Shown piece after piece: positions 1 to 64,000 of a DNA stretch of 64,000 nt. Each line of letters opens with the position of its first letter. Within the stretch, counting starts at the first letter, position 1. The position numbers and the translations under genes are program-made. Below the pieces are notes generated by a model. That model was given only the letters and a program-made list of their open reading frames with translations. It ran no database searches and was not told the origin of the DNA. This stretch comes from Nitrospira sp. (GTDB lineage: Bacteria; Nitrospirota; Nitrospiria; Nitrospirales; Nitrospiraceae): assembly GCA_024760545.1 (NCBI GenBank), contig CP060501.1, positions 3,426,036 through 3,490,035 on the forward strand, given 5' to 3'.

Positions 1-2
1 AA

Positions 3-197
3 GAATCCTTCACGTTCCCGACGCCGAAAGACACCAAGACCTTCGATGTCGAGGTCGCATTGAATTATGCCCCCTTAAATGGCCCGGCCTCATTCCTCCA
101 GCGCGTCGAAGCGGAGTCATCCCAGGGATCACAGGATCCTGCCTTCCAGCCGATCGAAATTGTAAAACGGACCGACAATATTCCGGTCAGCAGGTAA
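3..197 (+). CDS. C-terminal fragment of an unidentified protein
   Basis: An open frame enters from the left edge and ends at a TAA, giving the last 64 residues of a protein whose start lies outside the window. The visible part has no membrane segment, no CxxCH haem motif and no catalytic motif that I recognise. It reads like a soluble beta-rich domain with short alternating hydrophobic stretches (DVEVALNYAPLNGPASFLQR). It is the only long open + frame here and is followed by convergent minus-strand genes. I do not recognise the family and assign no function. Confidence 0.55.
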   Translation, partial: ESFTFPTPKDTKTFDVEVALNYAPLNGPASFLQRVEAESSQGSQDPAFQPIEIVKRTDNIPVSR

Positions 198-284
198 TCG
201 TTACTCACCGTCGGTCTCTCATGAGGTGTGAAATAGAAGGGGGACGCAATGCTTGGCTGCGAGATACACGTCACGAACTCCGCG

Positions 285-1016
285 TTATGTGCATTCCTTC
301 ATTGCCAGAGGCTGTCCCTCTTGGATGAGACCAATGCAGAGGGCATACGCAACGAAACGGCCGTACGACGCATCGCGGCAATGCTCCCAATCCGACTCGA
401 CCCAGTAGTTCCGCTTTGAGACCCGCTTGAGAAAGTGCTGCGTGGTAAAGGGGCTCTTGCCGTCTCGGAGCAGTCCGTCGAAAAACTCGTTGTAACCGAT
501 CGGCAAGCTGGCCACGATTTGTCCACCAGGGGCGAGGCATTGGTTCCGTAAGTGTTCGATGGCGCACAGTATCTTGGCCGGCTCTCGTGGCTCCTCGTCC
601 CATCCGACGTGTTCCAGCGTCGAGATACTCAGAATAAGGTCGTACCGCTCTGTTGGCACAAACTCGACAATGTCCTTGTTGATGACACCGGGAGCCACCT
701 CGTACTTGTCGACCACATCGTGGTGGGTCGGGAAGTAATGCGAGAGCACGTTGCCGACCTCGAGAATTCGTGCGGTCTGATGACGAAGAAGGATCTCCCG
801 GAAGATCGGGATTTCAACGCCACGCTCATTTTTCCAAGTCCTGTTACAGAAGTGATAGAGGTAGGGGTACGATCGCCCATCAAAGGTAAAGGTCTTGGCC
901 CTTGTCCAGCGGGTCAGCGCCATCTTGGCAAAGCGCCAGTAGCGCGCGGATGCGCTCTCGCTGCCGATGGCGGCATTCGTGTAGTCGTAGGTGTAGGGCA
1001 TGAAGAAAACGGTCAC
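285..1016 (-). CDS. SAM-dependent methyltransferase-like protein
   Basis: A 243-residue protein resembling class I SAM-dependent methyltransferases. A motif I-like strand (RILEVGNVLSHY) near residue 85 would form the SAM-binding loop, although the usual GxGxG is degenerate. Later come an acidic strand followed by STLEHVGWDE, as in many small-molecule and glycan methyltransferases, and a post-motif segment LAPGGQIVASLPIGYNEFF. The GTG start overlaps the stop of the upstream gene by 4 bp (GTGA), so the two are probably translationally coupled. An in-frame ATG at 1001 is an alternative start. The substrate cannot be told; surface-polysaccharide modification is common for this subtype but is only inference. 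Confidence 0.6.
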   Translation of the reverse strand: MTVFFMPYTYDYTNAAIGSESASARYWRFAKMALTRWTRAKTFTFDGRSYPYLYHFCNRTWKNERGVEIPIFREILLRHQTARILEVGNVLSHYFPTHHDVVDKYEVAPGVINKDIVEFVPTERYDLILSISTLEHVGWDEEPREPAKILCAIEHLRNQCLAPGGQIVASLPIGYNEFFDGLLRDGKSPFTTQHFLKRVSKRNYWVESDWEHCRDASYGRFVAYALCIGLIQEGQPLAMKECT

Positions 1017-1267
1017 TCAAAGAGAATGCGGGAACCGGGGGACTTCATCTTGAAGATCTGCAGCGCGTTATAGATGCCTTTGGCGGGATGGTTCAGGATC
1101 AGACGAGAGTTGGTGATATGCGTATCGAGGAGCTCATATTGCCCGCCACTGTAATACAAGTCGCAATCATCGATTTGACAGTTCTTATAGACGTGATTGT
1201 CTAATGCGAGTTTTGCCTTCGTGAAGGTCTGGCCGTCGATAACAATGTAATTTGGTTCGAATTCCAT
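1013..1267 (-). CDS. small hypothetical protein coupled to the methyltransferase
   Basis: An 84-residue protein of unknown function, first gene of a two-gene minus-strand unit with the methyltransferase-like gene, sharing a GTGA overlap. It has alternating polar and hydrophobic residues in short repeats (ALDNHVYKNCQIDDCDLYY, then LLDTHITNSRLILN), suggestive of a short right-handed beta-helix as in pentapeptide-like or carbohydrate-associated proteins. No signal peptide or membrane segment is visible. The tight coupling suggests a shared role with the methyltransferase. Confidence 0.55.
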   Translation of the reverse strand: MEFEPNYIVIDGQTFTKAKLALDNHVYKNCQIDDCDLYYSGGQYELLDTHITNSRLILNHPAKGIYNALQIFKMKSPGSRILFE

Positions 1268-1359
1268 AGAGATTCTTATGGCGAACTATAGCAAAGTAGA
1301 TGATGGACGTAAACTAGCTCACGTGCAGCGATGAAGCCATGGAGCCAGTCATAAAAATG

Positions 1360-2532
1360 CTAATTCGGAACGATCCGAAACACATTGCCATTTTGGGTCA
1401 GAACATAAAGTTCTCCTGAACTGTCTTGGCCGAAGCTGGTTATTGAAGGTACGGTAAGCAGGGGCCACTCTGTTTGTTCGAGAGCCGAGCCGTTGTTGAA
1501 TCGAAAACTGCGAACAAAGCCGGCGCAGAAATCGGCGTAGAAATAGGTGCCGTGGATTGCCGGCACTGCCGGGCCTCGATACACGTAGCCGCCGGTGATG
1601 GCGCAGGCTCCGTTATCGTGGGTATACTCAAGAATCGGTAAGGTGAGCCCACCGTTATTACAGTTGGCACCGGGATTAAAACAGCTCGATCCTTCCATGA
1701 GCCGCCATCCGTAATTCAGTCCGCGTCCGGCATTGGGTCCTTGTGACACATCGACCTCTTCCCGTGCATCCTGGCCGACATCTCCGATATACAGATCGTC
1801 GCCGTCAAACGAAAAGCGCCAGGGATTACGGAGTCCATAGCTCCAGACCAATTGATCACCTCCACCGAGAACAAACGGATTTAGTATTCCACTCGTGCAC
1901 GCTGCTCCGGTGGTCGGATCGATCCGGAGAATCTTCCCCAGCCGACTTGCGAGGTTCTGAGCATTGTTGCTGGGATCCCCTGAGCTTCCTCCGTCACCGA
2001 CTCCTGCATACAGACAACCATCCGGTCCGAATACCAACATGCCTCCGTTATGGTTGGCAAAGGTCGGATGCGGAATGGAAACTAAGATGACCTGCGAAGC
2101 CGGATTGGCGAGGTTGGCATTCGTTGCCGATACCAAAAGCCGAGCGATCGTGATCGCGCCATTGGCATTTGTATAGTAGACGTAGAAGCGGCCGTTAGCA
2201 TTGTAGTCTGGGTCGAAGGCCAACCCCAGCAATCCTCGCTCCCCCCCACTAGTGATGCCGGTTAGTGAGAGATATGTGGCAAGTACGGTTCCTGCCGCTC
2301 GATCAAGAACTTTGATCGTGCCGCCCTGTTCTACGACGAACAAGCGATCGGTGTCGCCCGGGGGAGTGGTGACGAACACCGGGGAGCTGAGATTGCCTGC
2401 AACGAGTTGGAGCTTGAGGCTGGTGGACGTTGGGACGGTGTTCGTGTTCTGTGTGTCTCCGCCACTGCTGCATGCGGCGAGGAGTCCGACGAAATACCAA
2501 CCAAGAGTTATGCGGACGATTGTTTGTCGCAT
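1360..2532 (-). CDS. PQQ-dependent sugar dehydrogenase-like lipoprotein
   Basis: A beta-propeller oxidoreductase of the glucose/sorbosone dehydrogenase family, which oxidises aldose sugars using PQQ in the periplasm. The chosen ATG gives a short lipoprotein signal (MRQTIVRITLGWYF...LLAACSS); a longer frame to 2604 is possible but places the signal internally. Family hallmarks follow in order: PVFVTTPPGDTDRLFVVEQ at the first blade, GERGLLGLAFDPDY, HNGGMLVFGPDGCLYAGVGDG, WSYGLRNPWRFSFDG and GDVGQDAREEVD. At about 390 residues the length fits the family. No PQQ synthesis genes are in the window, so cofactor supply is unknown. The gene stands alone and diverges from hppA. Confidence 0.8.
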   Translation of the reverse strand: MRQTIVRITLGWYFVGLLAACSSGGDTQNTNTVPTSTSLKLQLVAGNLSSPVFVTTPPGDTDRLFVVEQGGTIKVLDRAAGTVLATYLSLTGITSGGERGLLGLAFDPDYNANGRFYVYYTNANGAITIARLLVSATNANLANPASQVILVSIPHPTFANHNGGMLVFGPDGCLYAGVGDGGSSGDPSNNAQNLASRLGKILRIDPTTGAACTSGILNPFVLGGGDQLVWSYGLRNPWRFSFDGDDLYIGDVGQDAREEVDVSQGPNAGRGLNYGWRLMEGSSCFNPGANCNNGGLTLPILEYTHDNGACAITGGYVYRGPAVPAIHGTYFYADFCAGFVRSFRFNNGSALEQTEWPLLTVPSITSFGQDSSGELYVLTQNGNVFRIVPN

Positions 2533-2858
2533 GGTTGAGCGGGTGCTCTGCTTAAAAGACGATCTGTATCCTATCATTCCAACTGGTGGCAAATCGCTAG
2601 ACAAACGGACGGTGGTGTGTCCATTTCACGGGTCGGCAACGATTAAACACCGTCATCGTCACTATTTCAAACGCCCAGTATTTTGTCTTGATCCGCTCAG
2701 TCTAACCCTATAGAATGGCTCAGATTTTCGGGTGGTTAGCTTCTGATTCGACTCCGCCCGCCTAGGGTTTCCCCACTCGCTCATGTACTTTGGATGGGTT
2801 GAAGCCACGGAGAGCCGTGTGACATATGGAGTTCGTTTAACCAGCAGGAGGATTGCAA
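2533..2858. other. divergent intergenic region before hppA
   Basis: About 325 bases between the sugar dehydrogenase start and the pyrophosphatase start. It holds the hppA promoter at 2688-2716 and a ribosome site at 2846-2851. A short stem CACGG/CCGTG lies near 2809-2822 in the leader. No RNA gene or small ORF with a convincing ribosome site was seen. Confidence 0.6.
2688..2716 (+). promoter_or_regulatory. sigma-70-type promoter of hppA
   Basis: TTGATC (2688-2693), a 17-base spacer and TAGAAT (2711-2716). It would give a leader of roughly 135 nt before the hppA start. Confidence 0.6.
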
Positions 2859-4913
2859 GTGAGTGATTCAGCGATTGTAATCTTTGCACTCATCGCGGCC
2901 GTGACCGGTATTGCCTATGGACTGTACCTGGCGATGTGGGTGTTCAAGCTCGACGCCGGCAACGCGAAGATGCAGGAAATCTCAAAGGCCATTCAAGAAG
3001 GTGCCAGCGCCTATATGAATCGACAGTACAAAACTGTCGGCTTTGTGGCGGCGGGTTTGTTCGTTGTTCTGGCAGCTGCCGGAGCAGTGTCGGATAAATT
3101 CGGCTTACTCACTGCGATCGGTTTCTTGGTCGGCGCGGGAGCTTCGTCCATCGCCGGCTATGTTGGAATGATTATCGCGGTTCGCGCCAATGTGAGAACC
3201 GCGCAAGCAGCACATAACGGCATGAACGCCGCCCTGATCGTTGCTTTCCGGGGTGGGGCCGTGACCGGACTCCTGTTGATCGGCCTCGGCCTGCTGGCCA
3301 TCACTGTGTTCTACACCATTGCACAATCTGTGGCTGGTCAAGAGAAAGCGATTCATGCGTTGTTGAGTCTCGGCTTCGGCGGCAGCTTGATCTCGGTCTT
3401 TGCACGCGTCGGCGGAGGGATCTACACAAAGGCAGCGGACGTCGGTGCCGACTTGGTCGGCAAAGTAGAGGCGGGTATTCCGGAAGATGATCCGCGGAAT
3501 CCAGCTGTCATCGCGGACAACGTCGGTGACAATGTGGGAGATTGCGCCGGAATGGCGGCAGACCTGTTTGAGACCTATGCCGTCACGACGGTGGCGGCGA
3601 TGGTGCTGGCGTTTACGATGTTCAAGGGAGCCACCGCGCCGATTCTTTATCCGCTGGCTTTGGGTGGAGTGACGATCTTTGCGACCATCATCGGTATTCT
3701 CTTTGTAAAGGTCAGTCCGGGCGGTGAAATTATGACCGCCCTCTATAAGGGGTTGTTCGTGGCGGGCGGGATTTCGGCCGCGGCATTTTTCCCAATTACC
3801 TCCAAAATCATGGATGGGGTCGGCGGTGTGAGTGGGCTCAGTTACTACTTCGCGGCTTTGATAGGATTGGGGGTGACGCTCGCGCTCGTCTTCATTACCG
3901 ACTACTACACGTCGAAGAGCTATGAACCAGTGAAGTACATTGCCAAAGCGAGCGAAACCGGCCACGCCACCAACATTATCGCAGGCTTGGCAGTAGGCAT
4001 GCAGTCGACAGCGGCTCCGGTGGTGGTGATTGCAGCGGCGATTCTCGGCAGCTATTGGATTTGCGGTGGCGCAGAGTCAGGCGGGCTATATGGCGTGGCG
4101 GTGGCGGCAGTGTCGATGCTTTCGATGGCTGGGATCGTCGTGGCGATCGATGCCTTTGGTCCGATCACCGATAACGCCGGTGGCATCGCCGAAATGTCGC
4201 ATCTAGGCAAGGAAGTGCGCGATATCACCGATCCATTGGATGCCGTCGGCAATACGACGAAGGCGGTCACGAAAGGGTATGCGATCGGGTCTGCCGCATT
4301 GGCGGCAGTGGTGCTGTTTGCCGAATACTCGCGTGAGGTTGCCGCGCACAATCCGGCGCTGGCCGCATTCGATCTTTCCAATCCAAAAGTCTTGGTGGGA
4401 CTGTTCCTCGGCGGCATGTTGCCGTTCATCTTCGGCGCCCTGTGTATGAGGGCCGTCGGTGAAGCGGGAGGGCTGATTGTGGAAGAAGTGCGGCGCCAAT
4501 TCAGAACGATCAAAGGCATCATGGAGGGGACAGGTAAGCCGGAATATGGGACTTGTGTGGATATCGTGACCCAAGCGGCGATTCAAAAGATGATGATCCC
4601 CGGTTTGATTCCGGTGCTCTCGCCCGTGATCGTCGGTGTGGTGCTTGGGCCACAAGCGCTCGGCGGCGTGTTGGTTGGCAGCATCGTGACAGGTCTGTTC
4701 GTTGCGATTTCCATGACAAGCGGCGGTGGCGCGTGGGACAACGCCAAGAAGTTCATCGAAGAGCAGGGCAAAAAGGGCACCGAAACACACAAGGCGGCGG
4801 TTACCGGCGATACGGTTGGTGATCCGTACAAGGATACGGCAGGTCCGGCCATCAACCCGATGATCAAGGTGATCAATATCGTAGCTCTGCTGATCGTTTC
4901 ACTTATTGTATAA
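2859..4913 (+). CDS. hppA: K+-independent proton-translocating inorganic pyrophosphatase
   Basis: A 684-residue membrane pyrophosphatase that couples PPi hydrolysis to ion pumping across the cytoplasmic membrane. The protein is very hydrophobic, consistent with about 16 helices. The substrate loops are intact: [12 protein letters not shown] followed by [21 protein letters not shown] from about residue 220. In [10 protein letters not shown] the Lys at about residue 468 replaces the Ala of K+-dependent enzymes. In the known family this Lys marks K+-independent pumps, which transport protons. The GTG at 2859 is chosen because AGGAGG ends 7 bases upstream; a TTG at 2853 lies too close to that site. 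The gene is monocistronic as far as can be seen. Confidence 0.96.
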
Positions 4914-5066
4914 TAGGGACCTCTCGTCTTTGGTGAGACGTGGACTGCGCGACGAAGAGCAACTGTCACCTGATCTAGATCGGGAGGGTTCTTCTCTCAA
5001 TTCCAAAGACCCCTGAGGGAATCGGCTTGTATTCCACGAGAAGCGCTTTATAGATTCTCCCTTGGC

Positions 5067-5096
5067 TTGACGGCTTCGCGAGTGCTGGAGTAAGGT
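5067..5096 (+). promoter_or_regulatory. promoter of pup
   Basis: TTGACG (5067-5072), an 18-base spacer and TAAGGT (5091-5096). The same -10 and flank, TAAGGTGAAT, with the same spacer length occurs before the SmbP-like gene at 17362. This shows that pup has its own promoter, separate from hppA. Confidence 0.6.
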
Positions 5097-5132
5097 GAAT
5101 GTGACTATCCCGGATTCTTGGGAGGTGCTCGG

Positions 5133-5330
5133 ATGGAAAAGCAAGAGCGAAAGCAGGAAGCCAAACGAGAGCCGCAAGGGAAGGAAGAAGTAAAGGCCAA
5201 TCCCAAGGTCGTCGAGGCCGGCAAGAAAATTAAAGAGGACATCGACAAACTGGTCGACGAAATCGATGATGTCCTTGAAAAGAACGCTGAAGAATTTGTG
5301 AAGAATTACGTTCAGAAAGGAGGGGAATAG
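5133..5330 (+). CDS. pup: prokaryotic ubiquitin-like protein Pup
   Basis: A 65-residue protein with all Pup hallmarks. It has a disordered N-terminus rich in Lys, Glu and Gln, and a central helix-forming segment (EDIDKLVDEIDDVLEKNAEE, about 35-54) that binds the Mpa coiled coil. It ends in FVKNYVQKGGE. The C-terminal residue is already Glu, so it can be ligated by PafA to substrate lysines through its side chain without Dop deamidation. The ATG at 5133 is preferred over an upstream start at 5118 because GGAGG lies 7 bases before it. Unlike the actinobacterial order, pup is not in the proteasome operon, which lies about 41 kb downstream in this window. Confidence 0.95.
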   Translation: MEKQERKQEAKREPQGKEEVKANPKVVEAGKKIKEDIDKLVDEIDDVLEKNAEEFVKNYVQKGGE

Positions 5331-5391
5331 CGCAGGTTCGAAGTCTCCCCTCTTGCTCGACGAAGCTTACCCGTCCTCGCAGCCTATCTGT

Positions 5392-5420
5392 TTGACAAAG
5401 TAGAAGCGGCTTATTACAGT
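5392..5420 (+). promoter_or_regulatory. promoter of the recJ-rel unit
   Basis: TTGACA (5392-5397), a 17-base spacer and TACAGT (5415-5420), 67 bases before the recJ ATG. It is one of the best matches to a sigma-70 consensus in the window. Confidence 0.6.
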
Positions 5421-5486
5421 CTTTCACCTTTCCCTGTGATCCCTGGTCTGAATTGTGGAACGGCCCAGGCCCGTAAGGAGGCGAGG

Positions 5487-7184
5487 ATGAAGTCTAAGCT
5501 CTGGGTCGTTCGTCAGGTAGATCCCGTCCAACGTGGCCTCATATCTCGGGCGTTATCAATCTCCTCGGCTACTGCGTCACTGTTGCTCAATCGAGGGGTC
5601 ACCAGTGTGGACCAGGCGACGGCCTGGATGACTCCGATCAGAACCCATGATCCCTTCTTGATTCCCGATATGGAACGAGCCGTTGACCGTCTTTGTCAGG
5701 CAATGCGACGGCAGGAGCGGGTGTGCTTTTATGGTGATTACGATGTGGACGGCATGTCCGCCACTAGTATCTACCTCTCATTCTTCCGCGGCCTTGGCGC
5801 TGAAGTCCGAGCGTATGTTCCTCATCGCTTGCGAGAGGGCTATGGTCTCAATGAGGCGGCCGTCAAGATCCTGGCCAAGGAAGGTGTCACTTTGCTGGTC
5901 ACGTCCGACTGCGGGACGACATCGCACCGTGAGATTACTCTCGCAAATGAACTCGGGATCGATGTGATCGTGACCGATCACCATCAAAGCGATATGGATA
6001 TGCCGCCTGCTCTGGCAGTGATGAATCCGCATCGACGGGAGTCGCGGTATCCCTTTCATGGGCTCTGTTCCGGCGGGCTTGCGTACAAGGTCGCCCAGGC
6101 CTATCAGACAAAATATGGATCGGGTTCTGCCCCCCTGGAGTCGCTATTGGATTTGGCCGCCCTTGCAACGATTGCCGATGTTGTTCCACTCCAGGATGAA
6201 AACCGACTGTTCGTTCGCGAGGGCCTCGCCCATATCTCACGAGGTGCCCGCTGCGGTATACGAGCCTTGAAACAGGTGGCGGGCATCAGCCGAGAATGCA
6301 CGACGGAAACGATTGCCTTCAAACTTGGGCCTCGACTCAATGCCGCGGGGCGCTTGGATGAGGCCATCAAAGGCGTCAAGCTCCTGACTACGGAGTCGGA
6401 GCGGGAAGCCAAAGAGTTGGCTGAAGACTTGGAGCAATTGAATCGAGCTCGCCGGGAACTTGAGGCCGATATTCTTCGGGATGCATTAAGACAGGTCGAA
6501 TCACGGGAGTTACCGGCCGGTATCGTCTTGTACGCACGGGGGTGGCATCTGGGGGTCGTCGGTATCGTGGCTGCCCGCATCATGGAGCGCTTTCATCGTC
6601 CTACGGTCGTGATTGCCGTGAATGAACACGGGGTCGGGAAAGGATCGGCTCGGACCATACCCGGATTCGACCTCTATCAAACCTTAGCGAGTTGCCGGGA
6701 TCTGCTTATAGCGTTCGGTGGGCATCCCAGTGCGGCGGGGGTGACCATTCAGGAGGCGAGGTTGCCGGAATTTTCGGAGCGCTTTTCCGCGATCGCAGAG
6801 GCATGGATCCGGGAGACTCAAAGCGTTCCCATGTTGCACGTCGATTCAGAAGTGCGTCTGGACGAGATCACGCTTCAGCTGATCCGGGAAATCGGGGCGC
6901 TGCATCCATTCGGTGCCGGGAATCCGGAGCCGACCTTCGCCGTCAGGCGTCTGGATGTCCTCAACGCACGCGTTGTCGGGGAGAAGCATTTGAAGCTGAC
7001 GGTCCGGCAGGACAGGTCTTTACCGTTTGATAGTATAGGATTCGGGATGAAATCGCTGGAGGATCAGGGGTTGTCGTTAAAGACACCCGTCGACGTTGCC
7101 TTTACGCCCGAGCTCAACCATTGGAATGGCTATGATCGAATTCAATTGCGCATTCGAGACATAAGGGCGGCGGGGTGTGAGTAA
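5487..7184 (+). CDS. recJ: single-stranded-DNA-specific exonuclease RecJ
   Basis: A 565-residue DHH-family 5'-3' exonuclease acting on single-stranded DNA in RecF-pathway recombination, base-excision and mismatch repair. Metal-binding motifs are intact: DYDVDG at residues 84-89, SDCGTT, and TDHHQ with Asp-His-His at 164-166. The DHHA1 motif GGHPSAAG begins near residue 411, and a C-terminal OB-type domain follows. The ATG at 5487 is chosen because AAGGAGG lies 5 bases upstream; the frame is open further upstream but without a ribosome site. The stop is 6 bases before the rel start, so the two are cotranscribed. Confidence 0.95.
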   Translation: MKSKLWVVRQVDPVQRGLISRALSISSATASLLLNRGVTSVDQATAWMTPIRTHDPFLIPDMERAVDRLCQAMRRQERVCFYGDYDVDGMSATSIYLSFFRGLGAEVRAYVPHRLREGYGLNEAAVKILAKEGVTLLVTSDCGTTSHREITLANELGIDVIVTDHHQSDMDMPPALAVMNPHRRESRYPFHGLCSGGLAYKVAQAYQTKYGSGSAPLESLLDLAALATIADVVPLQDENRLFVREGLAHISRGARCGIRALKQVAGISRECTTETIAFKLGPRLNAAGRLDEAIKGVKLLTTESEREAKELAEDLEQLNRARRELEADILRDALRQVESRELPAGIVLYARGWHLGVVGIVAARIMERFHRPTVVIAVNEHGVGKGSARTIPGFDLYQTLASCRDLLIAFGGHPSAAGVTIQEARLPEFSERFSAIAEAWIRETQSVPMLHVDSEVRLDEITLQLIREIGALHPFGAGNPEPTFAVRRLDVLNARVVGEKHLKLTVRQDRSLPFDSIGFGMKSLEDQGLSLKTPVDVAFTPELNHWNGYDRIQLRIRDIRAAGCE

Positions 7185-7190
7185 CAGACG

Positions 7191-9368
7191 ATGTACGAAA
7201 CTGTCACAGATATCGACCAACTGCTGGATCGCCTCCAAAGCTATCAGCCGGACGCCGATCTCGCTCTGGTGCGAAAGGCTTATGAGTTCTCCGCCAAAGC
7301 CCATGAAGGACAAACTCGCCGCTCCGGTGAACCCTACGTAAAACATCCCGTGGCGGTGGCCGGTGTGTTGACGGCCCTCAAAACTGACGCCACGGCAATC
7401 GTGGCTGGACTCCTTCACGATACGTTGGAAGATACGGTGGCCACGGCCGACGAACTTCAACAGGAATTCGGCAAGGAAGTTGTCCAGCTAGTCGACGGCG
7501 TCACGAAGATCGGGAAGATCACCTTTCGAAGCTCCGAAGAGAAGCAAGCCGAAAACTTCCGCAAAATGGTGCTCTCGATGGCGGATGATATCCGCGTCGT
7601 GATCATCAAGCTGGCCGATCGACTCCACAACATGCGGACACTCGAACATCTCAAGGAAAGTAAGCGCCAGGAAATCGCGCAGGAGACGTTGGAGATCTAT
7701 GCGCCATTGGCCAACCGCATCGGAATCGGTTGGGTGAAGAACGAACTCGAGGATCTCTGCCTCAAACATCTCAAGCCGGATGTCTACGAAACGTTGCGCG
7801 TGAGCGTGGCGAAACGGGACGAAGATCGCCAGCAATATATCCAAGAGGTCCAAGCACTGGTCGAGAAGGCTCTGGCGGAAAACGGGCTGGCGGGGGCGGT
7901 GTACGGAAGGCCCAAGCATCTGTACGGCATCTATCAAAAGATGAAGAAACAATCGATCTCGTTCGAAGAAGTCTATGACCTCACTGCGTTACGGATCATT
8001 ACCGATACCAAGATGAACTGCTATGCCGTGCTCGGGGTGATCCATTCGCTGTGGCGTCCGCTGCCGGGCCGTTTCAAAGATTACATCGCGATTCCTAAGT
8101 CCAATCTCTATCAGTCGCTCCATACGACCGTGGTCGGACCGAAAGGCGAGCATGTGGAGTTTCAGATTCGCACCGAGGAGATGCACCGTGTGGCCGAATA
8201 CGGGATCGCGGCCCATTGGAAATACAAGGAACAGGGGCGGGTGCAAGATAAAGACAGCAAAGCATTTGGATGGCTGAGGCAATTCATCGAATGGCAAAAG
8301 GACTTGCCGGATAACCGCCAATTCATGGATTCGGTGAAACTCGAGCTGTTCCACGACGTCGTGTATGTTTTTACCCCCAAGGGAATGGTGAAAGAGCTGC
8401 CCAAGGGTGCGACCCCAGTGGATTTTGCGTATGCCATCCATACGGAAGTGGGTGATCACTGTGTCGGTGCGAAGGTCAACGGCAAGATCGTTCCGCTCAA
8501 GCACGAGTTGACGAGCGGTGATACCATCGAGATTCTGACGTCATCCAATCAGACTCCGCACAAAGATTGGCTCAAGTTCGTCCGAACGTCACGGGCAAAA
8601 ACAAAGATTAAGCATTGGATCAAGGCGGAGGAACAGAAGCGGAGTCTGGAAATCGGCCGGCGTTTGCTCGAAGCGGAGATCCGTCGTCATGGGTTAGCGC
8701 CGGCACAGGTGTTGAAGTCCGAAGCGCTTCTCGAGGTTGCCAAACAGGAAGGATATGAAACGACTGACGAGCTGGCCGCAGCCGTTGGCTTCGGCAATGT
8801 TGCGACGGCTCAAATCGTCGGCAAGTTGATTGCTCCGGCATCCGGCGGCGCGCCTGTTCAGCCGGAACCTGTGAGCCTCCCAAAAGTCTCAAGCCGTGGA
8901 AGAGCAGAACAGGGCGTTCAAGTGAAGGGCGGACGGGATCTTTTGATGCAACTATCCCGCTGCTGTAATCCGGTTCCCGGTGACAAAATCTTGGGATACA
9001 TCACCCGTGGAAGGGGCCTTACGATCCATTCGGTCGACTGCCCTAACCTGGAAGCGTTGGATTATGATCGAGAACGGTTGGTGGAAGTGGAATGGGATAC
9101 CGCCACGCCCAGCCAACATGCGGTAAAAATCGCCGTCATTGCAGCAGATAAAACCGGAGTTCTGGCGAACGTCTCGTCGGCCATCGCCGAATGTCAGGCG
9201 AACATCAGCCGTGCCGAAATCATCACCAGGGAAGACCGTAAAGCCGAGCTGGATTTCGTCGTCGAGGTTGCCGATACGGACCATCTGAATCGAGTGTTGA
9301 AAGCTATCGAACGGGTAGAGGGTGTCATTACGGCGAGACGTCTGAGGTCTTGGAGACAAAAATCATGA
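7191..9368 (+). CDS. rel: bifunctional (p)ppGpp synthetase/hydrolase (RelA/SpoT family)
   Basis: A 725-residue long RSH enzyme that makes and degrades the starvation alarmone (p)ppGpp. The N-terminal HD hydrolase is intact (HEGQTRRSGEPYVKHP, then LLHDTLEDT near residues 74-82). The synthetase follows (YDLTALRIIT, IHSLWRPLPGRFKDYIAIPK, QIRTEEMH). Its RFKD motif is the RXKD type found in bifunctional enzymes rather than the EXDD type of synthetase-only RelA. A TGS domain (VFTPKGMVKELPKGATPVDF), a zinc-finger-like segment with CCNPVPGD, and a C-terminal ACT domain complete the usual layout. It is the second gene of the recJ unit. The only RSH gene in this window, it may be the sole one. Confidence 0.96.
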   Translation: MYETVTDIDQLLDRLQSYQPDADLALVRKAYEFSAKAHEGQTRRSGEPYVKHPVAVAGVLTALKTDATAIVAGLLHDTLEDTVATADELQQEFGKEVVQLVDGVTKIGKITFRSSEEKQAENFRKMVLSMADDIRVVIIKLADRLHNMRTLEHLKESKRQEIAQETLEIYAPLANRIGIGWVKNELEDLCLKHLKPDVYETLRVSVAKRDEDRQQYIQEVQALVEKALAENGLAGAVYGRPKHLYGIYQKMKKQSISFEEVYDLTALRIITDTKMNCYAVLGVIHSLWRPLPGRFKDYIAIPKSNLYQSLHTTVVGPKGEHVEFQIRTEEMHRVAEYGIAAHWKYKEQGRVQDKDSKAFGWLRQFIEWQKDLPDNRQFMDSVKLELFHDVVYVFTPKGMVKELPKGATPVDFAYAIHTEVGDHCVGAKVNGKIVPLKHELTSGDTIEILTSSNQTPHKDWLKFVRTSRAKTKIKHWIKAEEQKRSLEIGRRLLEAEIRRHGLAPAQVLKSEALLEVAKQEGYETTDELAAAVGFGNVATAQIVGKLIAPASGGAPVQPEPVSLPKVSSRGRAEQGVQVKGGRDLLMQLSRCCNPVPGDKILGYITRGRGLTIHSVDCPNLEALDYDRERLVEVEWDTATPSQHAVKIAVIAADKTGVLANVSSAIAECQANISRAEIITREDRKAELDFVVEVADTDHLNRVLKAIERVEGVITARRLRSWRQKS

Positions 9369-9391
9369 GCGAGTGCGTCACAGGAATAGAC

Positions 9392-9868
9392 CTATGGCCT
9401 GCCGAACAGTAATTTTGTTCCTTTTTCGATCTTGTACCCATCAATCGTACCACCTGCAATCTCGAGGACGTACACGGCATTATCGCTATTCGGACGATAT
9501 TGAGGACATGAATCGTCGGTCTTGGTGCAAATCGGCACGTTCCGTTCGACATGCGTGACTCGCTTTTTATCGTCCAACCAGATCAGATCGAGCGCAATCT
9601 TGGTATTCTTCATCCAAAATGACCACGCCTGGGGTTCGCTAAAAAAGAACAACATCCCATGGTCTTTCTCGAGGTGATCCCGGTACATGAGGCCCTGAGC
9701 ACGCTTTCTCGGCGTGTCGGCGATTTCGGCCTGAATGGTGACGCCTGAAGGAGTCTGGATCGAGACGAGCCCGGAATCGGCCGCGAGACCGATTGGAATA
9801 GTGCCGAAGAGTGACCCGGTGAACACCAAGGCGCAAAGAGCGAGGAACGTAGGAGCCCTGCCACACAT
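9392..9868 (-). CDS. secreted DUF192 family protein
   Basis: A 158-residue protein with an N-terminal signal peptide (about residues 1-30, ending in GLAADS) and a DUF192 domain. Family hallmarks are RAQGLMYRDHLEKDHGMLFFF, SFWMKNTKIALDLIWLD and VLEIAGGTIDGYKIEKGTKL. The domain is a small beta-barrel exported to the periplasm; its biochemical role is not established. Two cysteines (in PICTKTDDSCPQY) may form a disulphide. It converges with rel across a 23-base gap. Confidence 0.85.
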   Translation of the reverse strand: MCGRAPTFLALCALVFTGSLFGTIPIGLAADSGLVSIQTPSGVTIQAEIADTPRKRAQGLMYRDHLEKDHGMLFFFSEPQAWSFWMKNTKIALDLIWLDDKKRVTHVERNVPICTKTDDSCPQYRPNSDNAVYVLEIAGGTIDGYKIEKGTKLLFGRP

Positions 9869-10011
9869 GAGCGCATCGTAATGATCGCTTCCTCTTCAGT
9901 CAAGGAGGCCATCCGATGAAAATGGCGGCCGGCCCGTCTCCGGTTCCGCGAATATTGCAATCATGTCGGAGGTTGTGCCATCCTCCAGCCGGATTCGACA
10001 GAGAGGAAACT

Positions 10012-10197
10012 ATGCAAGAAAAGCGGCGGGTGCTCTATAAAAAAGGAGTGTTCGTGTGTCCAGGATGTCGCCAGTCTTACGTCCAGGAGAAATGGATTGA
10101 AGAATGGCGGATTCGTTGCCATCGCTGTACGTATCGTGGAACGCTGACGGAAGTGTCGGTCGAAGAACACATGGAGGAAGAAACGTTTCGGCACTAG
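10012..10197 (+). CDS. small zinc-ribbon-like protein
   Basis: A 61-residue cytoplasmic protein with two CxxC pairs (CPGCRQSY and CHRCTYRG) spaced as in a zinc ribbon, between basic and acidic ends. The ATG at 10012 follows GAGAGGAAACT; the frame is open about 96 bases further upstream, but that part has low-complexity shadow composition. Function is unknown. Such proteins bind zinc structurally and often contact nucleic acid or act as regulators, which is only inference here. The flavodoxin-like gene follows 36 bases later on the same strand. Confidence 0.65.
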   Translation: MQEKRRVLYKKGVFVCPGCRQSYVQEKWIEEWRIRCHRCTYRGTLTEVSVEEHMEEETFRH

Positions 10198-10233
10198 CGC
10201 CTCTCGTTTCTCCCATAGCCAGGTCGTAACGTT

Positions 10234-10875
10234 GTGTCATCACATCCCGCACGGACCGCTACCCTGAGTGAGTGGCGGCGTTTCTTGGCCGTCGCGCTGA
10301 TGTTGGTCACGGTTTTCGTCGGCTGCGTATCGAAATCTTTAGCAGACGAAGCCTCACCGCCGATCAAAATCCTCGTGACCTACCATTCTCTCTCGGGAAA
10401 CACCGAACGTATGGCAGAAGCAGTGGTCGCCGGCGCACGATCCGTCTCGGGCACCGAGGTTGTGGTCAAGCGTGTCGGACAGGTGACCGCAGAAGAACTA
10501 TTTGCCGCCGATGCGGTGGTCGTCGGCTCGCCCGTGTATTGGTCCAACATGTCAGGGGAGGTAAAAACCTTCTTCGATAACTGGCAATTCAAGTTCGGTG
10601 TGTTTCCTGAATTCAAGATGAAGAACAAGGTTGGGGCGGCCTTCGCCACTGGAGGGCAAATCTCAGGTGGTAAGGAAGTCACCATGTTGACTATTCTCGC
10701 CGCAATGCTTGGGAATCAAATGATTGTGGTGAGCGGCGGTGGTGCGTTCGGAGCGTCGGCGACAACTGAGGGTGACAGCCCAGGGATCGATAATAAGGAG
10801 ATTGGAGAGGCCAAAGCGTTAGGCCAACGTGTGGCCGAGGTCACGAAGCTCGTCAGAGTCGGTTCGCCGCGTTGA
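10234..10875 (+). CDS. membrane-targeted flavodoxin/WrbA-like protein
   Basis: A 213-residue flavodoxin-fold protein, probably an FMN-binding NAD(P)H:quinone oxidoreductase. Signature segments are ILVTYHSLSGNTERMAEAV (phosphate loop), DAVVVGSPVYWSNMSGEVK and GGAFGASATTEGDSP, the last two typical of WrbA. Unusually for the family, an N-terminal hydrophobic segment (FLAVALMLVTVFVGCVS) looks like a signal peptide, possibly a lipoprotein signal with Cys near residue 31, which would place a cytosolic-type fold outside the membrane. The GTG start at 10234 has a weak ribosome site. Export is inferred from the N-terminus only. Confidence 0.75.
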   Translation: MSSHPARTATLSEWRRFLAVALMLVTVFVGCVSKSLADEASPPIKILVTYHSLSGNTERMAEAVVAGARSVSGTEVVVKRVGQVTAEELFAADAVVVGSPVYWSNMSGEVKTFFDNWQFKFGVFPEFKMKNKVGAAFATGGQISGGKEVTMLTILAAMLGNQMIVVSGGGAFGASATTEGDSPGIDNKEIGEAKALGQRVAEVTKLVRVGSPR

Positions 10876-10925
10876 ATTGTTCTGTGAGAGAGGCGAGGAA
10901 GGAATACGGAATCTCTTCTCGTAAA

Positions 10926-10939
10926 CCGGCACGTGCCGG
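10926..10939. repeat. perfect 14-base palindrome between convergent genes
   Basis: CCGGCACGTGCCGG lies between the convergent flavodoxin-like and bfd genes. It lacks a following T-run, so it is not a clear intrinsic terminator. It may be a bidirectional pause hairpin or a protein site. Confidence 0.35.
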
Positions 10940-10949
10940 GAAACGATAG

Positions 10950-11147
10950 TTAACGGTCCACAGTGCTGGTCGCTGCCCCCTGGACCGCGATCTCTACAAA
11001 TTCATGAATGTTCCTCGCGCAGCGGCCGCAACTGCCGCTTTGCTTGAGGCCAAACTTGGATTTGAGCTGACAGGGCATCACAAATCCTGCTCGCCCTGCC
11101 TCACGAACATCCGCTTCTGTAATTCCTTTGCACAAGCAAACGTACAT
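10950..11147 (-). CDS. bfd: bacterioferritin-associated ferredoxin-like [2Fe-2S] protein
   Basis: A 65-residue BFD-like protein. It starts MYVCLCKGIT and ends its core with CGRC; the four cysteines in C-x-C and C-x2-C arrangement would hold a [2Fe-2S] cluster. In characterised bacteria Bfd binds bacterioferritin and supplies electrons to release stored iron. No bacterioferritin gene is in the window. The upstream region carries a promoter with a Fur-like palindrome over the -10, which fits iron repression. A general BFD-like ferredoxin domain protein is the alternative. Confidence 0.85.
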   Translation of the reverse strand: MYVCLCKGITEADVREAGRAGFVMPCQLKSKFGLKQSGSCGRCARNIHEFVEIAVQGAATSTVDR

Positions 11148-11169
11148 CTTTCCTCCAGATGAACGATTA

Positions 11170-11184
11170 TGAGAAGCATTCTCA
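11170..11184. promoter_or_regulatory. probable Fur box upstream of bfd
   Basis: TGAGAAGCATTCTCA is an inverted repeat with 6-base arms and resembles the 7-1-7 Fur consensus (TGATAATNATTATCA). It begins where the predicted minus-strand -10 element ends, a position suited to iron-dependent repression of bfd. Confidence 0.5.
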
Positions 11185-11212
11185 GTATGTCATGACTTCG
11201 AGACTTTGTCAA
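11184..11212 (-). promoter_or_regulatory. promoter of bfd
   Basis: Read on the minus strand: TTGACA (11212-11207), a 17-base spacer and CATACT (11189-11184). The start of transcription would fall in or beside the Fur-like palindrome. Confidence 0.55.
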
Positions 11213-11271
11213 GTCCTTCACGGCGGACAACCTGAATCCAGAATTCACTTTGCAGATTCAGCAGATAGGGG

Positions 11272-13071
11272 CTAGGAGAGGGTCTGTTCGAGCTGATCAA
11301 CCATATCTCGGACGGTATTGAATCCCGACTGCCAGAAGGCCTCTGACCCCATATCGACACCCACCTTGCTCAGGATGTCTTGCGGTGACTGGGATCCGCC
11401 GGTTGCGAGCAGGTCGAGATATTTCGGAATGAATGACTCTCCTTGCTCTTTATACATGCGGTAAAGAGCCAACACGAGCAGATTTCCGAAGCTATATGCA
11501 TAGCAGTAGAACGGGCTGGCGAAGATATGGGGAATCGTGATCCACTCCCATTGAAACTCGTCCGACACCTGTACGCTCTTGCCGAATTGCTGCCTCAGTT
11601 CCGCCAAATAGGCCTGCGCCAGCTGATCGCCCGTCGCACCGTCCGCCACCATGTGGTGGGCCATCTTTTCAAACCGAACGAAATAGGCCTGGCGTAGGAC
11701 GGTGGCATAGATATCATCCAACTGATTGAGGAGCAGACCCTGTCGTACCGCCTTGTTTCGCTCTTGCGAGATCAGCGCATCTGAGAGAATGCGTTCGCCG
11801 AAGACCGATGCGGTTTCTGCCAATGGGAGTGTCGAATGAAAGGTATAGACCGAATGGTCTTTTGCCATCATCCCATGGACGGCATGGCCAAGTTCGTGGG
11901 CCATGGTGGCGATGTCTCGGGCTTCACCCGTGAAATTCAACATGACATAAGGGGTCAGGCCCGGTGCTACACTATAGCAGTAAGCACCGCCTAGCTTACC
12001 AGGGCGTGTTGGTCCATCGATATGCCGGGCTCGAAAGACCTCTTCGGCCAGATCTGCCAGGCGGGGAGAAAACTCGCGATAGGCCTCGAGTACCATTGCG
12101 ACGGCATCGACGTACCTATACTTCTTTGCCTCTACCCGATGGGGCGCATAAATGTGATATCGGCTCATCGGCCTGAGTTTGCAGATCTTCGCTTTCAACC
12201 TGAAGTACGCATGGAAGATATCGGCATTCTTCGCGCACGTCTCCAACAGGACATCAACCGCGTGATCCGGAATATCATTGCCGAGATTGCGAGTGGCAAT
12301 GGGAGAGGAGAACTTCCGAAGTCCTACGTTCTCGGATTTCCAATCGTTGACGAGTGTTCGATACATCTCCCCGAGTAGATCGCGTTGCGTGGAAAATACG
12401 CGGTAGAGTTCTTTGTAAGCGGCCTGCCGGACAGCAGCCTTGGGGCTCCGGACGTAGCTCATGAGTTCTTCGCGGTTCATGGAGCGCGTCTTCCCGCCGA
12501 TCCTCATCGTAAAAGTCATCCCGTTAGTCACCACGTCATAGAATGTATTGACAGCGCTGCGTCCGGTGACATTCTTCACATTGATGATTTTCTCTTCCGG
12601 TTCGGAAAGCGTATGAGGCTTATAGCGTCTGATCGTCTGCAAGTAATATCGCAGGTCACCGGTATCGGCCATCAGTCGCTCGGCATTGACATCGTCAACT
12701 CCCTGCCACCACAGATCGAAGAAGAGCAGGCGATTGTTCAGCGCGGTGAGTCGCTCCTCCACTTGTGTCTTGAATGAGCGTGACGTCGCATATTTAGTGT
12801 TTTCTGAGAACCACAGGTAGGCGAACGCGCCAAGCCGAGCTGAGCCCTCTGCGATCGACTCGGTGTGCTTCAGAATCGCTCGGAACTCATCGCTGGCCAT
12901 TGTCGCCTGCAGCTGAGGACGAACCGACTCGACTTGCCTGACTCGTGCATCAAGATCCGCCAAGTGCCGTTCCAAGTCCTTCAATGGGTCTTTAACAAGG
13001 TGAGTGAGATCCCACTGGTCTGATACCGTGGAACCGGAATGTTTACGTCGAACGGGACGTCGAGCGGCCAT
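11272..13071 (-). CDS. pepF: oligoendopeptidase F (M3 metallopeptidase)
   Basis: A 599-residue cytosolic zinc oligopeptidase of the M3B family. The zinc site HELGH begins at His392 (HELGHAVHGMM), with a downstream Glu in LAETASVFGE as third ligand region. The N-terminal helical part (DQWDLTHLVKDPLKDLE) and the C-terminal FYCYAYSFGNLLVLALY segment are typical of PepF. Members cleave 6-20-residue peptides and recycle proteasome or protease products, which makes it a plausible partner of the proteasome here by inference. ATG at 13071 is preferred over TTG at 13077 because AAGGAG is then 7 bases upstream. Confidence 0.93.
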   Translation of the reverse strand: MAARRPVRRKHSGSTVSDQWDLTHLVKDPLKDLERHLADLDARVRQVESVRPQLQATMASDEFRAILKHTESIAEGSARLGAFAYLWFSENTKYATSRSFKTQVEERLTALNNRLLFFDLWWQGVDDVNAERLMADTGDLRYYLQTIRRYKPHTLSEPEEKIINVKNVTGRSAVNTFYDVVTNGMTFTMRIGGKTRSMNREELMSYVRSPKAAVRQAAYKELYRVFSTQRDLLGEMYRTLVNDWKSENVGLRKFSSPIATRNLGNDIPDHAVDVLLETCAKNADIFHAYFRLKAKICKLRPMSRYHIYAPHRVEAKKYRYVDAVAMVLEAYREFSPRLADLAEEVFRARHIDGPTRPGKLGGAYCYSVAPGLTPYVMLNFTGEARDIATMAHELGHAVHGMMAKDHSVYTFHSTLPLAETASVFGERILSDALISQERNKAVRQGLLLNQLDDIYATVLRQAYFVRFEKMAHHMVADGATGDQLAQAYLAELRQQFGKSVQVSDEFQWEWITIPHIFASPFYCYAYSFGNLLVLALYRMYKEQGESFIPKYLDLLATGGSQSPQDILSKVGVDMGSEAFWQSGFNTVRDMVDQLEQTLS

Positions 13072-13225
13072 TGCCAATCTCCTTACGTGAAGCTCATACC
13101 GTGGGCGCGCAGCATCTTATCACCAAGCTGCGCCGTGATTGGAGAAAATCCTCAAGCTTAAACAGAAATACAGCAGCGTTGACAGTCAATCGTCGAGATG
13201 CAAAAATCTCTTGAGCCGGTAAGAA

Positions 13226-13558
13226 ATGAACGAGCAGGAACTCCATCGTGTCGTTCAGTATGTGACCGCCAGCACGTCCTATGCGCGTGAGACCGTGGCG
13301 GATATCCTGCACACAGGTCTAGGCGAGCTGTCTACGCTGGCCACACATTCCACCAGATCATTCGAGCGAGATGCGCTGCTCGAATACGTGTCACAGTGGA
13401 CGATCAAACGAACGGGACAGCCGGAACCGTTGGTACGTGAAGTATTGGGTTGTGCTGGACGTTGGTTGGATGAAGCGTACGCTGAGATTGCCGCGCGACG
13501 GCCGGATATCTTGGGTGAGTCTCCGGAGGGCGACGAAGGCGGCGAGCCAGTGCCATGA
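13226..13558 (+). CDS. hypothetical helical protein
   Basis: A 110-residue, mostly helical, acidic soluble protein that I do not recognise. No signal peptide, cysteines in pairs or catalytic motif are visible. The C-terminus is a flexible acidic tail (GESPEGDEGGEPVP). A possible promoter, TTGACA at 13179 with AAAAAT 17 bases later, lies just upstream. It is followed 51 bases later by another unknown gene on the same strand, so the two may form a small unit. Confidence 0.6.
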   Translation: MNEQELHRVVQYVTASTSYARETVADILHTGLGELSTLATHSTRSFERDALLEYVSQWTIKRTGQPEPLVREVLGCAGRWLDEAYAEIAARRPDILGESPEGDEGGEPVP

Positions 13559-13609
13559 CCGGCTTCGGTCCTCCGCGAGCCGGCGTCTCACGGGACAGGG
13601 GAGGGCGCG

Positions 13610-14458
13610 ATGACATCCTGGCGGCCTCGACGCACGATCAAACTGCGTTCCCGCTTGTACGGCTTTCATGGTATCTCTGTGATAACTGCCAAGCGTCACC
13701 CCCAGCAGGGGCTTTCTCGCCATCTCAATGACCATTGGAATCTGCTGCATCGACATTGTGCAGATCATTCAAGCCGTCTTCGACTCGGGCGACTTCTTTA
13801 TCGTCTGACCCATCACGATTCCGGCGTGCAAGAATCCGCCTTGGCGGAGGTGGAGTTGGCCACGCAGCTGATCCGTGCCGGACTCCACGTCGCATTTCTG
13901 CCTGAGTCGCTAGCTCGAACAGCCGACCTTGAATGTCGCCATGAATCGGAACGGTTTTTTGTAGAGGTGACGGCGATGATCGGTTCCGCCGAACGACGAC
14001 GGCTTCCGCTTCGTGTAGCCATGAATGACGAAGAACACGGTGTGGAAACAGATCGTGGCGTGCTGTTGATCCATCGAATCTTGGCTCGCATCAGACAAAA
14101 GGCCAAGCAGCTTGCCGACTACTGCGAACCGGTAATTTTGAGCATCTCGATTCCGAGGGCGGACCTTCGGGGTGGGCATCAAGGACGGCGAGAGCAGATT
14201 CGAATGGACGTGAAAGCCCTAGCCGGTTCCATAACCGTTGATCTGATGAAACTTCGACATCTCAGCGCTGTCCTGATCTCGCTCTGGGATGTGGAGCCGA
14301 TTCCCTCGCGCGCGGCGTTGAGGCTTGCGAATGTCGAGGTGATCGAACGGGCCAAGCACCAGCAGACTCAGCCGCGCGTCCGCCTGCTGATTCTGAACCC
14401 CAGAGCTTCAGTTCCGCTCTCCGAAGCTCAGGATGCCTCAGTCAGGCAAACGTTGTAG
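13610..14458 (+). CDS. unknown protein with PD-(D/E)XK nuclease-like pattern
   Basis: A 282-residue protein with a very basic N-terminus. The middle (about residues 78-125) has an ordered pattern typical of restriction-endonuclease-like folds: a helix with Glu (LAEVELATQLIRAG), a strand (HVAFLPES), then TADLEC with a buried Asp and FFVEVTAM with the E-x-T variant of the E-x-K motif. Later strands (LSAVLISLWDVE and VRLLILNPR) would complete the sheet. This is pattern recognition, not a family match; the catalytic Lys is replaced. The neighbour at 13226 is also unknown. It could be a repair or defence nuclease or an inactive relative. Confidence 0.55.
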   Translation: MTSWRPRRTIKLRSRLYGFHGISVITAKRHPQQGLSRHLNDHWNLLHRHCADHSSRLRLGRLLYRLTHHDSGVQESALAEVELATQLIRAGLHVAFLPESLARTADLECRHESERFFVEVTAMIGSAERRRLPLRVAMNDEEHGVETDRGVLLIHRILARIRQKAKQLADYCEPVILSISIPRADLRGGHQGRREQIRMDVKALAGSITVDLMKLRHLSAVLISLWDVEPIPSRAALRLANVEVIERAKHQQTQPRVRLLILNPRASVPLSEAQDASVRQTL

Positions 14459-14476
14459 CTCCTTCGCCATGTGGTG

Positions 14477-15070
14477 TTATCTTGGCGCCTCCCGCGCATT
14501 GTAAATGCGGCCTCCGGCTTGCTGATAACGCTGGAAGACGGCGATGGCCTCTTTGCGGCAAACGTCTCGGGTCACGGAGACCCCGCGTTGTTCAAATGCC
14601 GCCACCCAGTTCCTGGGTTTGGGTCCTTCGTCGAACCCGATCGCTGCGGCATCGCGACTCCTGGCGCCGCAGACAATCTTGCGAACACCAGACCAAAGGA
14701 TTGCGCCATAACACATGGCGCACGGCTCACAACTGGTGATCAGCTCGAGTTTCGGCAGGCCGGCCGCGCTGAGATCAAAGTGTCCCAGGATGCGGTGCGC
14801 ATTCGCCAGCGCAACTGTTTCGGCGTGAGCAAGCGAGCAATTCGACGATTCGACGAGATTCACGCCCACAGTGACGAGGCGCCCGGTTCGAGGTTCAAAG
14901 ATCGCCGCGCCGAACGGCCCGCCGGTCTTGGACGTCACATTGGTCATCGCAAGCTGGATGACAAATCGCATGCGATCGACAGCAGCAACAATGCGTGTCT
15001 GCCGGCGCGCAAAACGGATGGCCCAGGCTGGAAGGCGAAACGGAGAAGCGGACGATAATCCGGATTTCAC
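14477..15070 (-). CDS. nucleoside/guanine deaminase-like zinc enzyme
   Basis: A 197-residue member of the CMP/dCMP deaminase superfamily, closest in pattern to guanine and nucleoside deaminases. Zinc and proton-shuttle residues are intact: AHAETVALANAH supplies His and the catalytic Glu, and TSCEPCAMCYGA supplies the two Cys ligands. Family features GPFGAAIFE and the ending AGGRIYNAR also match. The GTG at 15070 is chosen because it overlaps the stop of the upstream TPR gene (GTGA); the frame is open further upstream but only inside that gene. The extra 35-40 N-terminal residues are basic and not typical; an ATG before RFVIQLAM is an alternative start. Confidence 0.82.
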   Translation of the reverse strand: MKSGLSSASPFRLPAWAIRFARRQTRIVAAVDRMRFVIQLAMTNVTSKTGGPFGAAIFEPRTGRLVTVGVNLVESSNCSLAHAETVALANAHRILGHFDLSAAGLPKLELITSCEPCAMCYGAILWSGVRKIVCGARSRDAAAIGFDEGPKPRNWVAAFEQRGVSVTRDVCRKEAIAVFQRYQQAGGRIYNAREAPR

Positions 15071-15384
15071 GACGCGAGAGAAAGCTTTAACGCATCGAGA
15101 TGCTTCGTGACCATGGCATCGCCGTTTTTGGTGGATACGTCGATGCCTGTCGCGCAGACGGTTCGGCATTCTTCCACGCGTCCGAGCTTCTGGAGTGATT
15201 GGGCAAGTGCGAGATATGCGGCCGAATAGGTCGGTTTCACCGTGACGCACTGACGCAAGGATTTGGCCGCTTCTTCGAAATTGCCGTCATCCATATAGGC
15301 TTTCCCCAAGCCGAACCAGGCCACATCATCGTTGGGATCTATGGCCAGAAGCTTCTTGAGTGGTTCAATCCGGGGATTGGGCAT
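15067..15384 (-). CDS. small tetratricopeptide-repeat protein
   Basis: A 105-residue protein made of two to three TPR units ([23 protein letters not shown], split here as [12 protein letters not shown] and NFEEAAKSL; then [20 protein letters not shown]). TPRs are helical pairs used for protein contact. No signal peptide is seen, so it is probably cytosolic. Its stop overlaps the deaminase start, so the two are coupled. A specific partner cannot be named. Confidence 0.8.
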
Positions 15385-15506
15385 TGCGTTACTCCTTATC
15401 GCGATCTCTGGCGGACGGTATCATGCGCATCGCGCATTGTCTATGGCGTTTTCTGCATGATAATCTGAGCGAGTTCCTGTCTCTCGTTCATGTTTATGGT
15501 TATGTG

Positions 15507-16451
15507 ATGGGAAGAACCGGTCTCGTCTATCATCCGGCCTATCTTGAGCATGACATGGGATCCGGACATCCGGAGTCTCCCAATCGGCTGCGTGCCATTA
15601 TGCAGCAGTTGGAACAGAGCGGAACTACAGCTCGGTTGGTTCGGATCGAGCCGCGAAGAGCTGAAGATGAATGGATTACACGAATTCATAGTCCCAGCTA
15701 TGTTGCGGCGCTCAATCGAGTATCTCCTGACACCGGGCGCGTCTCGCTGGACCCCGATACATCAATGTCGCCCGGCTCGTTGAATGCTGCCTATTATTCG
15801 GCGGGAGGAGCCTTGGCGGCGGTCGATGCAATCATGACGCATCAAGTTGATCACGTGTTCTGTGCCGTCCGGCCTCCCGGCCACCATGCCGAAGCCGGGA
15901 GGGCGATGGGGTTCTGTCTCTTCAACAACGTCGCGATCGCGGCGCGCTATGCTCAAAAGAAGTACGGGCTCAGCCGAGTGCTGATCGTCGACTGGGACGT
16001 CCATCATGGGAATGGGACGCAGCATAGCTTTGAAGAGGATCCGTCCGTGTTATTCTTCAGCACGCATCAGTCTCCCCATTATCCCGGCACCGGGCGAGCG
16101 ACGGAACGAGGCCAGGGAGCGGGAGAAGGATTTACAATCAATGTGCCGATGGAGTCCGGTGAGGGAGATGACGAGTATCGCGCGGTCTTTCAGAAAGCAT
16201 TAGTGCCTGCGGCCGAGGCGTTCAAACCGGAATTTGTCATCATCTCGGCGGGATTCGACGCGCACAAAGATGATCCCTTGGCGAGCATGGCATTGACTGA
16301 GGCGGGCTATGCGGATTTGACGGACATTGTAGTGGGGATCGCCAAGCGCCATGCGAAAGGTCGCATTCTCTCTTCACTTGAAGGCGGGTATAATCTGACG
16401 GCATTGGCCGCGTCGGTCCACGCACACATCGAGGCGCTTGTGAACGCCTGA
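15507..16451 (+). CDS. histone deacetylase-family amidohydrolase (AcuC/APAH-like)
   Basis: A 314-residue zinc amidohydrolase of the arginase/deacetylase fold. Catalytic and metal motifs are intact: [20 protein letters not shown] (general-base histidines), [12 protein letters not shown] (Asp and His ligands), [12 protein letters not shown], and [13 protein letters not shown] (Asp ligand). Bacterial members deacetylate acetylpolyamines, acetyl-lysine (AcuC) or other acetamides; which one applies is not visible. The ATG at 15507 begins the conserved [14 protein letters not shown]; the upstream in-frame extension is not conserved-looking. It diverges from the TPR gene and is followed by a sulfurtransferase 32 bases later. 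Confidence 0.9.
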
Positions 16452-16483
16452 ATGCAGACTGAAAATCATTGTGGGTGTATGAC

Positions 16484-17365
16484 ATGATGAAACATCCCCT
16501 GTTAATCGATACTGAGTCGTTGCAGCAGCAGCTTGGCCGGCCCGGCCTCGTCATCATCGACGTCCGTGGGAAGTCGGCGTACGAATTCGGCGGTCATATC
16601 CCCGGCGCTGTGCATTCGACATGGCATGAGTACAGCGATCCCAATGCCGTGCCGAAGGGGCTGCTGAATCCCGATCTTGGCCAAATTGAGCTGATCCTCC
16701 GTCGGCTGGGGATCAATCACGATAGCGACGTGGTGATGTACTCCAATCCGTTCGACAACTGGGGCGACGAAGGACGCATGTTTTGGATGTTGGAATATCT
16801 GGGGCACACACGACTTCGTATCTTAGACGGGGGGTGGGTGAAGTGGACAGCTGAGAAGCGGCCGTTCGAGCATGGACGTGTATCTCCCGCACTCGGAAAC
16901 TTCAAGTCGCAACCGGTGACGTCCTTGATCATGGTGAAAGACGACCTCAAGGCGGTCGTCAGGGGCCCGCATCCTGAGACGGCGATTCTGGACGCTCGCA
17001 GTCTTGAAGAATATCTCGGGAAAGAAATATCCGGCATTTCACGGTCCGGACACATCCCGTCGGCCATCCATGTGGCCTGGAATGGATTTTTGAACAAAGA
17101 CGCGACCGTCAAGGATCCGTCCGTAATCAAGGAAATGTTGGAAGCAAAGGGGATTCACGGCGGACAAAATGTGATCTGTTACTGCACCGGGGGCGTTCGG
17201 TCGGCCTGGCTTTATTTCATACTTAAATTCGTCGGGTATCCGAAACTCAGTAATTATCCAGGATCCTGGTGGGAGTGGAGTCGAGACTATGCGTGCCCGG
17301 TCGAAAAAGATCTTCACGCGCTGCAGAAAATCCTCGGATTCGATCCGGCGGCCAAACCTTCTTGA
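16484..17365 (+). CDS. two-domain rhodanese-type sulfurtransferase
   Basis: A 293-residue tandem rhodanese. The N-terminal domain (DVRGKSAYEFGGHIPGAVH) is the inactive regulatory half. The C-terminal domain carries the catalytic Cys in CYCTGGVRSAW, preceded by DARSLEEYLGKE and GHIPSAIHVAW. It transfers sulfane sulfur from thiosulfate or 3-mercaptopyruvate to cyanide or thiol acceptors. The active loop CTGGVRSA is closer to thiosulfate-type than to mercaptopyruvate-type (CGSGVTA). No signal peptide is seen, so cytosolic. ATG at 16484 or 16487 are both possible. The thi genes lie 28 kb away and need not be related. Confidence 0.88.
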   Translation: MMKHPLLIDTESLQQQLGRPGLVIIDVRGKSAYEFGGHIPGAVHSTWHEYSDPNAVPKGLLNPDLGQIELILRRLGINHDSDVVMYSNPFDNWGDEGRMFWMLEYLGHTRLRILDGGWVKWTAEKRPFEHGRVSPALGNFKSQPVTSLIMVKDDLKAVVRGPHPETAILDARSLEEYLGKEISGISRSGHIPSAIHVAWNGFLNKDATVKDPSVIKEMLEAKGIHGGQNVICYCTGGVRSAWLYFILKFVGYPKLSNYPGSWWEWSRDYACPVEKDLHALQKILGFDPAAKPS

Positions 17366-17391
17366 CACGTCCGACGAGCGCTGTGTAAGGT
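17362..17391 (+). promoter_or_regulatory. promoter of the SmbP-like gene
   Basis: TTGACA (17362-17367), an 18-base spacer and TAAGGT (17386-17391). The -10 and the next four bases match the pup promoter exactly. It overlaps the stop of the sulfurtransferase gene. Confidence 0.6.
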
Positions 17392-17450
17392 GAATTTTAG
17401 TCCATCAAACAATCTGCTGAGCAGCGAACACTAACCAGAAGGGGGACGCA

Positions 17451-17813
17451 ATGACCATGAAGATCCGTCAAAGCGCGTTGGTTGTGGCCGTGACCGGGAT
17501 GCTAGTGGGGATTCCGCTGTTCAGTGGGCTCGCCGTAGCAGGCTCACCGCCTGCCGGGAATAAACACATCAGTGAAGCAGTCGAACATGCGAGAGGCGCC
17601 GCGTCCCATGGGAAAGAAGGACATGCCGATGCGTGTGTCGAACATGCGACCGAAGCGCTCAAGCACGCGACAGCTGCTGGAATGAAAAATCCTCATCTGG
17701 AGGAAGGTGTGAAGCACTTAACGGAAGCTGTGAAGCATGGCAAGGCCGGACATGCCGAGGCCTGTACCGAACATGCCGAAGGAGGCGCTACGCACCTGGC
17801 AGAAGTAAAGTAG
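17451..17813 (+). CDS. SmbP-like small periplasmic metal-binding protein
   Basis: A 120-residue exported protein. A signal peptide (residues 1-31, ending GLAVAG) precedes a helical His-rich domain built from about four heptad-like repeats such as AVEHARGAASHGKEGHAD, LKHATAAG and AVKHGKAGHAEACTEHA. This layout matches SmbP of Nitrosomonas europaea, a four-helix periplasmic protein that binds copper and other divalent metals. Two Cys (DACVEH and EACTEH), absent from the classical SmbP, add possible ligands. It has its own promoter, a GGGGGA ribosome site and a strong terminator, so it is a single-gene unit. A role in copper or nickel buffering is inferred. Confidence 0.82.
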   Translation: MTMKIRQSALVVAVTGMLVGIPLFSGLAVAGSPPAGNKHISEAVEHARGAASHGKEGHADACVEHATEALKHATAAGMKNPHLEEGVKHLTEAVKHGKAGHAEACTEHAEGGATHLAEVK

Positions 17814-17859
17814 TGGACGTCGCCAGCCGCTAGCCTTCATTCAACACACGTGTTTCCAG

Positions 17860-17892
17860 GAACGGGCAGGGATGAGTCCCTGCCCGTTCTTG
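17860..17892 (+). terminator. intrinsic terminator after the SmbP-like gene
   Basis: A perfect 13-base stem (GAACGGGCAGGGA with TCCCTGCCCGTTC) and a 4-base TGAG loop, followed by TTGT. The T-run is short, but the stem is very stable. It lies just before the next gene's start. Confidence 0.75.
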
Positions 17893-17910
17893 TATGGGGC
17901 GGAGCTTACC

Positions 17911-18702
17911 ATGCGAGTCGGGTACTACCAGTTCGATCCACGCTTTGGCGATGTGTCCACGAATCTCGAAAGGGTGACTGCCAAGCTGGAACAGGCCGAG
18001 GCCGATCTTATCGTGTTGCCGGAATTGTTCGCGTCAGGTTATCAGTTCGTGTCTCAGGAGGAAGCGCAACAGCTCGCCGAGCCGGTTCCCGATGGCCCGA
18101 CGGTGCGACGGCTGGGAGAGGTCGCGAAACGGCGCCAGATGCATATTGTGGCGGGACTTCCTGAACAGTCTGGGTCCAGCTGCTACAATTCCGCCGTGAT
18201 CGTAGGACCATCCGGGTTTCTTGGCTGCTACCGAAAGACCCATCTCTTCTACGAGGAGACGCAGTTCTTCACTCCGGGTGACTCGGGATTTCTTGTCTGG
18301 GATATCGGACCAGCGAAGATCGGCATCATGATCTGTTTCGATTGGTACTATCCGGAGGCCGCGCGGACATTGGCGATCCAGGGGGCCGAAATCATTTGCC
18401 ATCCTTCCAACCTGGTCTTGCCGAACTGCCCGGATTCCATGCCGGTCCGGTGCCTCGAAAATCGAGTGTTTGCCGTTACCTGTAATCGCATCGGCAGTGA
18501 GGCGCGCGGGGGGAAAGAGCGGTTGACCTACATCGGCCAGAGCGAAGTCGTTACGCCCAAGGGAGTCATTCAGCATAGGGCGTCTCGTGACCAAGAAGAG
18601 CTGACTATCCTTGATATTGACCCAACCGAGGCTCGCAACAAACGCTTGAATCGGTTCAACGATCTGCTTCGTGATCGCCGCACGTCGCTGTATAAAATGT
18701 GA
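17911..18702 (+). CDS. carbon-nitrogen hydrolase (nitrilase superfamily amidase)
   Basis: A 263-residue cytosolic amidase of the nitrilase superfamily. The Glu-Lys-Cys triad is visible: Glu38 in LPELF, Lys109 in CYRKTHLF and Cys142 in MICFDWYYPEA. These enzymes hydrolyse amides, N-carbamoyl groups or omega-amides; the substrate is not predictable from this. The ATG at 17911 begins the conserved first strand (VGYYQFDP). Only about 20 bases separate it from the upstream terminator stem, so its promoter is not evident and some read-through or a hidden start is implied. yqgE follows 73 bases later. Confidence 0.9.
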   Translation: MRVGYYQFDPRFGDVSTNLERVTAKLEQAEADLIVLPELFASGYQFVSQEEAQQLAEPVPDGPTVRRLGEVAKRRQMHIVAGLPEQSGSSCYNSAVIVGPSGFLGCYRKTHLFYEETQFFTPGDSGFLVWDIGPAKIGIMICFDWYYPEAARTLAIQGAEIICHPSNLVLPNCPDSMPVRCLENRVFAVTCNRIGSEARGGKERLTYIGQSEVVTPKGVIQHRASRDQEELTILDIDPTEARNKRLNRFNDLLRDRRTSLYKM

Positions 18703-18775
18703 CCCCGAGCTTCATCATCCGTCAAGAGGAGCACAGTGCTTGCGCAAGTTCAGCGGGCACGGTAGGATTTCGCTC

Positions 18776-19336
18776 ATGACCACAGAACTCCGCAAAGGCA
18801 TTTTTCTCATCGCTGCTCCCAGCCTGCGTGACCCAAACTTCCGCCAGGCCGTCGTCCTGCTGTGTGAACATGGGCCGGAGGGCGCCCTCGGCGTCATTGT
18901 GAATCGACCCACGGCTATGTCCATTTCCGAAGCCCTTCCACAGGTTCCCGTCATCGAGGGAGCCGGCCACGTGCTCTATGCCGGAGGGCCTGTCCAGACG
19001 AATCAAGTCATGTTGCTCTATAAAGGTGACGAGTTCCCGGAAAATGCACACCATGTCTTCGACGGAGTCTGCCTTGGCGGCGACGTCGGCATGGTCGAAC
19101 GCATTCTCACCGGGGCCGGCACCACAGAATCCTTCCGCGCCTACTTGGGGTATTCGGGATGGGGACCCGGCCAGCTGGAAAACGAGATGAAGACCGGGTC
19201 ATGGATCACCTTACCTGCCGATCCCCAGGCGGTATTTGAGAAAGACCCGGTCCGTGTCTGGGGGGATATCTTGAGCACCCTAGGCGAAGCCTACCAGCCC
19301 TATGCCGAGATGCCGTTCGATCCATCCTGCAACTGA
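18776..19336 (+). CDS. yqgE: YqgE/AlgH family protein (DUF179)
   Basis: A 186-residue cytosolic protein of the YqgE/AlgH family. Hallmarks are KGIFLIAAPSLRDPNFRQAVVLLCEH near the start, GALGVIVNRPT, YAGGPVQTNQVMLL, GYSGWGPGQLENEM and the final strand region. The fold is known but the biochemical role is not settled; alginate regulation is described only for Pseudomonas. The ATG at 18776 follows AGGA 8 bases upstream and gives the usual family start; a longer open frame runs back into the nitrilase gene. Confidence 0.93.
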   Translation: MTTELRKGIFLIAAPSLRDPNFRQAVVLLCEHGPEGALGVIVNRPTAMSISEALPQVPVIEGAGHVLYAGGPVQTNQVMLLYKGDEFPENAHHVFDGVCLGGDVGMVERILTGAGTTESFRAYLGYSGWGPGQLENEMKTGSWITLPADPQAVFEKDPVRVWGDILSTLGEAYQPYAEMPFDPSCN

Positions 19337-19562
19337 GGTCTAAGAGTCGTTTCTCAACCCCTATCGTCGTTGAAACGTGTCGCGCCGGATGCTTGAGTCA
19401 AACGGCATGTGAGAAGGGTGTGCCTGTCGCGTCGTTGGCGGTCTCGGCCTTGCTAATTGGTCGTCTTTTCTGCACTATCGTTAGGGCTGAGAAGCGCTGA
19501 CGCCACCGTCACGTGACGCGAAAGCCGAATTGGCCATCCGTAGGAGGAGGGAGAGGAGCAAC

Positions 19563-20942
19563 GTGGATCAGTCGGATATGCCGTCGTCTGGAACCGAGAC
19601 CTTCTTAAGGAAATTACATGAACGCCCACAGTTGCCCCTTGGTGACTGGCTTCGGGCGCCCGCACATGTCCATTACAAAGCCTTTCGCATGTCCGACCCG
19701 CCGACGCAGCGTCCGGCCAGCCGATCGGAGTTCCAGTCGCTGCTGGGGCATTTCAAGATTCCCATCGAGACGACCCATATTCGGGAGACATTCGGCTATG
19801 GCATCAAGGAAGCGGACAATGGCGATCGACTGATTGTGGTGTGGCAAGCGCACACCGAGTATTACAACTACCAATTCTGGCATCTGCCGTCGAAAGCCAG
19901 CGGCGGAGTGACCTTCGGGCCATTGACGTTTCCCAATTACACATTTCCTATGTCGCCATTGGGGTCTGATGTCTGTCGCTTGGACCTTGTGTTGACGACG
20001 GACATGCTGCCGCCGCGCAGTGAACTGCGCGCGCTGCTGCCGGGTCAGGTGATCTATGGCAGCCGAATGTTTACCGAGCAGACAAGTGTGGCGACCAGCT
20101 TTACTCCCGACAACCAGGGACGAGAACGGTACTGGGTCAGCGTCAGATCATCTCAAGGTGAGGTGCCTCGCTTGAAAGACATCGTCGATGCCATTGTGCG
20201 GATCGAGACCTACTATCATTTGTTGTTGATGCAAAAGCCGCTGTTTTCCGCCGCAATCGACCAGGTGTATAAGTTCGAGCAGGTTCACTTGAAACAACGG
20301 GAGATCATCACGTCCCATATCGGCCACGCCGACTCGCAGACGCTGCAGCGATGGCTGAACAGTTTGACGCAGGATTTGTTGAAGACCAATCGCATGGCAG
20401 GAAAACTGCACTTCGAGTTGTCCTCATCGATTCCGTACGACAAAATCGTGCATACCACGTTGGCATCGCTCGGCGAACAACCGATGGACTCCTACCGCCA
20501 GATCTCCGACTATGTGCTGGGGGGCATCACAGGGGTCGCCGAAGGGTACCAGCAGCTCTTGCGCCGCATCGACACGTTGCGAGGCGGCTTCGAGGGCATC
20601 ATCGCCATCATTCGCACCCGCATCGACTTGATTCTGGAAGCACAAAACCTCGCACTGCTTCAGAGCGTGGACAAGACGACCAAGAGCCAGGTCATCCTGC
20701 AACACACGGTCGAAGGACTCTCTGTCATCGTCATTGCCTATTATTTGGCTGGACTGGCGGGATATGTCTTCAAAGGATTACAGGAAATGGGTTGGCTGGC
20801 GAACGCCAGCCTCGCCACGGCGGTGTTCGTACCGGTCGCCATCGGCTTGGCTTTTCTCGTCACGACGATGAGTAAGAAGATTATTCAGAAAAAGCTGGCC
20901 GCGGAACAGCCGGCTGAGGAATCAAAGAAGCCGCAGCCGTGA
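19563..20942 (+). CDS. DUF3422 family membrane-anchored protein
   Basis: A 459-residue protein of the DUF3422 family. The N-terminal region has the family hallmark LHERPQLPL...APAHVHYKAF, followed by a large soluble domain and a long helical segment. The C-terminus has two membrane segments (VIVIAYYLAGLAGYVF and ATAVFVPVAIGLAFLV) ending in a basic tail, so the domain probably faces the cytoplasm. Function is unknown. GTG at 19563 is chosen for GAGAGGAG just upstream; the first codon of the longer frame (19530) lacks a ribosome site. It converges with uvrA. Confidence 0.85.
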   Translation: MDQSDMPSSGTETFLRKLHERPQLPLGDWLRAPAHVHYKAFRMSDPPTQRPASRSEFQSLLGHFKIPIETTHIRETFGYGIKEADNGDRLIVVWQAHTEYYNYQFWHLPSKASGGVTFGPLTFPNYTFPMSPLGSDVCRLDLVLTTDMLPPRSELRALLPGQVIYGSRMFTEQTSVATSFTPDNQGRERYWVSVRSSQGEVPRLKDIVDAIVRIETYYHLLLMQKPLFSAAIDQVYKFEQVHLKQREIITSHIGHADSQTLQRWLNSLTQDLLKTNRMAGKLHFELSSSIPYDKIVHTTLASLGEQPMDSYRQISDYVLGGITGVAEGYQQLLRRIDTLRGGFEGIIAIIRTRIDLILEAQNLALLQSVDKTTKSQVILQHTVEGLSVIVIAYYLAGLAGYVFKGLQEMGWLANASLATAVFVPVAIGLAFLVTTMSKKIIQKKLAAEQPAEESKKPQP

Positions 20943-20998
20943 CGGGCCTCTCTCTTCGAGAAATCACAGCCATGAGTACAAAGACCTTCAGCGAATGG

Positions 20999-23791
<2,793 letters not shown>

Positions 23792-23918
23792 GGCGCGGTC
23801 CAAGAATGATAAACACATGATGCTAACAGTCTGACTCTGTCGCTTCAATGGGATTGAGGAAAGGCTTGTTGATTGATTCATTGAGTGAGAGGATGAGGGC
23901 ACTCAACCAGGAGGACAC

Positions 23919-24239
23919 ATGATTCTTTCCACGACCAACAATATCGAAGGCAAAAATGCGGTGAAGTACCTTGGCTTGGTGTCGGGGGACGCGATCCTGG
24001 GCGCGAATATCTTTCGGGATTTTTTCGCGTCGATTCGAGATATCGTCGGCGGCAGATCGGCGGCCTATGAAGCGGAACTCCGTAAGGCGAAGGATATTGC
24101 GCTTGGAGAGATGCGCGAGCAGGCCAAGAATCTGGGGGCCAATGCGATCGTCGGGATCGATATCGACTATGAAACGATCGGCGCCAATGCCAGCATGTTG
24201 ATGGTCAGCGCCAGCGGCACGGCAGTGGTGATCGAGTAG
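23919..24239 (+). CDS. YbjQ/UPF0145 family protein
   Basis: A 106-residue member of the YbjQ (UPF0145) family, small cytosolic proteins thought to form beta-rich oligomers; function is not established. Hallmarks are the N-terminal strand [49 protein letters not shown] and [18 protein letters not shown] strong AGGAGG lies 6 bases before the ATG. The gene diverges from uvrA, and its stop abuts the first repeat of the 24239 family. Confidence 0.9.
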
Positions 24240-24364
24240 CAGGAGCCTGAAAATGTCCGCCAGCTTCGTTCTCGCATCGTTCAGATCCTCAACGTACCCC
24301 AGAGGGTACGCCTCGGCCCTTCACTCGCTGCGGCCTTGCTGGACAGTCATTTTGAGTCTCCTGC
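24239..24364. repeat. palindromic dispersed repeat, family 1, copy 1
   Basis: A 126-base element bounded by inverted GCAGGAG and CTCCTGC that starts at the last base of the YbjQ stop codon. It shares an ordered set of blocks with the copy at 45653: TTCTCGCATCG, CTCAACGTACC, GTACGCCTCG, CGCTGCGGCCTTGC and a TTTTGAG end. Its centre has a small hairpin, GTACC/GGGTAC. It has no ORF. It looks like a REP or MITE-type element or a structured 3' end. Confidence 0.7.
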
Positions 24365-24400
24365 AGGAGAGGGGCTTCTTGGGGCGATATAGCGAACGCG

Positions 24401-24976
24401 ATGACGTTGCCGTCGAAAGCTGATTACCTCAACATCGGCCGCCAGATTGCGAGTCTGCTCGGCTCAGCGTTAACCGGGCCTTCGGCAGAGGAGCTTCGTG
24501 AACTTGCCCGAGCCTATGATCCTACCGCGGATGAATCCTGTATCAGCGCCGAAGTGTTTTTATTCCACAAATATCTCCTGATGCAGGCCTGCGTCGGCGT
24601 GTTTGCAGAATCGCAGGTCGAGCACGTCGTCGGGGGGCTGTTCGCCGCGCTCAATGAGCGGGCCAGCGGACTGGAGCTCAGTCCGGAACGGCAACAGGCG
24701 ATGGAAGAGATGTGGCAGCTCAGGGTCGGACAATTCGATCGCTTTTTTTCGCAAGACCGTCTTCAGTTTCTGGAAGAGCGGTCGGAGCCGATCCACTGGA
24801 AGCGGACGATTGATCGATTCTGTCAGAACGTGCGAGCCACCGAGAATCCTCCTGATATCTGGGGTGGCGCCGACACTCCATCGCACGTCGCCAGCCATTC
24901 TGTCACTCGGGCGCTTGATCACATGGTATCAGCGCTCGAAGAGATCAACCGATTGCATTTCAGCAGAGCGGTGTGA
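24401..24976 (+). CDS. hypothetical helical protein
   Basis: A 191-residue soluble, mainly helical protein that I do not recognise. It has no signal peptide, membrane segment or cysteine cluster, and carries several aromatic-rich helices (EVFLFHKYLLMQACVGVF and QFDRFFSQDRLQFLEE). The ATG has a weak ribosome site. It follows the family 1 repeat and converges with the DUF3147-like gene. Confidence 0.55.
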   Translation: MTLPSKADYLNIGRQIASLLGSALTGPSAEELRELARAYDPTADESCISAEVFLFHKYLLMQACVGVFAESQVEHVVGGLFAALNERASGLELSPERQQAMEEMWQLRVGQFDRFFSQDRLQFLEERSEPIHWKRTIDRFCQNVRATENPPDIWGGADTPSHVASHSVTRALDHMVSALEEINRLHFSRAV

Positions 24977-24998
24977 CCTGCACGGGAGAGTGCTCTCT

Positions 24999-25337
24999 TT
25001 ATTTCAAAATCACCTTCACCAGCCCGATGCATCCGACATAGAGGACCAGGGATCCAGCCATCGCGGGCCAGAAGCCGAGGCGAGGGATACCCGTGATCAT
25101 GGCGAGGACATAGACCGTCCACGGTGGGACAAACCACAACAAGTTCTTCGCGTAGTCGACCGTCGTGGCGCCGCCGCCGTTGGCATACAGCAGAATAAAT
25201 GTCACGCCGGTGATGGCGGGAAAGGTGCTGACCATGGCGGCCAGGAACGACTTGCCTTGCGAGCCGAGATATGTGGAGAAGCTGACGATGGAGCCACCCA
25301 GGAGAAAGTAGATCGCATACTTCACAAGATCACTCAC
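24999..25337 (-). CDS. DUF3147-like four-helix membrane protein
   Basis: A 112-residue membrane protein with about four hydrophobic helices (YAIYFLLGGSIVSFSTYLG, FLAAMVSTFPAITGVTFILL, LLWFVPPWTVYVLAMI and GSLVLYVGCIGLVKVIL). The proline in the second helix and small size fit the DUF3147/GlpM-like family, whose function is unknown. The GTG start has AAGGAGG upstream, which overlaps the stop of the RNase Z-like gene, so it is the last gene of the minus-strand operon from 28729. Confidence 0.65.
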   Translation of the reverse strand: MSDLVKYAIYFLLGGSIVSFSTYLGSQGKSFLAAMVSTFPAITGVTFILLYANGGGATTVDYAKNLLWFVPPWTVYVLAMITGIPRLGFWPAMAGSLVLYVGCIGLVKVILK

Positions 25338-25349
25338 GAGAAGTCCTCC

Positions 25350-26369
25350 TTATGCCGATCCATGGAATGCCTCCATGGCTTCTCTCTCCAGTGCCTCTCC
25401 CTGGCCGGTATAACGCGGTGAAAAATGAAAGACCGCGAGGTCTCGGACTTGCGCCTTACGCGCCATGAGTCCGGCTTGTCTCGCGGTCAGATGATACCGG
25501 TCGCGAGCTTTTTCCGCATCACCATCCAGATACGGCGACTCGCAATACAAAATGTCGGCGCCTCGGGCAAGCGCGACGATCTTGGCTTCGTTCTCCTCGT
25601 CGTAACGCGCGTCGACCACGTACGCAATCTTTTGGCCTCGTGAGATCGTGAGAAACCGTTCCTTCAATTCGCCGAGTATGAATGCGTGCTCTTCCCGACG
25701 ATGTTCGTCGCATACCGTGGCAGTGAATCGGAAGTCGTCGGGTTGTCCTTCCCATATATGTTGCTTGACGTCTTTCAGCCAGGCACCGACCGGCAAGCCG
25801 GCCTCGTGCAATTTGTGTTTGTTGACGTTGACGTGGAACTGCTCCTCGAGCGCGTAGGCAAATGAGGGGATGCGATGATTTAACGCCACGGCCTTTACGG
25901 TAAACATTGGGTCTTCCAGTACAGTGAACACCGGACCTTCACCATGAGGAACCGGGTGGTGGACTCGTTTCGGCTGTTCAAACCCGTTGGTTGCCCGGAA
26001 AGAGGCCTGATGGATCCCACTTTCGTGGAACTCCCGAACTTCAATCGTGAGCGGATAGCCATCCACAAGATTCCACGTATAGCCCCGCAGCTTCCCCTGC
26101 ACGTTCTCAATCAACCCGGGAGGACCGAATAATCTGAGCGTCTTGCCTCGCCCTAGCGCGACGCGAAGAACGGCGTCAAATCCGATGAAGTGGTCCATAT
26201 GGGTATGTGAGATGAAAATCTCTCCTGCCCTGAGCAATCTGGTCGGTCCCAGCCCATCGTTATGTCCGAGATCGAAGAGCAAGGCCCGCTTCGACCAGCG
26301 AACTTCTACGTAGACGCCTGGGTCGCCAAAGACATCGTTCACCAGATAACTGGAGAATGAGGGGTTCAT
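25350..26369 (-). CDS. RNase Z-like metallo-beta-lactamase-fold hydrolase
   Basis: A 339-residue metallo-beta-lactamase-fold protein related to tRNase Z. The zinc motif SHTHMDHFIGFD is intact near residue 54, an Asp ligand lies in VDARYDEE, and the C-terminal HFSPRYTG is the RNase Z-type motif that includes the last His. Length and the middle insertion differ from compact RNase Z, so tRNA 3' processing is likely but not certain; a phosphodiesterase of the same family is the alternative. It is third in a minus-strand unit. Confidence 0.78.
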   Translation of the reverse strand: MNPSFSSYLVNDVFGDPGVYVEVRWSKRALLFDLGHNDGLGPTRLLRAGEIFISHTHMDHFIGFDAVLRVALGRGKTLRLFGPPGLIENVQGKLRGYTWNLVDGYPLTIEVREFHESGIHQASFRATNGFEQPKRVHHPVPHGEGPVFTVLEDPMFTVKAVALNHRIPSFAYALEEQFHVNVNKHKLHEAGLPVGAWLKDVKQHIWEGQPDDFRFTATVCDEHRREEHAFILGELKERFLTISRGQKIAYVVDARYDEENEAKIVALARGADILYCESPYLDGDAEKARDRYHLTARQAGLMARKAQVRDLAVFHFSPRYTGQGEALEREAMEAFHGSA

Positions 26370-26448
26370 AAGAGTGATTGGGGCGTTACATCATCGGCCT
26401 ATTGAGGGTCTCTCTGAATGGACTGTCGTTGTCACGATGATTCCCGTG

Positions 26449-27156
26449 TCACCCTATGGCGGCCCTGACCGCACTGTACATGATGATGACTTCGACCGCA
26501 TGCGCCACGATCGTCATCCAGAGATTGCGCGTTCTGAGCCAGATGCTTCCCCAGATGAGTCCATCCCAGAGCGCGATCCAATGGAGGTACCGAAAAGTAT
26601 TGACCATGAACGGGTCAAATGCAAACGTGAGGGTGCTGGCGATGAGCGCAAGAGGCGCCATATGTCGTCTCGAATCGGTGGCCCGCCAGTGTGATTCGAA
26701 TTCCGCGAGGCGCCCCAGGAGAAAACCGCGGAAGTTCAACTCCACGAACAGAGCAATGCCGCAGATCAGCCATGGCACCATGAGGGGGATGGGAAGCCGA
26801 CCGTGAGGCGTCTGCTTCAAGAACGTGATGTCGTAACCAAGAAGGGGATAGACGGCCAGAATCACGAACGTATTTAGACTGCCGAGCAATAATCCCGTTA
26901 AGGCTCCCCACCGGACCCCGTTCCGTACCGTTTTCTTTTCCAGCCCGAGCTGCATGAGGGGCTGTGTAGCATATACAGCCCAGAGACCGAGCCCCGCATA
27001 GGCGAGCAACTGCGGCATGAATTGGACGAGGAGTTCTTCTCTGAACGACTCAGGAAGACCGTAGTATCCGAACGTGGCGCCGATGGGGAGCAGCGATAAG
27101 GCTGCTCCCATGACGGAGGCGTGACTGTGAGCCGGCCGACCTAGCCCGGACGTCAT
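26449..27156 (-). CDS. CPBP-type (CAAX-protease-like) membrane protein
   Basis: A 235-residue polytopic membrane protein with about seven hydrophobic segments. ALFVELNFRGFLLGRL resembles the EExxxR motif of CPBP glutamic proteases, with the first Glu replaced by Val. A later WLRTRNLWMTIVAHAVEVI matches the region of the last conserved His. The second motif is weak. Bacterial members act as membrane proteases in maturation or immunity, but here the partial first motif makes activity doubtful. The ATG at 27156 lies 7 bases after the outer-membrane protein stop, so it is cotranscribed. Confidence 0.6.
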   Translation of the reverse strand: MTSGLGRPAHSHASVMGAALSLLPIGATFGYYGLPESFREELLVQFMPQLLAYAGLGLWAVYATQPLMQLGLEKKTVRNGVRWGALTGLLLGSLNTFVILAVYPLLGYDITFLKQTPHGRLPIPLMVPWLICGIALFVELNFRGFLLGRLAEFESHWRATDSRRHMAPLALIASTLTFAFDPFMVNTFRYLHWIALWDGLIWGSIWLRTRNLWMTIVAHAVEVIIMYSAVRAAIG

Positions 27157-27163
27157 AAAACGA

Positions 27164-28729
27164 CTACGACAATTCGAGATGATAGCGATCCAACGTGGTG
27201 GCTTTCTGTCGCGCAAGATTGGACAGCGACTTGTTGTAGTCGACGATGGCGCGCAACTCATTGCCCTGCGCAGTGGCCAGATCTCGTTGGAAATCGAGCA
27301 CGAAGCGGGTGGTGCTGAGCCCGACTTTCAAGCGTTCCTGCTCGGCTTGCAGCTGTTTTTCGGCCATGATGCGCGCCGATCGGGTCGTTTCGATACGCTT
27401 AAAGTCGGTCTGGACCCGGCGCACCGCTTCGCGAACCCCGACGATGATTTGCTGGCGGATGCTGGTCAACGTGATTTCGGCGTTCTTGGCCTCCAGCTGC
27501 CGTTTGTTGTAGCTGCTGATGGCTGCTCGGTTGCCGAGCGGGTAACTGAGGACCAACCCCGCTCCATAGTTATAGAAGTCGCCGCTGAAGTTTCTCGTAA
27601 AGGAGTCGTTGTAATCACTGCCGAGGCCGGCCAGTCCGACCGTGCCCTGAAACGACAGCGTTGGGAGCAACTGGTTGCGCGCGAATTGCTTATTGAGTTC
27701 GCCTGACTCGACGTTTTTTTTCGCCTGTGTGATTTCAGGACGCTGCTCGATCGCGGTATCAATAGCTTCCTGAAGGCTGATGGGTTCGAGCATAGTGAGG
27801 GGGGGATCGGCGGGGGTGAGCCGGACGTCTACCCTCAAGTCCTCCTCGCCGGGATTCAAGAGTCGCCGCAGTTGATCCTCCTGGTCGCGAATGGCTTTCT
27901 CCGCCACCAAGATCTGTTCCACTCTCGACGCGACCGCGGCTTCTGCTTGCAGCACATCGACGATGGACATGACGCCGGCCTTGGCTTTGGCGCGGTTCGT
28001 CGCTAAGAGCTCTTCGGCGGCCTTTAAAGCGGCTTGCGCAACCTTCAGGTTCTCGTTTGCAAACACGAGTTCCCAGTAGGTCTGTTCCACGGTGGTAATG
28101 ACGGTCATGACCTGGTCTCGAAAGACATGTTGTTCGACCACGGCGTTGTTTTGAGCGACCTTGATGAAGGTCTTATTGATCCCGATACCGGCGTTTCTGA
28201 GCAACGGTTGAGTGAATGTGAATGCCAGGCCGCCTGTCCAAGACGGATTGAACAGGAATCCCCTTGCGACATTGGCGTTGACGCTGCTTCGCGCCGGAGC
28301 ATAGTTCACGTCGAAGTTGCCGCCTGTAATCAGGTTCGTTTGTGCATCGACCGTCAGGGAAGTGTTGCGTTGATCGAAGGTTGTGATCTGATTGAGGCTG
28401 CCGCCGGTTCCACCGAACACCGGTCGATTGAGCGGGTTGACGGTTCGGTTGTACTGGCCGTTGATACTCAGGTTGGGGTCGAACTTGGATTGTTCGATGA
28501 TAATGTCGGCCAACCGACTTTCCCGATTCTGGCGGCTGATACTGATATCGAGATTACTCTGCAGAGCGTGCACGGCTGCGTCGGCCAGCGAGACGATCTC
28601 CCTTCGTTCCGCAGGGATCGGTTGGGTCACATCCAAGCTCCAGCTGGCGGGTGGAGATGCGATGCCTCCTAAGCCGGCGATCATCATGATCGCGAAACGA
28701 TAGGAGCGAGTTGAGGATCTGCTGTTCAT
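27164..28729 (-). CDS. TolC family outer-membrane efflux protein
   Basis: A 521-residue outer-membrane channel of the TolC/OEP family. A signal peptide (residues 1-29) is followed by SLADAAVHALQSNLDISISRQN, the first of two OEP repeats; coiled-coil helices around NENLKVAQAALKAAEELL and ITQAKKNVESGE form the periplasmic tunnel. AAGGAGG precedes the ATG. No membrane-fusion or inner-membrane pump gene lies in the operon or window, so the cargo is unknown. It is the first gene of a four-gene minus-strand unit. Confidence 0.9.
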   Translation of the reverse strand: MNSRSSTRSYRFAIMMIAGLGGIASPPASWSLDVTQPIPAERREIVSLADAAVHALQSNLDISISRQNRESRLADIIIEQSKFDPNLSINGQYNRTVNPLNRPVFGGTGGSLNQITTFDQRNTSLTVDAQTNLITGGNFDVNYAPARSSVNANVARGFLFNPSWTGGLAFTFTQPLLRNAGIGINKTFIKVAQNNAVVEQHVFRDQVMTVITTVEQTYWELVFANENLKVAQAALKAAEELLATNRAKAKAGVMSIVDVLQAEAAVASRVEQILVAEKAIRDQEDQLRRLLNPGEEDLRVDVRLTPADPPLTMLEPISLQEAIDTAIEQRPEITQAKKNVESGELNKQFARNQLLPTLSFQGTVGLAGLGSDYNDSFTRNFSGDFYNYGAGLVLSYPLGNRAAISSYNKRQLEAKNAEITLTSIRQQIIVGVREAVRRVQTDFKRIETTRSARIMAEKQLQAEQERLKVGLSTTRFVLDFQRDLATAQGNELRAIVDYNKSLSNLARQKATTLDRYHLELS

Positions 28730-28797
28730 ACGGGCCTCCTTGATCAGGGATCAGAACGAGAGCATACTATATATAATTACTCTCAGGGGGCTCTGTC

Positions 28798-29253
28798 ATG
28801 AATATTAGCGTTCCTCCTCCTTGGATTGAAAAGGCAGCTCATCGTGTGCGACGGGTCCGTGTTCTGACGGGTTTCCTGTGCGTGCTCGCGGGAAGTGTTT
28901 TTTATGCCGATGTATCTGCGTTGGCGCAAACCGCGTCGGGGGCATCGAGTGTGCGGTCGCTAGCCGGCGGGGTCGCTCCGCTGTTCAACTTTGGGGGAGG
29001 CAGCCTCTATATCGACAACCAGGGAACGCAGGGGTTCATTTACAAACCGGGGGCAAACTTTCAAACCTATAATTTCCGTAACCCCTCAAGCGGCCAGGCT
29101 TGGAGTGGTGCCATTATGACCTTCGGTCCGCAACTGTCTATTGGACTCATTCAGGGCGCAAATCAGGTTGGAGGCGCAACCGTTCTTCCCGGTCCACCGC
29201 GCCAAACGTCGCCGGTGCCTGAGATTGAATCTACAATCGACGACATTCCCTAA
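28798..29253 (+). CDS. secreted Gly/Asn-rich hypothetical protein
   Basis: A 151-residue exported protein of unknown function. A long N-region and hydrophobic core (VLTGFLCVLAGSVFYADVSALA) form a signal peptide ending near residue 44. The mature part is rich in Gly, Asn and aromatic residues (FNFGGGSLYIDNQGTQGF and KPGANFQTYNFR), with a Pro-rich C-terminus. It diverges from the tolC-like gene across a short A/T-rich spacer containing TATAAT at 28772. GGGGG lies upstream of the ATG. Confidence 0.65.
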   Translation: MNISVPPPWIEKAAHRVRRVRVLTGFLCVLAGSVFYADVSALAQTASGASSVRSLAGGVAPLFNFGGGSLYIDNQGTQGFIYKPGANFQTYNFRNPSSGQAWSGAIMTFGPQLSIGLIQGANQVGGATVLPGPPRQTSPVPEIESTIDDIP

Positions 29254-29357
29254 TTATCGAACGAAACGATCTCCCCGCTCGAATTCCTTCAGGGTTGAAT
29301 CTTCATTTTATTTCTTACTGTCCCTTGCTTGGAAATTCTAGAATTGCTCGTAAGGTT

Positions 29358-30899
29358 TCACGGTTCATAGGCTAGGCGACAGGTCACCGCCAATACATAG
29401 CGAGAAACGGTTCTTAGAATTTCCGGATCGATGGTATCGGCGGTATCCGTCGGTTGATGAAAATGCGGATGCACGCCGCCGCTGACCACGGTGACCGTCG
29501 GCACGCCGGCTTCCTTGAACGGCACATGATCGCCTCCGGGGAAAAATCCGTACAGGTCCAGTTTGTCATGAACTCCGGCAGCCTTCCCTGTTTCCAGCAG
29601 GACATCCTTTTCTAATCCTGTCACGCCTACGGTGAGCCGTCCGTTTCCGACACCGGCATGGTCGATGTTGATCATGGCTTTCGTTGCACTGAGCGGGACC
29701 AATGGCCGCGAGGTATACAGGCGCGAGCCAAGAAGATCGCGTTCTTCACCGCTAAACGAGACAAAGAAGATCGTTCGGGATGGCCGCAGCTCGGCTTTCG
29801 CCAGAGCCCGTGCCACCTCCAAGATCACGGCTGTTCCGGAGGCGTTGTCATCTGCTCCCGGGAAGAGCACGCCTCCTGCGCGACCGAAGTGATCACGATG
29901 AGCCCCGATAATCACCGCGTCCGTTCCGGTTCCAGGGATCATCCCCACTACGTTGATCAAGGCCCCCTCCGTGGTCGTCGTCTTCCACTGAAGCGAGGCA
30001 AACTTGCCGGTCAGGACGGCTTGTGACGCAGGGGTGTGGTTCAGTTTTTCTTGAAAAGCCCGCAGACGATCGGGAATTTCCCCCTTTGGCTCCGCAAGAA
30101 TCTCTTGGGCTAGGGGTGTGCTGATCCATGCGCCCGGAATAGCCTGATCAAGTGGCAATTGTCCGTAGAACGCGCTGGGATTTCCCGTGACGCCTTTTCG
30201 AGCCTCATAGGGGTGGAGGATCGGTCCGGTGGCCATGAGATAGCCTATCGCCCCGTGATCCCGGGCGACTCGAACCTTATCGGCATGGCTGACGGAACGT
30301 TGGTAATGTTCCGGCTTGCCCCGCAAAAACAAGACGATGCAATTGTTCACGTCGATACCTGCATAGTCGTCGATGCCTTGTGCAGGATCGACGATGCCGT
30401 ATCCGACGAAGACGATCTGGGCTTGGATGTCCGCGGATGGAGAGTCAAAAATAGGGAAGTAATCGGCACCGACCTGTTTTGCGGATAAGGTGCTTGTGGT
30501 GCCGATCTTCAGTATTGGGTCCGGTGCAATCGTCACGGTGGGTACGAGGGTGGCCATAGCCCCTAAAAAGTTGCCTTTTTTATCCTCTATGAAGGGCAAT
30601 ATCAGTGGGCCATTACGAATGTTCGGCAGCCGCAATCCAGCCGAGAGAAACTCTTGTGCCACCCATCGCGCTGATTCGTGATCATCCTTCGTGCCACTCT
30701 GCCGTCCATTGAATGAGGGACCGCTGAGTGTCCGAATGTCCGCCATCAATCGTTCCACTGAAAGCGAATTGGTGGCAGCTAGAAGGGCTGCCTCAGGTGA
30801 TTGAGCCAGGCATGGATTCAGTGGCAGAAGCAGCGAGACGGCAGCGCAGGCTAGAATGCAGGGCATCCGAGAAGGAATAGGCAAGCAAATCCGACTCAT
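29358..30899 (-). CDS. exported M28 aminopeptidase with PA-like domain
   Basis: An approximately 513-residue zinc metallopeptidase of family M28. It has a signal peptide (SLLLPLNPCLAQS), then a segment resembling a PA insert (FVGYGIVDPAQGIDDYAGID), then the catalytic domain. Zinc ligands and catalytic residues are visible: GAHRDHFG, GADDNASG, SFSGEERDLLG, IDHAGVG and FHQPTDTADTID. It removes N-terminal residues from peptides outside the cytoplasm. ATG at 30899 is chosen, though a start at 30929 is in frame. Confidence 0.88.
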   Translation of the reverse strand: MSRICLPIPSRMPCILACAAVSLLLPLNPCLAQSPEAALLAATNSLSVERLMADIRTLSGPSFNGRQSGTKDDHESARWVAQEFLSAGLRLPNIRNGPLILPFIEDKKGNFLGAMATLVPTVTIAPDPILKIGTTSTLSAKQVGADYFPIFDSPSADIQAQIVFVGYGIVDPAQGIDDYAGIDVNNCIVLFLRGKPEHYQRSVSHADKVRVARDHGAIGYLMATGPILHPYEARKGVTGNPSAFYGQLPLDQAIPGAWISTPLAQEILAEPKGEIPDRLRAFQEKLNHTPASQAVLTGKFASLQWKTTTTEGALINVVGMIPGTGTDAVIIGAHRDHFGRAGGVLFPGADDNASGTAVILEVARALAKAELRPSRTIFFVSFSGEERDLLGSRLYTSRPLVPLSATKAMINIDHAGVGNGRLTVGVTGLEKDVLLETGKAAGVHDKLDLYGFFPGGDHVPFKEAGVPTVTVVSGGVHPHFHQPTDTADTIDPEILRTVSRYVLAVTCRLAYEP

Positions 30900-30966
30900 C
30901 GTGATTTCATGGTCATGACGTGGCGGCAATTCAAGCTGCGGATCATAGCATACCCGAGAAACCAGG

Positions 30967-30995
30967 TTGCAGAGCCGGATTGAGCCAGGTACTAT
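30967..30995 (+). promoter_or_regulatory. promoter of the 31060-32114 unit
   Basis: TTGCAG (30967-30972), a 17-base spacer and TACTAT (30990-30995), 65 bases before the first ATG. Confidence 0.5.
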
Positions 30996-31059
30996 TCAGA
31001 AAAAGTATGGGTTGGTAATCGAGCCGGAAGAACACCGCTTCAGTAGTAAGGGAGTGAGT

Positions 31060-31314
31060 ATGGCAGGTGGCGAGCCAGGAAAAGGACTGTACGATCACTT
31101 GTATCGGAGATTTTTCGAGCAACGCGACAGTCATGACGGGTATTTGTTCCAGGAAGCCCCAGGCGGCAGCGCTCCGACGCCGGCGCTTACGTTCGGCGAA
31201 AAGCTGCGGTGGTGGACCTGGGATCGATGGCAACGACGGAAGAAACTTCTTGCCGAGCGCGACCGCCTGCAGCGCGAGATTCTCCAAATCAAAAAACCGG
31301 AAAGTTCAGCGTAA
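31060..31314 (+). CDS. small basic hypothetical protein
   Basis: An 84-residue soluble protein of unknown function. The N-terminal half is aromatic-rich (LYDHLYRRFFEQRD) and the C-terminal half forms a basic helix (RRKKLLAERDRLQREI), probably a short coiled coil. TAAGGGAG lies 6 bases before the ATG. The stop and the next start overlap as TAATG, so it is coupled to the LamG-like gene. Confidence 0.6.
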   Translation: MAGGEPGKGLYDHLYRRFFEQRDSHDGYLFQEAPGGSAPTPALTFGEKLRWWTWDRWQRRKKLLAERDRLQREILQIKKPESSA

Positions 31315-32114
31315 TGTGGACGGTATCGACGAGTGTTCGAGCGTGTCATGTTAGGACACGAGTTTGCGCCACGTTCTGCGCATTCTTTGCGGCTTGTGCG
31401 GGCCTCGCCATGGAATGCGCGCCTAGCTACGGAGTGCAGAGCGAAACACAGGAAGAAAAGGCTGCCAACCTCAAAAGCCAAGCCAAAGGCGGGCTATTCC
31501 AAAAGTGGACGTTCGATCAAGATCAACTCAATGCGCTGCCCAATGGTTTCGTGAAGAGCATATCCGGTGACGAGCCGCTTGCCGAATGGGTCGTACAAGG
31601 TCGTGCGACGGCGCCTACTCCACCATACATGCTCGCCGGCGCGTCAAATTGTTCGCAACTCTGCTATCAACTGCTGGTGGTGGAGGGGTTGCAGTACGAA
31701 TATCCGGACCTCAGCGTTCGGTTTCACACACCGGAAGGATCAGCCGGTTCCGGAGGAATGATATTTGGGACGCGAGATGCGAAGAATTTTTATGCAGCAC
31801 TGATCGACCCAGTCGTCCGACATGTGCAACTTGTTCGTATGTCCGACGGGCGCGCGACACTCCTCGGTCACGCTTCAGTCAACCTTAAGCCGGTCGACTG
31901 GCACTCGCTCAGGGTGCAGCGGAATACCATCATCAGCAAGGATTTTATCGAAGTGTTTGTGGATGGGACACTTGTCTTGTCCATTGAAGACCAAACACTC
32001 GGGTTGGGACAGATCGGATTGGTCCTTCTTGGAAAATCCACGATGTTTTTCGACAGCTTCCATGCGGTCCCGCTTTTTTCGCACCGGCCGTTTTCCGGCC
32101 CGCCGGCGTACTGA
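31314..32114 (+). CDS. exported LamG-like/DUF1080-like beta-sandwich protein
   Basis: A 266-residue protein with a signal peptide (CATFCAFFAACAGLAMECA) and a concanavalin-like beta-sandwich. The features are FQKWTFDQDQLNALPNGF, RFHTPEGSAGSGGMIFGTRD, NFYAALIDP, DWHSLRVQR and FVDGTLVLSIEDQTLGLGQIGL. These match sugar-binding LamG or DUF1080-type domains, which bind or cleave glycans; no catalytic residue can be named. The ATG overlaps the previous stop as TAATG. It is probably periplasmic or a lipoprotein (Cys in AACAG). Confidence 0.7.
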   Translation: MWTVSTSVRACHVRTRVCATFCAFFAACAGLAMECAPSYGVQSETQEEKAANLKSQAKGGLFQKWTFDQDQLNALPNGFVKSISGDEPLAEWVVQGRATAPTPPYMLAGASNCSQLCYQLLVVEGLQYEYPDLSVRFHTPEGSAGSGGMIFGTRDAKNFYAALIDPVVRHVQLVRMSDGRATLLGHASVNLKPVDWHSLRVQRNTIISKDFIEVFVDGTLVLSIEDQTLGLGQIGLVLLGKSTMFFDSFHAVPLFSHRPFSGPPAY

Positions 32115-32136
32115 AGCCAGTCGGTTGGTCCCAAAC

Positions 32137-32166
32137 TTGCCTTTTCTCGTCGGTCTGGGGTAGCAT
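32137..32166 (+). promoter_or_regulatory. possible promoter of the RRM gene
   Basis: TTGCCT (32137-32142), an 18-base spacer and TAGCAT (32161-32166). It would make a leader of about 190 nt before the RRM ATG, a length common for cold-regulated or autoregulated RNA-binding-protein mRNAs. Both hexamers are 4/6 matches. Confidence 0.35.
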
Positions 32167-32363
32167 GGCGTTGCCGGATTGCGAAAGGCCTGGCAAGACC
32201 GGCGCTGAGAGTGACAAGGCCTGGACGAATGTTGTTTTGGGCCAGCCCGGGAACTGATCGGAAGCCAGAGCTAAGCCGCCGCTGTGTTGACGTCTTCGGC
32301 CCATTCCTTCCTCGTTGTTTTCTCGAGTCCAAGACAACATCATTGTGTCAAAGGAGGAGCCTG

Positions 32364-32663
32364 ATGGGTGCGAAGATCTATGTCGGTGGACTACCGTATT
32401 CAACGACCGAGCAACAGTTAAGCGATTTGTTTGCGGCGCACGGGTCCGTCGCCTCAGCGCGGATTATTACGGACAAGTTTACCGGGCAGTCGCGAGGGTT
32501 TGGATTTGTCGAAATGTCGTCCGACGGCGAAGCGCAGGCAGCGATTTCTGCCTTGAATGGTACACAGCTTGGCGGTCGCACCCTGACGGTCAACGAAGCT
32601 CGTCCTCAGGAACCCCGTTCCGGTGGAGGAGGGCGTGGAGGTTTCGGAGGGGGTCGCGGCTGA
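32364..32663 (+). CDS. RRM-domain RNA-binding protein with Gly-rich tail
   Basis: A 99-residue single-RRM protein like the cyanobacterial Rbp group. RNP-2 is IYVGGL (residues 5-10) and RNP-1 is RGFGFVEM (44-51), both intact. The tail is a short GGGGRGGFGGGRG. Such proteins bind single-stranded RNA and often act in cold or stress responses, which is inference here. AAGGAGG lies before the ATG. A strong terminator follows 25 bases after the stop. A diverged homologue lies at 58322. Confidence 0.92.
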   Translation: MGAKIYVGGLPYSTTEQQLSDLFAAHGSVASARIITDKFTGQSRGFGFVEMSSDGEAQAAISALNGTQLGGRTLTVNEARPQEPRSGGGGRGGFGGGRG

Positions 32664-32687
32664 CGTCGGTCTGTTTTGCTGCGATAA

Positions 32688-32717
32688 GGGCTGCCGGAAC
32701 TCCCGGCAGCCCTTTTT
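32688..32717 (+). terminator. intrinsic terminator after the RRM gene
   Basis: A perfect 10-base stem (GGGCTGCCGG and CCGGCAGCCC, 32688-32697 and 32703-32712) with a 5-base loop, followed by TTTTT. It separates the RRM gene from uvrB. Confidence 0.9.
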
Positions 32718-32791
32718 GCTTTTCAGACGTGTTGCCAGAGTCGCACAAATGCTGATCAGACTTCTGTTCATAGGCTCCATGAGAGGGTGCG

Positions 32792-34789
32792 ATGCCACCC
32801 TTTAGACTAGAGGCTCCTTTCAAGCCCTGCGGGGATCAGCCGGAAGCCATCGCTAGGCTGACGGCTGGGGTGCAGACGGGAAAGAAGCACCAAGTTCTGC
32901 TCGGTGTGACGGGTTCAGGCAAGACTTTTACGATGGCGAGTGTCGTTGAACGTGTTCAAAAACCCACGCTGGTACTGGTCCATAATAAGACGTTGGCCGG
33001 TCAACTCTATCAAGAATTCAAGCAGTTCTTTCCGGATAACGCGGTTGAGTATTTCGTGAGCTATTATGATTATTACCAGCCTGAAGCCTATATCCCGCAG
33101 AGTGATACGTATATCGCAAAGGATGCCTCCATTAATGATGCCATCGATCAGATGCGTCATTCCGCGACGACCGAGCTCTTACAGCGGAACGATGTCCTGA
33201 TCGTATCCTCGGTGTCCTGTATCTACGGACTCGGGTCGCCGGAGGTGTACCATGACATGCTGATCTATTTGGAGGAGGGCACCGAGACGAGGCGAGAAAA
33301 GATTCTCTCGAAGCTGGTGGAGATTCAATACGAACGCAACGACGTGGACTTCCATCGTGGAACGTTTCGAGCGCGCGGAGATGTCATCGAAATTTTCCCT
33401 GCTTCGTCGGAAGCGAAGTCGGTGCGTATCGAGCTCTTCGGGGATGTCGTCGACGCCATTCACGAAATCGATCCGCTTACCGGCAAATCGTTGGGCAAGC
33501 TTCCCAAGATCGCCATCTACCCGAATACCCATTACCTCATCGCTCCCGATCGCTATGAGCGGGCCATCACCGGCATTGAGGACGAACTCGACGAACGAAC
33601 CGCGTATTTCAAGAAAGCGGGGCGTCTGGTGGAGGCTCAACGCATCGAGCAGCGCACCAAGTTCGACCTTGAAATGATCCGCGCCATGGGCTATTGCCAC
33701 GGGATCGAAAACTACTCTCGTCATCTCAGCGGCCGGTTGCCGGGTGAGGCGCCTCCCACGTTGTTGGACTATTTTCCGAAGGAGTTTTTGTTGATCGTCG
33801 ATGAGTCTCACGCGACCATTCCCCAAGTTGGGGGAATGTACGAAGGAGATTACTCCAGGAAACGGACGTTAGTGGAGTACGGATTTCGGCTTCCGTCCGC
33901 TGTCGACAACCGCCCATTGAAGTTTTCTGAGTTCCAGAATTGTCTCAATCAGGTTGTGTATGTGTCCGCAACCCCCGGCTCATACGAACTGGAGCATGCC
34001 GGCTCCGATGTGATCGAACAAATCGTTCGCCCGACCGGTCTCATGGATCCGCGGATCGAAGTCGTGCCTGCCAAGGGGCAGGTGGACCATCTGCTTGGTC
34101 AGGTCCGCGCGGAAGTGGCGAGAGGCGGCAGGGTGCTTGTGACAACCTTGACGAAGCGCATGGCGGAAGACTTGACGGAGTATTACCACGACCTGGGAGT
34201 CAAAGTGCGCTATCTGCATTCCGACATCAAGACGCTTGAGCGAGCCGAGATCGTGCGCGACCTGCGCCGCGGTGAATTTGACGTGCTGGTGGGGATCAAT
34301 TTGTTGCGGGAAGGTCTTGATCTTCCCGAGGTGAGCCTGGTGGCCATTCTGGACGCCGATAAGGAAGGCTATTTGCGCTCGTACCGCGCCTTGATTCAAA
34401 CGGCGGGGCGAGCCGCGCGCAATCTCGACGGACGGGTGATTTTTTATGGGGATGCTGTGACGGATTCGATGCAACAGGCCATCGAAGAAACAGGCCGCCG
34501 CCGCGGAATCCAAGCCGAGTATAACCGCGTCCACGACATTACCCCTGTCGGTATCGTCAAAAGTATTCCATCCTTGGAATACGCGGTCGCCGACATGGAC
34601 TATGTGCGGTTGGATGTTGCCGCCGAATCAGTAGAGCCGTATGGGTCGGCGGAATCCATGGATCAGGCCATCGAGCGGCTCGAGGCAGAGATGAAAGCCG
34701 CCGCCAAAGAATTGGCCTTTGAACGGGCCGCGGAGTTACGTAACCAGATTCGGTCGCTGCGATTGCAGGCGTTGAACGCGAAGTCTTAG
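32792..34789 (+). CDS. uvrB: excinuclease ABC subunit B (UvrB)
   Basis: A 665-residue helicase-like subunit of nucleotide excision repair, loaded onto damage by UvrA. Walker A is GVTGSGKT (residues 38-45). The damage-probing beta-hairpin [16 protein letters not shown] is intact, and later helicase motifs ([41 protein letters not shown]) follow. The C-terminal UVR domain ([14 protein letters not shown]) contacts UvrC. The stop overlaps the convergent DUF4321 gene by 4 bases. Confidence 0.97.
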
Positions 34790-35046
34790 ACGTGCTTATA
34801 GAGATAGATCCCGATGAACATACCGAGGATGCTGAGGATGTTGACTTTAATATTGAACCCTAATACGAGTTTGATCAGGACCAGGTCGATGGTAAGGGGA
34901 GGGCTGATACCGGGGGTGAAATGAGTTGAGAAAATGCTTTGGATGGTGCCTTGAGGCGCCATGACGTGGAGAATCTCCCCGAGTATCCCACCAAGCAGCC
35001 CTCCGATCAGCACGAAAATGAGAAGAACCCAGGGCGATTTTCTCAC
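34786..35046 (-). CDS. DUF4321 small membrane protein
   Basis: An 86-residue membrane protein with an N-terminal helix ([21 protein letters not shown]) and a C-terminal helix ([14 protein letters not shown]). The Gly-rich first helix, [23 protein letters not shown] in the loop and length match DUF4321, of unknown function. It is convergent with uvrB and overlaps its last 4 bases. Confidence 0.8.
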
Positions 35047-35158
35047 GCGACCGCTCTTTCTCCCTTTATGGATTTCCCGATCGTCGTTCGCTGGTGTTGA
35101 AAGGCACCATATCCGAAGGTTCCGGGCATGTCAATAAAACTACCGACTCATGTGCACC

Positions 35159-35186
35159 TTGACTTGCCCCCCTTTGGTTCTATACA
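35159..35186 (+). promoter_or_regulatory. promoter of the ffh-rpsP-rimM-trmD-rplS operon
   Basis: TTGACT (35159-35164), a 16-base spacer and TATACA (35181-35186), about 100 bases before ffh. Confidence 0.65.
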
Positions 35187-35285
35187 CTGCCCGATGGTCT
35201 TTTTCTAGAATTTTCAAAGCGATCGGAGATCTGGTCTAAGACTTCAATAGTCTCTTCCTCATGGTGATGTGATAGATGTGGCGTC

Positions 35286-36632
35286 ATGCTTGATGCGCTG
35301 AGCGAGAAGTTTGAAAAAATCCTGAAGAAGCTACGTGGGCAGGGTGTGCTCACGGAGCAGAACATTACCGAAGCGTTGAAGGAGGTGCGCTTTGCGCTTC
35401 TTGAAGCAGACGTCAACTTCAAGATTGTCAAAGAGTTCATTGATCGTGTCCGTCAAAAGGCCATTGGACAGGAGGTTCTGCAGAGTCTGACTCCCGGGCA
35501 TCAGGTCGTCAAGGTTGTCTGGGATGAGTTGCGGGAGATGATGGGGCATGAGCGGGCTAGGCTTGCTCTGAGCTCTAATCCGCCGACCGTGGTGATGATG
35601 GTCGGATTGCAAGGCGCCGGGAAAACGACGACCTGCGGCAAGCTGGCTCATCTCTTTAAGAACCAAGGTAAACGAGTGTTGTTGGTTGCGGCTGATCCAC
35701 GCAGGCCTGCAGCCGGCGAGCAATTGAGCGCCCTTGGTCGGGATCTCGGCGTGGAAGTTCATCGCGCTGATCATGCGCAGGCTTCTCAAGCGGATGTCGT
35801 GCGTATCTGCCGCGCGGGGGTTGACCGAGGACGAGAGCAGGGCTTCGACGTCGTCATTCTGGATACCGGCGGGCGGTTGCATATCGATGACGAGTTAATG
35901 GGCGAACTGGTAGCCGTGAAAACAGCCGTGACTCCTCATGAAGTGCTGTTGGTCGCTGATGCGATGACCGGTCAGGATGCGGTGATGATGGCCGGCCAAT
36001 TTGACCAGAAGATCGGGTTGACCGGCGTCATTTTGACCAAGGTAGAAGGTGATGCGCGCGGAGGGGCGGTCTTGTCCATTCGTGCCACGACCGGCAAGCC
36101 TATCAAGTTTCTGGGTGTCGGCGAGAAATTGGACGCCCTTGAGCCGTTTCATCCGGACCGAATGGCCTCCCGCATTCTCGGGATGGGCGATGTGCTGTCG
36201 CTCATTGAAAAAGCCCAAGAGAGCATCACGCGGGAGCAAGCCGAGGAAGCTCAGAAGCGGCTGACCAGCAATACGTTCACCCTTGAGGATTTTCGCACTC
36301 AGCTCGGACAGATGAATCGACTGGGCTCATTCGAGCAGATTCTGGGCATGCTCCCTGGCGGGCAAAAGTTAAAGCAGGCAATCGAAGGGGACAAGCCGGA
36401 GCGGGAAATCGGACGTGTGGTAGCCGTGATCGATTCGATGACCGCGCGGGAACGCCGCGATCATACGATTATCAATGGAAGCCGCAAGAAGCGAATCGCT
36501 CGCGGCAGTGGGACGACCGTGCAGGACGTGAATCGGCTCATCAAGCAATTCTTGTCCGCGAAGAAGTTGGCAAAGGCGATGACCGGTGCGGGGGGGCGAC
36601 GACAGCTTGCCCAACTCATGCGCTCCCGGTAG
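35286..36632 (+). CDS. ffh: signal recognition particle protein Ffh
   Basis: A 448-residue SRP54 GTPase that binds signal sequences and 4.5S RNA and delivers ribosomes to FtsY. The N domain helix bundle is followed by the G domain with GLQGAGKTT (P-loop), VLLVAADPRRPAA, ILDTGGR and TKVEGDARGGA. The C-terminal M domain (MNRLGSFEQILGMLPGG and GSRKKRIARGSGT) is complete. It begins the ribosome and tRNA-modification operon; rpsP follows 42 bases later. Confidence 0.97.
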   Translation: MLDALSEKFEKILKKLRGQGVLTEQNITEALKEVRFALLEADVNFKIVKEFIDRVRQKAIGQEVLQSLTPGHQVVKVVWDELREMMGHERARLALSSNPPTVVMMVGLQGAGKTTTCGKLAHLFKNQGKRVLLVAADPRRPAAGEQLSALGRDLGVEVHRADHAQASQADVVRICRAGVDRGREQGFDVVILDTGGRLHIDDELMGELVAVKTAVTPHEVLLVADAMTGQDAVMMAGQFDQKIGLTGVILTKVEGDARGGAVLSIRATTGKPIKFLGVGEKLDALEPFHPDRMASRILGMGDVLSLIEKAQESITREQAEEAQKRLTSNTFTLEDFRTQLGQMNRLGSFEQILGMLPGGQKLKQAIEGDKPEREIGRVVAVIDSMTARERRDHTIINGSRKKRIARGSGTTVQDVNRLIKQFLSAKKLAKAMTGAGGRRQLAQLMRSR

Positions 36633-36674
36633 GCGCTCTACACATAGCTCAAAACCGTGTAAAGGAGGATAGTT

Positions 36675-36968
36675 GTGGCTGTACATTTGAGATTAGCTCG
36701 AACTGGGCGTCATAAACGCCCGATGTATCGGTTGGTAGCGGCTGATTCGCGCAAGGCGCGCGACGGGCGTTTCCTCGAGATCCTGGGAATCTTCGATCCA
36801 TTGAAAGATGCCGGTCTGCCGGAGCTGAAGCAGGAGCGTGTCCTCACCTGGCTTCGGCACGGCGCTCAACCCACGGTGACCGTGCGGACCTTGTTGCGCC
36901 GGGCTGGCGTGTGGAAACAGTTCGAGGCTGAAAAAGCCGCTCAGAAAAAGGCGCCTGCTTCATCCTGA
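36675..36968 (+). CDS. rpsP: 30S ribosomal protein S16
   Basis: A 97-residue small-subunit protein; the conserved start MAVHLRLARTGRHKRPMYRL and SRKARDGRFLEILGIFDP identify it. S16 is needed for 30S assembly. GTG start with AAAGGAGG upstream. It sits in the classical rpsP-rimM-trmD-rplS order. Confidence 0.97.
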   Translation: MAVHLRLARTGRHKRPMYRLVAADSRKARDGRFLEILGIFDPLKDAGLPELKQERVLTWLRHGAQPTVTVRTLLRRAGVWKQFEAEKAAQKKAPASS

Positions 36969-36976
36969 CGTCGTCA

Positions 36977-37495
36977 ATGGTGAATGAACTGGAAACCGTG
37001 ACGGTGGGACAGATCGAGCGGCCCTTCGGCGTCAAAGGGGAAGTGAAGGTTCGATCGCTCTCCGATGTGCCTGGCCGACTTGAAGGGTTGAGAAGAGTCA
37101 GCCTCGTGGCAAAGGACGGACAGATTCTTGAGACCAGCGTCACGCATGTGAGGCGGGCTGGGGCAGGATATATTCTCGGGTTGGCTGGTGTGACTACACC
37201 GGAGGGGGCGGGCCTTTGGCGCGGCGGATTCATTCGGACGACTCGCGGATCCGTGCCCGCGCTCCCGGATGGGCAATACTATGAGTGTGATCTGGTCGGT
37301 CTTGCTGTCCACACCGAAGAGGGGCGGCCGATCGGTGTACTGGAAGACATTCTAGAAGTGCCGGGAAATCCCGTATTCGTTGTTCGTCAAGGAGACAAAG
37401 AGATCTTGATCCCGGCGGCGAAAGAATTGGTCCTTGCCGTCGATCTTCCGGCTCGCAGGATGACGGTTCGTTTAGTCGACGGGTTGGGTGACTAG
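36977..37495 (+). CDS. rimM: 16S rRNA processing protein RimM
   Basis: A 172-residue 30S maturation factor that binds S19 and the 16S head. The N-terminal barrel (VGQIERPFGVKGEVKVRSLSD) and C-terminal PRC-like domain (YYECDLVGLAVHTEEG, GNPVFVVRQGDKEILIPA) are both complete. It starts 8 bases after rpsP and ends 1 base before trmD. Confidence 0.96.
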   Translation: MVNELETVTVGQIERPFGVKGEVKVRSLSDVPGRLEGLRRVSLVAKDGQILETSVTHVRRAGAGYILGLAGVTTPEGAGLWRGGFIRTTRGSVPALPDGQYYECDLVGLAVHTEEGRPIGVLEDILEVPGNPVFVVRQGDKEILIPAAKELVLAVDLPARRMTVRLVDGLGD

Positions 37496-37496
37496 C

Positions 37497-38282
37497 ATGT
37501 TGCGGTTTGAGATTCTGACATTGTTTCCGGAGATGTTCGCACCGGTCTTGGCGCACAGTATGCTCAAGCGGGGCCAAGATAAGGGCCTGCTCAATGTGAA
37601 GGTGCATAATTTGCGGGACTTCACGACGGATCGTCACAAGATAGTCGATGATATGCCGTATGGAGGTGGGGCCGGCATGGTCATGAAAGCCGAGCCGATT
37701 CTTCTGGCGGTTGAGGCGGTCCGGAGCGAAGCGCAGTCGAGCGGAGAGGACATTCGGGTGCTGTTTCCGACTCCGCACGGCCGCCCGCTTACACAGCACT
37801 ATGTGCAGCAGTTAGCCGGGGAGTCTCGCCGAATTGTCATTCTGTGCGGGCACTATGAGGGAGTGGATGAGCGTGTACGCCTGGCGTTGGCTCCTGAGGA
37901 AGTTTCGCTCGGAGATTATGTGTTGACGGGAGGTGAATTGCCGGCCCTCGTGTTGATCGATGCGGCGGCACGGCTCGTTCCCGGTGTGTTAGGTGACCCC
38001 AGTTCTGTGCTGGAGGAATCGTTTTCTGATTCGTTGTTGGAGTATCCGCAATACACGAGACCGGCAGAGGTCGGTGGAGTCGGTGTGCCCGACGTGTTGC
38101 TGTCGGGCCATCATGAGGCCATTCGGGTGTGGCGCCGCAAAGAGGCGTTACGCAGCACGTATCTCCGCCGTCCCGATCTGCTAAAGGATCGGACGTTTAC
38201 CAGTGAAGATCGACAGTTGTTGGATGAATTGATGAACGAAGGGCTATTGACGGCCCCGGTATCACGTCGGGAGGAGGGGTAA
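37497..38282 (+). CDS. trmD: tRNA (guanine-N1)-methyltransferase TrmD
   Basis: A 261-residue SPOUT-class enzyme that makes m1G37 in tRNA, preventing frameshifts. The start [25 protein letters not shown], the knot [11 protein letters not shown] and [18 protein letters not shown] are all present. ATG at 37497, one base after the rimM stop, is preferred to a GTG at 37488 because it matches the family start. rplS follows 4 bases later. Confidence 0.97.
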
Positions 38283-38286
38283 GGAC

Positions 38287-38694
38287 ATGAATCAGTTGGA
38301 GCGCATTCAGCGGTCGTTGACGAAGAAATCGGCGCCGAACTTTGAGATCGGGGATACCGTCAGGGTCCACGTCAAGGTTGTGGAAGGCGAAAAAGAGCGG
38401 ATTCAGGTGTATGAAGGGACTGTGATTGCCCGCAAGGGGAGCCTGAATACGGAAACATTCACGGTCCGAAAGATTTCGTACGGGGTGGGGGTCGAGCGGA
38501 TCTTCCCGGTGCACTCCCCGATCGTCTCCAAGGTAGATGTGGTTCGGCAGGGACGGGTTCGACGCGCGAAACTGTATTATTTGCGCGGCAAGAAGGGGCG
38601 GTTCGCGAAGGTCGAGGAGCGCGAGTTTGTCGGAGAGAGCAAACCGTCCGCGCAGCCGCCCGCGGCTGCTGAAGAAGAGACCGTCACGGCCTAG
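38287..38694 (+). CDS. rplS: 50S ribosomal protein L19
   Basis: A 135-residue large-subunit protein placed at the subunit interface. Hallmarks are [58 protein letters not shown] low-complexity acidic and Pro-rich tail of about 20 residues extends beyond the usual length. It closes the classical operon, and rnhB follows 67 bases later. Confidence 0.96.
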
Positions 38695-38761
38695 ATCACT
38701 TCTTTGAACCTGTTCCATCACGGCTGGCCGATCGTGTGACTTGCCGGCGAGGGGACGTCTG

Positions 38762-39418
38762 ATGGGACCCACTGAAGAATTCGAGCGGGTAGCCCGATTA
38801 TGTGGGTATCGACGCGTAGCCGGCATTGATGAAGCAGGACGTGGCCCTCTTGCCGGTCCGGTCGTTGCGGCCGCTGTCATCTTACGGCCTCGGTGTCGAC
38901 TCTCAGGGATTGACGATTCGAAGCAACTTTCCGAAGGGGAGCGAGAGCGGTTGTATGCCGTGATTCATGAGCAGGCCGTGGGGATGGGAATCGGTTCGGC
39001 GGATGTCGCTGAAATCGATCAGTTCAATATCCTCGGGGCCACTCGTTTGGCGATGCGTCGAGCCATTGATCAACTGGTCCCTTCCCCTGATTATTTGCTC
39101 ATTGATGCCGTTGCCCTTCCTGAAATCAGAGTCCCCGCGCGGCCTATCATCAAGGGAGACTCCCTATCCGTATCGATTGCCGCTGCTTCCATCATCGCCA
39201 AAGTGACGCGGGATCGTCTCATGGCGAGGTACCATGACATGTTCCCCGAATATGGCTTTCTCTCGCATAAGGGGTATGGTACCCCGGAACATCTTGAACG
39301 ACTCCTGCGCTATGGCCCCTGCTCCATTCATCGTCGAACATTCGCGCCGGTGCAAGAAGCGATGATCGCTGCGAAGATGGAGTATGCTCAACCGCCGAGC
39401 CTTCCATTGTTCGAATAG
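38762..39418 (+). CDS. rnhB: ribonuclease HII
   Basis: A 218-residue enzyme that nicks DNA 5' to misincorporated ribonucleotides and removes RNA primers. Acidic metal ligands are in IDEAGRGPLAG (Asp and Glu), DSKQLSEGERE and LIDAVALP; the later SIAAASIIAKVTRD is typical. ATG at 38762 follows GAGGGG; an upstream frame start at 38741 is less likely. Confidence 0.95.
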   Translation: MGPTEEFERVARLCGYRRVAGIDEAGRGPLAGPVVAAAVILRPRCRLSGIDDSKQLSEGERERLYAVIHEQAVGMGIGSADVAEIDQFNILGATRLAMRRAIDQLVPSPDYLLIDAVALPEIRVPARPIIKGDSLSVSIAAASIIAKVTRDRLMARYHDMFPEYGFLSHKGYGTPEHLERLLRYGPCSIHRRTFAPVQEAMIAAKMEYAQPPSLPLFE

Positions 39419-39425
39419 TACGCGC

Positions 39426-39806
39426 ATGGCCACTCCGGACCCGCGGCATCAGTTCGGCCAAGCCAGCGAAACGCGGGCCGAACAGTTCTTGCTTGCCAAA
39501 GGCTATCGCATTCTCGATCGCAACGTGCGGACGCCGATCGGAGAATTGGATCTCGTGGCGGAAGACCATGGTGTCGTGGTATTCGTTGAAGTCAAGGCCA
39601 GGACTACCCTGGCCTTCGGCGGCGCACTGCTGGCAGTGGATCATCGTAAACGGGCGAAGCTGGCGAAACTGGCAGCACAGTATTTGGCGCAACGGCATTG
39701 GTCCGAGAGGGCCTGCCGATTTGATGTCGTGTTGGTCCAGGGTCAACCTTCGACCCATGGCCAAATCGAACATCTTCAGAACGCGTTTGACGTCGCCGAA
39801 CACTGA
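39426..39806 (+). CDS. UPF0102/YraN family nuclease-fold protein
   Basis: A 126-residue YraN-type protein. It has an endonuclease-like fold with GELDLVAEDHGVVVFVEVKAR, which contains the Asp and E-x-K of a PD-(D/E)XK site. Family function is unproven, but its constant place after rnhB in many genomes suggests DNA or RNA metabolism. ATG at 39426 lies 7 bases after the rnhB stop. Confidence 0.92.
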   Translation: MATPDPRHQFGQASETRAEQFLLAKGYRILDRNVRTPIGELDLVAEDHGVVVFVEVKARTTLAFGGALLAVDHRKRAKLAKLAAQYLAQRHWSERACRFDVVLVQGQPSTHGQIEHLQNAFDVAEH

Positions 39807-39835
39807 CGGTTCCAGCCCTGCTCAAAGGGGTCTTC

Positions 39836-40525
39836 GTGGACGCGATCATTCAGCTGATCCATGTGTCGAAATGGTATGACCGGAGAGCCGCGCTGTCCGA
39901 TGTCACGCTCGAGGTCGAGAAAGGGGAGTTCGTTCTTCTTATGGGGCCGAGCGGAGCCGGTAAGTCCACCTTACTGCGGATGCTGATCGGCGAGGAACAG
40001 CCTGATGAAGGGCAGATTTTCGTTCAAGGCAGAAATGTCACCAAGCTCAAACAGTCGGAGATCCCGTATCTCCGGCGGAAGGTCGGATCAGTTTTCCAAG
40101 ACTTCCGTCTGCTGCCCAAAAAATCCGTGTTCGACAATGTCGCGCTTCCGTTGGTCGTTCAAGGCGCGTCCGAGAAAGATATTCGTCGTAAAGTCACGGA
40201 GGCGTTGCGTGCCGTGGGTGTCGAGCACAAGAAAGATCAGCCGCCGAACAGTCTCTCGGCAGGAGAGCGACAGAGGGCATGTATCGCCAGAGCGATCGTC
40301 AATGGTCCGGTGGTGCTTCTCGCCGATGAACCGACAGGCAGCCTCGACCCGGAGCGCACGGGGGAAATCATAGAATTGTTCAAATTGATCAGTGCCCGCG
40401 GCACCACCGTAATCGTGGCCACCCACGACCCTCAGGTCATGCGCCAGATCAACGGCCGGGTGATCACCCTGGCGCAAGGAGCGGTGGTACCGGAACGCCG
40501 GGCGACAGTAGGGGTTGGAGTATGA
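39836..40525 (+). CDS. ftsE: cell-division ATP-binding protein FtsE
   Basis: A 229-residue ABC ATPase that partners FtsX to activate septal peptidoglycan hydrolysis. Walker A GPSGAGKST, signature LSAGERQRACIA (A replaces the usual first G), Walker B VLLADEPTGSLD and the His switch ATHD are intact. GTG start at 39836. It ends with an ATGA overlap with ftsX. Confidence 0.94.
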   Translation: MDAIIQLIHVSKWYDRRAALSDVTLEVEKGEFVLLMGPSGAGKSTLLRMLIGEEQPDEGQIFVQGRNVTKLKQSEIPYLRRKVGSVFQDFRLLPKKSVFDNVALPLVVQGASEKDIRRKVTEALRAVGVEHKKDQPPNSLSAGERQRACIARAIVNGPVVLLADEPTGSLDPERTGEIIELFKLISARGTTVIVATHDPQVMRQINGRVITLAQGAVVPERRATVGVGV

Positions 40526-41421
40526 GACGACTATTTTACCTCGTCCGCGAAGCGTGGGCCAACATGCGGACCAACCGCACCACCACGATCGTCGCCATCT
40601 TAACCACGGCCTTCACATTAGCCTGTGTCGGCATTTTTCTGTTGCTCTACGTGAATCTGAGGAGTGCAGCCGGATGGCTACAGGAAGATGTCAAGATCAT
40701 GGTCTATGTGGAGGAACGGCTGTCCCGCGAGGGGATGCAGGAATTGGAGCGAACACTCAAATCCGATCGTATGGTGGCGGGGGTGCTCTTTGTATCGAAG
40801 GAACAGGCGCTGGGAGAATTTCGCGCACAATTCCCCGCGGATTCTCATTTACTCGAGGGGCTCGGCGAGAATCCTCTCCCGGCTTCGTTCGTGGTGACGC
40901 TGGCGCCGAATTTTCGCTCTCCCGATGCGATGAAAGGCTGGGTCGAACGAGTTCAAACGATGGAAGGGGTCGCCAAGGTCGACTATAATCAAGAATGGAT
41001 CAATGTGTTGGCCGAACTCATCGGCTACATCGAACTGGTGGCGATCGGTGTGGGGGTCCTGCTCTCCGCAGCGGCCGTGACGATCATCGGGAACACCATC
41101 AGGCTTGCACTGTTTGCCAGACGAGAGGAGATTGAGATCCTCCGCTCCATCGGGGCGACACGCACATTCATCCGCATTCCGTATTTCCTCGAGGGCGCCG
41201 TGCTCGGCGCCTGCGGCAGCGCGCTCTCGCTCGGAATTCTCAAGCTTGGGTTCGAACTGTTTCTGCAGCAGATTCAATCGGCTGGCCGTTTCAGCGGGAT
41301 GGAAAGTCTGGTCTCCTTCTTCCCGCTCTCCATCTGTATGGCGCTTGTTGTGGCCGGGATGGGGCTGGGCTTTGCGGGAAGCGTGGTGTCTCTCTTGCGC
41401 GTTGGGGAGGGGCGCGCATGA
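40522..41421 (+). CDS. ftsX: cell-division protein FtsX
   Basis: A 299-residue membrane protein with four transmembrane segments: one near the N-terminus (TTIVAILTTAFTLACVGIFL), a periplasmic loop, then three in the C-terminal half (ELVAIGVGVLLSAAAVTIIG and following). With FtsE it transmits ATP hydrolysis to periplasmic EnvC-like activators. ATG overlaps the ftsE stop; its own stop overlaps the next gene, both as ATGA. Confidence 0.94.
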   Translation: MRRLFYLVREAWANMRTNRTTTIVAILTTAFTLACVGIFLLLYVNLRSAAGWLQEDVKIMVYVEERLSREGMQELERTLKSDRMVAGVLFVSKEQALGEFRAQFPADSHLLEGLGENPLPASFVVTLAPNFRSPDAMKGWVERVQTMEGVAKVDYNQEWINVLAELIGYIELVAIGVGVLLSAAAVTIIGNTIRLALFARREEIEILRSIGATRTFIRIPYFLEGAVLGACGSALSLGILKLGFELFLQQIQSAGRFSGMESLVSFFPLSICMALVVAGMGLGFAGSVVSLLRVGEGRA

Positions 41422-42602
41422 AAATTCTCCTCTCCGGTCTGGTGTGTTGCGTCGCGCTAGGCGGAGGGTGGGCAGCTGTTGTCGATGCGGCCGGTGATCC
41501 GATCGCCGAAAAAATCGAGCGAGAGCGAAAGACCCTTGAAGCGCTGAAGGACAAGATCGAAGAGAAACGGAAACGGGCCGAGGAGGTGGGGAAAAAACGG
41601 GAATCGGTCCTTCAAGGTATCCAATCCCTGGATGAACGCCTGGTCCATCATCGACAAGATCACCATGACATTAAAAAGAAACTTCGGCAGAAGGATCGGG
41701 AAATCGAGGAGATTACAGAGCAGCTGGCGGTGATGCGGACCGGCATCCAATCGCGGCGTGAAGCCATCCTCGCACGGCTCCGTGTGCAGTATATGGAAGG
41801 GCGGTTCGGCTATATCAAGGCGCTCCTGACGGCGGATACATACGGCGACCTTCAGCGCCGGGGGCAATATCTCTCCACCGTTTCACAAAAGGACTACGAA
41901 TTACTCGAGACGTTCCGAACCGATATGGCGCGGATGGAGCAAGCCGAACATCAGCGTGCCGAGGCCAGAGCCGGAATGGTGGCCTTCAAACAAAACGTCG
42001 AAAAGAAGCTTGCCGATATTCGCGTCACTCAGAGAGAGAAAAAAGTGTATCTCGCGAAGATCACACACGAAAAGGATTCTTACGATCGTGCCGTCGAAGA
42101 ACTGGAGCGGTCCGCCTCACGCGTCGACAGCCTGCTGCATGAATTGGAAGCGCGCCGACGTGCCCTGGCCATGCGCCCTCCGACGGCGTCACCACTGCCG
42201 CGTGGAACCAGAGGCGCGCTGCCTTGGCCGGCCGAGGGGAAAGTCGTGTCATACTTCGGACGCCAGAAGCACCCGACGTTCAACACGTATGTTCAGCGTA
42301 AAGGCATTGAAATTCGAACCACGGAGGGAAGCTCGATTCATGCCGTCATGCCCGGGAGCGTCGTCTATGCGGACTGGTTGAAAGGCTATGGACTCGTTAT
42401 AATCTTGGATCATGCCAACGGATTTTTCTCCCTGTATGCGCATGCCTCCAAGATTCTGGCCAGAGTCGGCGAACAAGTTGCCGAAGGCCAGTCTATCGGA
42501 GAGACGGGAGATACGGGCATGATCGGAGAAAATACATTATACTTTGAGTTGCGTGAAGGGGCTGAACCGGTCGACCCGCTCCACTGGTTGGTGAAGCGAT
42601 AA
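41418..42602 (+). CDS. EnvC-like murein hydrolase activator with degenerate LytM domain
   Basis: A 394-residue exported protein. A signal peptide (ending near VDAAG) leads to a long coiled coil (about residues 30-240, rich in Glu, Lys and Arg), then a C-terminal M23/LytM domain. The zinc residues are lost: the usual H-x-G-x-D is RKGIEI and the HxH segment is TLYFEL. This is the pattern of EnvC and NlpD, which do not cut peptidoglycan but activate amidases. Immediate coupling to ftsEX (ATGA overlap) supports this role at the division septum. Confidence 0.9.
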   Translation: MKILLSGLVCCVALGGGWAAVVDAAGDPIAEKIERERKTLEALKDKIEEKRKRAEEVGKKRESVLQGIQSLDERLVHHRQDHHDIKKKLRQKDREIEEITEQLAVMRTGIQSRREAILARLRVQYMEGRFGYIKALLTADTYGDLQRRGQYLSTVSQKDYELLETFRTDMARMEQAEHQRAEARAGMVAFKQNVEKKLADIRVTQREKKVYLAKITHEKDSYDRAVEELERSASRVDSLLHELEARRRALAMRPPTASPLPRGTRGALPWPAEGKVVSYFGRQKHPTFNTYVQRKGIEIRTTEGSSIHAVMPGSVVYADWLKGYGLVIILDHANGFFSLYAHASKILARVGEQVAEGQSIGETGDTGMIGENTLYFELREGAEPVDPLHWLVKR

Positions 42603-42665
42603 GGCAGGTCTCGACAGCGTCTTCGAATTGGTGATCTGACAACGCAGGAAAGAAGGGATGTGAAG

Positions 42666-44027
42666 ATGATGGAACAGCAGCCACGGCGGAAGTCTTGGGT
42701 GGTCGGACCGATGATTGCACTGGCTCTGCTCTGTGGAGTCGTCATCGGGAAAGGATGGGAGCGGACCGGCCACGCCAGCGAAACGTATGAAGAGCTCAAG
42801 ACGTTCTCCGAGGTTTTGAACCAAGTTCAGAAACATTATGTCGATGAGACGAAGCCGAAAGATCTCATTCAAGGGGCTATCCGCGGCATGCTGTCGACGC
42901 TCGATCCGCACTCAGCCTACATGACTCCGGAGATGTACAAGGAAATGCAGGTAGAAACCAGGGGGGAATTCGGGGGAGTCGGCATTCAGATCGGCGTGAA
43001 GGATAACCGTCTGGCCGTGATTGCGCCGATAGAAGGCACGCCCGCTCATCGCGCGGGTATTAAGGCCGGCGATTTCATCATCAAGGTCAATGATGACCCG
43101 ACGAAAGATCTGACCCTAATGGATGCGGTCCAGAAGATGCGGGGGCCGAAAGGCAGCAAGGTCAACTTAACCATACAACGGGACGGTACGCCTGATCCAA
43201 TGGTGTTCACCCTCGTCCGGGACACGATAAAAATTGAAAGCGTGAAGTCGAAGGTGATCGACAATCTTGGATATGTCCGGCTCACTCAATTTCAAGAAGC
43301 GACCGGAAGGGATCTCTCCAAAGCGATCAAACAGTTCCGAGAACAGAAAGTGCAGGGGACCATTCTCGACCTACGAAACAACCCGGGTGGATTGCTGACT
43401 GCCGCGGTCGATGTGTCCGAGCAGTTTCTTCCCAGCGGAAAGCTGGTTGTGTATACCAAGAGTCGCGAGGGGAAAAAGGATGAGTGGTTCGCAAAGGCCA
43501 AAGATCAGATGGAAGACCTTCCCGTGATTGTCCTCGTCAACGAAGGATCGGCGAGCGCGTCGGAAATTGTCGCCGGAGCACTGCAAGATTGGGGACGAGC
43601 CGTCGTGGTCGGGACCACATCATTTGGAAAGGGATCAGTGCAGACGATTCTGGCCCTAGGGGATGGTTCCGGACTTCGCCTCACAACTGCCAAGTACTAT
43701 ACCCCGAAGGGTCGGTCGATCCAGTCGACCGGTATCACTCCCGATATTGTGGTGAAGCTGCCGGCTCCATCGGTCGCCAAAGCGCCTGACGGGAAGTCTG
43801 CCGACAAAGAGTCTGAGGTGAAGGCGGTTAAGCCTCCTGCTGGCAAGGATGCTGTGCCACCGAATGGAAAGTCCCCGGATGAGGCCGGTTCCAAGAATGG
43901 GACCGTTCCGCAGCCGTCCCCGGCTGAGGCGGGAGGAGAACTTTCGCTTGAACAGGATGCTCAGCTCCAGAAAGCTGTGGAACTGCTCAAGAGCTGGAAG
44001 ATCTTCAAGGAACTCAAGACATCCTGA
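42666..44027 (+). CDS. ctpA: C-terminal processing protease (S41, CtpA-like)
   Basis: A 453-residue exported serine protease of the CtpA/Prc family. A single N-terminal membrane segment (MIALALLCGVVIGKG) is followed by a PDZ domain (GIQIGVKDNRLAVIAPIEGTP, split here; IKAGDFIIKVND) and the catalytic domain with the Ser in EGSASASEIVAGAL and the Lys in FGKGSVQTI. The C-terminus is a Lys/Pro-rich linker plus a helix. ATG at 42666 is 8 bases after AGAAGGGA; GTG at 42660 is an alternative. It follows the FtsEX cluster. Confidence 0.94.
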   Translation: MMEQQPRRKSWVVGPMIALALLCGVVIGKGWERTGHASETYEELKTFSEVLNQVQKHYVDETKPKDLIQGAIRGMLSTLDPHSAYMTPEMYKEMQVETRGEFGGVGIQIGVKDNRLAVIAPIEGTPAHRAGIKAGDFIIKVNDDPTKDLTLMDAVQKMRGPKGSKVNLTIQRDGTPDPMVFTLVRDTIKIESVKSKVIDNLGYVRLTQFQEATGRDLSKAIKQFREQKVQGTILDLRNNPGGLLTAAVDVSEQFLPSGKLVVYTKSREGKKDEWFAKAKDQMEDLPVIVLVNEGSASASEIVAGALQDWGRAVVVGTTSFGKGSVQTILALGDGSGLRLTTAKYYTPKGRSIQSTGITPDIVVKLPAPSVAKAPDGKSADKESEVKAVKPPAGKDAVPPNGKSPDEAGSKNGTVPQPSPAEAGGELSLEQDAQLQKAVELLKSWKIFKELKTS

Positions 44028-44029
44028 AG

Positions 44030-44518
44030 TTATCCCGGCGGGAGCCTGCTAAGCTCGTGATCTTGGACGCGTTGTCGGACGGCCTGCAGCAATTGCTCCT
44101 CCGATCCTGAAAAGCTCGGCAGAGTTCGAAGCAGGTGGGATCGGATGAGCTGGTCGAGATCCGGGAGCGTCCGTATACCGAGGCGGAAGTACAAATAGGC
44201 GACGAGTGGTTCAGAGAGCCCCGGAAGGGTCGCCCAGCTCTTGACCTCTATTGGAAGAGGTGTCTTAAGCTCTTCATACGCCCGGATGGTCCCCGTCTCA
44301 AGAAACTCGTCGATTTTTTTAGCCAGATCCGCTCCGATTCCGTCAATCTCCTCAAGCCCCTGGCGGGCAGCCACAGTTGCCACATCTTCCTCTATGGCAA
44401 GTAGCGCATCCGCCGCGTGTCGATAGGCCCGCACGCGAAACGGATTGGCCCGTTGAGAGGAAAGCAGGTCGGCCATTGACCGGAAGAGGGAGGCCAGTTG
44501 CTGATTCTTCTCCTTCAT
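44030..44518 (-). CDS. standalone helix-hairpin-helix protein like the DNA polymerase X N-terminus
   Basis: A 162-residue protein whose first 80 residues match the 8-kDa/HhH domain of DNA polymerase beta and PolX (ANPFRVRAYRHAADAL, then LEEIDGIGADLAKKIDEFLETG). A second HhH-like unit is in WATLPGLSEPLVAYLYFRLGIRT. The nucleotidyltransferase palm and PHP domains of PolX are absent, so it can bind DNA but not polymerise. It ends 2 bases from the convergent ctpA stop. A role as a repair or DNA-binding accessory is inferred. Confidence 0.75.
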   Translation of the reverse strand: MKEKNQQLASLFRSMADLLSSQRANPFRVRAYRHAADALLAIEEDVATVAARQGLEEIDGIGADLAKKIDEFLETGTIRAYEELKTPLPIEVKSWATLPGLSEPLVAYLYFRLGIRTLPDLDQLIRSHLLRTLPSFSGSEEQLLQAVRQRVQDHELSRLPPG

Positions 44519-44606
44519 GGGTAGAACCTTGGTCGTCTATTGTGCGGGTTGCTTGCCCTTTCAGGCAAGAGCACTTTGTTGACAAGGCGAATTCCGGTCC
44601 CATAGG

Positions 44607-44882
44607 ATGACTGCCGTGCAGGATACGATCCAAATCCATGTGAACGGCGAAGCAAGGACCTGGCGGAGCGGCGCATCGGTCGCTGATCTGTTGCAAGATC
44701 TCGAGATCAGGACGGAACGGGTGGCAGTCGAACTGAATCTCGAAATTCTTGATCGAACGGCATTTGGCCAGCGCCTGCTCAAAGAGGGGGATCGGGTCGA
44801 AATTCTCAGTTTTATCGGCGGTGGGACCGTTGGAAGCGATGGTGAGATAGTTCATGTGTCTATCCGAGAGAGGGTAAGATGA
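44607..44882 (+). CDS. thiS: sulfur carrier protein ThiS with C-terminal extension
   Basis: A 91-residue ubiquitin-fold carrier for thiazole synthesis. The ThiS fold is clear ([47 protein letters not shown]). Normal ThiS ends at the di-glycine that is thiocarboxylated; here GGG at residues 71-73 is followed by 18 more residues ([18 protein letters not shown]). The stop overlaps the thiG ATG as ATGA, so the extension is in frame and translated. It must be cleaved, or this gene is unusual. No JAMM or other processing protease is next to it. The start is the only ATG in range. Confidence 0.88.
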
Positions 44883-45652
44883 CGAATGATCGACTGATCA
44901 TTGCAGGGCGTGAGTTCAAGTCCCGGTTATGGGTCGGAACGGGAAAATACAAAGACTTTCTCGAAACGCAAAAGGCCATCGAAGTGTCCGGCGCTGATGT
45001 TGTGACAGTCGCGGTTCGTCGGGTGAACATCACCGATCGATCGAAAGAGAATCTCCTCGATTACATCGATCCAAAGAAGTATACAATTCTGCCCAATACA
45101 GCCGGATGCTACACCGTGGAGGATGCCGTTCGATATTCTCGATTGGCTCGTGCGGCCGGCGTCTCCGATTTGGTGAAGCTGGAGGTGCTCGGCGACGAAA
45201 GGACCTTGTTCCCCGACACGGCAGGGTTGATCGAGGCGGCCAAGATCCTTATCAAAGAAGGATTCATTGTCCTACCGTACACGAACGATGATCCGATTGT
45301 TGCAAAGAAACTCGTGGATATCGGATGCCCCGCGGTCATGCCCTTGGCTGCGCCCATTGGATCAGGGCTCGGCATCCGGAACCCATACAACCTGAAAATC
45401 ATCATGGAAACCGTCAAGGTGCCGATCATCGTCGATGCCGGGGTTGGAACCGCATCGGACGCAGCTTTGGCGATGGAGTATGGCGCCGATGCGGTGCTGA
45501 TGAACACAGCGATCGCCGGCGCCAAGGATCCCATCGCCATGGCGGAAGCGATGAAGTATGCCGTGCATGCCGGTCGTCTGGCCTACAAGGCCGGCCGCAT
45601 TCCCAGGAAACTCTATGCCACGGCTAGTAGCCCGATCGAAGGGATGCTCTAA
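44879..45652 (+). CDS. thiG: thiazole synthase ThiG
   Basis: A 257-residue TIM-barrel enzyme that makes the thiazole phosphate of thiamine from deoxyxylulose 5-phosphate, ThiS thiocarboxylate and dehydroglycine. Hallmarks are [65 protein letters not shown] (with the Schiff-base Lys), [12 protein letters not shown] and [23 protein letters not shown]. It is coupled to thiS. The second family 1 repeat begins directly after its stop. Confidence 0.96.
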
Positions 45653-45818
45653 CAGGATGCTGAAAAAGTCTGCCAGCAGCGTTCTCGCATCGCTCAGAGG
45701 CTCAACGTACCATCGGGTTAGAGCTGCAAAGTGCAGCTTGGGGCGGGTGGGTGAAAAAAGAATACGCCTCGCCTCTTCGCTCGCTGCGGCCTTGCCGACA
45801 GCCTTTTTGAGCATCCTG
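45653..45818. repeat. palindromic dispersed repeat, family 1, copy 2
   Basis: A 166-base element bounded by perfect inverted CAGGATGC and GCATCCTG, starting directly after the thiG stop. Outer and inner blocks match copy 1 (24239). Its centre holds an extra segment of about 40 bases that includes the hairpin AGCTGCA-AAG-TGCAGCT (45722-45738). It separates thiG from thiE and may act as a partial terminator or mRNA-stability structure. Confidence 0.72.
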
Positions 45819-45884
45819 AAGGCATTCTGGCGTTGGCAGTGAGTGTTCAAATTCGACATCGATCGGAACGTGCCTCCTTGGGAC

Positions 45885-46511
45885 ATGCCGTCCGTTAATT
45901 TCCGCCTCCTGCTTGTGACCGACAGGACTCAAGCAGGCGGTCGATCCCTTCCCTCTCTTATCCGACAGGCTATCAGTGCCGGGTTGCCCGCTATTCAGCT
46001 ACGGGAGCGCGATCTCTCGACGAATGAGCTGCTGGTATTGGCGCAAGATATTCAGGCGGTGACGAAGCCGGGCTCGGTGGCCTTGATCATTAACGATCGG
46101 GTTGATCTCCTGATGGCGTTGAATTGGGACGGCGTTCATCTTCGCGCCGACAGTTTGCCGTCAGTAGCCGTGCGTCGGGTGATCGGCCCTCGTCGATTGA
46201 TCGGGGTCTCTACCCACTCCGCCGAAGAAGTTCGATCTGCGAATCATGACGGTGCCGACTACGTGGTGTTTGGTCCGATTTTCGATACTCCATCGAAGCG
46301 TTCATTCGGGCCTCCGCTTGGACTGGATCGTCTGTCCGATGTCTGCCGCCAATCGAGAATTCCCGTCTTCGCCATCGGAGGGATGACGAGTGAACGGGTG
46401 CGCGACGTTCGTCGAGCCGGTGCGCACGGAGTCGCCGTGATCGGAGCGCTGCTGACCCGTGATGATGTCGGCGCGGCTGTGCGGGAGTTCAGAGAGGCTC
46501 TCGAGACGTGA
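45885..46511 (+). CDS. thiE: thiamine-phosphate synthase ThiE (or TenI-like)
   Basis: A 208-residue TIM-barrel protein that joins the thiazole and pyrimidine halves of thiamine. Visible motifs are LLLVTDR, AIQLRERDLS, LIINDRVDLL, GVHLRADSLP, GVSTHSAEEV, YVVFGPIFDTPSK and PVFAIGGMT. The phosphate-binding loops match ThiE, though HLRADSLP replaces the usual HLGQDDLP, so a TenI-type homologue cannot be excluded. ATG at 45885 begins the conserved part; a GTG at 45843 lies upstream. The repeat before it may uncouple it from thiSG. Confidence 0.85.
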   Translation: MPSVNFRLLLVTDRTQAGGRSLPSLIRQAISAGLPAIQLRERDLSTNELLVLAQDIQAVTKPGSVALIINDRVDLLMALNWDGVHLRADSLPSVAVRRVIGPRRLIGVSTHSAEEVRSANHDGADYVVFGPIFDTPSKRSFGPPLGLDRLSDVCRQSRIPVFAIGGMTSERVRDVRRAGAHGVAVIGALLTRDDVGAAVREFREALET

Positions 46512-46561
46512 GCCGTTGTCACGTAAGGTGGATGTCCATTGTGTGGGATCACCCGTTGGAG

Positions 46562-46590
46562 TTGACCACCCCTAGGTCGGGTGTTAGAAT
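46562..46590 (+). promoter_or_regulatory. promoter of the proteasome operon
   Basis: TTGACC (46562-46567), a 17-base spacer and TAGAAT (46585-46590). Transcription would start near 46597, so the first open codon at 46581 cannot be the mpa start. Confidence 0.68.
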
Positions 46591-46652
46591 CCGGGCACAG
46601 GCTTAAGTTTACGCGCTTATCCATCGTTACGAGCTATTCGTGTCGTCTCGAT

Positions 46653-48422
46653 ATGGCGGAAAACAAGGGTCAGCCAAATCGACTCCGGTCCCTCCGAGAT
46701 TCTGTCAAGAAGATTACGAAGCGACTGTCCGAAGGTGATGGAGACATGACTCACAAGAACGACGAACACGTTCGTGAACTCGACAAGCTTCGCGTTCAGA
46801 TTCAGTCGATGGAAGAGGAGATCCGTCGGCTCTATCAGTCACGCTATCAGCTCGAGCAGGCCAATAAACAGAACGAAAAGCTCGTCACGACGCTGCAGGA
46901 AGCGAAGGCTCAGATCGAAGCGTTGCGGACTGAAGTGGAGAAATTGACGGCACCGCCGTCGGCTTATGCGATTTTTTCCAGCATGAACACGGATGGGACA
47001 GGCAATGTGTATGTGTCGGGGCGAAAAATGAAGGTGAGCCTCCATCCTTCGATCAAGCCTACTGAATTGCGGAAGGGACGAGAAGTCGTCCTCAACGAGG
47101 CGCTCAACGTGATCGAGGTCAAGGGGTTCGACAGTCAGGGAGAAGTCGTTCGGCTGAAAGATGTGCTGGAAGGGGGACGGGCCTTGGTCACGCTCCATTT
47201 CGACGAGGAGAAAGTGGCCGAGCTCGGCGACCCGCTACTTGCCGAGCGACTGAGTGTGGGTGACCATCTCTTATATGATCCCCGTTCCGGATACGTCATC
47301 GAGAAATTGCCGAAGTCTGAGGCGGAAGAGCTTGTGTTGGAAGAAGTCCCCGATGTCGACTATGAGCACATCGGCGGCCTCCAGAAAGAGCTGGAACAGG
47401 TGCGTGATGCCGTTGAACTGCCCTTCCTGCATCCGCAGATCTTCTCGGAATACAAACTCAGTGCGCCCAAAGGCGTCCTGCTCTATGGCCCGCCCGGTTG
47501 CGGAAAGACGCTGATCGCCAAAGCGGTGGCTAACTCGATCGCCAAGAAGTTGGGCCATCGGGCCGGTAAAGAGATTCGGAGTTACTTTCTTCACGTGAAA
47601 GGCCCTGAACTGCTCAATAAGTATGTAGGGGAGTCTGAGCGTCAGGTGCGCGAAGTGTTCAAGAAAGCGAAAGAGCGGGCCGAGGACGGCCATCCGGTCA
47701 TCGTCTTTTTTGATGAGATGGATGCGCTTTTCAGGACCCGCGGTACGGGAGTGTCGTCCGACATCGAGTCGACGATCGTCCCCCAGTTTCTCTCTGAGAT
47801 CGACGGAGTGGAGCGATTGCGCAACGTTATCGTCATCGGGGCGAGCAACCGGCAGGATTTGATCGATCCCGCCGTGCTTCGTGCCGGCCGGTTGGACGTC
47901 AAAGTCAAGGTGGGACGGCCTGATGCCACGGCGGCCCGGGACATTTTCTCGAAGTACATCTCTACGGATCTTCCCTTCGCCGCGGAAGATCTGGAGCGTC
48001 ATGGAGGAGATCGACAGGCGCTGGTGGAGCGATTGACGTCGCTGACGGTCGAGACCATGTACGCCGCCAGCGAAGAAAACAAGTTCATCGAAGTGACCTA
48101 CGCGAACGGCGAAAAGGAAGTGCTGTACTTCCGGGACTTCGCCAGCGGAGCGCTGATCGAAGGGATTGTCTCGCGCGCGAAAAAGTTTGCCGTGAAGCGC
48201 GTGATCGCGCAAGAGGGCGCCGGGCTGCGCTCGGAGGACTTGGTCCGCGCCATCCGTGAAGAGTTCAAGGAGCACGAGGATCTTCCCAATACGACCAATC
48301 CGGATGATTGGGCGAAAGTCGCCGGTAAGAAGGGCGAAAAAATCATTCATATTCGGACCATCAGCGGTGGCCCGGCGGAACATCGGCAGATCGAAACCAT
48401 CAGTACCGGCCACTATCTCTAA
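46653..48422 (+). CDS. mpa: proteasome-associated AAA ATPase Mpa/ARC
   Basis: A 589-residue hexameric unfoldase that takes Pup-tagged proteins and threads them into the 20S chamber. An N-terminal coiled coil (about residues 35-100, rich in Leu, Gln and Glu) would bind Pup; the OB domains follow. The AAA module has Walker A GPPGCGKT (279-286), Walker B VFFDEMDAL (Asp354-Glu355), and the sensor and arginine-finger region ASNRQDLIDPAVLRAGRLD. The C-terminus ends STGHYL: the penultimate Tyr matches the gate-opening motif of Mpa. ATG at 46653 lies downstream of the promoter; 46746 is a weaker alternative start. dop follows 7 bases later. Confidence 0.95.
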   Translation: MAENKGQPNRLRSLRDSVKKITKRLSEGDGDMTHKNDEHVRELDKLRVQIQSMEEEIRRLYQSRYQLEQANKQNEKLVTTLQEAKAQIEALRTEVEKLTAPPSAYAIFSSMNTDGTGNVYVSGRKMKVSLHPSIKPTELRKGREVVLNEALNVIEVKGFDSQGEVVRLKDVLEGGRALVTLHFDEEKVAELGDPLLAERLSVGDHLLYDPRSGYVIEKLPKSEAEELVLEEVPDVDYEHIGGLQKELEQVRDAVELPFLHPQIFSEYKLSAPKGVLLYGPPGCGKTLIAKAVANSIAKKLGHRAGKEIRSYFLHVKGPELLNKYVGESERQVREVFKKAKERAEDGHPVIVFFDEMDALFRTRGTGVSSDIESTIVPQFLSEIDGVERLRNVIVIGASNRQDLIDPAVLRAGRLDVKVKVGRPDATAARDIFSKYISTDLPFAAEDLERHGGDRQALVERLTSLTVETMYAASEENKFIEVTYANGEKEVLYFRDFASGALIEGIVSRAKKFAVKRVIAQEGAGLRSEDLVRAIREEFKEHEDLPNTTNPDDWAKVAGKKGEKIIHIRTISGGPAEHRQIETISTGHYL

Positions 48423-48429
48423 CTAGCCT

Positions 48430-49929
48430 ATGCAAGAACACATTCCGACGAATCGCGCGCGAGTGCTCGGCACGGAAACTGAGTTCGGCATCGCGGCGAA
48501 AGATCCGTCCGCGATGGATCCGGTCTCCGGTTCATTTGCCGTGATCGGCCACTATCCGGGACTGCCGGCTCCCGGGGCAATTTGGGATTACGAAAATGAG
48601 AATCCCCTCTTGGACGCCAGGGGTTTCGAGGTCGATGGCGAACGAGAGCGGCCCAACCCTGACTACAATCGGCAGTTGAATAAAGTGCTGGCGAACGGCG
48701 GACGCTTGTATGTTGATGGAGCGCATCCCGAGTACTCCACTCCGGAGTGTTCAAACGCCCGGGAGGTGGTGGCCTTTGAACGAGTCGGAGAGCGGATCCT
48801 CGCCAAGTGTCTTCTGGAGATGGCGCGGGTGAGGGGAGCCGAACAGTATGTGCTGTACAAGAATAATTCCGACGGCAAAGGCAACAGCTACGGGTACCAT
48901 GAAAACTATTTAGTATCGAGAGCCGTGTCGTTCGACAAGATCGCCAGGGTGTTGACGCCGTTCCTCGTGACGAGGCCGATTTTTGCCGGGGCCGGAAAAG
49001 TCGGAGCCGAAAACCAGACCAGTCCGGCGGAGTATCAGATTTCGCAGCGCGCCGACTTTTTTGAGTGTCTCATGGACCTCAATACGATGGTCAAACGCCC
49101 GATCATCAATACGCGCGACGAGCCGCATGCCGATGCCGCGAGGTTTCGGAGACTGCATGTCATTACGGGCGACGCCAATATGGCCGAGGTGTCCACGTAT
49201 CTCAAGGTCGGAACCTTGGACATCGTCCTGCATCTCCTCGAAGCGGGAACTGACTTGCCTCAGCTGGAACTCGATGAACCGGTTCGGGTGTTCAAGCAAG
49301 TCTCGCGCGACTTGGACGTGAAGGAGACGATTAAACTGGCCGGTGGGAGGCCTACAACGGCGCTCGCTGTTCAACGGGCCTATCTGCAAGCGGCCAAGAG
49401 CTTTTACTCCTCGCAGGCTCCCAATCCATCCGCTCAGGATGTGTTGCTCCGCTGGGAGGATGTCTTGAACAAGCTCGATCGCGATCCACGATTGCTGGTT
49501 CGCGAGTTAGATTGGGTGGCCAAGCGTCATATGATCGAATCCTATATGGAGCGTAAAGGGTGTGGATGGGATGACCCGCGAATGAAGCTGATGGATCTCC
49601 AATACCATGACGTTCGTCCCGAGAAAGGGTTATTTTACACGTTGGAACGCAGCAATCTCATCGAACGGATGGTTGAAGACGAAGATATTCAGCGCGCCGA
49701 GTTGAATCCGCCGACTGGAACCAGAGCCTATTTTCGTGGGCGCTGTGTCAGCAAGTTCGCGAAGTCGCTTTACGGCGCGAGTTGGACGTCCGTTCTGTTC
49801 GACGCGGGCGATACGACGATCAAGAAAGTCCCTCTCATGGACCCGCATCGTGGCACTCAGACGTTGACGCGGGAACTGCTCGATACGACCGATTCGGTAG
49901 CAGCGCTGCTTGCAAAGCTCCAGGTTTGA
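48430..49929 (+). CDS. dop: depupylase/deamidase Dop
   Basis: A 499-residue ligase-fold enzyme that removes Pup from conjugates. ATP-binding Glu is in GTETEFG (about 15-20). The catalytic Asp96 is in GGRLYVDGAHPEYS. The Dop-specific insert (about residues 25-60, PVSGSFAVIGHYPG and neighbours) distinguishes it from PafA, which lacks this loop. KNNSDGKGNSYGYHENYL and INTRDEPHADAARFRRLH are family motifs. Because Pup here already ends in Glu, the deamidase role is not needed and the enzyme is probably depupylase only. In Actinobacteria pup follows dop; here prcB does. Confidence 0.93.
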   Translation: MQEHIPTNRARVLGTETEFGIAAKDPSAMDPVSGSFAVIGHYPGLPAPGAIWDYENENPLLDARGFEVDGERERPNPDYNRQLNKVLANGGRLYVDGAHPEYSTPECSNAREVVAFERVGERILAKCLLEMARVRGAEQYVLYKNNSDGKGNSYGYHENYLVSRAVSFDKIARVLTPFLVTRPIFAGAGKVGAENQTSPAEYQISQRADFFECLMDLNTMVKRPIINTRDEPHADAARFRRLHVITGDANMAEVSTYLKVGTLDIVLHLLEAGTDLPQLELDEPVRVFKQVSRDLDVKETIKLAGGRPTTALAVQRAYLQAAKSFYSSQAPNPSAQDVLLRWEDVLNKLDRDPRLLVRELDWVAKRHMIESYMERKGCGWDDPRMKLMDLQYHDVRPEKGLFYTLERSNLIERMVEDEDIQRAELNPPTGTRAYFRGRCVSKFAKSLYGASWTSVLFDAGDTTIKKVPLMDPHRGTQTLTRELLDTTDSVAALLAKLQV

Positions 49930-49952
49930 CGGATGACGGTTCGAAGCCCACA

Positions 49953-50768
49953 ATGAAGCTGCCATATCTCCCCGATCACGACGACTCCAGCTTTTTCGAC
50001 TTGATCTCCAAACATTATCCGGGGTTGACGCTGGGAAGCCAACACATCGCACCGGTGCCCGAGCACATGCGAGTCCCAGGGTCAATGTCCGTGCCGCATG
50101 CGACGACCGTCTTGGCGCTCAAGTCTCAACAGGGAGTCGTGATTGCCGGTGATCGGCGAGCCACGGAAGGATTTCAGATCGCGGATCGCCGTATCCAAAA
50201 GGTGTTCAAGATCGACGAATGGTCGGCCATGGCCATCGCCGGCGCAGCCGGCCCGTGCATCGAGATGGCCAAATTGTTTCAGACCGAGCTGGAACATTAC
50301 GAAAAGCTGGAAGGGATGCCGCTTTCGTGTGAAGGAAAGGCGAACAAGCTCGGCCAAATGGTCAAGGCCAACCTGCCGATGGTGTTCCAGGGGCTCGTCG
50401 TGATGCCGTTGTACGTCGGCTACGACGAGAAGCGGCGCGAAGGGCGTATCTTCAAGTACGACATCACCGGTGGGAGGTATGAAGAGTCCGACTACCATGC
50501 CATCGGGTCCGGAGGTAAAGACGCGCGCAACACCATGCGTGAGCATTTTCGGAAGAATCTTTCCGAGCAAGAGGCGCTTAAGCTGGCGTTGCTGGCGCTC
50601 TACAATGCGGCCGATGATGATGTCGGGACGGGTGGACCGGACCTGATCCGAGGGATCTATCCGACGGCCAAGTTTGTGACCGCTCAAGGCATCACCGATG
50701 TTCCGGATGACCAACTCAAAGCCGTCTACGACGAGATGATCGTCGTCCGGCGTGCAAGGGAGACGTAA
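49953..50768 (+). CDS. prcB: 20S proteasome beta subunit PrcB
   Basis: A 271-residue beta-type subunit. A propeptide of 50 residues ends at SMSVPHA, then TTVLALKSQQGVVIAGDRRATEG; autocleavage would expose Thr51 as the catalytic nucleophile, with Asp and Lys in the usual strands. The rest (AIAGAAGPCIEMAKLFQ, GYDEKRREGRIFKYD, AIGSGGKDA) matches bacterial PrcB. ATG at 49953 is 24 bases after the dop stop; the open frame further upstream overlaps dop and is not used. prcA follows 2 bases later. Confidence 0.95.
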   Translation: MKLPYLPDHDDSSFFDLISKHYPGLTLGSQHIAPVPEHMRVPGSMSVPHATTVLALKSQQGVVIAGDRRATEGFQIADRRIQKVFKIDEWSAMAIAGAAGPCIEMAKLFQTELEHYEKLEGMPLSCEGKANKLGQMVKANLPMVFQGLVVMPLYVGYDEKRREGRIFKYDITGGRYEESDYHAIGSGGKDARNTMREHFRKNLSEQEALKLALLALYNAADDDVGTGGPDLIRGIYPTAKFVTAQGITDVPDDQLKAVYDEMIVVRRARET

Positions 50769-50770
50769 TC

Positions 50771-51457
50771 ATGCCGATGCCCTATTACGTATCCCCTGAA
50801 CAGATGATGCAGGACAAGGCCGAGTATGCCAGGAAGGGGATTGCCAAGGGCCGTTCGATCATTGCGATGGAATATGTCGACGGCATCCTGTTGACCGCGG
50901 ATAATCCGAGCTCGTCGTTGCACAAAGTTTCTGAAATTTACGACAACATCGCGTTTGCTGGAGCGGGCAAATACAGCGAGTTTGAGAACCTTCGAAAGGC
51001 GGGAATTCGTCACGCCGACCTCAAAGGGTTTATGTACAGCCGCGAAGACGTCACCGGCCGCTCGCTGGCGAACGGGTACTCGCAAAGCCTCGGGACCGTC
51101 TTCAGTCAGGAAATGAAGCCGCTTGAGGTGGAGATTCTTGTCGTCCAGGCCGGCACCAACAGCCACCCGAACGAAATCTACCGTATTTCGTTCGACGGCA
51201 GCATCATCGATGAGAAGAACTTTGCGGTGATCGGCGGAAGGGCAGAAGCGGTGCAGACTGTCCTGAAGGAAAAGAGCCCGAGCCAGGCTCCGTCCCTGGA
51301 CGCGGCGCTCACGCTGTGTGTCACGGCGCTCGAACAGACGGCGAATCAAAAGCTGCCTCCTGAAGGTTTGGAAGTCGCGGTCCTGGATCGAACCCGCATC
51401 GGGCGAAAGTTCCGCCGGCTGGCGATCAATGACATTCGCCGCATCCTCTCTCCCTAA
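50771..51457 (+). CDS. prcA: 20S proteasome alpha subunit PrcA
   Basis: A 228-residue alpha-type subunit that forms the outer rings and gate of the chamber. The start MPMPYYVSPEQMMQDKAEYARKGIAKG, split here as MPMPYYVSPEQMM and YARKGIAKG, matches actinobacterial PrcA. ISEIYDNIAFAGAGKYSEF-type strands, DVTGRSLANGYSQSLGTVF and the C-terminal EVAVLDRTRIGRKFRRL also match. It lacks a catalytic Thr, as expected for alpha. Its last residues (RRILSP) do not form a tag. pafA follows after an 80-base gap with a possible extra promoter. Confidence 0.95.
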   Translation: MPMPYYVSPEQMMQDKAEYARKGIAKGRSIIAMEYVDGILLTADNPSSSLHKVSEIYDNIAFAGAGKYSEFENLRKAGIRHADLKGFMYSREDVTGRSLANGYSQSLGTVFSQEMKPLEVEILVVQAGTNSHPNEIYRISFDGSIIDEKNFAVIGGRAEAVQTVLKEKSPSQAPSLDAALTLCVTALEQTANQKLPPEGLEVAVLDRTRIGRKFRRLAINDIRRILSP

Positions 51458-51486
51458 CCGCAGCCTTTCATGGGAGGCTCCCTTTG

Positions 51487-51515
51487 TTGCAGATCCGCGG
51501 ACGGGCGTGTAATCT
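51487..51515 (+). promoter_or_regulatory. possible internal promoter before pafA
   Basis: TTGCAG (51487-51492), a 17-base spacer and TAATCT (51510-51515), in the longest gap of the operon. Confidence 0.4.
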
Positions 51516-51548
51516 GTTTCTAAGCCTTCCATGACGTCGCCGGGTCCC

Positions 51549-52925
51549 ATGAAACAAAGAATCTTCGGCCTCGAAAATGAGTACGGCCTCATTTTTTCTC
51601 CCAACGGTCGTATCTATCTTCCGATGGAGAAAGTCCTCGGCTACATCTTCGAGGGACTGATTCCAAACAGCTGGCCGTCCAACGCGTTTTTGGTCAACGG
51701 GGCGCGGTTCTATCAAGACACCGGCTGTCATCCCGAGTACTCCACTCCCGAATGTGACAATATCCTCGACCTCGTGGTTCATGACAAGGCAGGAGAACGG
51801 CTTTTGGAAGCCTGTTTGCCCGCGGCTGAGGAGCGGCTTCGGGAGGAAGGGCTGTCCGGAGAAATCTATATTTTCAAGAACAACACGGATTCTCTTGGCA
51901 ACACGTATGGGTGCCACGAGAACTTTCTCATGCGGCGCGACGTGGACTTTTGGAAAGTCACGGAACAGCTCATCCCGTTCTTCGTGACCCGGCAGGTATT
52001 CAGCGGGGCGGGAAAAGTATTAAAAGTATCCGGGAAGCCACAGTATTTCATCTCGCAACGGGCCCAGCATATTCATGAGAAGACGTCGTCATCGACCACG
52101 TCCTCCAGGAGCATCATCAACACCCGCGATGAGCCCCATTCCGATGCGGAGCGCTATCGGAGGCTGCATATCATCGTCGGGGATTCAAACATGTCCGAAT
52201 ACGCGACCTACCTCAAGGTGGGGACGGCGGCGCTCGTCTTGTCGATGATCGAAGAAGGGTACACGGTACACGGGATGGAGCTTGAGGACTCCGTCAAGGC
52301 CATCCGCGAGGTTTCCCGCGATCCAACCCTGAAAAAGAAAGTCAAGCTCGATGACGGCCGGCAACTGACCGCGATCGAAATTCAACGGGTTTACCTGAAG
52401 AGAGCCAGAGAATATCTGATCCAGCAGGCTCACGAACCTATTCTCGAAGATGTGTGCGACAAGTGGGAGACCGTGCTCGATCAGTTGGAGGAAGATCCCA
52501 TGCAGCTCACGCATCAGATCGATTGGGTCACGAAAAAACATTTGATCCAATCCTACGTGGACAAGAAAAATTGCGGCTGGGACGACCCCAGGGTGTTCCT
52601 CTTGGATTTGCAATACCATGATGTGAAGCGGACGCGGGGACTGTATTACTTGATGGAGTCTCGTGGGTTGATCGAACGAGTCGTCGAGGAAGAGGCTGTC
52701 CAACGGGCGATGTCCACCCCGCCGCAAACCACGAGGGCCAAGGTGCGCGGGGACTTCATCCGATTCGCGCGCGCCAAGAATCGATCCTATACCGTGGATT
52801 GGACGTACCTGAAACTCAACGGGTATTGGGAGGAGACGATCCTCTGTATGGACCCCTTCAGCGCAGTCAATCGGCGCGTCGAAGAGTTGATTTCCCAAGT
52901 ATCTGGAGGGCGGTTCTATCGATGA
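51549..52925 (+). CDS. pafA: Pup ligase PafA
   Basis: A 458-residue carboxylate-amine ligase that joins the Pup C-terminal Glu to substrate lysines using ATP. The Glu in FGLENEYG (residue 9) and the catalytic Asp57 in GARFYQDTGCHPEYS are at the positions of characterised PafA. KNNTDSLGNTYGCHENFL, KTSSSTTSSRSIINTRDEPH (substrate and ATP region) and HIIVGDSNMSEYATYLKVG follow. It lacks the Dop loop. ATG at 51549 fits the family start; an in-frame ATG at 51531 is an alternative. The stop overlaps the M23 peptidase start as ATGA. Confidence 0.94.
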   Translation: MKQRIFGLENEYGLIFSPNGRIYLPMEKVLGYIFEGLIPNSWPSNAFLVNGARFYQDTGCHPEYSTPECDNILDLVVHDKAGERLLEACLPAAEERLREEGLSGEIYIFKNNTDSLGNTYGCHENFLMRRDVDFWKVTEQLIPFFVTRQVFSGAGKVLKVSGKPQYFISQRAQHIHEKTSSSTTSSRSIINTRDEPHSDAERYRRLHIIVGDSNMSEYATYLKVGTAALVLSMIEEGYTVHGMELEDSVKAIREVSRDPTLKKKVKLDDGRQLTAIEIQRVYLKRAREYLIQQAHEPILEDVCDKWETVLDQLEEDPMQLTHQIDWVTKKHLIQSYVDKKNCGWDDPRVFLLDLQYHDVKRTRGLYYLMESRGLIERVVEEEAVQRAMSTPPQTTRAKVRGDFIRFARAKNRSYTVDWTYLKLNGYWEETILCMDPFSAVNRRVEELISQVSGGRFYR

Positions 52926-53917
52926 GGCCGACGCGAGGGCTGAATACTCGTTGCCGTGCCCTGCTGAGCCGTGTTGCGCTCGGCGCCGCCGTTCTGCTCG
53001 CCGGCAATCTTCCAGCCGACCTTTTTTCAGGCTCCTTACCGGTTCCTTCAGGGTTCGATGGTCAATATCGTGGAAAGCAGGGACAAATCCTCGTCATCAA
53101 GGTTTCTGCCGATGATACGGTCACCCAGGTACAGGGACAGTTCCTGGGCCGCTCCCTCAGCTTTTTCCCGGATACTCGGCCTGAAGAAGCGAAAGGATTC
53201 GTCGGATTGCTTGGGATCGATCTGCAGGACGAGCCGGGACATCATGAACTGGCCGTCGAGGTAAAGACCGGGGAACAGAGTCGTACCTTGCGGTACCAGG
53301 TCGTGGTCCTGAAAGAGAAGTTTCATGTCGAGCACCTCACGCTGCCTAAAGACAAAGTGGACTTGGACGACAAGAGTTTGGCTCGCTGGAAAGCGGAGCA
53401 GGAGCAGGTGAAGGAGGCGTTGGCGACGGATTCCCAGAGCAAACTATGGCAGCCGGGTTTTGTGGAGCCGGTGAACGGGAAACGAACCGGGATTTTTGGA
53501 AGTGTCAGAATCATGAACGGTCAGGCGCGCAATCCGCACAATGGCGAAGACATCGGCGCTCCGCTGGGCACCGTGGTTGCGGCGACGAATGATGGTGTTG
53601 TGCGGCTCACCGTCGATCATATCTTCTCTGGGAAGGGCGTGTTTCTGGACCACGGATTGGGTTTCTATTCGATGTATTTCCATCTGTCCGAAGTCCTGGT
53701 CAAGGACGGCGATCATGTGAAGGCCGGCCAGATCGTCGGAAAAGTGGGGGCGACCGGACGAGCCACGGGTCCCCATCTGCATTGGGGGGTCAAGCTCAAC
53801 GGTGCGCGCGTGAATCCCTATGCCTTGTTGGACCTGCCGTTCAAGAGTGTGACCCAACCGGCGGTTTCAATGCCCGTCTCGGATGCTCCTCCCAGTGTGA
53901 GTACATTATCTCCATAG
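52922..53917 (+). CDS. exported M23 metalloendopeptidase
   Basis: A 331-residue peptidoglycan hydrolase-type protein. An N-terminal membrane segment (VALGAAVLLAGNLPADLF) is followed by an Ig-like beta domain and a C-terminal LytM domain with intact zinc ligands: PHNGEDIGA (His and Asp) and GPHLHWGV (HxH). This contrasts with the degenerate LytM protein at 41418. ATGA overlap with pafA means translational coupling to the proteasome operon, a link whose meaning is unknown. It probably acts on the cell wall. Confidence 0.9.
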   Translation: MRPTRGLNTRCRALLSRVALGAAVLLAGNLPADLFSGSLPVPSGFDGQYRGKQGQILVIKVSADDTVTQVQGQFLGRSLSFFPDTRPEEAKGFVGLLGIDLQDEPGHHELAVEVKTGEQSRTLRYQVVVLKEKFHVEHLTLPKDKVDLDDKSLARWKAEQEQVKEALATDSQSKLWQPGFVEPVNGKRTGIFGSVRIMNGQARNPHNGEDIGAPLGTVVAATNDGVVRLTVDHIFSGKGVFLDHGLGFYSMYFHLSEVLVKDGDHVKAGQIVGKVGATGRATGPHLHWGVKLNGARVNPYALLDLPFKSVTQPAVSMPVSDAPPSVSTLSP

Positions 53918-53958
53918 TTGCGACCGGTTTCATTTCTGTTCTTCCACACGATTTCCGG

Positions 53959-53987
53959 TTGACCTCGTCCCACCGTGGGCATACCCT
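53959..53987 (+). promoter_or_regulatory. possible promoter of the small membrane-protein gene
   Basis: TTGACC (53959-53964), a 17-base spacer and TACCCT (53982-53987), 21 bases before the ATG at 54009. Confidence 0.4.
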
Positions 53988-54008
53988 TTTGGGTGTGGGG
54001 CATGAGAC

Positions 54009-54281
54009 ATGAGAATCTTCTTGTTTGTCCTCTCGGTGCTCTCCCTCCTGCTGGCCGCGCAGCGATTTTCGATCGCTGAGCACACCGGGCAGCATAAGGG
54101 AGGACTCTTCTTTCTCCTCATCGGCATTCAGCTCCTGATCGCCGCAGCACTTATCGGTGGCCATCGAGAAGAACAGGCATCCAAGTCACCGACGTCGAAG
54201 GATGAAGGAGACAACAACGAAACCGAGGGAAGTGCCGGGAGGGCCTTGAGAGAACAAGAGAAGAAGTCTGGAGGGAAATGA
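54009..54281 (+). CDS. small two-helix membrane protein
   Basis: A 90-residue protein with two hydrophobic helices (IFLFVLSVLSLLLAAQ and GLFFLLIGIQLLIAAALIGG) and a hydrophilic Lys/Glu-rich tail (SAGRALREQEKKSGGK). Function is unknown. Its last 17 codons and the following intergenic bases have a decayed copy at 58897-59021, where TGG is now TGA. It may be coupled to the next gene by proximity. Confidence 0.6.
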   Translation: MRIFLFVLSVLSLLLAAQRFSIAEHTGQHKGGLFFLLIGIQLLIAAALIGGHREEQASKSPTSKDEGDNNETEGSAGRALREQEKKSGGK

Positions 54282-54362
54282 TCTCGCCGAAGTGGAGCTT
54301 ATAGATCCCCGTCAAGACTGATATCTTTCTGACCGTCCTCGCCAAAAGCGAGACATTTCCGA

Positions 54363-55439
54363 ATGAAGATTGACCAAGCAACGAAAGACTACGAAAAATG
54401 GCTGAGAAGACAGATCCCGCTGGTACCCTCAGACCTCCGTTTGAAGCACTCCTTCATGAAACGAAACAGCTTTGCCTTCCTCCGGGCGACATTTTACCGA
54501 TGGATGCAGGTGTGGGTTGAAGTCTGTGCGGATTTGGCCACAGCGCCGGTCCTGCGGGCAATTGGGGACCTGCATGTGGAGAACTTCGGCACGTGGCGCG
54601 ACAGCGAAGGCCGTTTGATTTGGGGAATCAACGATTTCGATGAGGCATACCCACTCCCTTACACAAACGATCTCGTACGATTGGCGGCAAGTGCGAAGCT
54701 AGCGGTCACCGCCGAGCATCTCCTCACCAAGCCAAGGAATGCCTATGATGCCATCCTGACAGGCTACACGGAGGGGTTGAAGTCAGGTGGCCGACCGTTT
54801 GTGTTGTCCGAGCAGCATCCATGGCTGCGTGATATTGCAACCAACTCCCTCCGCGACCCGGTGAGGTTCTGGCGCAAAATGCAGACCCTTCCGGTTGTAC
54901 AAGGATCGGTTCCTCAAGCAGCCATGGCGGGACTCGATTTCATGATGCCGGAAGCGGGTCTGTCGTATAGTCTTCGGCGTCGGGTTTCGGGCTTGGGAAG
55001 TTTAGGACACCCCCGATTTGTGGCACTGACGAACTGGCGTGGAGGTATGATTGCCAGGGAAGCCAAGGCACTCGTCCGCTCCGCCTGTTCGTGGGCCCGG
55101 AGTGGACAGGGAAGCAATGAGATTTTGTATTCTACGATGTTAGAGCACGCCGTCCGCTGTCGAGATCCCTTTGTGCGGATGGAGGGAATCTGGCTCCTTC
55201 GCCGGCTTTCCCCTTATTGCTCCCGGATTGAACTCACGGCACTGCCGCGTAAACGAGACGAAGACAAGCTTTTGTATGCCATGGGCTGGGAAACTGCGAA
55301 TGTGCATCTTGGAGATCCCAAGGCGATTAAAGACATACAGCGTGACCTCGCAAAGCGAAAGGGCAAGTGGTTGATGAAGGCTGCGAAAGCGATGACGCGG
55401 GCCACCATCACGGATTGGCAGGATTGGACGAAGAGATAG
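54363..55439 (+). CDS. DUF2252 family protein
   Basis: A 358-residue soluble protein of the DUF2252 family, whose fold resembles protein kinases. The hallmarks are FMKRNSFAFLRATFYRW, AIGDLHVENFGTWRD (the Asp of a catalytic-like loop) and WGINDFDEAYPLP (second acidic motif). Later TNWRGGMIAREAKALV is typical. Function is unknown. It has no clear ribosome site. A family 3 repeat follows its stop. Confidence 0.85.
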   Translation: MKIDQATKDYEKWLRRQIPLVPSDLRLKHSFMKRNSFAFLRATFYRWMQVWVEVCADLATAPVLRAIGDLHVENFGTWRDSEGRLIWGINDFDEAYPLPYTNDLVRLAASAKLAVTAEHLLTKPRNAYDAILTGYTEGLKSGGRPFVLSEQHPWLRDIATNSLRDPVRFWRKMQTLPVVQGSVPQAAMAGLDFMMPEAGLSYSLRRRVSGLGSLGHPRFVALTNWRGGMIAREAKALVRSACSWARSGQGSNEILYSTMLEHAVRCRDPFVRMEGIWLLRRLSPYCSRIELTALPRKRDEDKLLYAMGWETANVHLGDPKAIKDIQRDLAKRKGKWLMKAAKAMTRATITDWQDWTKR

Positions 55440-55467
55440 TGCTGCTATTGGGGAAATCCAAGTAGAG

Positions 55468-55530
55468 TGCTCTCGCCTCAAAAACTCTGTACATTTCAGA
55501 AAAGTGGTGGCCGATTTCTCAGGTTGGAGC
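55468..55530. repeat. family 3 dispersed repeat, copy A
   Basis: Shares TGCTCTCGCCTCAAAA, CATTTCAGAAAAG and GATTTCTCA blocks, in order, with copies at 56357 and 59028. It lies just after the DUF2252 gene. This copy has lost the GGGTTT arm. Confidence 0.55.
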
Positions 55531-55560
55531 GAAGTCCCCTACCCTCGTGCAGTCACACCT

Positions 55561-55962
55561 CTACCTCATTGATGGGTCACGGTTCAATTCCCTGACCGCT
55601 GGATCAGCACTCGGCGTCGTCGGAACCCCTCCATAAATGGTTTCACTGTAGGGCGAAGTCGGGGATCCAGACGATTCTTTATGATAGGAGGGGTCAGAGG
55701 ATTTTCCGCCGTATCGAGGGTCATTACTGGGTGAACCATAGGTAGATTCACCTGGCTGGCGGGATTGAGCACCTGGCATGGCCCCCTGCTGGGAGCTTGC
55801 AGCGTCGGGCCTCAAGATGCCTCCAGACATCCCGGAATACGCATCGGCCACCTTATGGATCAACGTCTCTCTTTGCCAACCTTCGGCAAGGCTATCGGAA
55901 AGGTTGACTGCTCCGGTTACTGCGAAGATCGCCAAGGCTGTCAATACGTGCTTCTGCCTCAT
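55561..55962 (-). CDS. small exported Ser/Pro/Tyr-rich protein
   Basis: A 133-residue secreted protein. A signal peptide (VLTALAIFAVTGAVNLSDSLA) is followed by a short helix and a low-complexity region rich in Ser, Pro, Gly and Tyr (SSQQGAMPGAQS and SPYSETIYGG). No domain is recognised. AAGGAGG lies 5 bases before the ATG at 55962. Confidence 0.6.
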   Translation of the reverse strand: MRQKHVLTALAIFAVTGAVNLSDSLAEGWQRETLIHKVADAYSGMSGGILRPDAASSQQGAMPGAQSRQPGESTYGSPSNDPRYGGKSSDPSYHKESSGSPTSPYSETIYGGVPTTPSADPAVRELNRDPSMR

Positions 55963-56422
55963 CGCATCCTCCTTATCCACGTATCGTTAAACTGCTGTTT
56001 CTCTCATAACATCGTAGCGCACGATATTGCACGACTACAAGAGCATTGGCAACCTGCCGTTCGGGATTCCCTTTAAACCGGCTGTCGCATGAGCCGAACC
56101 GTAGTGGTCCCAAGCACTTCAGAAACTGACTTCGGTTTCCGGCACACAGCTCTTATCCAACAGGAAATACACCGGACAGAACTCCGTGAACGCACCTAGA
56201 TCAGACTGAAGCCGATCACGCCAAGTACAAGTAACTAGGAAAGGATGGCAGGCCGATTCGCCAGTCCTGTCCGCATCCGTCATGTTGTAGAGTGAATCAG
56301 GCCAACTTACCAACTCATTTCCGCTGACACCAAAACCGGTTGTTTTTGATTTGGTCTGCTCTCGCCTCAAAACCCCTGCAAATTCGAAAAGAGCGGGGAG
56401 TCGATTTCTCAACGGGTTTAGA
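55963..56422. other. gene-poor stretch with a family 3 repeat
   Basis: About 460 bases between two minus-strand genes. It contains the family 3 copy at 56357-56420. An open minus frame at 56119-56412 could encode 97 residues but lacks a recognised domain or ribosome site. Nothing else is supported. Confidence 0.5.
56357..56420. repeat. family 3 dispersed repeat, copy B
   Basis: Best-preserved copy: TGCTCTCGCCTCAAAACCCC, CAAATTCGAAAAG, GTCGATTTCTC and GGGTTT in order, with inverted AAACCC and GGGTTT arms. It abuts the 3' end of the minus-strand lipoprotein gene. Confidence 0.6.
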
Positions 56423-57013
56423 TTACTTGGAGGTTTTTACCCCCTCGGCAATTTCAACTTCGTCTGCTTTCTTACCCTTCCCTAGTAGAATTTCTGCTAC
56501 CGCTGCTGCGAATCCTTCCTCGACCTCTTCAATCTTGGTACCCATCCCATAAAGGCCTCCCCATGCGAAGGTCTTGTTCACTTCATATTTTCCTACCACC
56601 TCAGATTTATCGCGGTCCTGCAGCGTTAGGGTTCCGTCAATGTGCATTTGTCCCAACCCGGCCAGGAGGAACCGCAAAAACGCATTGCCCTTATCATAAT
56701 TCGTAACTTCGACCATGGCATTGAGCGTGTTAGGACTAGGATTAGCGACGTTCAACTCTTTAAAGCGATTAGTCACCTGCAGTTGTCGAACGATGTTGTT
56801 AACGAGCCGTTCCCGATCGGTCTGTATCATGGGGACTTCGTTCCTGTTAGTGGCTTCAATATGGAGATTGGTGTATCGCTCAATCGTTGTTCCTGCCTTT
56901 AGTGGGATGACTGGTTCGTAAGATCCCGGGGAATGTGCGCAAGCGGAAACTGAGAGTCCGACAACGACAAAGAACCAAACTTTCACTCGCCGCATGTAGA
57001 CACTGCTTATCAT
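56423..57013 (-). CDS. DUF4410-like lipoprotein
   Basis: A 196-residue lipoprotein. The N-terminus (VKVWFFVVVGLSVSACAHS) ends in an SACA lipobox. The mature part resembles DUF4410 and related periplasmic proteins (VNNIVRQLQVTNRFKEL, NAMVEVTNYDKGNAFLRFLL, AAAVAEILLGKGKKADE). Function is unknown. ATG at 57013 follows GAGGGAAGTC; the longer frame starting at 57052 lacks a site. Confidence 0.7.
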   Translation of the reverse strand: MISSVYMRRVKVWFFVVVGLSVSACAHSPGSYEPVIPLKAGTTIERYTNLHIEATNRNEVPMIQTDRERLVNNIVRQLQVTNRFKELNVANPSPNTLNAMVEVTNYDKGNAFLRFLLAGLGQMHIDGTLTLQDRDKSEVVGKYEVNKTFAWGGLYGMGTKIEEVEEGFAAAVAEILLGKGKKADEVEIAEGVKTSK

Positions 57014-57866
57014 GACTTCCCTCTCAAGAGTGGATTGATAGGCTACCGACAATGATGTTCATAGAACGGTCATAGGTAGGTTTAGAGTTCCGGCACTAAC
57101 AACCGTAGTATCGATCTACGCACCGTCCTATTTTTCATCGTTAAAGCATGTGCTCCGACCCTGTGCACGTGAAGTGGGAAATCGCGATTTAGGATGAATC
57201 GTATATTGCAAATGTATGAATACCCAGAAGTTTTGAGAAATGGTCCGCTCAGAGTTAGAGTCGGCGTCGGTCGGCATCGAATGAGGTGGGCGATTTGACT
57301 CCACTTTCGCGGAGAAATGTGACCTGGTTACGTTAAGATCACAGGGATGGAAACTTCCCGTCGTGTGGGGATGTGAGATTCGGCTAGGGAATAGCTAAAA
57401 AGAAGGCAACCATTGTCTCGGAATGGGTCCTTCATTCGAACATGTTGGATGTGCTCATCTGCTGTTCAAGCCCACCTCACTCCACCCCACTCGGGCCTAT
57501 TCCAGCTAACATCGAGTTCAAGTCTTACTATTGGATATGCTTGGCCTGAATGAGTCTGAGTAGGCTGGAAGAGGGTAGACGAAAAGCTTTCCTCGACCGC
57601 GGGTCGTCTTACGCGCAATGACCCTCCGATCGTTGCCCAGCTCCCGCGGGTGAGAAGTCAATTTGATCGTATCTCCAATACACTATACAAACATCTTCCC
57701 ACAGATGACGCAAATTGAGTGCATGGCGACACGTCTGTGCGGGTCAGTGGCATTCTGAGTCGCTGTAGTGCGTGATCCGCGATATCGACCTCGCCTCCCC
57801 CCGAGGAAAATGCGTGACCACCAACGCCAAGTGCCAATCGGCGTACATGCATGCACACCGATGCAT
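57014..57866. other. long gene-poor region with a family 2 repeat
   Basis: About 850 bases without a supported gene. The family 2 repeat copy lies at 57463-57604. The remainder is relatively A/T-rich and carries only short open frames without ribosome sites. No transposase motif, tRNA or CRISPR was recognised. Confidence 0.55.
57463..57604. repeat. family 2 imperfect palindromic repeat, copy 1
   Basis: About 142 bases sharing the order TGNTCAAGCCCAC, CTCCA/TCCAACTCCAGC, GGCCTGA, GAGTAGG, TGGAA, AAAAGCTTTCCT and CGCGGGT with the copy at 62652. The left CCTATTCCAGC pairs with the right GCTGGAAGAGG, so the element can fold on itself. Confidence 0.6.
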
Positions 57867-58361
57867 TCAGCGGATTGGGTGGATATCGACAACAATGTTG
57901 TCTTCATTCAACTCTACTTGCACGAGTTGACCTTCCTTGAGAACAGCCAGCCTGCTGCCGGCAGATTCATCCACAGCAAAAGTTTGCTTCCGTCCCGCAG
58001 TGTTGATCTCGATGACTTCCCAGAGCCGGTCCGCATAAGACAACTTGCCAGCGATGCTGTGATGCCCTGCAGCTGGAACATCTTTCCTGTGCAGATCGAT
58101 CAACAGGTTGTTATCATCGATGACCAAGATAACCTCATCTCCCACCTTGGCTTGGGATAGCCCCATGCGCTCCGCCTTGTGGATGCTCACTTCACGATGC
58201 CCCAGCCGCTCCGTTGATTTGAAATACATGAGCCCTGATTGGATCTTTTCGATCGTGGTCGTGAGCTGTTGATGCGCGGGCGGCTCGGTTTGGCCGGCCA
58301 CACTCCCACCCCACGCGAGACCTATCGCCACAATAATGATGATGACAAGAATGGGGCGCAT
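57867..58361 (-). CDS. exported hypothetical protein
   Basis: A 164-residue protein with a signal peptide (ILVIIIIVAIGLAWGGSVAG) and a beta-rich mature region containing two SH3-like segments (KVGDEVILVIDDNNLLIDL and KEGQLVQVELNEDNIVVDI). These may be tandem repeats of one module. No family is recognised. AAAGGAGGGG lies before the ATG at 58361. Its first 40 bases overlap the RRM-like frame at 58322-58654 on the same strand. Confidence 0.6.
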   Translation of the reverse strand: MRPILVIIIIVAIGLAWGGSVAGQTEPPAHQQLTTTIEKIQSGLMYFKSTERLGHREVSIHKAERMGLSQAKVGDEVILVIDDNNLLIDLHRKDVPAAGHHSIAGKLSYADRLWEVIEINTAGRKQTFAVDESAGSRLAVLKEGQLVQVELNEDNIVVDIHPIR

Positions 58362-58654
58362 AATTCCCCTCCTTTCATCTCTTCCCCAGTAGAGGGAGGA
58401 GACCATCGCGTGTACTGTCCAGAGAACAGGTCGAGTCTTCGCTCTTTCAGTCGGTTCCGGTTGAAGGCCATCGTTATTTCTTCAGCCTTCTCTGACAAGC
58501 CTATCTCGACAAACTGATTGCCCAATGGCTGACCGCTGGTCTTGATCTTGATCACACATGCCGAAGTGACCGTGCGCTCTGGCGCACGGAGTAGGCGAGA
58601 CCACATGTCCATCACGGAACTTGTCAGGCGCTCCACATAAATCCTTGGACTCAT
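58322..58654 (-). CDS. diverged RRM-type protein, possibly non-functional
   Basis: A 110-residue frame that aligns without gaps to the RRM protein at 32364 over the first 50 residues: MSPRIYVERL with MGAKIYVGGL, VTSACVI with VASARII, SGQPLG with TGQSRG, and QFVEI with GFVEM. RNP-1 is changed from RGFGFVEM to LGNQFVEI, losing the Phe that stacks on RNA. The C-terminal part has no Gly-rich tail. It overlaps the next gene by 40 bases. The frame may be a decaying duplicate or a rewired relative. GAGG lies 5 bases before the ATG. Confidence 0.5.
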   Translation of the reverse strand: MSPRIYVERLTSSVMDMWSRLLRAPERTVTSACVIKIKTSGQPLGNQFVEIGLSEKAEEITMAFNRNRLKERRLDLFSGQYTRWSPPSTGEEMKGGELCAPFLSSSLLWR

Positions 58655-58841
58655 GTGTGCCTCATGAAGAGAGGTGCAGGCTAATTATGGCGTTAGAGCG
58701 GCGGAGACTGAAAGAGGGTTGCCCAAGCAAGCTCCAGGACACGCAAGGGCAAGACCAGTCAACGCGGCTGGAACGTCTTAGTTAAATGCTAGGCGCATAG
58801 AGGCGGCTTCGTCAAGCAGTATCTCCAGGGTACTCATCTTG

Positions 58842-58884
58842 TGCTCGATCCTACCTTATTCCACCTCTCTCTGGCCTACTCCAG
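58842..58884. repeat. family 2 repeat, left-half fragment
   Basis: Forty-three bases that align without gaps to the left part of the copy at 57463 (33 of 43 identical by eye). The right half is missing, and the gene relic begins 12 bases later. Confidence 0.5.
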
Positions 58885-58896
58885 GGAGCCGGGTCG

Positions 58897-59021
58897 AGTG
58901 CCGGGAAGGCTTTGGAGGATAACGAGAAGAAGTCTTGAGGGAAGTGGTCTCGCCGAATCGGAGCTGCTAGTGCGCCATCAGGTCCAACGTATCTTTCTAG
59001 CCGTGCTCGCAGAAGACATTT
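58897..59021 (+). pseudogene. decayed copy of the end of the 54009 membrane-protein gene
   Basis: Reads SAGKALEDNEKKS then a TGA then GK, matching SAGRALREQEKKSGGK of the intact gene, with TGG changed to TGA. The similarity continues through the intergenic bases TCTCGCCGAA, ATCTTTCT, GCTCGC and GACATTT in the same order. The first about 74 codons are absent. This is a partial duplication now in decay. Confidence 0.7.
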
Positions 59022-59027
59022 ATGGCA

Positions 59028-59092
59028 TCCGCGTCCAAAACCCTTGTAAATTCAAAAGTAGAGATAGTCGATTTCTCGAGGGGTTTGAATTA
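59028..59092. repeat. family 3 dispersed repeat, copy C
   Basis: CAAAACCCTTGTAAATTCAAAAG, split here, followed by AGTCGATTTCTC and GGGGTTTGAATTA, matching copy B. The AAACCC and GGGTTT arms are kept. It lies directly after the decayed gene end. Confidence 0.55.
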
Positions 59093-59302
59093 TCCTAAAG
59101 CCCGTTCAAAAACTAATAACTTGGGAACGGGAGAGATGAAGCATCGCGCAGCCCTCAAAATGAGACTATCTATATGAGTGGTCGAAGCCCCATGCCGGGA
59201 CTCATTCGACTGTAAGAATTGCAGCCTTTGGACGACGAACCGATAGGTCATGTCAGACCACTAGTAGACTCAGCGGTACTCTCCACAGGAACAGAGGTGG
59301 CC

Positions 59303-59986
59303 ATGAAGATCACGGAGATCTGGAGATATCCGGTTAAGACAATGGCAGGCGAGAAACTGCAACGGGTACGCATTGGGCCGCTCGGAATTGAAGGCGACCG
59401 AGTTGTACATGTCGAGGACGCCCGGGGACGGGTAATCACCTCACGCTCTCATCCACGTTTCCTGGGTCATAAGGGTACGCTGGGTCTGGATGGCGAACCT
59501 CTGGTGGACCGTCGACCATGGGACAGTCCAGAGGTCGCCGTCGAGGTCACAGATATAGCTAGCCCAGGCGCGAAGCTGGTGCGCTACGACGGCATTGAAC
59601 GCTTCGATGTACTGCCGTTGCTGGTGGCCACCGACGGTGCCATCGCCGCCTTCGGTCACGACCATCGCCGCTTGCGGCCCAACCTCGTGATCGGTGCCGT
59701 CCAGGGATTGACTGAGCGCGAATGGCCAGGCGGCTGCTTGCGTATCGGCACGGTGCTCATTGGGGTCCAGGATTTGCGCCTACGGTGCATCATGACTTCG
59801 TACGATCCTGACACGCAAGTCCAAGACAAAGAAATCACCCGCGGCATCTATCGGAGGTTCGAGGGCAAACTCGCGCTCAATTGCTTCGTGATCGAGAGCG
59901 GCGAAATCTCTGTGGGCGACAATGTGCAACTAGTCCGTGGCCGTGCTTGCGCTGAATCCGCCGCTGCCGCAGTCTTCACCGAGTAG
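59303..59986 (+). CDS. MOSC-domain protein
   Basis: A 227-residue protein with an N-terminal MOSC beta-barrel (ITEIWRYPVKTMAGEKLQ) and a MOSC domain. The conserved Cys in LRCIMTSYDPDTQ would hold sulfur or a molybdenum-cofactor ligand. Family members (YcbX, mARC-like) reduce N-hydroxylated compounds or handle Moco sulfur. GLTEREWPGGCLRIG is typical of the second half. ATG at 59303; a longer frame upstream lacks support. An alpha/beta hydrolase follows 32 bases later. Confidence 0.85.
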   Translation: MKITEIWRYPVKTMAGEKLQRVRIGPLGIEGDRVVHVEDARGRVITSRSHPRFLGHKGTLGLDGEPLVDRRPWDSPEVAVEVTDIASPGAKLVRYDGIERFDVLPLLVATDGAIAAFGHDHRRLRPNLVIGAVQGLTEREWPGGCLRIGTVLIGVQDLRLRCIMTSYDPDTQVQDKEITRGIYRRFEGKLALNCFVIESGEISVGDNVQLVRGRACAESAAAAVFTE

Positions 59987-60018
59987 CCTAACCAAGCCCA
60001 ACAACAAGAGAGGTTCTA

Positions 60019-60915
60019 ATGAACTACGTACCCGCCATCACAGACACCACAGTGCGGACCGGAACCATCGAGGTCCAAGGGCTCAACATCTTTTACCGCG
60101 AAGCGGGTAGGCCCGGTAGTCCCAAGCTTGTGTTGCTCCACGGCTTTCCAGCCTCATCGCATCAATACCGCAACCTCATTCCAGCGCTGGCACACAAGTT
60201 CCATGTCATCTCGATGGATTACCCCGGCTTCGGCAACAGCGCCTTGCCAGATCCGACCGAGTACTCATACACCTTTGACAAGACCTCGGACGTGGTCGAG
60301 GGTTTTCTGAACCAAAAAGGCTTCACCCGCTTCGGTCTCTTCGTGCAGGACTACGGCGGTCCGGTGGGCTTCCGCATCCTTGCGCGCCGCCCGGAATGGT
60401 TGGAATGGCTGATCGTCCAGAATACCAACGCCTATGAGGAGGGTTTCACGGCCGCCTGGGATGGTTTCCGCAACGCGCTGTGGAAGAAACGGACACCCGA
60501 ATCGGAAAAGCCGCTCATGGGCTTCCTGGAAGTGGACGCTATCCGAAGCATTTATCTCCACGGGCACAAGAAACCGGAGTTGATCAGCCCGGACAACTGG
60601 AACATGGATGCTTGCTGCATGGGGCGTCCGCAGGCGCGGCGGATACAGATGGAATTCTTTTATGACTACCGCAACAACGTCACCCTCTATCCGAAGTGGC
60701 AAGAGTTTCTGCGCAGTCGCAGTCCCAAGACCATCATCTTCTGGGGCCAGGACGACATCTTCTTCACCCGCGAAGGCGGCGAGGCCTATTTCCGGGATTT
60801 GCCCCAGGCTGAAATGCATCGGCTCGATTCAGGCCACTTCGCGGTAGAGGACTGCCTAGAGTACATCGCCAGAAACATCCGTCGATTTTACGACGAGAAG
60901 GTGGCTGTCAGGTAG
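60019..60915 (+). CDS. alpha/beta hydrolase (dehalogenase/epoxide hydrolase-like)
   Basis: A 298-residue hydrolase. LHGFPASSHQYRNL is the oxyanion motif, the nucleophile is Asp111 in FVQDYGGPVGF and the His is in DSGHFAVED, with the acid in FWGQDDIFF. An Asp nucleophile is typical of haloalkane dehalogenases and epoxide hydrolases rather than esterases. The halide-stabilising residues cannot be assigned, so the substrate is unknown. No signal peptide. Confidence 0.88.
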   Translation: MNYVPAITDTTVRTGTIEVQGLNIFYREAGRPGSPKLVLLHGFPASSHQYRNLIPALAHKFHVISMDYPGFGNSALPDPTEYSYTFDKTSDVVEGFLNQKGFTRFGLFVQDYGGPVGFRILARRPEWLEWLIVQNTNAYEEGFTAAWDGFRNALWKKRTPESEKPLMGFLEVDAIRSIYLHGHKKPELISPDNWNMDACCMGRPQARRIQMEFFYDYRNNVTLYPKWQEFLRSRSPKTIIFWGQDDIFFTREGGEAYFRDLPQAEMHRLDSGHFAVEDCLEYIARNIRRFYDEKVAVR

Positions 60916-61309
60916 TGGGGTTATGGGACATGGCGACCTGGACTGAGTTTCCGTGCGCCGGTCAGCGTGGCCGTAGTGTGAAACCGCCAAACCTTCATTC
61001 CAGCGGCCCGGCTAAAGCCAGCGGTTGAAGTTACATGTCCTGTAGTTAATCGAGTCTGCAGATCTACATAGTGCCCATCAGAATATGGAGAGGAGCAAAT
61101 TGCTTAAAGCAGTTCGGGGATACGGCGCCCACTCCCATTTGTTCACGGGCTTCCCAATGATGTCTCATGGCAACGTGTTCGTCTGGATATATCAGAATTT
61201 GTGCGACTAAAGTACGCCAAACATCCCGCTTGGATTACGCTTTCTAGCGGGTCCCGTCTCGTAAGAGATGGAACAAGTAACATCGATAAAATTCTAGTTC
61301 AGGACGTCA
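60916..61309. other. gene-poor stretch with possible gene remnants
   Basis: About 390 bases between the hydrolase and the oxidoreductase relic. An open frame from a GTG at 61201 encodes a plausible but unidentified segment (WITLSSGSRLVRDGTSNIDK) that runs into the relic region. Upstream of it, GAGAGGAGC precedes a short frame. No intact gene is supported. Confidence 0.4.
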
Positions 61310-61908
61310 ATGGCACCATCAATGAAAACGTCAAGAAGGTTGTTGCCGACATTCAAAATCGAAAGAGCTATCCAGAGACACACGCGCATCATCGTGACAC
61401 ACTATGGCGAACTGGATGCCATTTGTGTGGTTGACGAAGAGTGCCCCGAGCCGAAAAGTGGTGAAGTGCGGGTGAGAGTGTTGGCCGCAGGGGTCTCCTT
61501 GCCCGACCTGATGGTGCGGGAGGGCATCCATCCCGAAACGCCTCCACTGCCCTTCACGCCCGGGTGGGATTTAGTGGTTGAGGTGGATCGACTCGGCGCA
61601 GGTGTCTCCGGAGGTGAGCCAGGTCAGATGGTTGCCGCGCTGCCGATTCGAGGTGCGTACGAGGAATTCGTCTGCCTGCCACCCGATGAACTGGTGCCCG
61701 TACCATCGGGGTGAAACCGGTGTTGTTTCAACAAGATTTGATCGCCCTCTTCGAGCTCCTACACCAGCGGAAGATCCAGCCGTTGATCGCGCAGCGAATC
61801 CCATTTCCCAAGGCAAGGCGCGCACATGAGTTGCTCGGGACGGGAGGGGTGATAGGAAAGATCGTGCTTGTGCCCAACGAGTCGTCGCTTGAGTCGGGCG
61901 CATCATAG
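61310..61908 (+). pseudogene. zinc-type alcohol dehydrogenase/quinone reductase relic with internal deletion
   Basis: Two halves of a medium-chain (MDR) oxidoreductase in different frames. Part one (61394-61714) has the GroES-like domain: GEVRVRVLAAGVSLPDLMVREG, split here, FTPGWDLVVEVD, and ends at TGA. Part two (61711-61908) has the C-terminus: LFELLHQRKIQPLIAQRIP and ELLGTGGVIGKIVL. The Rossmann domain between them, about 140 residues in this family, is missing and the frame shifts at the junction. The nucleotide-binding GxGxxG is absent, so it is inactive. Confidence 0.78.
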
Positions 61909-61950
61909 CAACGCCGTCCAGCTTTGGCACTACGTACGCGACGTAATACT

Positions 61951-62610
61951 ATGTTCGCAGGCCACATCGGTGCAGCACTAGCCATCGGGCGGGCGGAACG
62001 GCGCGTCAATCTCGGTATTCTGGTCTTTGCCGCACTCCTCCTTGATGTCATGCTCTGGACCTTCATTCTTTTGGGGTGGGAATCAGTCGTCATTCGTGAC
62101 AACTTTGCTGCCACCCACCAGCCGGAGTTTATCTTCCCCTATTCGCACAGTCTGCTCGCGGCCATTGCATCGTCCGCCCTGGCTGGTGCCGCCGCCTTCC
62201 TTTGGTATCCGCGAATGAACTCGCTGAAGTTACGCGCGGCGGTTTGCGTCGCCACTGCTGTCTTCTCACACTGGCTCCTGGATGCGCTCGTGCATATTCC
62301 CGAGCTACCGCTAGCGGGAGAGAATTCGTTAAAGGTGGGGCTTGGCATGTGGAGCAGAATGCCGGTGGCGCTCTCCGTCGAGGCGTTCATCACCATAGCG
62401 GGACTTTGCCTGTTTCTTGCCGGCAACCCAATCTCGCGAGCCAGGAAATTCTGGGTGACGGCACTGGCGTGTTCTCTGATGGCCTTCACTGCAGTTGGGA
62501 TGACGGTTGCACCACCACCGCCTTCGGTCATGACAATGGCTTCCAGTTCGCTGGCCACCATCATAGTGGTCTGCGTGCTTGCCGGATGGCTGGGGAAACG
62601 AGCACCGTGA
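61951..62610 (+). CDS. polytopic membrane protein of the YdjM/DUF457 hydrolase type
   Basis: A 219-residue membrane protein with about six helices. An N-terminal FAGHIGAALAIGRAE, FPYSHSLLAA and HWLLDALVHIPELP resemble the metal-binding His/Asp set of YdjM/DUF457 membrane hydrolases. The ATG at 61951 begins the conserved His segment. Function is unknown. It precedes a family 2 repeat. Confidence 0.7.
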   Translation: MFAGHIGAALAIGRAERRVNLGILVFAALLLDVMLWTFILLGWESVVIRDNFAATHQPEFIFPYSHSLLAAIASSALAGAAAFLWYPRMNSLKLRAAVCVATAVFSHWLLDALVHIPELPLAGENSLKVGLGMWSRMPVALSVEAFITIAGLCLFLAGNPISRARKFWVTALACSLMAFTAVGMTVAPPPPSVMTMASSSLATIIVVCVLAGWLGKRAP

Positions 62611-62651
62611 AGCATGAGCCGAACCATGCTCCGCTAATTATCCCCATTTTG

Positions 62652-62794
62652 TGCTCAAGCCCACATCACACCAACTCATCCCATCCAACTCCAGCCAAGA
62701 AGGTGCTTTGGTTTAAACTACTGATAGCATTGGCCTGAGTGAGCCTGAGTAGGATGGAATGGGACAGCTAAAAAGCTTTCCTAACCCGCGGGTT
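62652..62794. repeat. family 2 imperfect palindromic repeat, copy 2
   Basis: About 143 bases aligned with the copy at 57463; left CATCCCATCCAACTCC pairs with right GTAGGATGGAATGGGA. It fills most of the gap between two convergent genes and may form a large hairpin in RNA. Confidence 0.6.
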
Positions 62795-62864
62795 CTATAA
62801 GTTGTTTTAATAGTCGAACAGTATGCGCCGATGGTGAGGTTTGCAGTCTGACTGTTCGATTCTC

Positions 62865-63185
62865 TCAATACACAATCGCCGGGCGTTTACCTTTGACGAT
62901 CAACAGTAGCCGTTTGAATTGTAACGGCTTGTCGGGATCACGCGTATAGTGGGTGGGATCTTCTGAGACTTCGACGTCGCTGAGCGGGAGCGACAGCTTC
63001 TGTTTGAGGTGCGGCACGGTCGTTTCCAACGCCACATCCACCAGCCGCTCCGTGCAGGCGAGCACCTCGCTGTTGATATCGCGCTGATCGTCAAACTGGA
63101 CGGTGACCCGTTCTTCAGGGTTGATCCAGGGGGTGATGAGGGCTACCTTTTCTGCGCGGCTCATGGCGGAGGGAGTGTCCATCAT
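62865..63185 (-). CDS. hypothetical soluble protein
   Basis: A 106-residue protein of unknown function. It has an acidic helical start and a short basic end (KRLLLIVKGKRPAIVY). No membrane segment, Cys pair or motif is recognised. It is in the same orientation as the exported gene at 63244, 58 bases downstream. Confidence 0.5.
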   Translation of the reverse strand: MMDTPSAMSRAEKVALITPWINPEERVTVQFDDQRDINSEVLACTERLVDVALETTVPHLKQKLSLPLSDVEVSEDPTHYTRDPDKPLQFKRLLLIVKGKRPAIVY

Positions 63186-63243
63186 GCTGCATCATACTCC
63201 CAGACGTTCCCTCAATGGCACTCGGATTTTCCCTCAGTGTTTC

Positions 63244-63615
63244 CTATTCCGGCGAGATGCCCAATCCTCCCAGCAGCGGCATGAGGCTGTCCTCCCCAGG
63301 TCCTTTTCCCTCCTTCGAGGCTGTGCTGATCTCAGAGAGTAGTTGCTCTGCTTCGGGACTCAGTTGCCGTAACTTCTCTCCAAGATGACCGGACATCAGT
63401 CCTTGCTTGATCTCGTTGTCCGTGAGTTTGCCGTCTTTGATCCCTTGTTGGAGGATCTGTGCCAGCGATTGGACCTTTGCCAGGACGTCGGGAGGCATCC
63501 CCTTCAGGATGTTGGCTGCATCCTGTCGGCCAGCCCCGAGTTGGGCATAGCATGGAACGGCCAACCACATTGAAAGCGCCACAATCGCGATCATCTGCTT
63601 CCCTGTCAATGCCAT
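63244..63615 (-). CDS. small exported hypothetical protein
   Basis: A 123-residue exported protein with a signal peptide (MIAIVALSMWLAVPCYAQ) and a helical, Lys/Glu/Gln-rich mature part (VQSLAQILQQGIKDGKLTD and LSPEAEQLLSEI). AAGGAGG lies before the ATG at 63615. Family unknown. Confidence 0.6.
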   Translation of the reverse strand: MALTGKQMIAIVALSMWLAVPCYAQLGAGRQDAANILKGMPPDVLAKVQSLAQILQQGIKDGKLTDNEIKQGLMSGHLGEKLRQLSPEAEQLLSEISTASKEGKGPGEDSLMPLLGGLGISPE

Positions 63616-63801
63616 CGCCGCCTCCTTCGTTTGACATGACGACCAAGTCATCCCCCAAATGCTGCATGATGTTTGCCAGTTTTAGACGAGAATGGAAGGA
63701 GCACTGGGTCGGAGGGTGGGGGAGCACGCGCTTCAACCGCCGAAGGCGGCACGACTCCGTACTCATTGATCAAACAGCGAATTCTTTAGGCGACTCGTCT
63801 G

Positions 63802-63826
63802 TTAGTTGGTATTGTCTATCAACTAA
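63802..63826. promoter_or_regulatory. inverted repeat upstream of the last gene
   Basis: Perfect TTAGTTG and CAACTAA arms separated by 11 bases, ending 10 bases before the GGAGG-type ribosome site. It may be an operator or a leader hairpin. Confidence 0.35.
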
Positions 63827-63850
63827 TCCTGTAGGTGGAGGAGCGCGCCG

Positions 63851-64000
63851 ATGCTTGACGGCTGGGTATTTCCGGACATAACGGTTCATTTGGTGGCCAT
63901 CCTCTGCCTACTCGTCGTGTGGCAGTACTACCAGATGCAAATCATGGCTGGTCGCATTCTTGCCGTCGATATCTTCGATCGCTCCGGCATTCGTATGTAT
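63851..64000 (+). CDS. N-terminal part of a membrane-anchored protein (runs off the edge)
   Basis: Fifty codons from an ATG with GGAGG nearby to the window edge. One hydrophobic segment (VHLVAILCLLVVWQYY) near residues 11-26 may anchor it. The rest is not visible and the family is unknown. Confidence 0.6.
   Translation, partial: MLDGWVFPDITVHLVAILCLLVVWQYYQMQIMAGRILAVDIFDRSGIRMY

Follow-up and report, generated by a model that had tools for sequence, protein, structure and literature searches.

A second gene end inside a cargo hotspot of Nitrospira

Introduction

Why does the end of a small gene recur about 4.6 kb downstream of the gene to which it belongs? The window analyzed here is the 64,000-nucleotide stretch of Nitrospira sp. 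contig CP060501.1 (assembly GCA_024760545.1) that runs from position 3,426,036 to 3,490,035 of the forward strand, and all coordinates count from its first letter unless stated otherwise. An earlier note, made from these letters alone, had read the segment at 58897-59021 as a decayed duplicate of a small membrane-protein gene end, copied from an intact gene upstream and separated from it by repeats. Three features raise the question:

54009..54281, forward strand: small membrane-protein gene, intact, 90 aa, left border of the hotspot (ORF; orthologues in relatives)
54231..54358, forward strand: copy 1 of the gene end, with 77 bp downstream (alignment)
58885..59021, forward strand: copy 2, called the relic, with 17 codons of the gene end, a stop and 83 bp beyond (alignments; genome search; relatives)

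The membrane nature of the 90-aa protein is predicted from its sequence; the protein has no Pfam or NCBIfam match, and its best named match (91%) is from Nitrospira sp. BO4.

Results

Two homologous gene ends

Local alignment of 54231-54358 with 58897-59021 yields 99 identical columns of 131 and a score of 62, against a best score of 19 among 1000 shuffles of the relic side, while a whole-genome search with 58780-59130 as query returns the gene-end pair at E 4.9e-16. The claimed repeat some 4.6 kb away is therefore real, and its similarity survives statistical alignment. The gene end turned up at no other place of the 4.81-Mb genome (two contigs) in this search, whose two other matches (E 1e-4 and 4e-4) fall outside it. 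The relic reads GAGSSAGKALEDNEKKS-stop, with no frameshift or stop within its 17 codons, in agreement with the SSAGKALEDNEKKS-stop ending reported earlier; comparison with relatives carries its homology to the gene slightly further left, to about 58885-58888. Because the two copies differ by 24%, versus a median of 0.2% between our genome (G000) and a sister strain of the same species (G091), we regard the event that produced them as old.

The intact gene has lost its ancestral stop at 54270-54281, where TCTGGA stands for TCTTGA (TGA to GGA), and extends three residues further to end in SGGK-stop. The intact gene of the sister strain still reads TCTTGA, indicating that the loss is recent, and the relic ends in EKKS-stop, as do the small genes of G001, G012 and the sister strain, which are intact.

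A cargo hotspot between fixed border genes

Three conserved genes frame the locus:

51531..52925, forward strand: Pup ligase gene, conserved locus anchor (PF03136, E 6e-158)
52799..53917, forward strand: M23 peptidase gene, also a conserved anchor, with an uncertain start codon and an ORF that overlaps the Pup ligase gene (PF01551)
62865..63185, reverse strand: fam1, conserved 106-aa ORF, right border of the hotspot (family common to relatives)

The Pup ligase gene occupies the same place in relatives whose contigs reach that far, and the M23 peptidase gene precedes the small gene in 17 of 19 relatives' loci, the exceptions being G004, whose contig starts at the small gene, and a second locus of G032 (L044). 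The latter (G032:C196) holds a second relative of the small gene, with no M23 match in the ~2.5 kb upstream.

We compared 19 loci, our own included, over at most 12 kb behind the small gene (24 kb in our genome), leaving out G004 and also G020, in which the gene is only partly matched. Conserved right-hand genes (the 106-aa fam1, the 255-aa fam5, the 472-aa fam0 and others) are reached in 15 of these loci, and the genes lying between them and the small gene vary from genome to genome. Occupants encode proteins of 203 aa in G010, 748 aa in G016, about 220 aa in G031 and G018, and 415 aa in G012; G019 carries three genes, a recurring element termed B and a 253-aa ORF, and G024 is empty, with zero cargo genes between the borders. 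One cargo family each is common to G012 and G001, to G016 and G007, and to G031 and G018. In our genome the interval extends from 54282 to about 62865. With differing accessory genes between the same two core genes, the locus is a transfer hotspot in the sense of PMC5635113, and the comparison strongly supports the small gene as the fixed left border of a variable cargo hotspot in Nitrospira. Element B stands ahead of the right-hand genes in two of the 19 loci (G000, G019), and a second recurring element, A, stands behind the small gene in six (G000, G001, G028, G034, G019, G100), so that most hotspot occupants show neither end.

Two cargo blocks and a seam

The hotspot of our genome holds two blocks, of which block 1 (54359-58884, ~4.5 kb) encodes the DUF2252, 139-aa, DUF4410 and 179-aa proteins. 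Blastn found no DNA similarity between the blocks other than A and B. The features are as follows:

54363..55439, forward strand: DUF2252 protein, block 1 cargo (PF10009, E 1e-28)
55466..55523, forward strand: element A, degenerate (18.1 bits, E 0.007)
55561..55980, reverse strand: 139-aa protein, block 1 cargo (tblastn 45-52% to L153, L135 and L139)
56356..56419, forward strand: element A, degenerate (20.0 bits, E 0.002)
56423..57052, reverse strand: DUF4410 protein, cargo (PF14366)
57450..57603, forward strand: element B, complete, tRNA-Arg-like core at its right end (117 bits)
57867..58406, reverse strand: 179-aa protein, cargo (ORF; no Pfam or NCBIfam match)
58831..58884, forward strand: left half of element B, joined to the relic at the palindrome centre (27.9 bits)
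59015..59121, forward strand: element A, well preserved, left end of block 2 (match 59020-59119, 70.9 bits)
59303..59986, forward strand: MOSC-domain protein, block 2 cargo (PF03473, PF03476)
60019..60915, forward strand: alpha/beta hydrolase, block 2 cargo (PF00561)
61310..61714, forward strand: 134-aa ORF with an ADH_N domain, block 2 cargo (PF08240)
61924..62610, forward strand: 228-aa ORF, block 2 cargo (ORF; no Pfam match)
62642..62792, forward strand: element B, complete, right end of block 2 (107.6 bits)

The repeats that the earlier note saw between the two gene ends are the degenerate, dispersed copies of A and B that this list places upstream of the relic. At the seam near 58885, B is cut at the centre of its palindrome, its right half and core are missing, and a possible microhomology of 2-3 bp can be read by eye. 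The four genes of block 1 match no integrase family in Pfam or NCBIfam, and no Rfam family reaches its gathering threshold in positions 50000-64000 of the window. Among the fetched loci of relatives, block 1 proteins occur only in G000 and the sister strain, save for the 139-aa gene, whose relatives lie in or beside A/B units of other genomes, and a 33-aa stretch of DUF2252 (L161); in these fetched loci, to which the search for block 1 proteins was confined, no donor layout with the small gene followed by DUF2252 but without a relic was seen.

The relic and element A as a proposed older left shoulder

The alignment of the relic with relatives runs on through A, with 70% over 232 columns in G001, 67% over 228 in G019 and 65% over 229 in G028. 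In these three genomes the gene end and ~170 bp beyond it, A included, are contiguous with the intact gene, and in the relic, as in all three relatives, the match to A begins no more than ~40 bp from the gene end, a distance counted from the end of the protein match and approximate because model start positions differ. Since the same layout is found directly behind the intact gene in G001, G019 and G028, the relic and A together look like an older left shoulder of the hotspot, now displaced. A displaced gene end thus lies past the far side of the insert, as it does for e14 in icd. Of the duplication and decay proposed earlier, two parts stand, namely a pair of homologous gene ends with one on an intact gene, and an old event; the assignment of the intact gene as source and of the far copy as its decayed daughter does not, as the far copy with its A has the layout of the relatives and has kept the older stop. 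The ~125 bp compared are too little to settle the direction of copying, and the import considered below could sit on the relic side.

Divergence from the sister strain

The median difference between G000 and G091 over 108 background windows, each of 500 bp, is 0.2% (95th percentile 1.4%). Over 53501-54500, which covers the 3' part of the M23 gene and the small gene, two 500-bp windows differ by 7.6 and 7.2%, and the seam window at 58501-59000 differs by 7.3%, with 0.6% in the next; one listed window elsewhere reaches 4.4%. The excess in the flanking core genes (7.2-7.6% versus the 0.2% median) may be a sign of recombination, seen as divergence in one strain pair. Inside block 1 the values are 0.2-2.6% over 54501-58000 and 3.8% at 58001-58500, and this patchiness suggests that later exchanges overprinted the first event.

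The differences are also unevenly spread within the two gene ends. Between the strains, 7 of 54 coding sites and 2 of 83 downstream sites differ in the relic, compared with 6 of 51 and 7 of 75, respectively, in copy 1, which, as far as these two strains' sequences tell, is not the even pattern of simple decay. Divergence many times the background extends over 52900-54700 and 56300-58960, ending inside the relic; a recombination tract probably covers the left part of the hotspot.

Elements A and B across the genus

Profile models with 107 positions for A and 155 for B were run against 79 genomes at E 0.01, with strict filters that miss weak copies, and found A in 36 of the 79 and B likewise in 36. 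B is palindromic, as its antisense model matches as well, and 77 B places were kept for pair counts once antisense or weaker overlapping matches had been removed. Outside our own hotspot and that of the sister strain there are 69 A places, 25 of which have a same-strand B within 7 kb downstream, versus about 0.24 such ordered pairs expected by chance from a rough density estimate. None of the 69 has a same-strand B upstream, and two have an opposite-strand B, one of them together with an ordered B. Taking all 79 A places, 32 are ordered, two reversed (both in our own hotspot, in G000 and the sister strain) and five have an opposite-strand B, while 44 have no B within 7 kb, some owing to contig ends. 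The fetched loci give 29 ordered pairs, two reversed (both in the window) and five opposite; the sister-strain locus (L105) was left out of these counts, of the A-flank alignments and of the unit and B listings.

Where A has a partner B, the two usually share a strand, with A upstream by 0.6-6.5 kb and changing cargo between them. Each unit has its own cargo, apart from one unit that G019 and G067 have in common; members of the 139-aa family are found between A and B in both G101 and G001, and a further one lies close to a B in G016. The left and right flanks of A-B units never showed similarity above the best of 100 shuffles in 28 testable pairs (among the 29 ordered pairs, the two window copies of A share one B, L118 and L144 are the same unit, and one pair at a contig edge is untestable). 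A crude motif scan flagged no integrase inside A-B units, and no PF00589 place fell inside one among six genomes searched. Because copies of A occur at unrelated sites upstream of B, we set aside as the main explanation the idea that this ~100-bp element is merely a terminator or an RNA.

Several genomes carry differing A/B units at a second cargo hotspot (L136, L144, L118, L138, L153), situated before a gene that we take from its sequence to be P450-like. When this site was probed with the joined flanks of the G067 unit, 55 of 79 genomes matched somewhere, and G092, G086, G085, G011, G006 and G023 matched across the joint, which indicates that the site is empty in these six; at the joint, these empty sites have diverged too far to reveal the exact target base. 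The right-flank match begins at the last base of B in G019 (whose unit is the query's), G066, G012 and G020, as it does by construction in G067, and begins further right in others, such as G061, G007 and G101. In G066 the A and B models found nothing.

Two further observations concern the surroundings of B. Many copies (in L130, L113, L161, L132, L137, L106, L146, L149, L050, L145, L108) have a recurring sequence (AGTCTGTCCC..AACCATCTGATT) to their right, which is possibly the other arm of an attachment site. In L114, L150, L151 and L152 the left half of B enters a common sequence (GCGAAG.GAGCACCATCT) at the same central point, as if an insertion sequence preferred the centre of the B palindrome; in L150 the right half of B resumes 367 bp after the left half.

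Element B and tRNA-Arg(CCT)

The right end of B, GCTTTCCTAAACCGCGGGTCGTA, resembles the anticodon arm of our genome's own tRNA-Arg(CCT) and the bases after that arm, and B runs directly into the 3' half of this tRNA in G062, G001, G085, G011 and G061. Given this resemblance and this junction, the best reading of B is as the right-hand attachment end of elements that use tRNA-Arg(CCT). First ARAGORN scans found no tRNA gene adjoining B in the stretches scanned, and a later scan found a complete tRNA-Arg(CCT) in two of eight stretches. In G011 and G061 the complete tRNA lies 2-3 kb upstream of B with integrase remnants beside it (PF00589 at E 2e-14 in L154; 22.4 bits, below the cut-off, in L150); the fetched stretches of G062, G001 and G085 contain no complete copy.

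Outside the window, at G000:C1:3786673-3787343, our genome encodes, immediately ahead of tRNA-Arg(CCT), an intact tyrosine integrase of 391 aa, which is a candidate mover of the A/B units, and G011 has an integrase of the same length (391 aa) beside its own tRNA-Arg(CCT). None of the 22 PF00589 places of our genome lies within the window.

A and B are probably the ends of integrative cargo units with relatives at tRNA-Arg(CCT). A bolder reading, to which we give somewhat less than even credence, is that they delimit, left and right, small mobile cassettes of 0.6-6.5 kb that form an undescribed family, in which B comprises the tRNA-Arg(CCT) attachment arm and core, moved in trans by an integrase encoded elsewhere. 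Titles and abstract openings in the Nitrospira mobile-element literature brought up no paper describing A or B, and the bracketing pair may be undescribed so far.

Origin of the relic

We favor, by a modest measure, the reading that the relic is a displaced older left shoulder, left by homology-facilitated illegitimate recombination, as defined in PMC3240628, or by a very similar process. The ancestral order would have been gene, gene end, A, MOSC/hydrolase block, B and fam1. DNA arriving from another Nitrospira lineage would have carried the same gene with its own end, followed by the DUF2252, 139-aa, DUF4410 and 179-aa genes. One end of this import would have been anchored by homology in the region of the M23 and small genes, and an illegitimate joint, placed at the midpoint of a B palindrome, would have linked its other end to the resident gene end. 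In this way the small gene would have acquired the incoming tail and cargo, and its old tail would have been stranded 4.5 kb downstream as the relic. Such an import explains why the similarity starts abruptly within the gene, why the copies differ by 24%, why the block is unrelated, why the older shoulder lies downstream and why the joint falls in a palindrome. It is supported by the concentration of G000-G091 differences at the 3' part of M23 with the small gene and at the seam, by the older stop retained in the relic and by the sharing of only A and B between the blocks; the mechanism overall is moderately supported.

An unlikely alternative is site-specific integration into the 3' end of the gene. 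An element whose right end was B would have inserted among the last codons of the gene, bringing a replacement end and displacing the old one to its far side, as prophage e14 did in icd. The junctions of B with the 3' half of tRNA-Arg(CCT) in five genomes, together with the complete tRNA and integrase remnants upstream in G011 and G061, show the same order at tRNA loci as here, that is, a restored gene, cargo, B and a displaced end, and the string GCGGGTCG of the tRNA core corresponds to GGGTCG in the relic. Displacement of the tRNA is, however, shown in those two genomes only, and at our seam the right half of B and the attachment core are missing. Neither the block 1 genes nor the 22 PF00589 places place an integrase in the window's hotspot, and flank similarity is absent from all 28 testable A-B pairs. 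The core-like GGGTCG looks like ordinary variation, as the sister strain has GAGTCG in its place. Relatives and the sister strain vary ordinarily at this string, and the idea that a site-specific crossover took place at it within the gene end was accordingly dropped.

Plain duplication would have placed a copy of the gene end 4.6 kb downstream (in tandem with later deletion and divergence, or ectopically), where it then decayed, and needs no foreign DNA. The copies remain alike past the stop, in 59 of 84 columns, whereas in seven of the nine relatives that match copy 1 the similarity ends within ~10 bp of the stop, which fits copying within the genome. A simple tandem duplication is nevertheless argued against by the blocks, which share no duplicated DNA besides the gene end, A and B, and the relic is attached to A, the flank found behind the intact gene in G001, G019 and G028, and has the older stop codon. 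We therefore consider plain duplication improbable as well.

That A/B cassettes were added singly by a recombinase acting in trans, in the manner of integrons, with the relic a passenger from another chromosome, seems to us very improbable: several A-led units do stand in a row in the window, the 139-aa gene recurs between A and B in two other genomes and the chromosome encodes its own intact integrase beside tRNA-Arg(CCT), but at A places outside the small-gene locus the sole match to the relic query (G021 C19) covers the A part only, and flank alignments inspected by eye show no small-gene end at other A copies.

Discussion

A displaced older shoulder left by import, the reading we prefer, has counterparts in known systems, and the relic is a fresh instance of a known scar type. 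Integrons, too, have small cargo units in a row with a palindromic site at one end. Unlike integrons, the array described here has two different ends, A and B, and no integrase beside it (none of the 22 PF00589 places is in the window). For Vibrio T6SS effector-immunity arrays, PMC5361080, which also compares such arrays with integrons, proposes such a one-sided mechanism for displaced 3' parts and calls it rare elsewhere. As in those arrays, a module would here be anchored upstream by homology and the old 3' part orphaned downstream; in contrast to them, there are no effector-immunity genes and the joint lies in a palindromic element end. In the e14/icdC case, as given in PMC11148124, a 165-bp segment is duplicated with 12 nucleotide exchanges, the gene end is replaced and the old end is stranded at the far side of the insert, as here, whereas in our block no prophage or integrase is seen, the core is absent and 24% of columns differ, rather than 12 of 165 nucleotides.

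According to PMC5635113 (Oliveira et al. 2017), transfer hotspots occur without recognizable mobile elements and their flanking core genes recombine more. The Nitrospira locus resembles the hotspots of that account in its variable cargo between fixed core genes and perhaps in recombination at the flanking core genes, and differs from them in that part of the cargo is bracketed by the recurring ends A and B.

An ordinary import event seems to have left the seam. The seam records one exchange at a gene-swapping site and suggests what the old end was, which cargo came in and where the joint fell. More widely, A and B offer a sequence handle for finding swapped cargo in Nitrospira, which are important nitrite oxidizers. 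Many Nitrospira genomes have been assembled from metagenomes, where the limits of mobile units are hard to draw. Should the cassette reading of A and B be true, the hotspot of the window would be a natural tandem cassette array and the relic the scar of one replacement, and genus-wide exchange of cargo with separate left and right ends would become testable.
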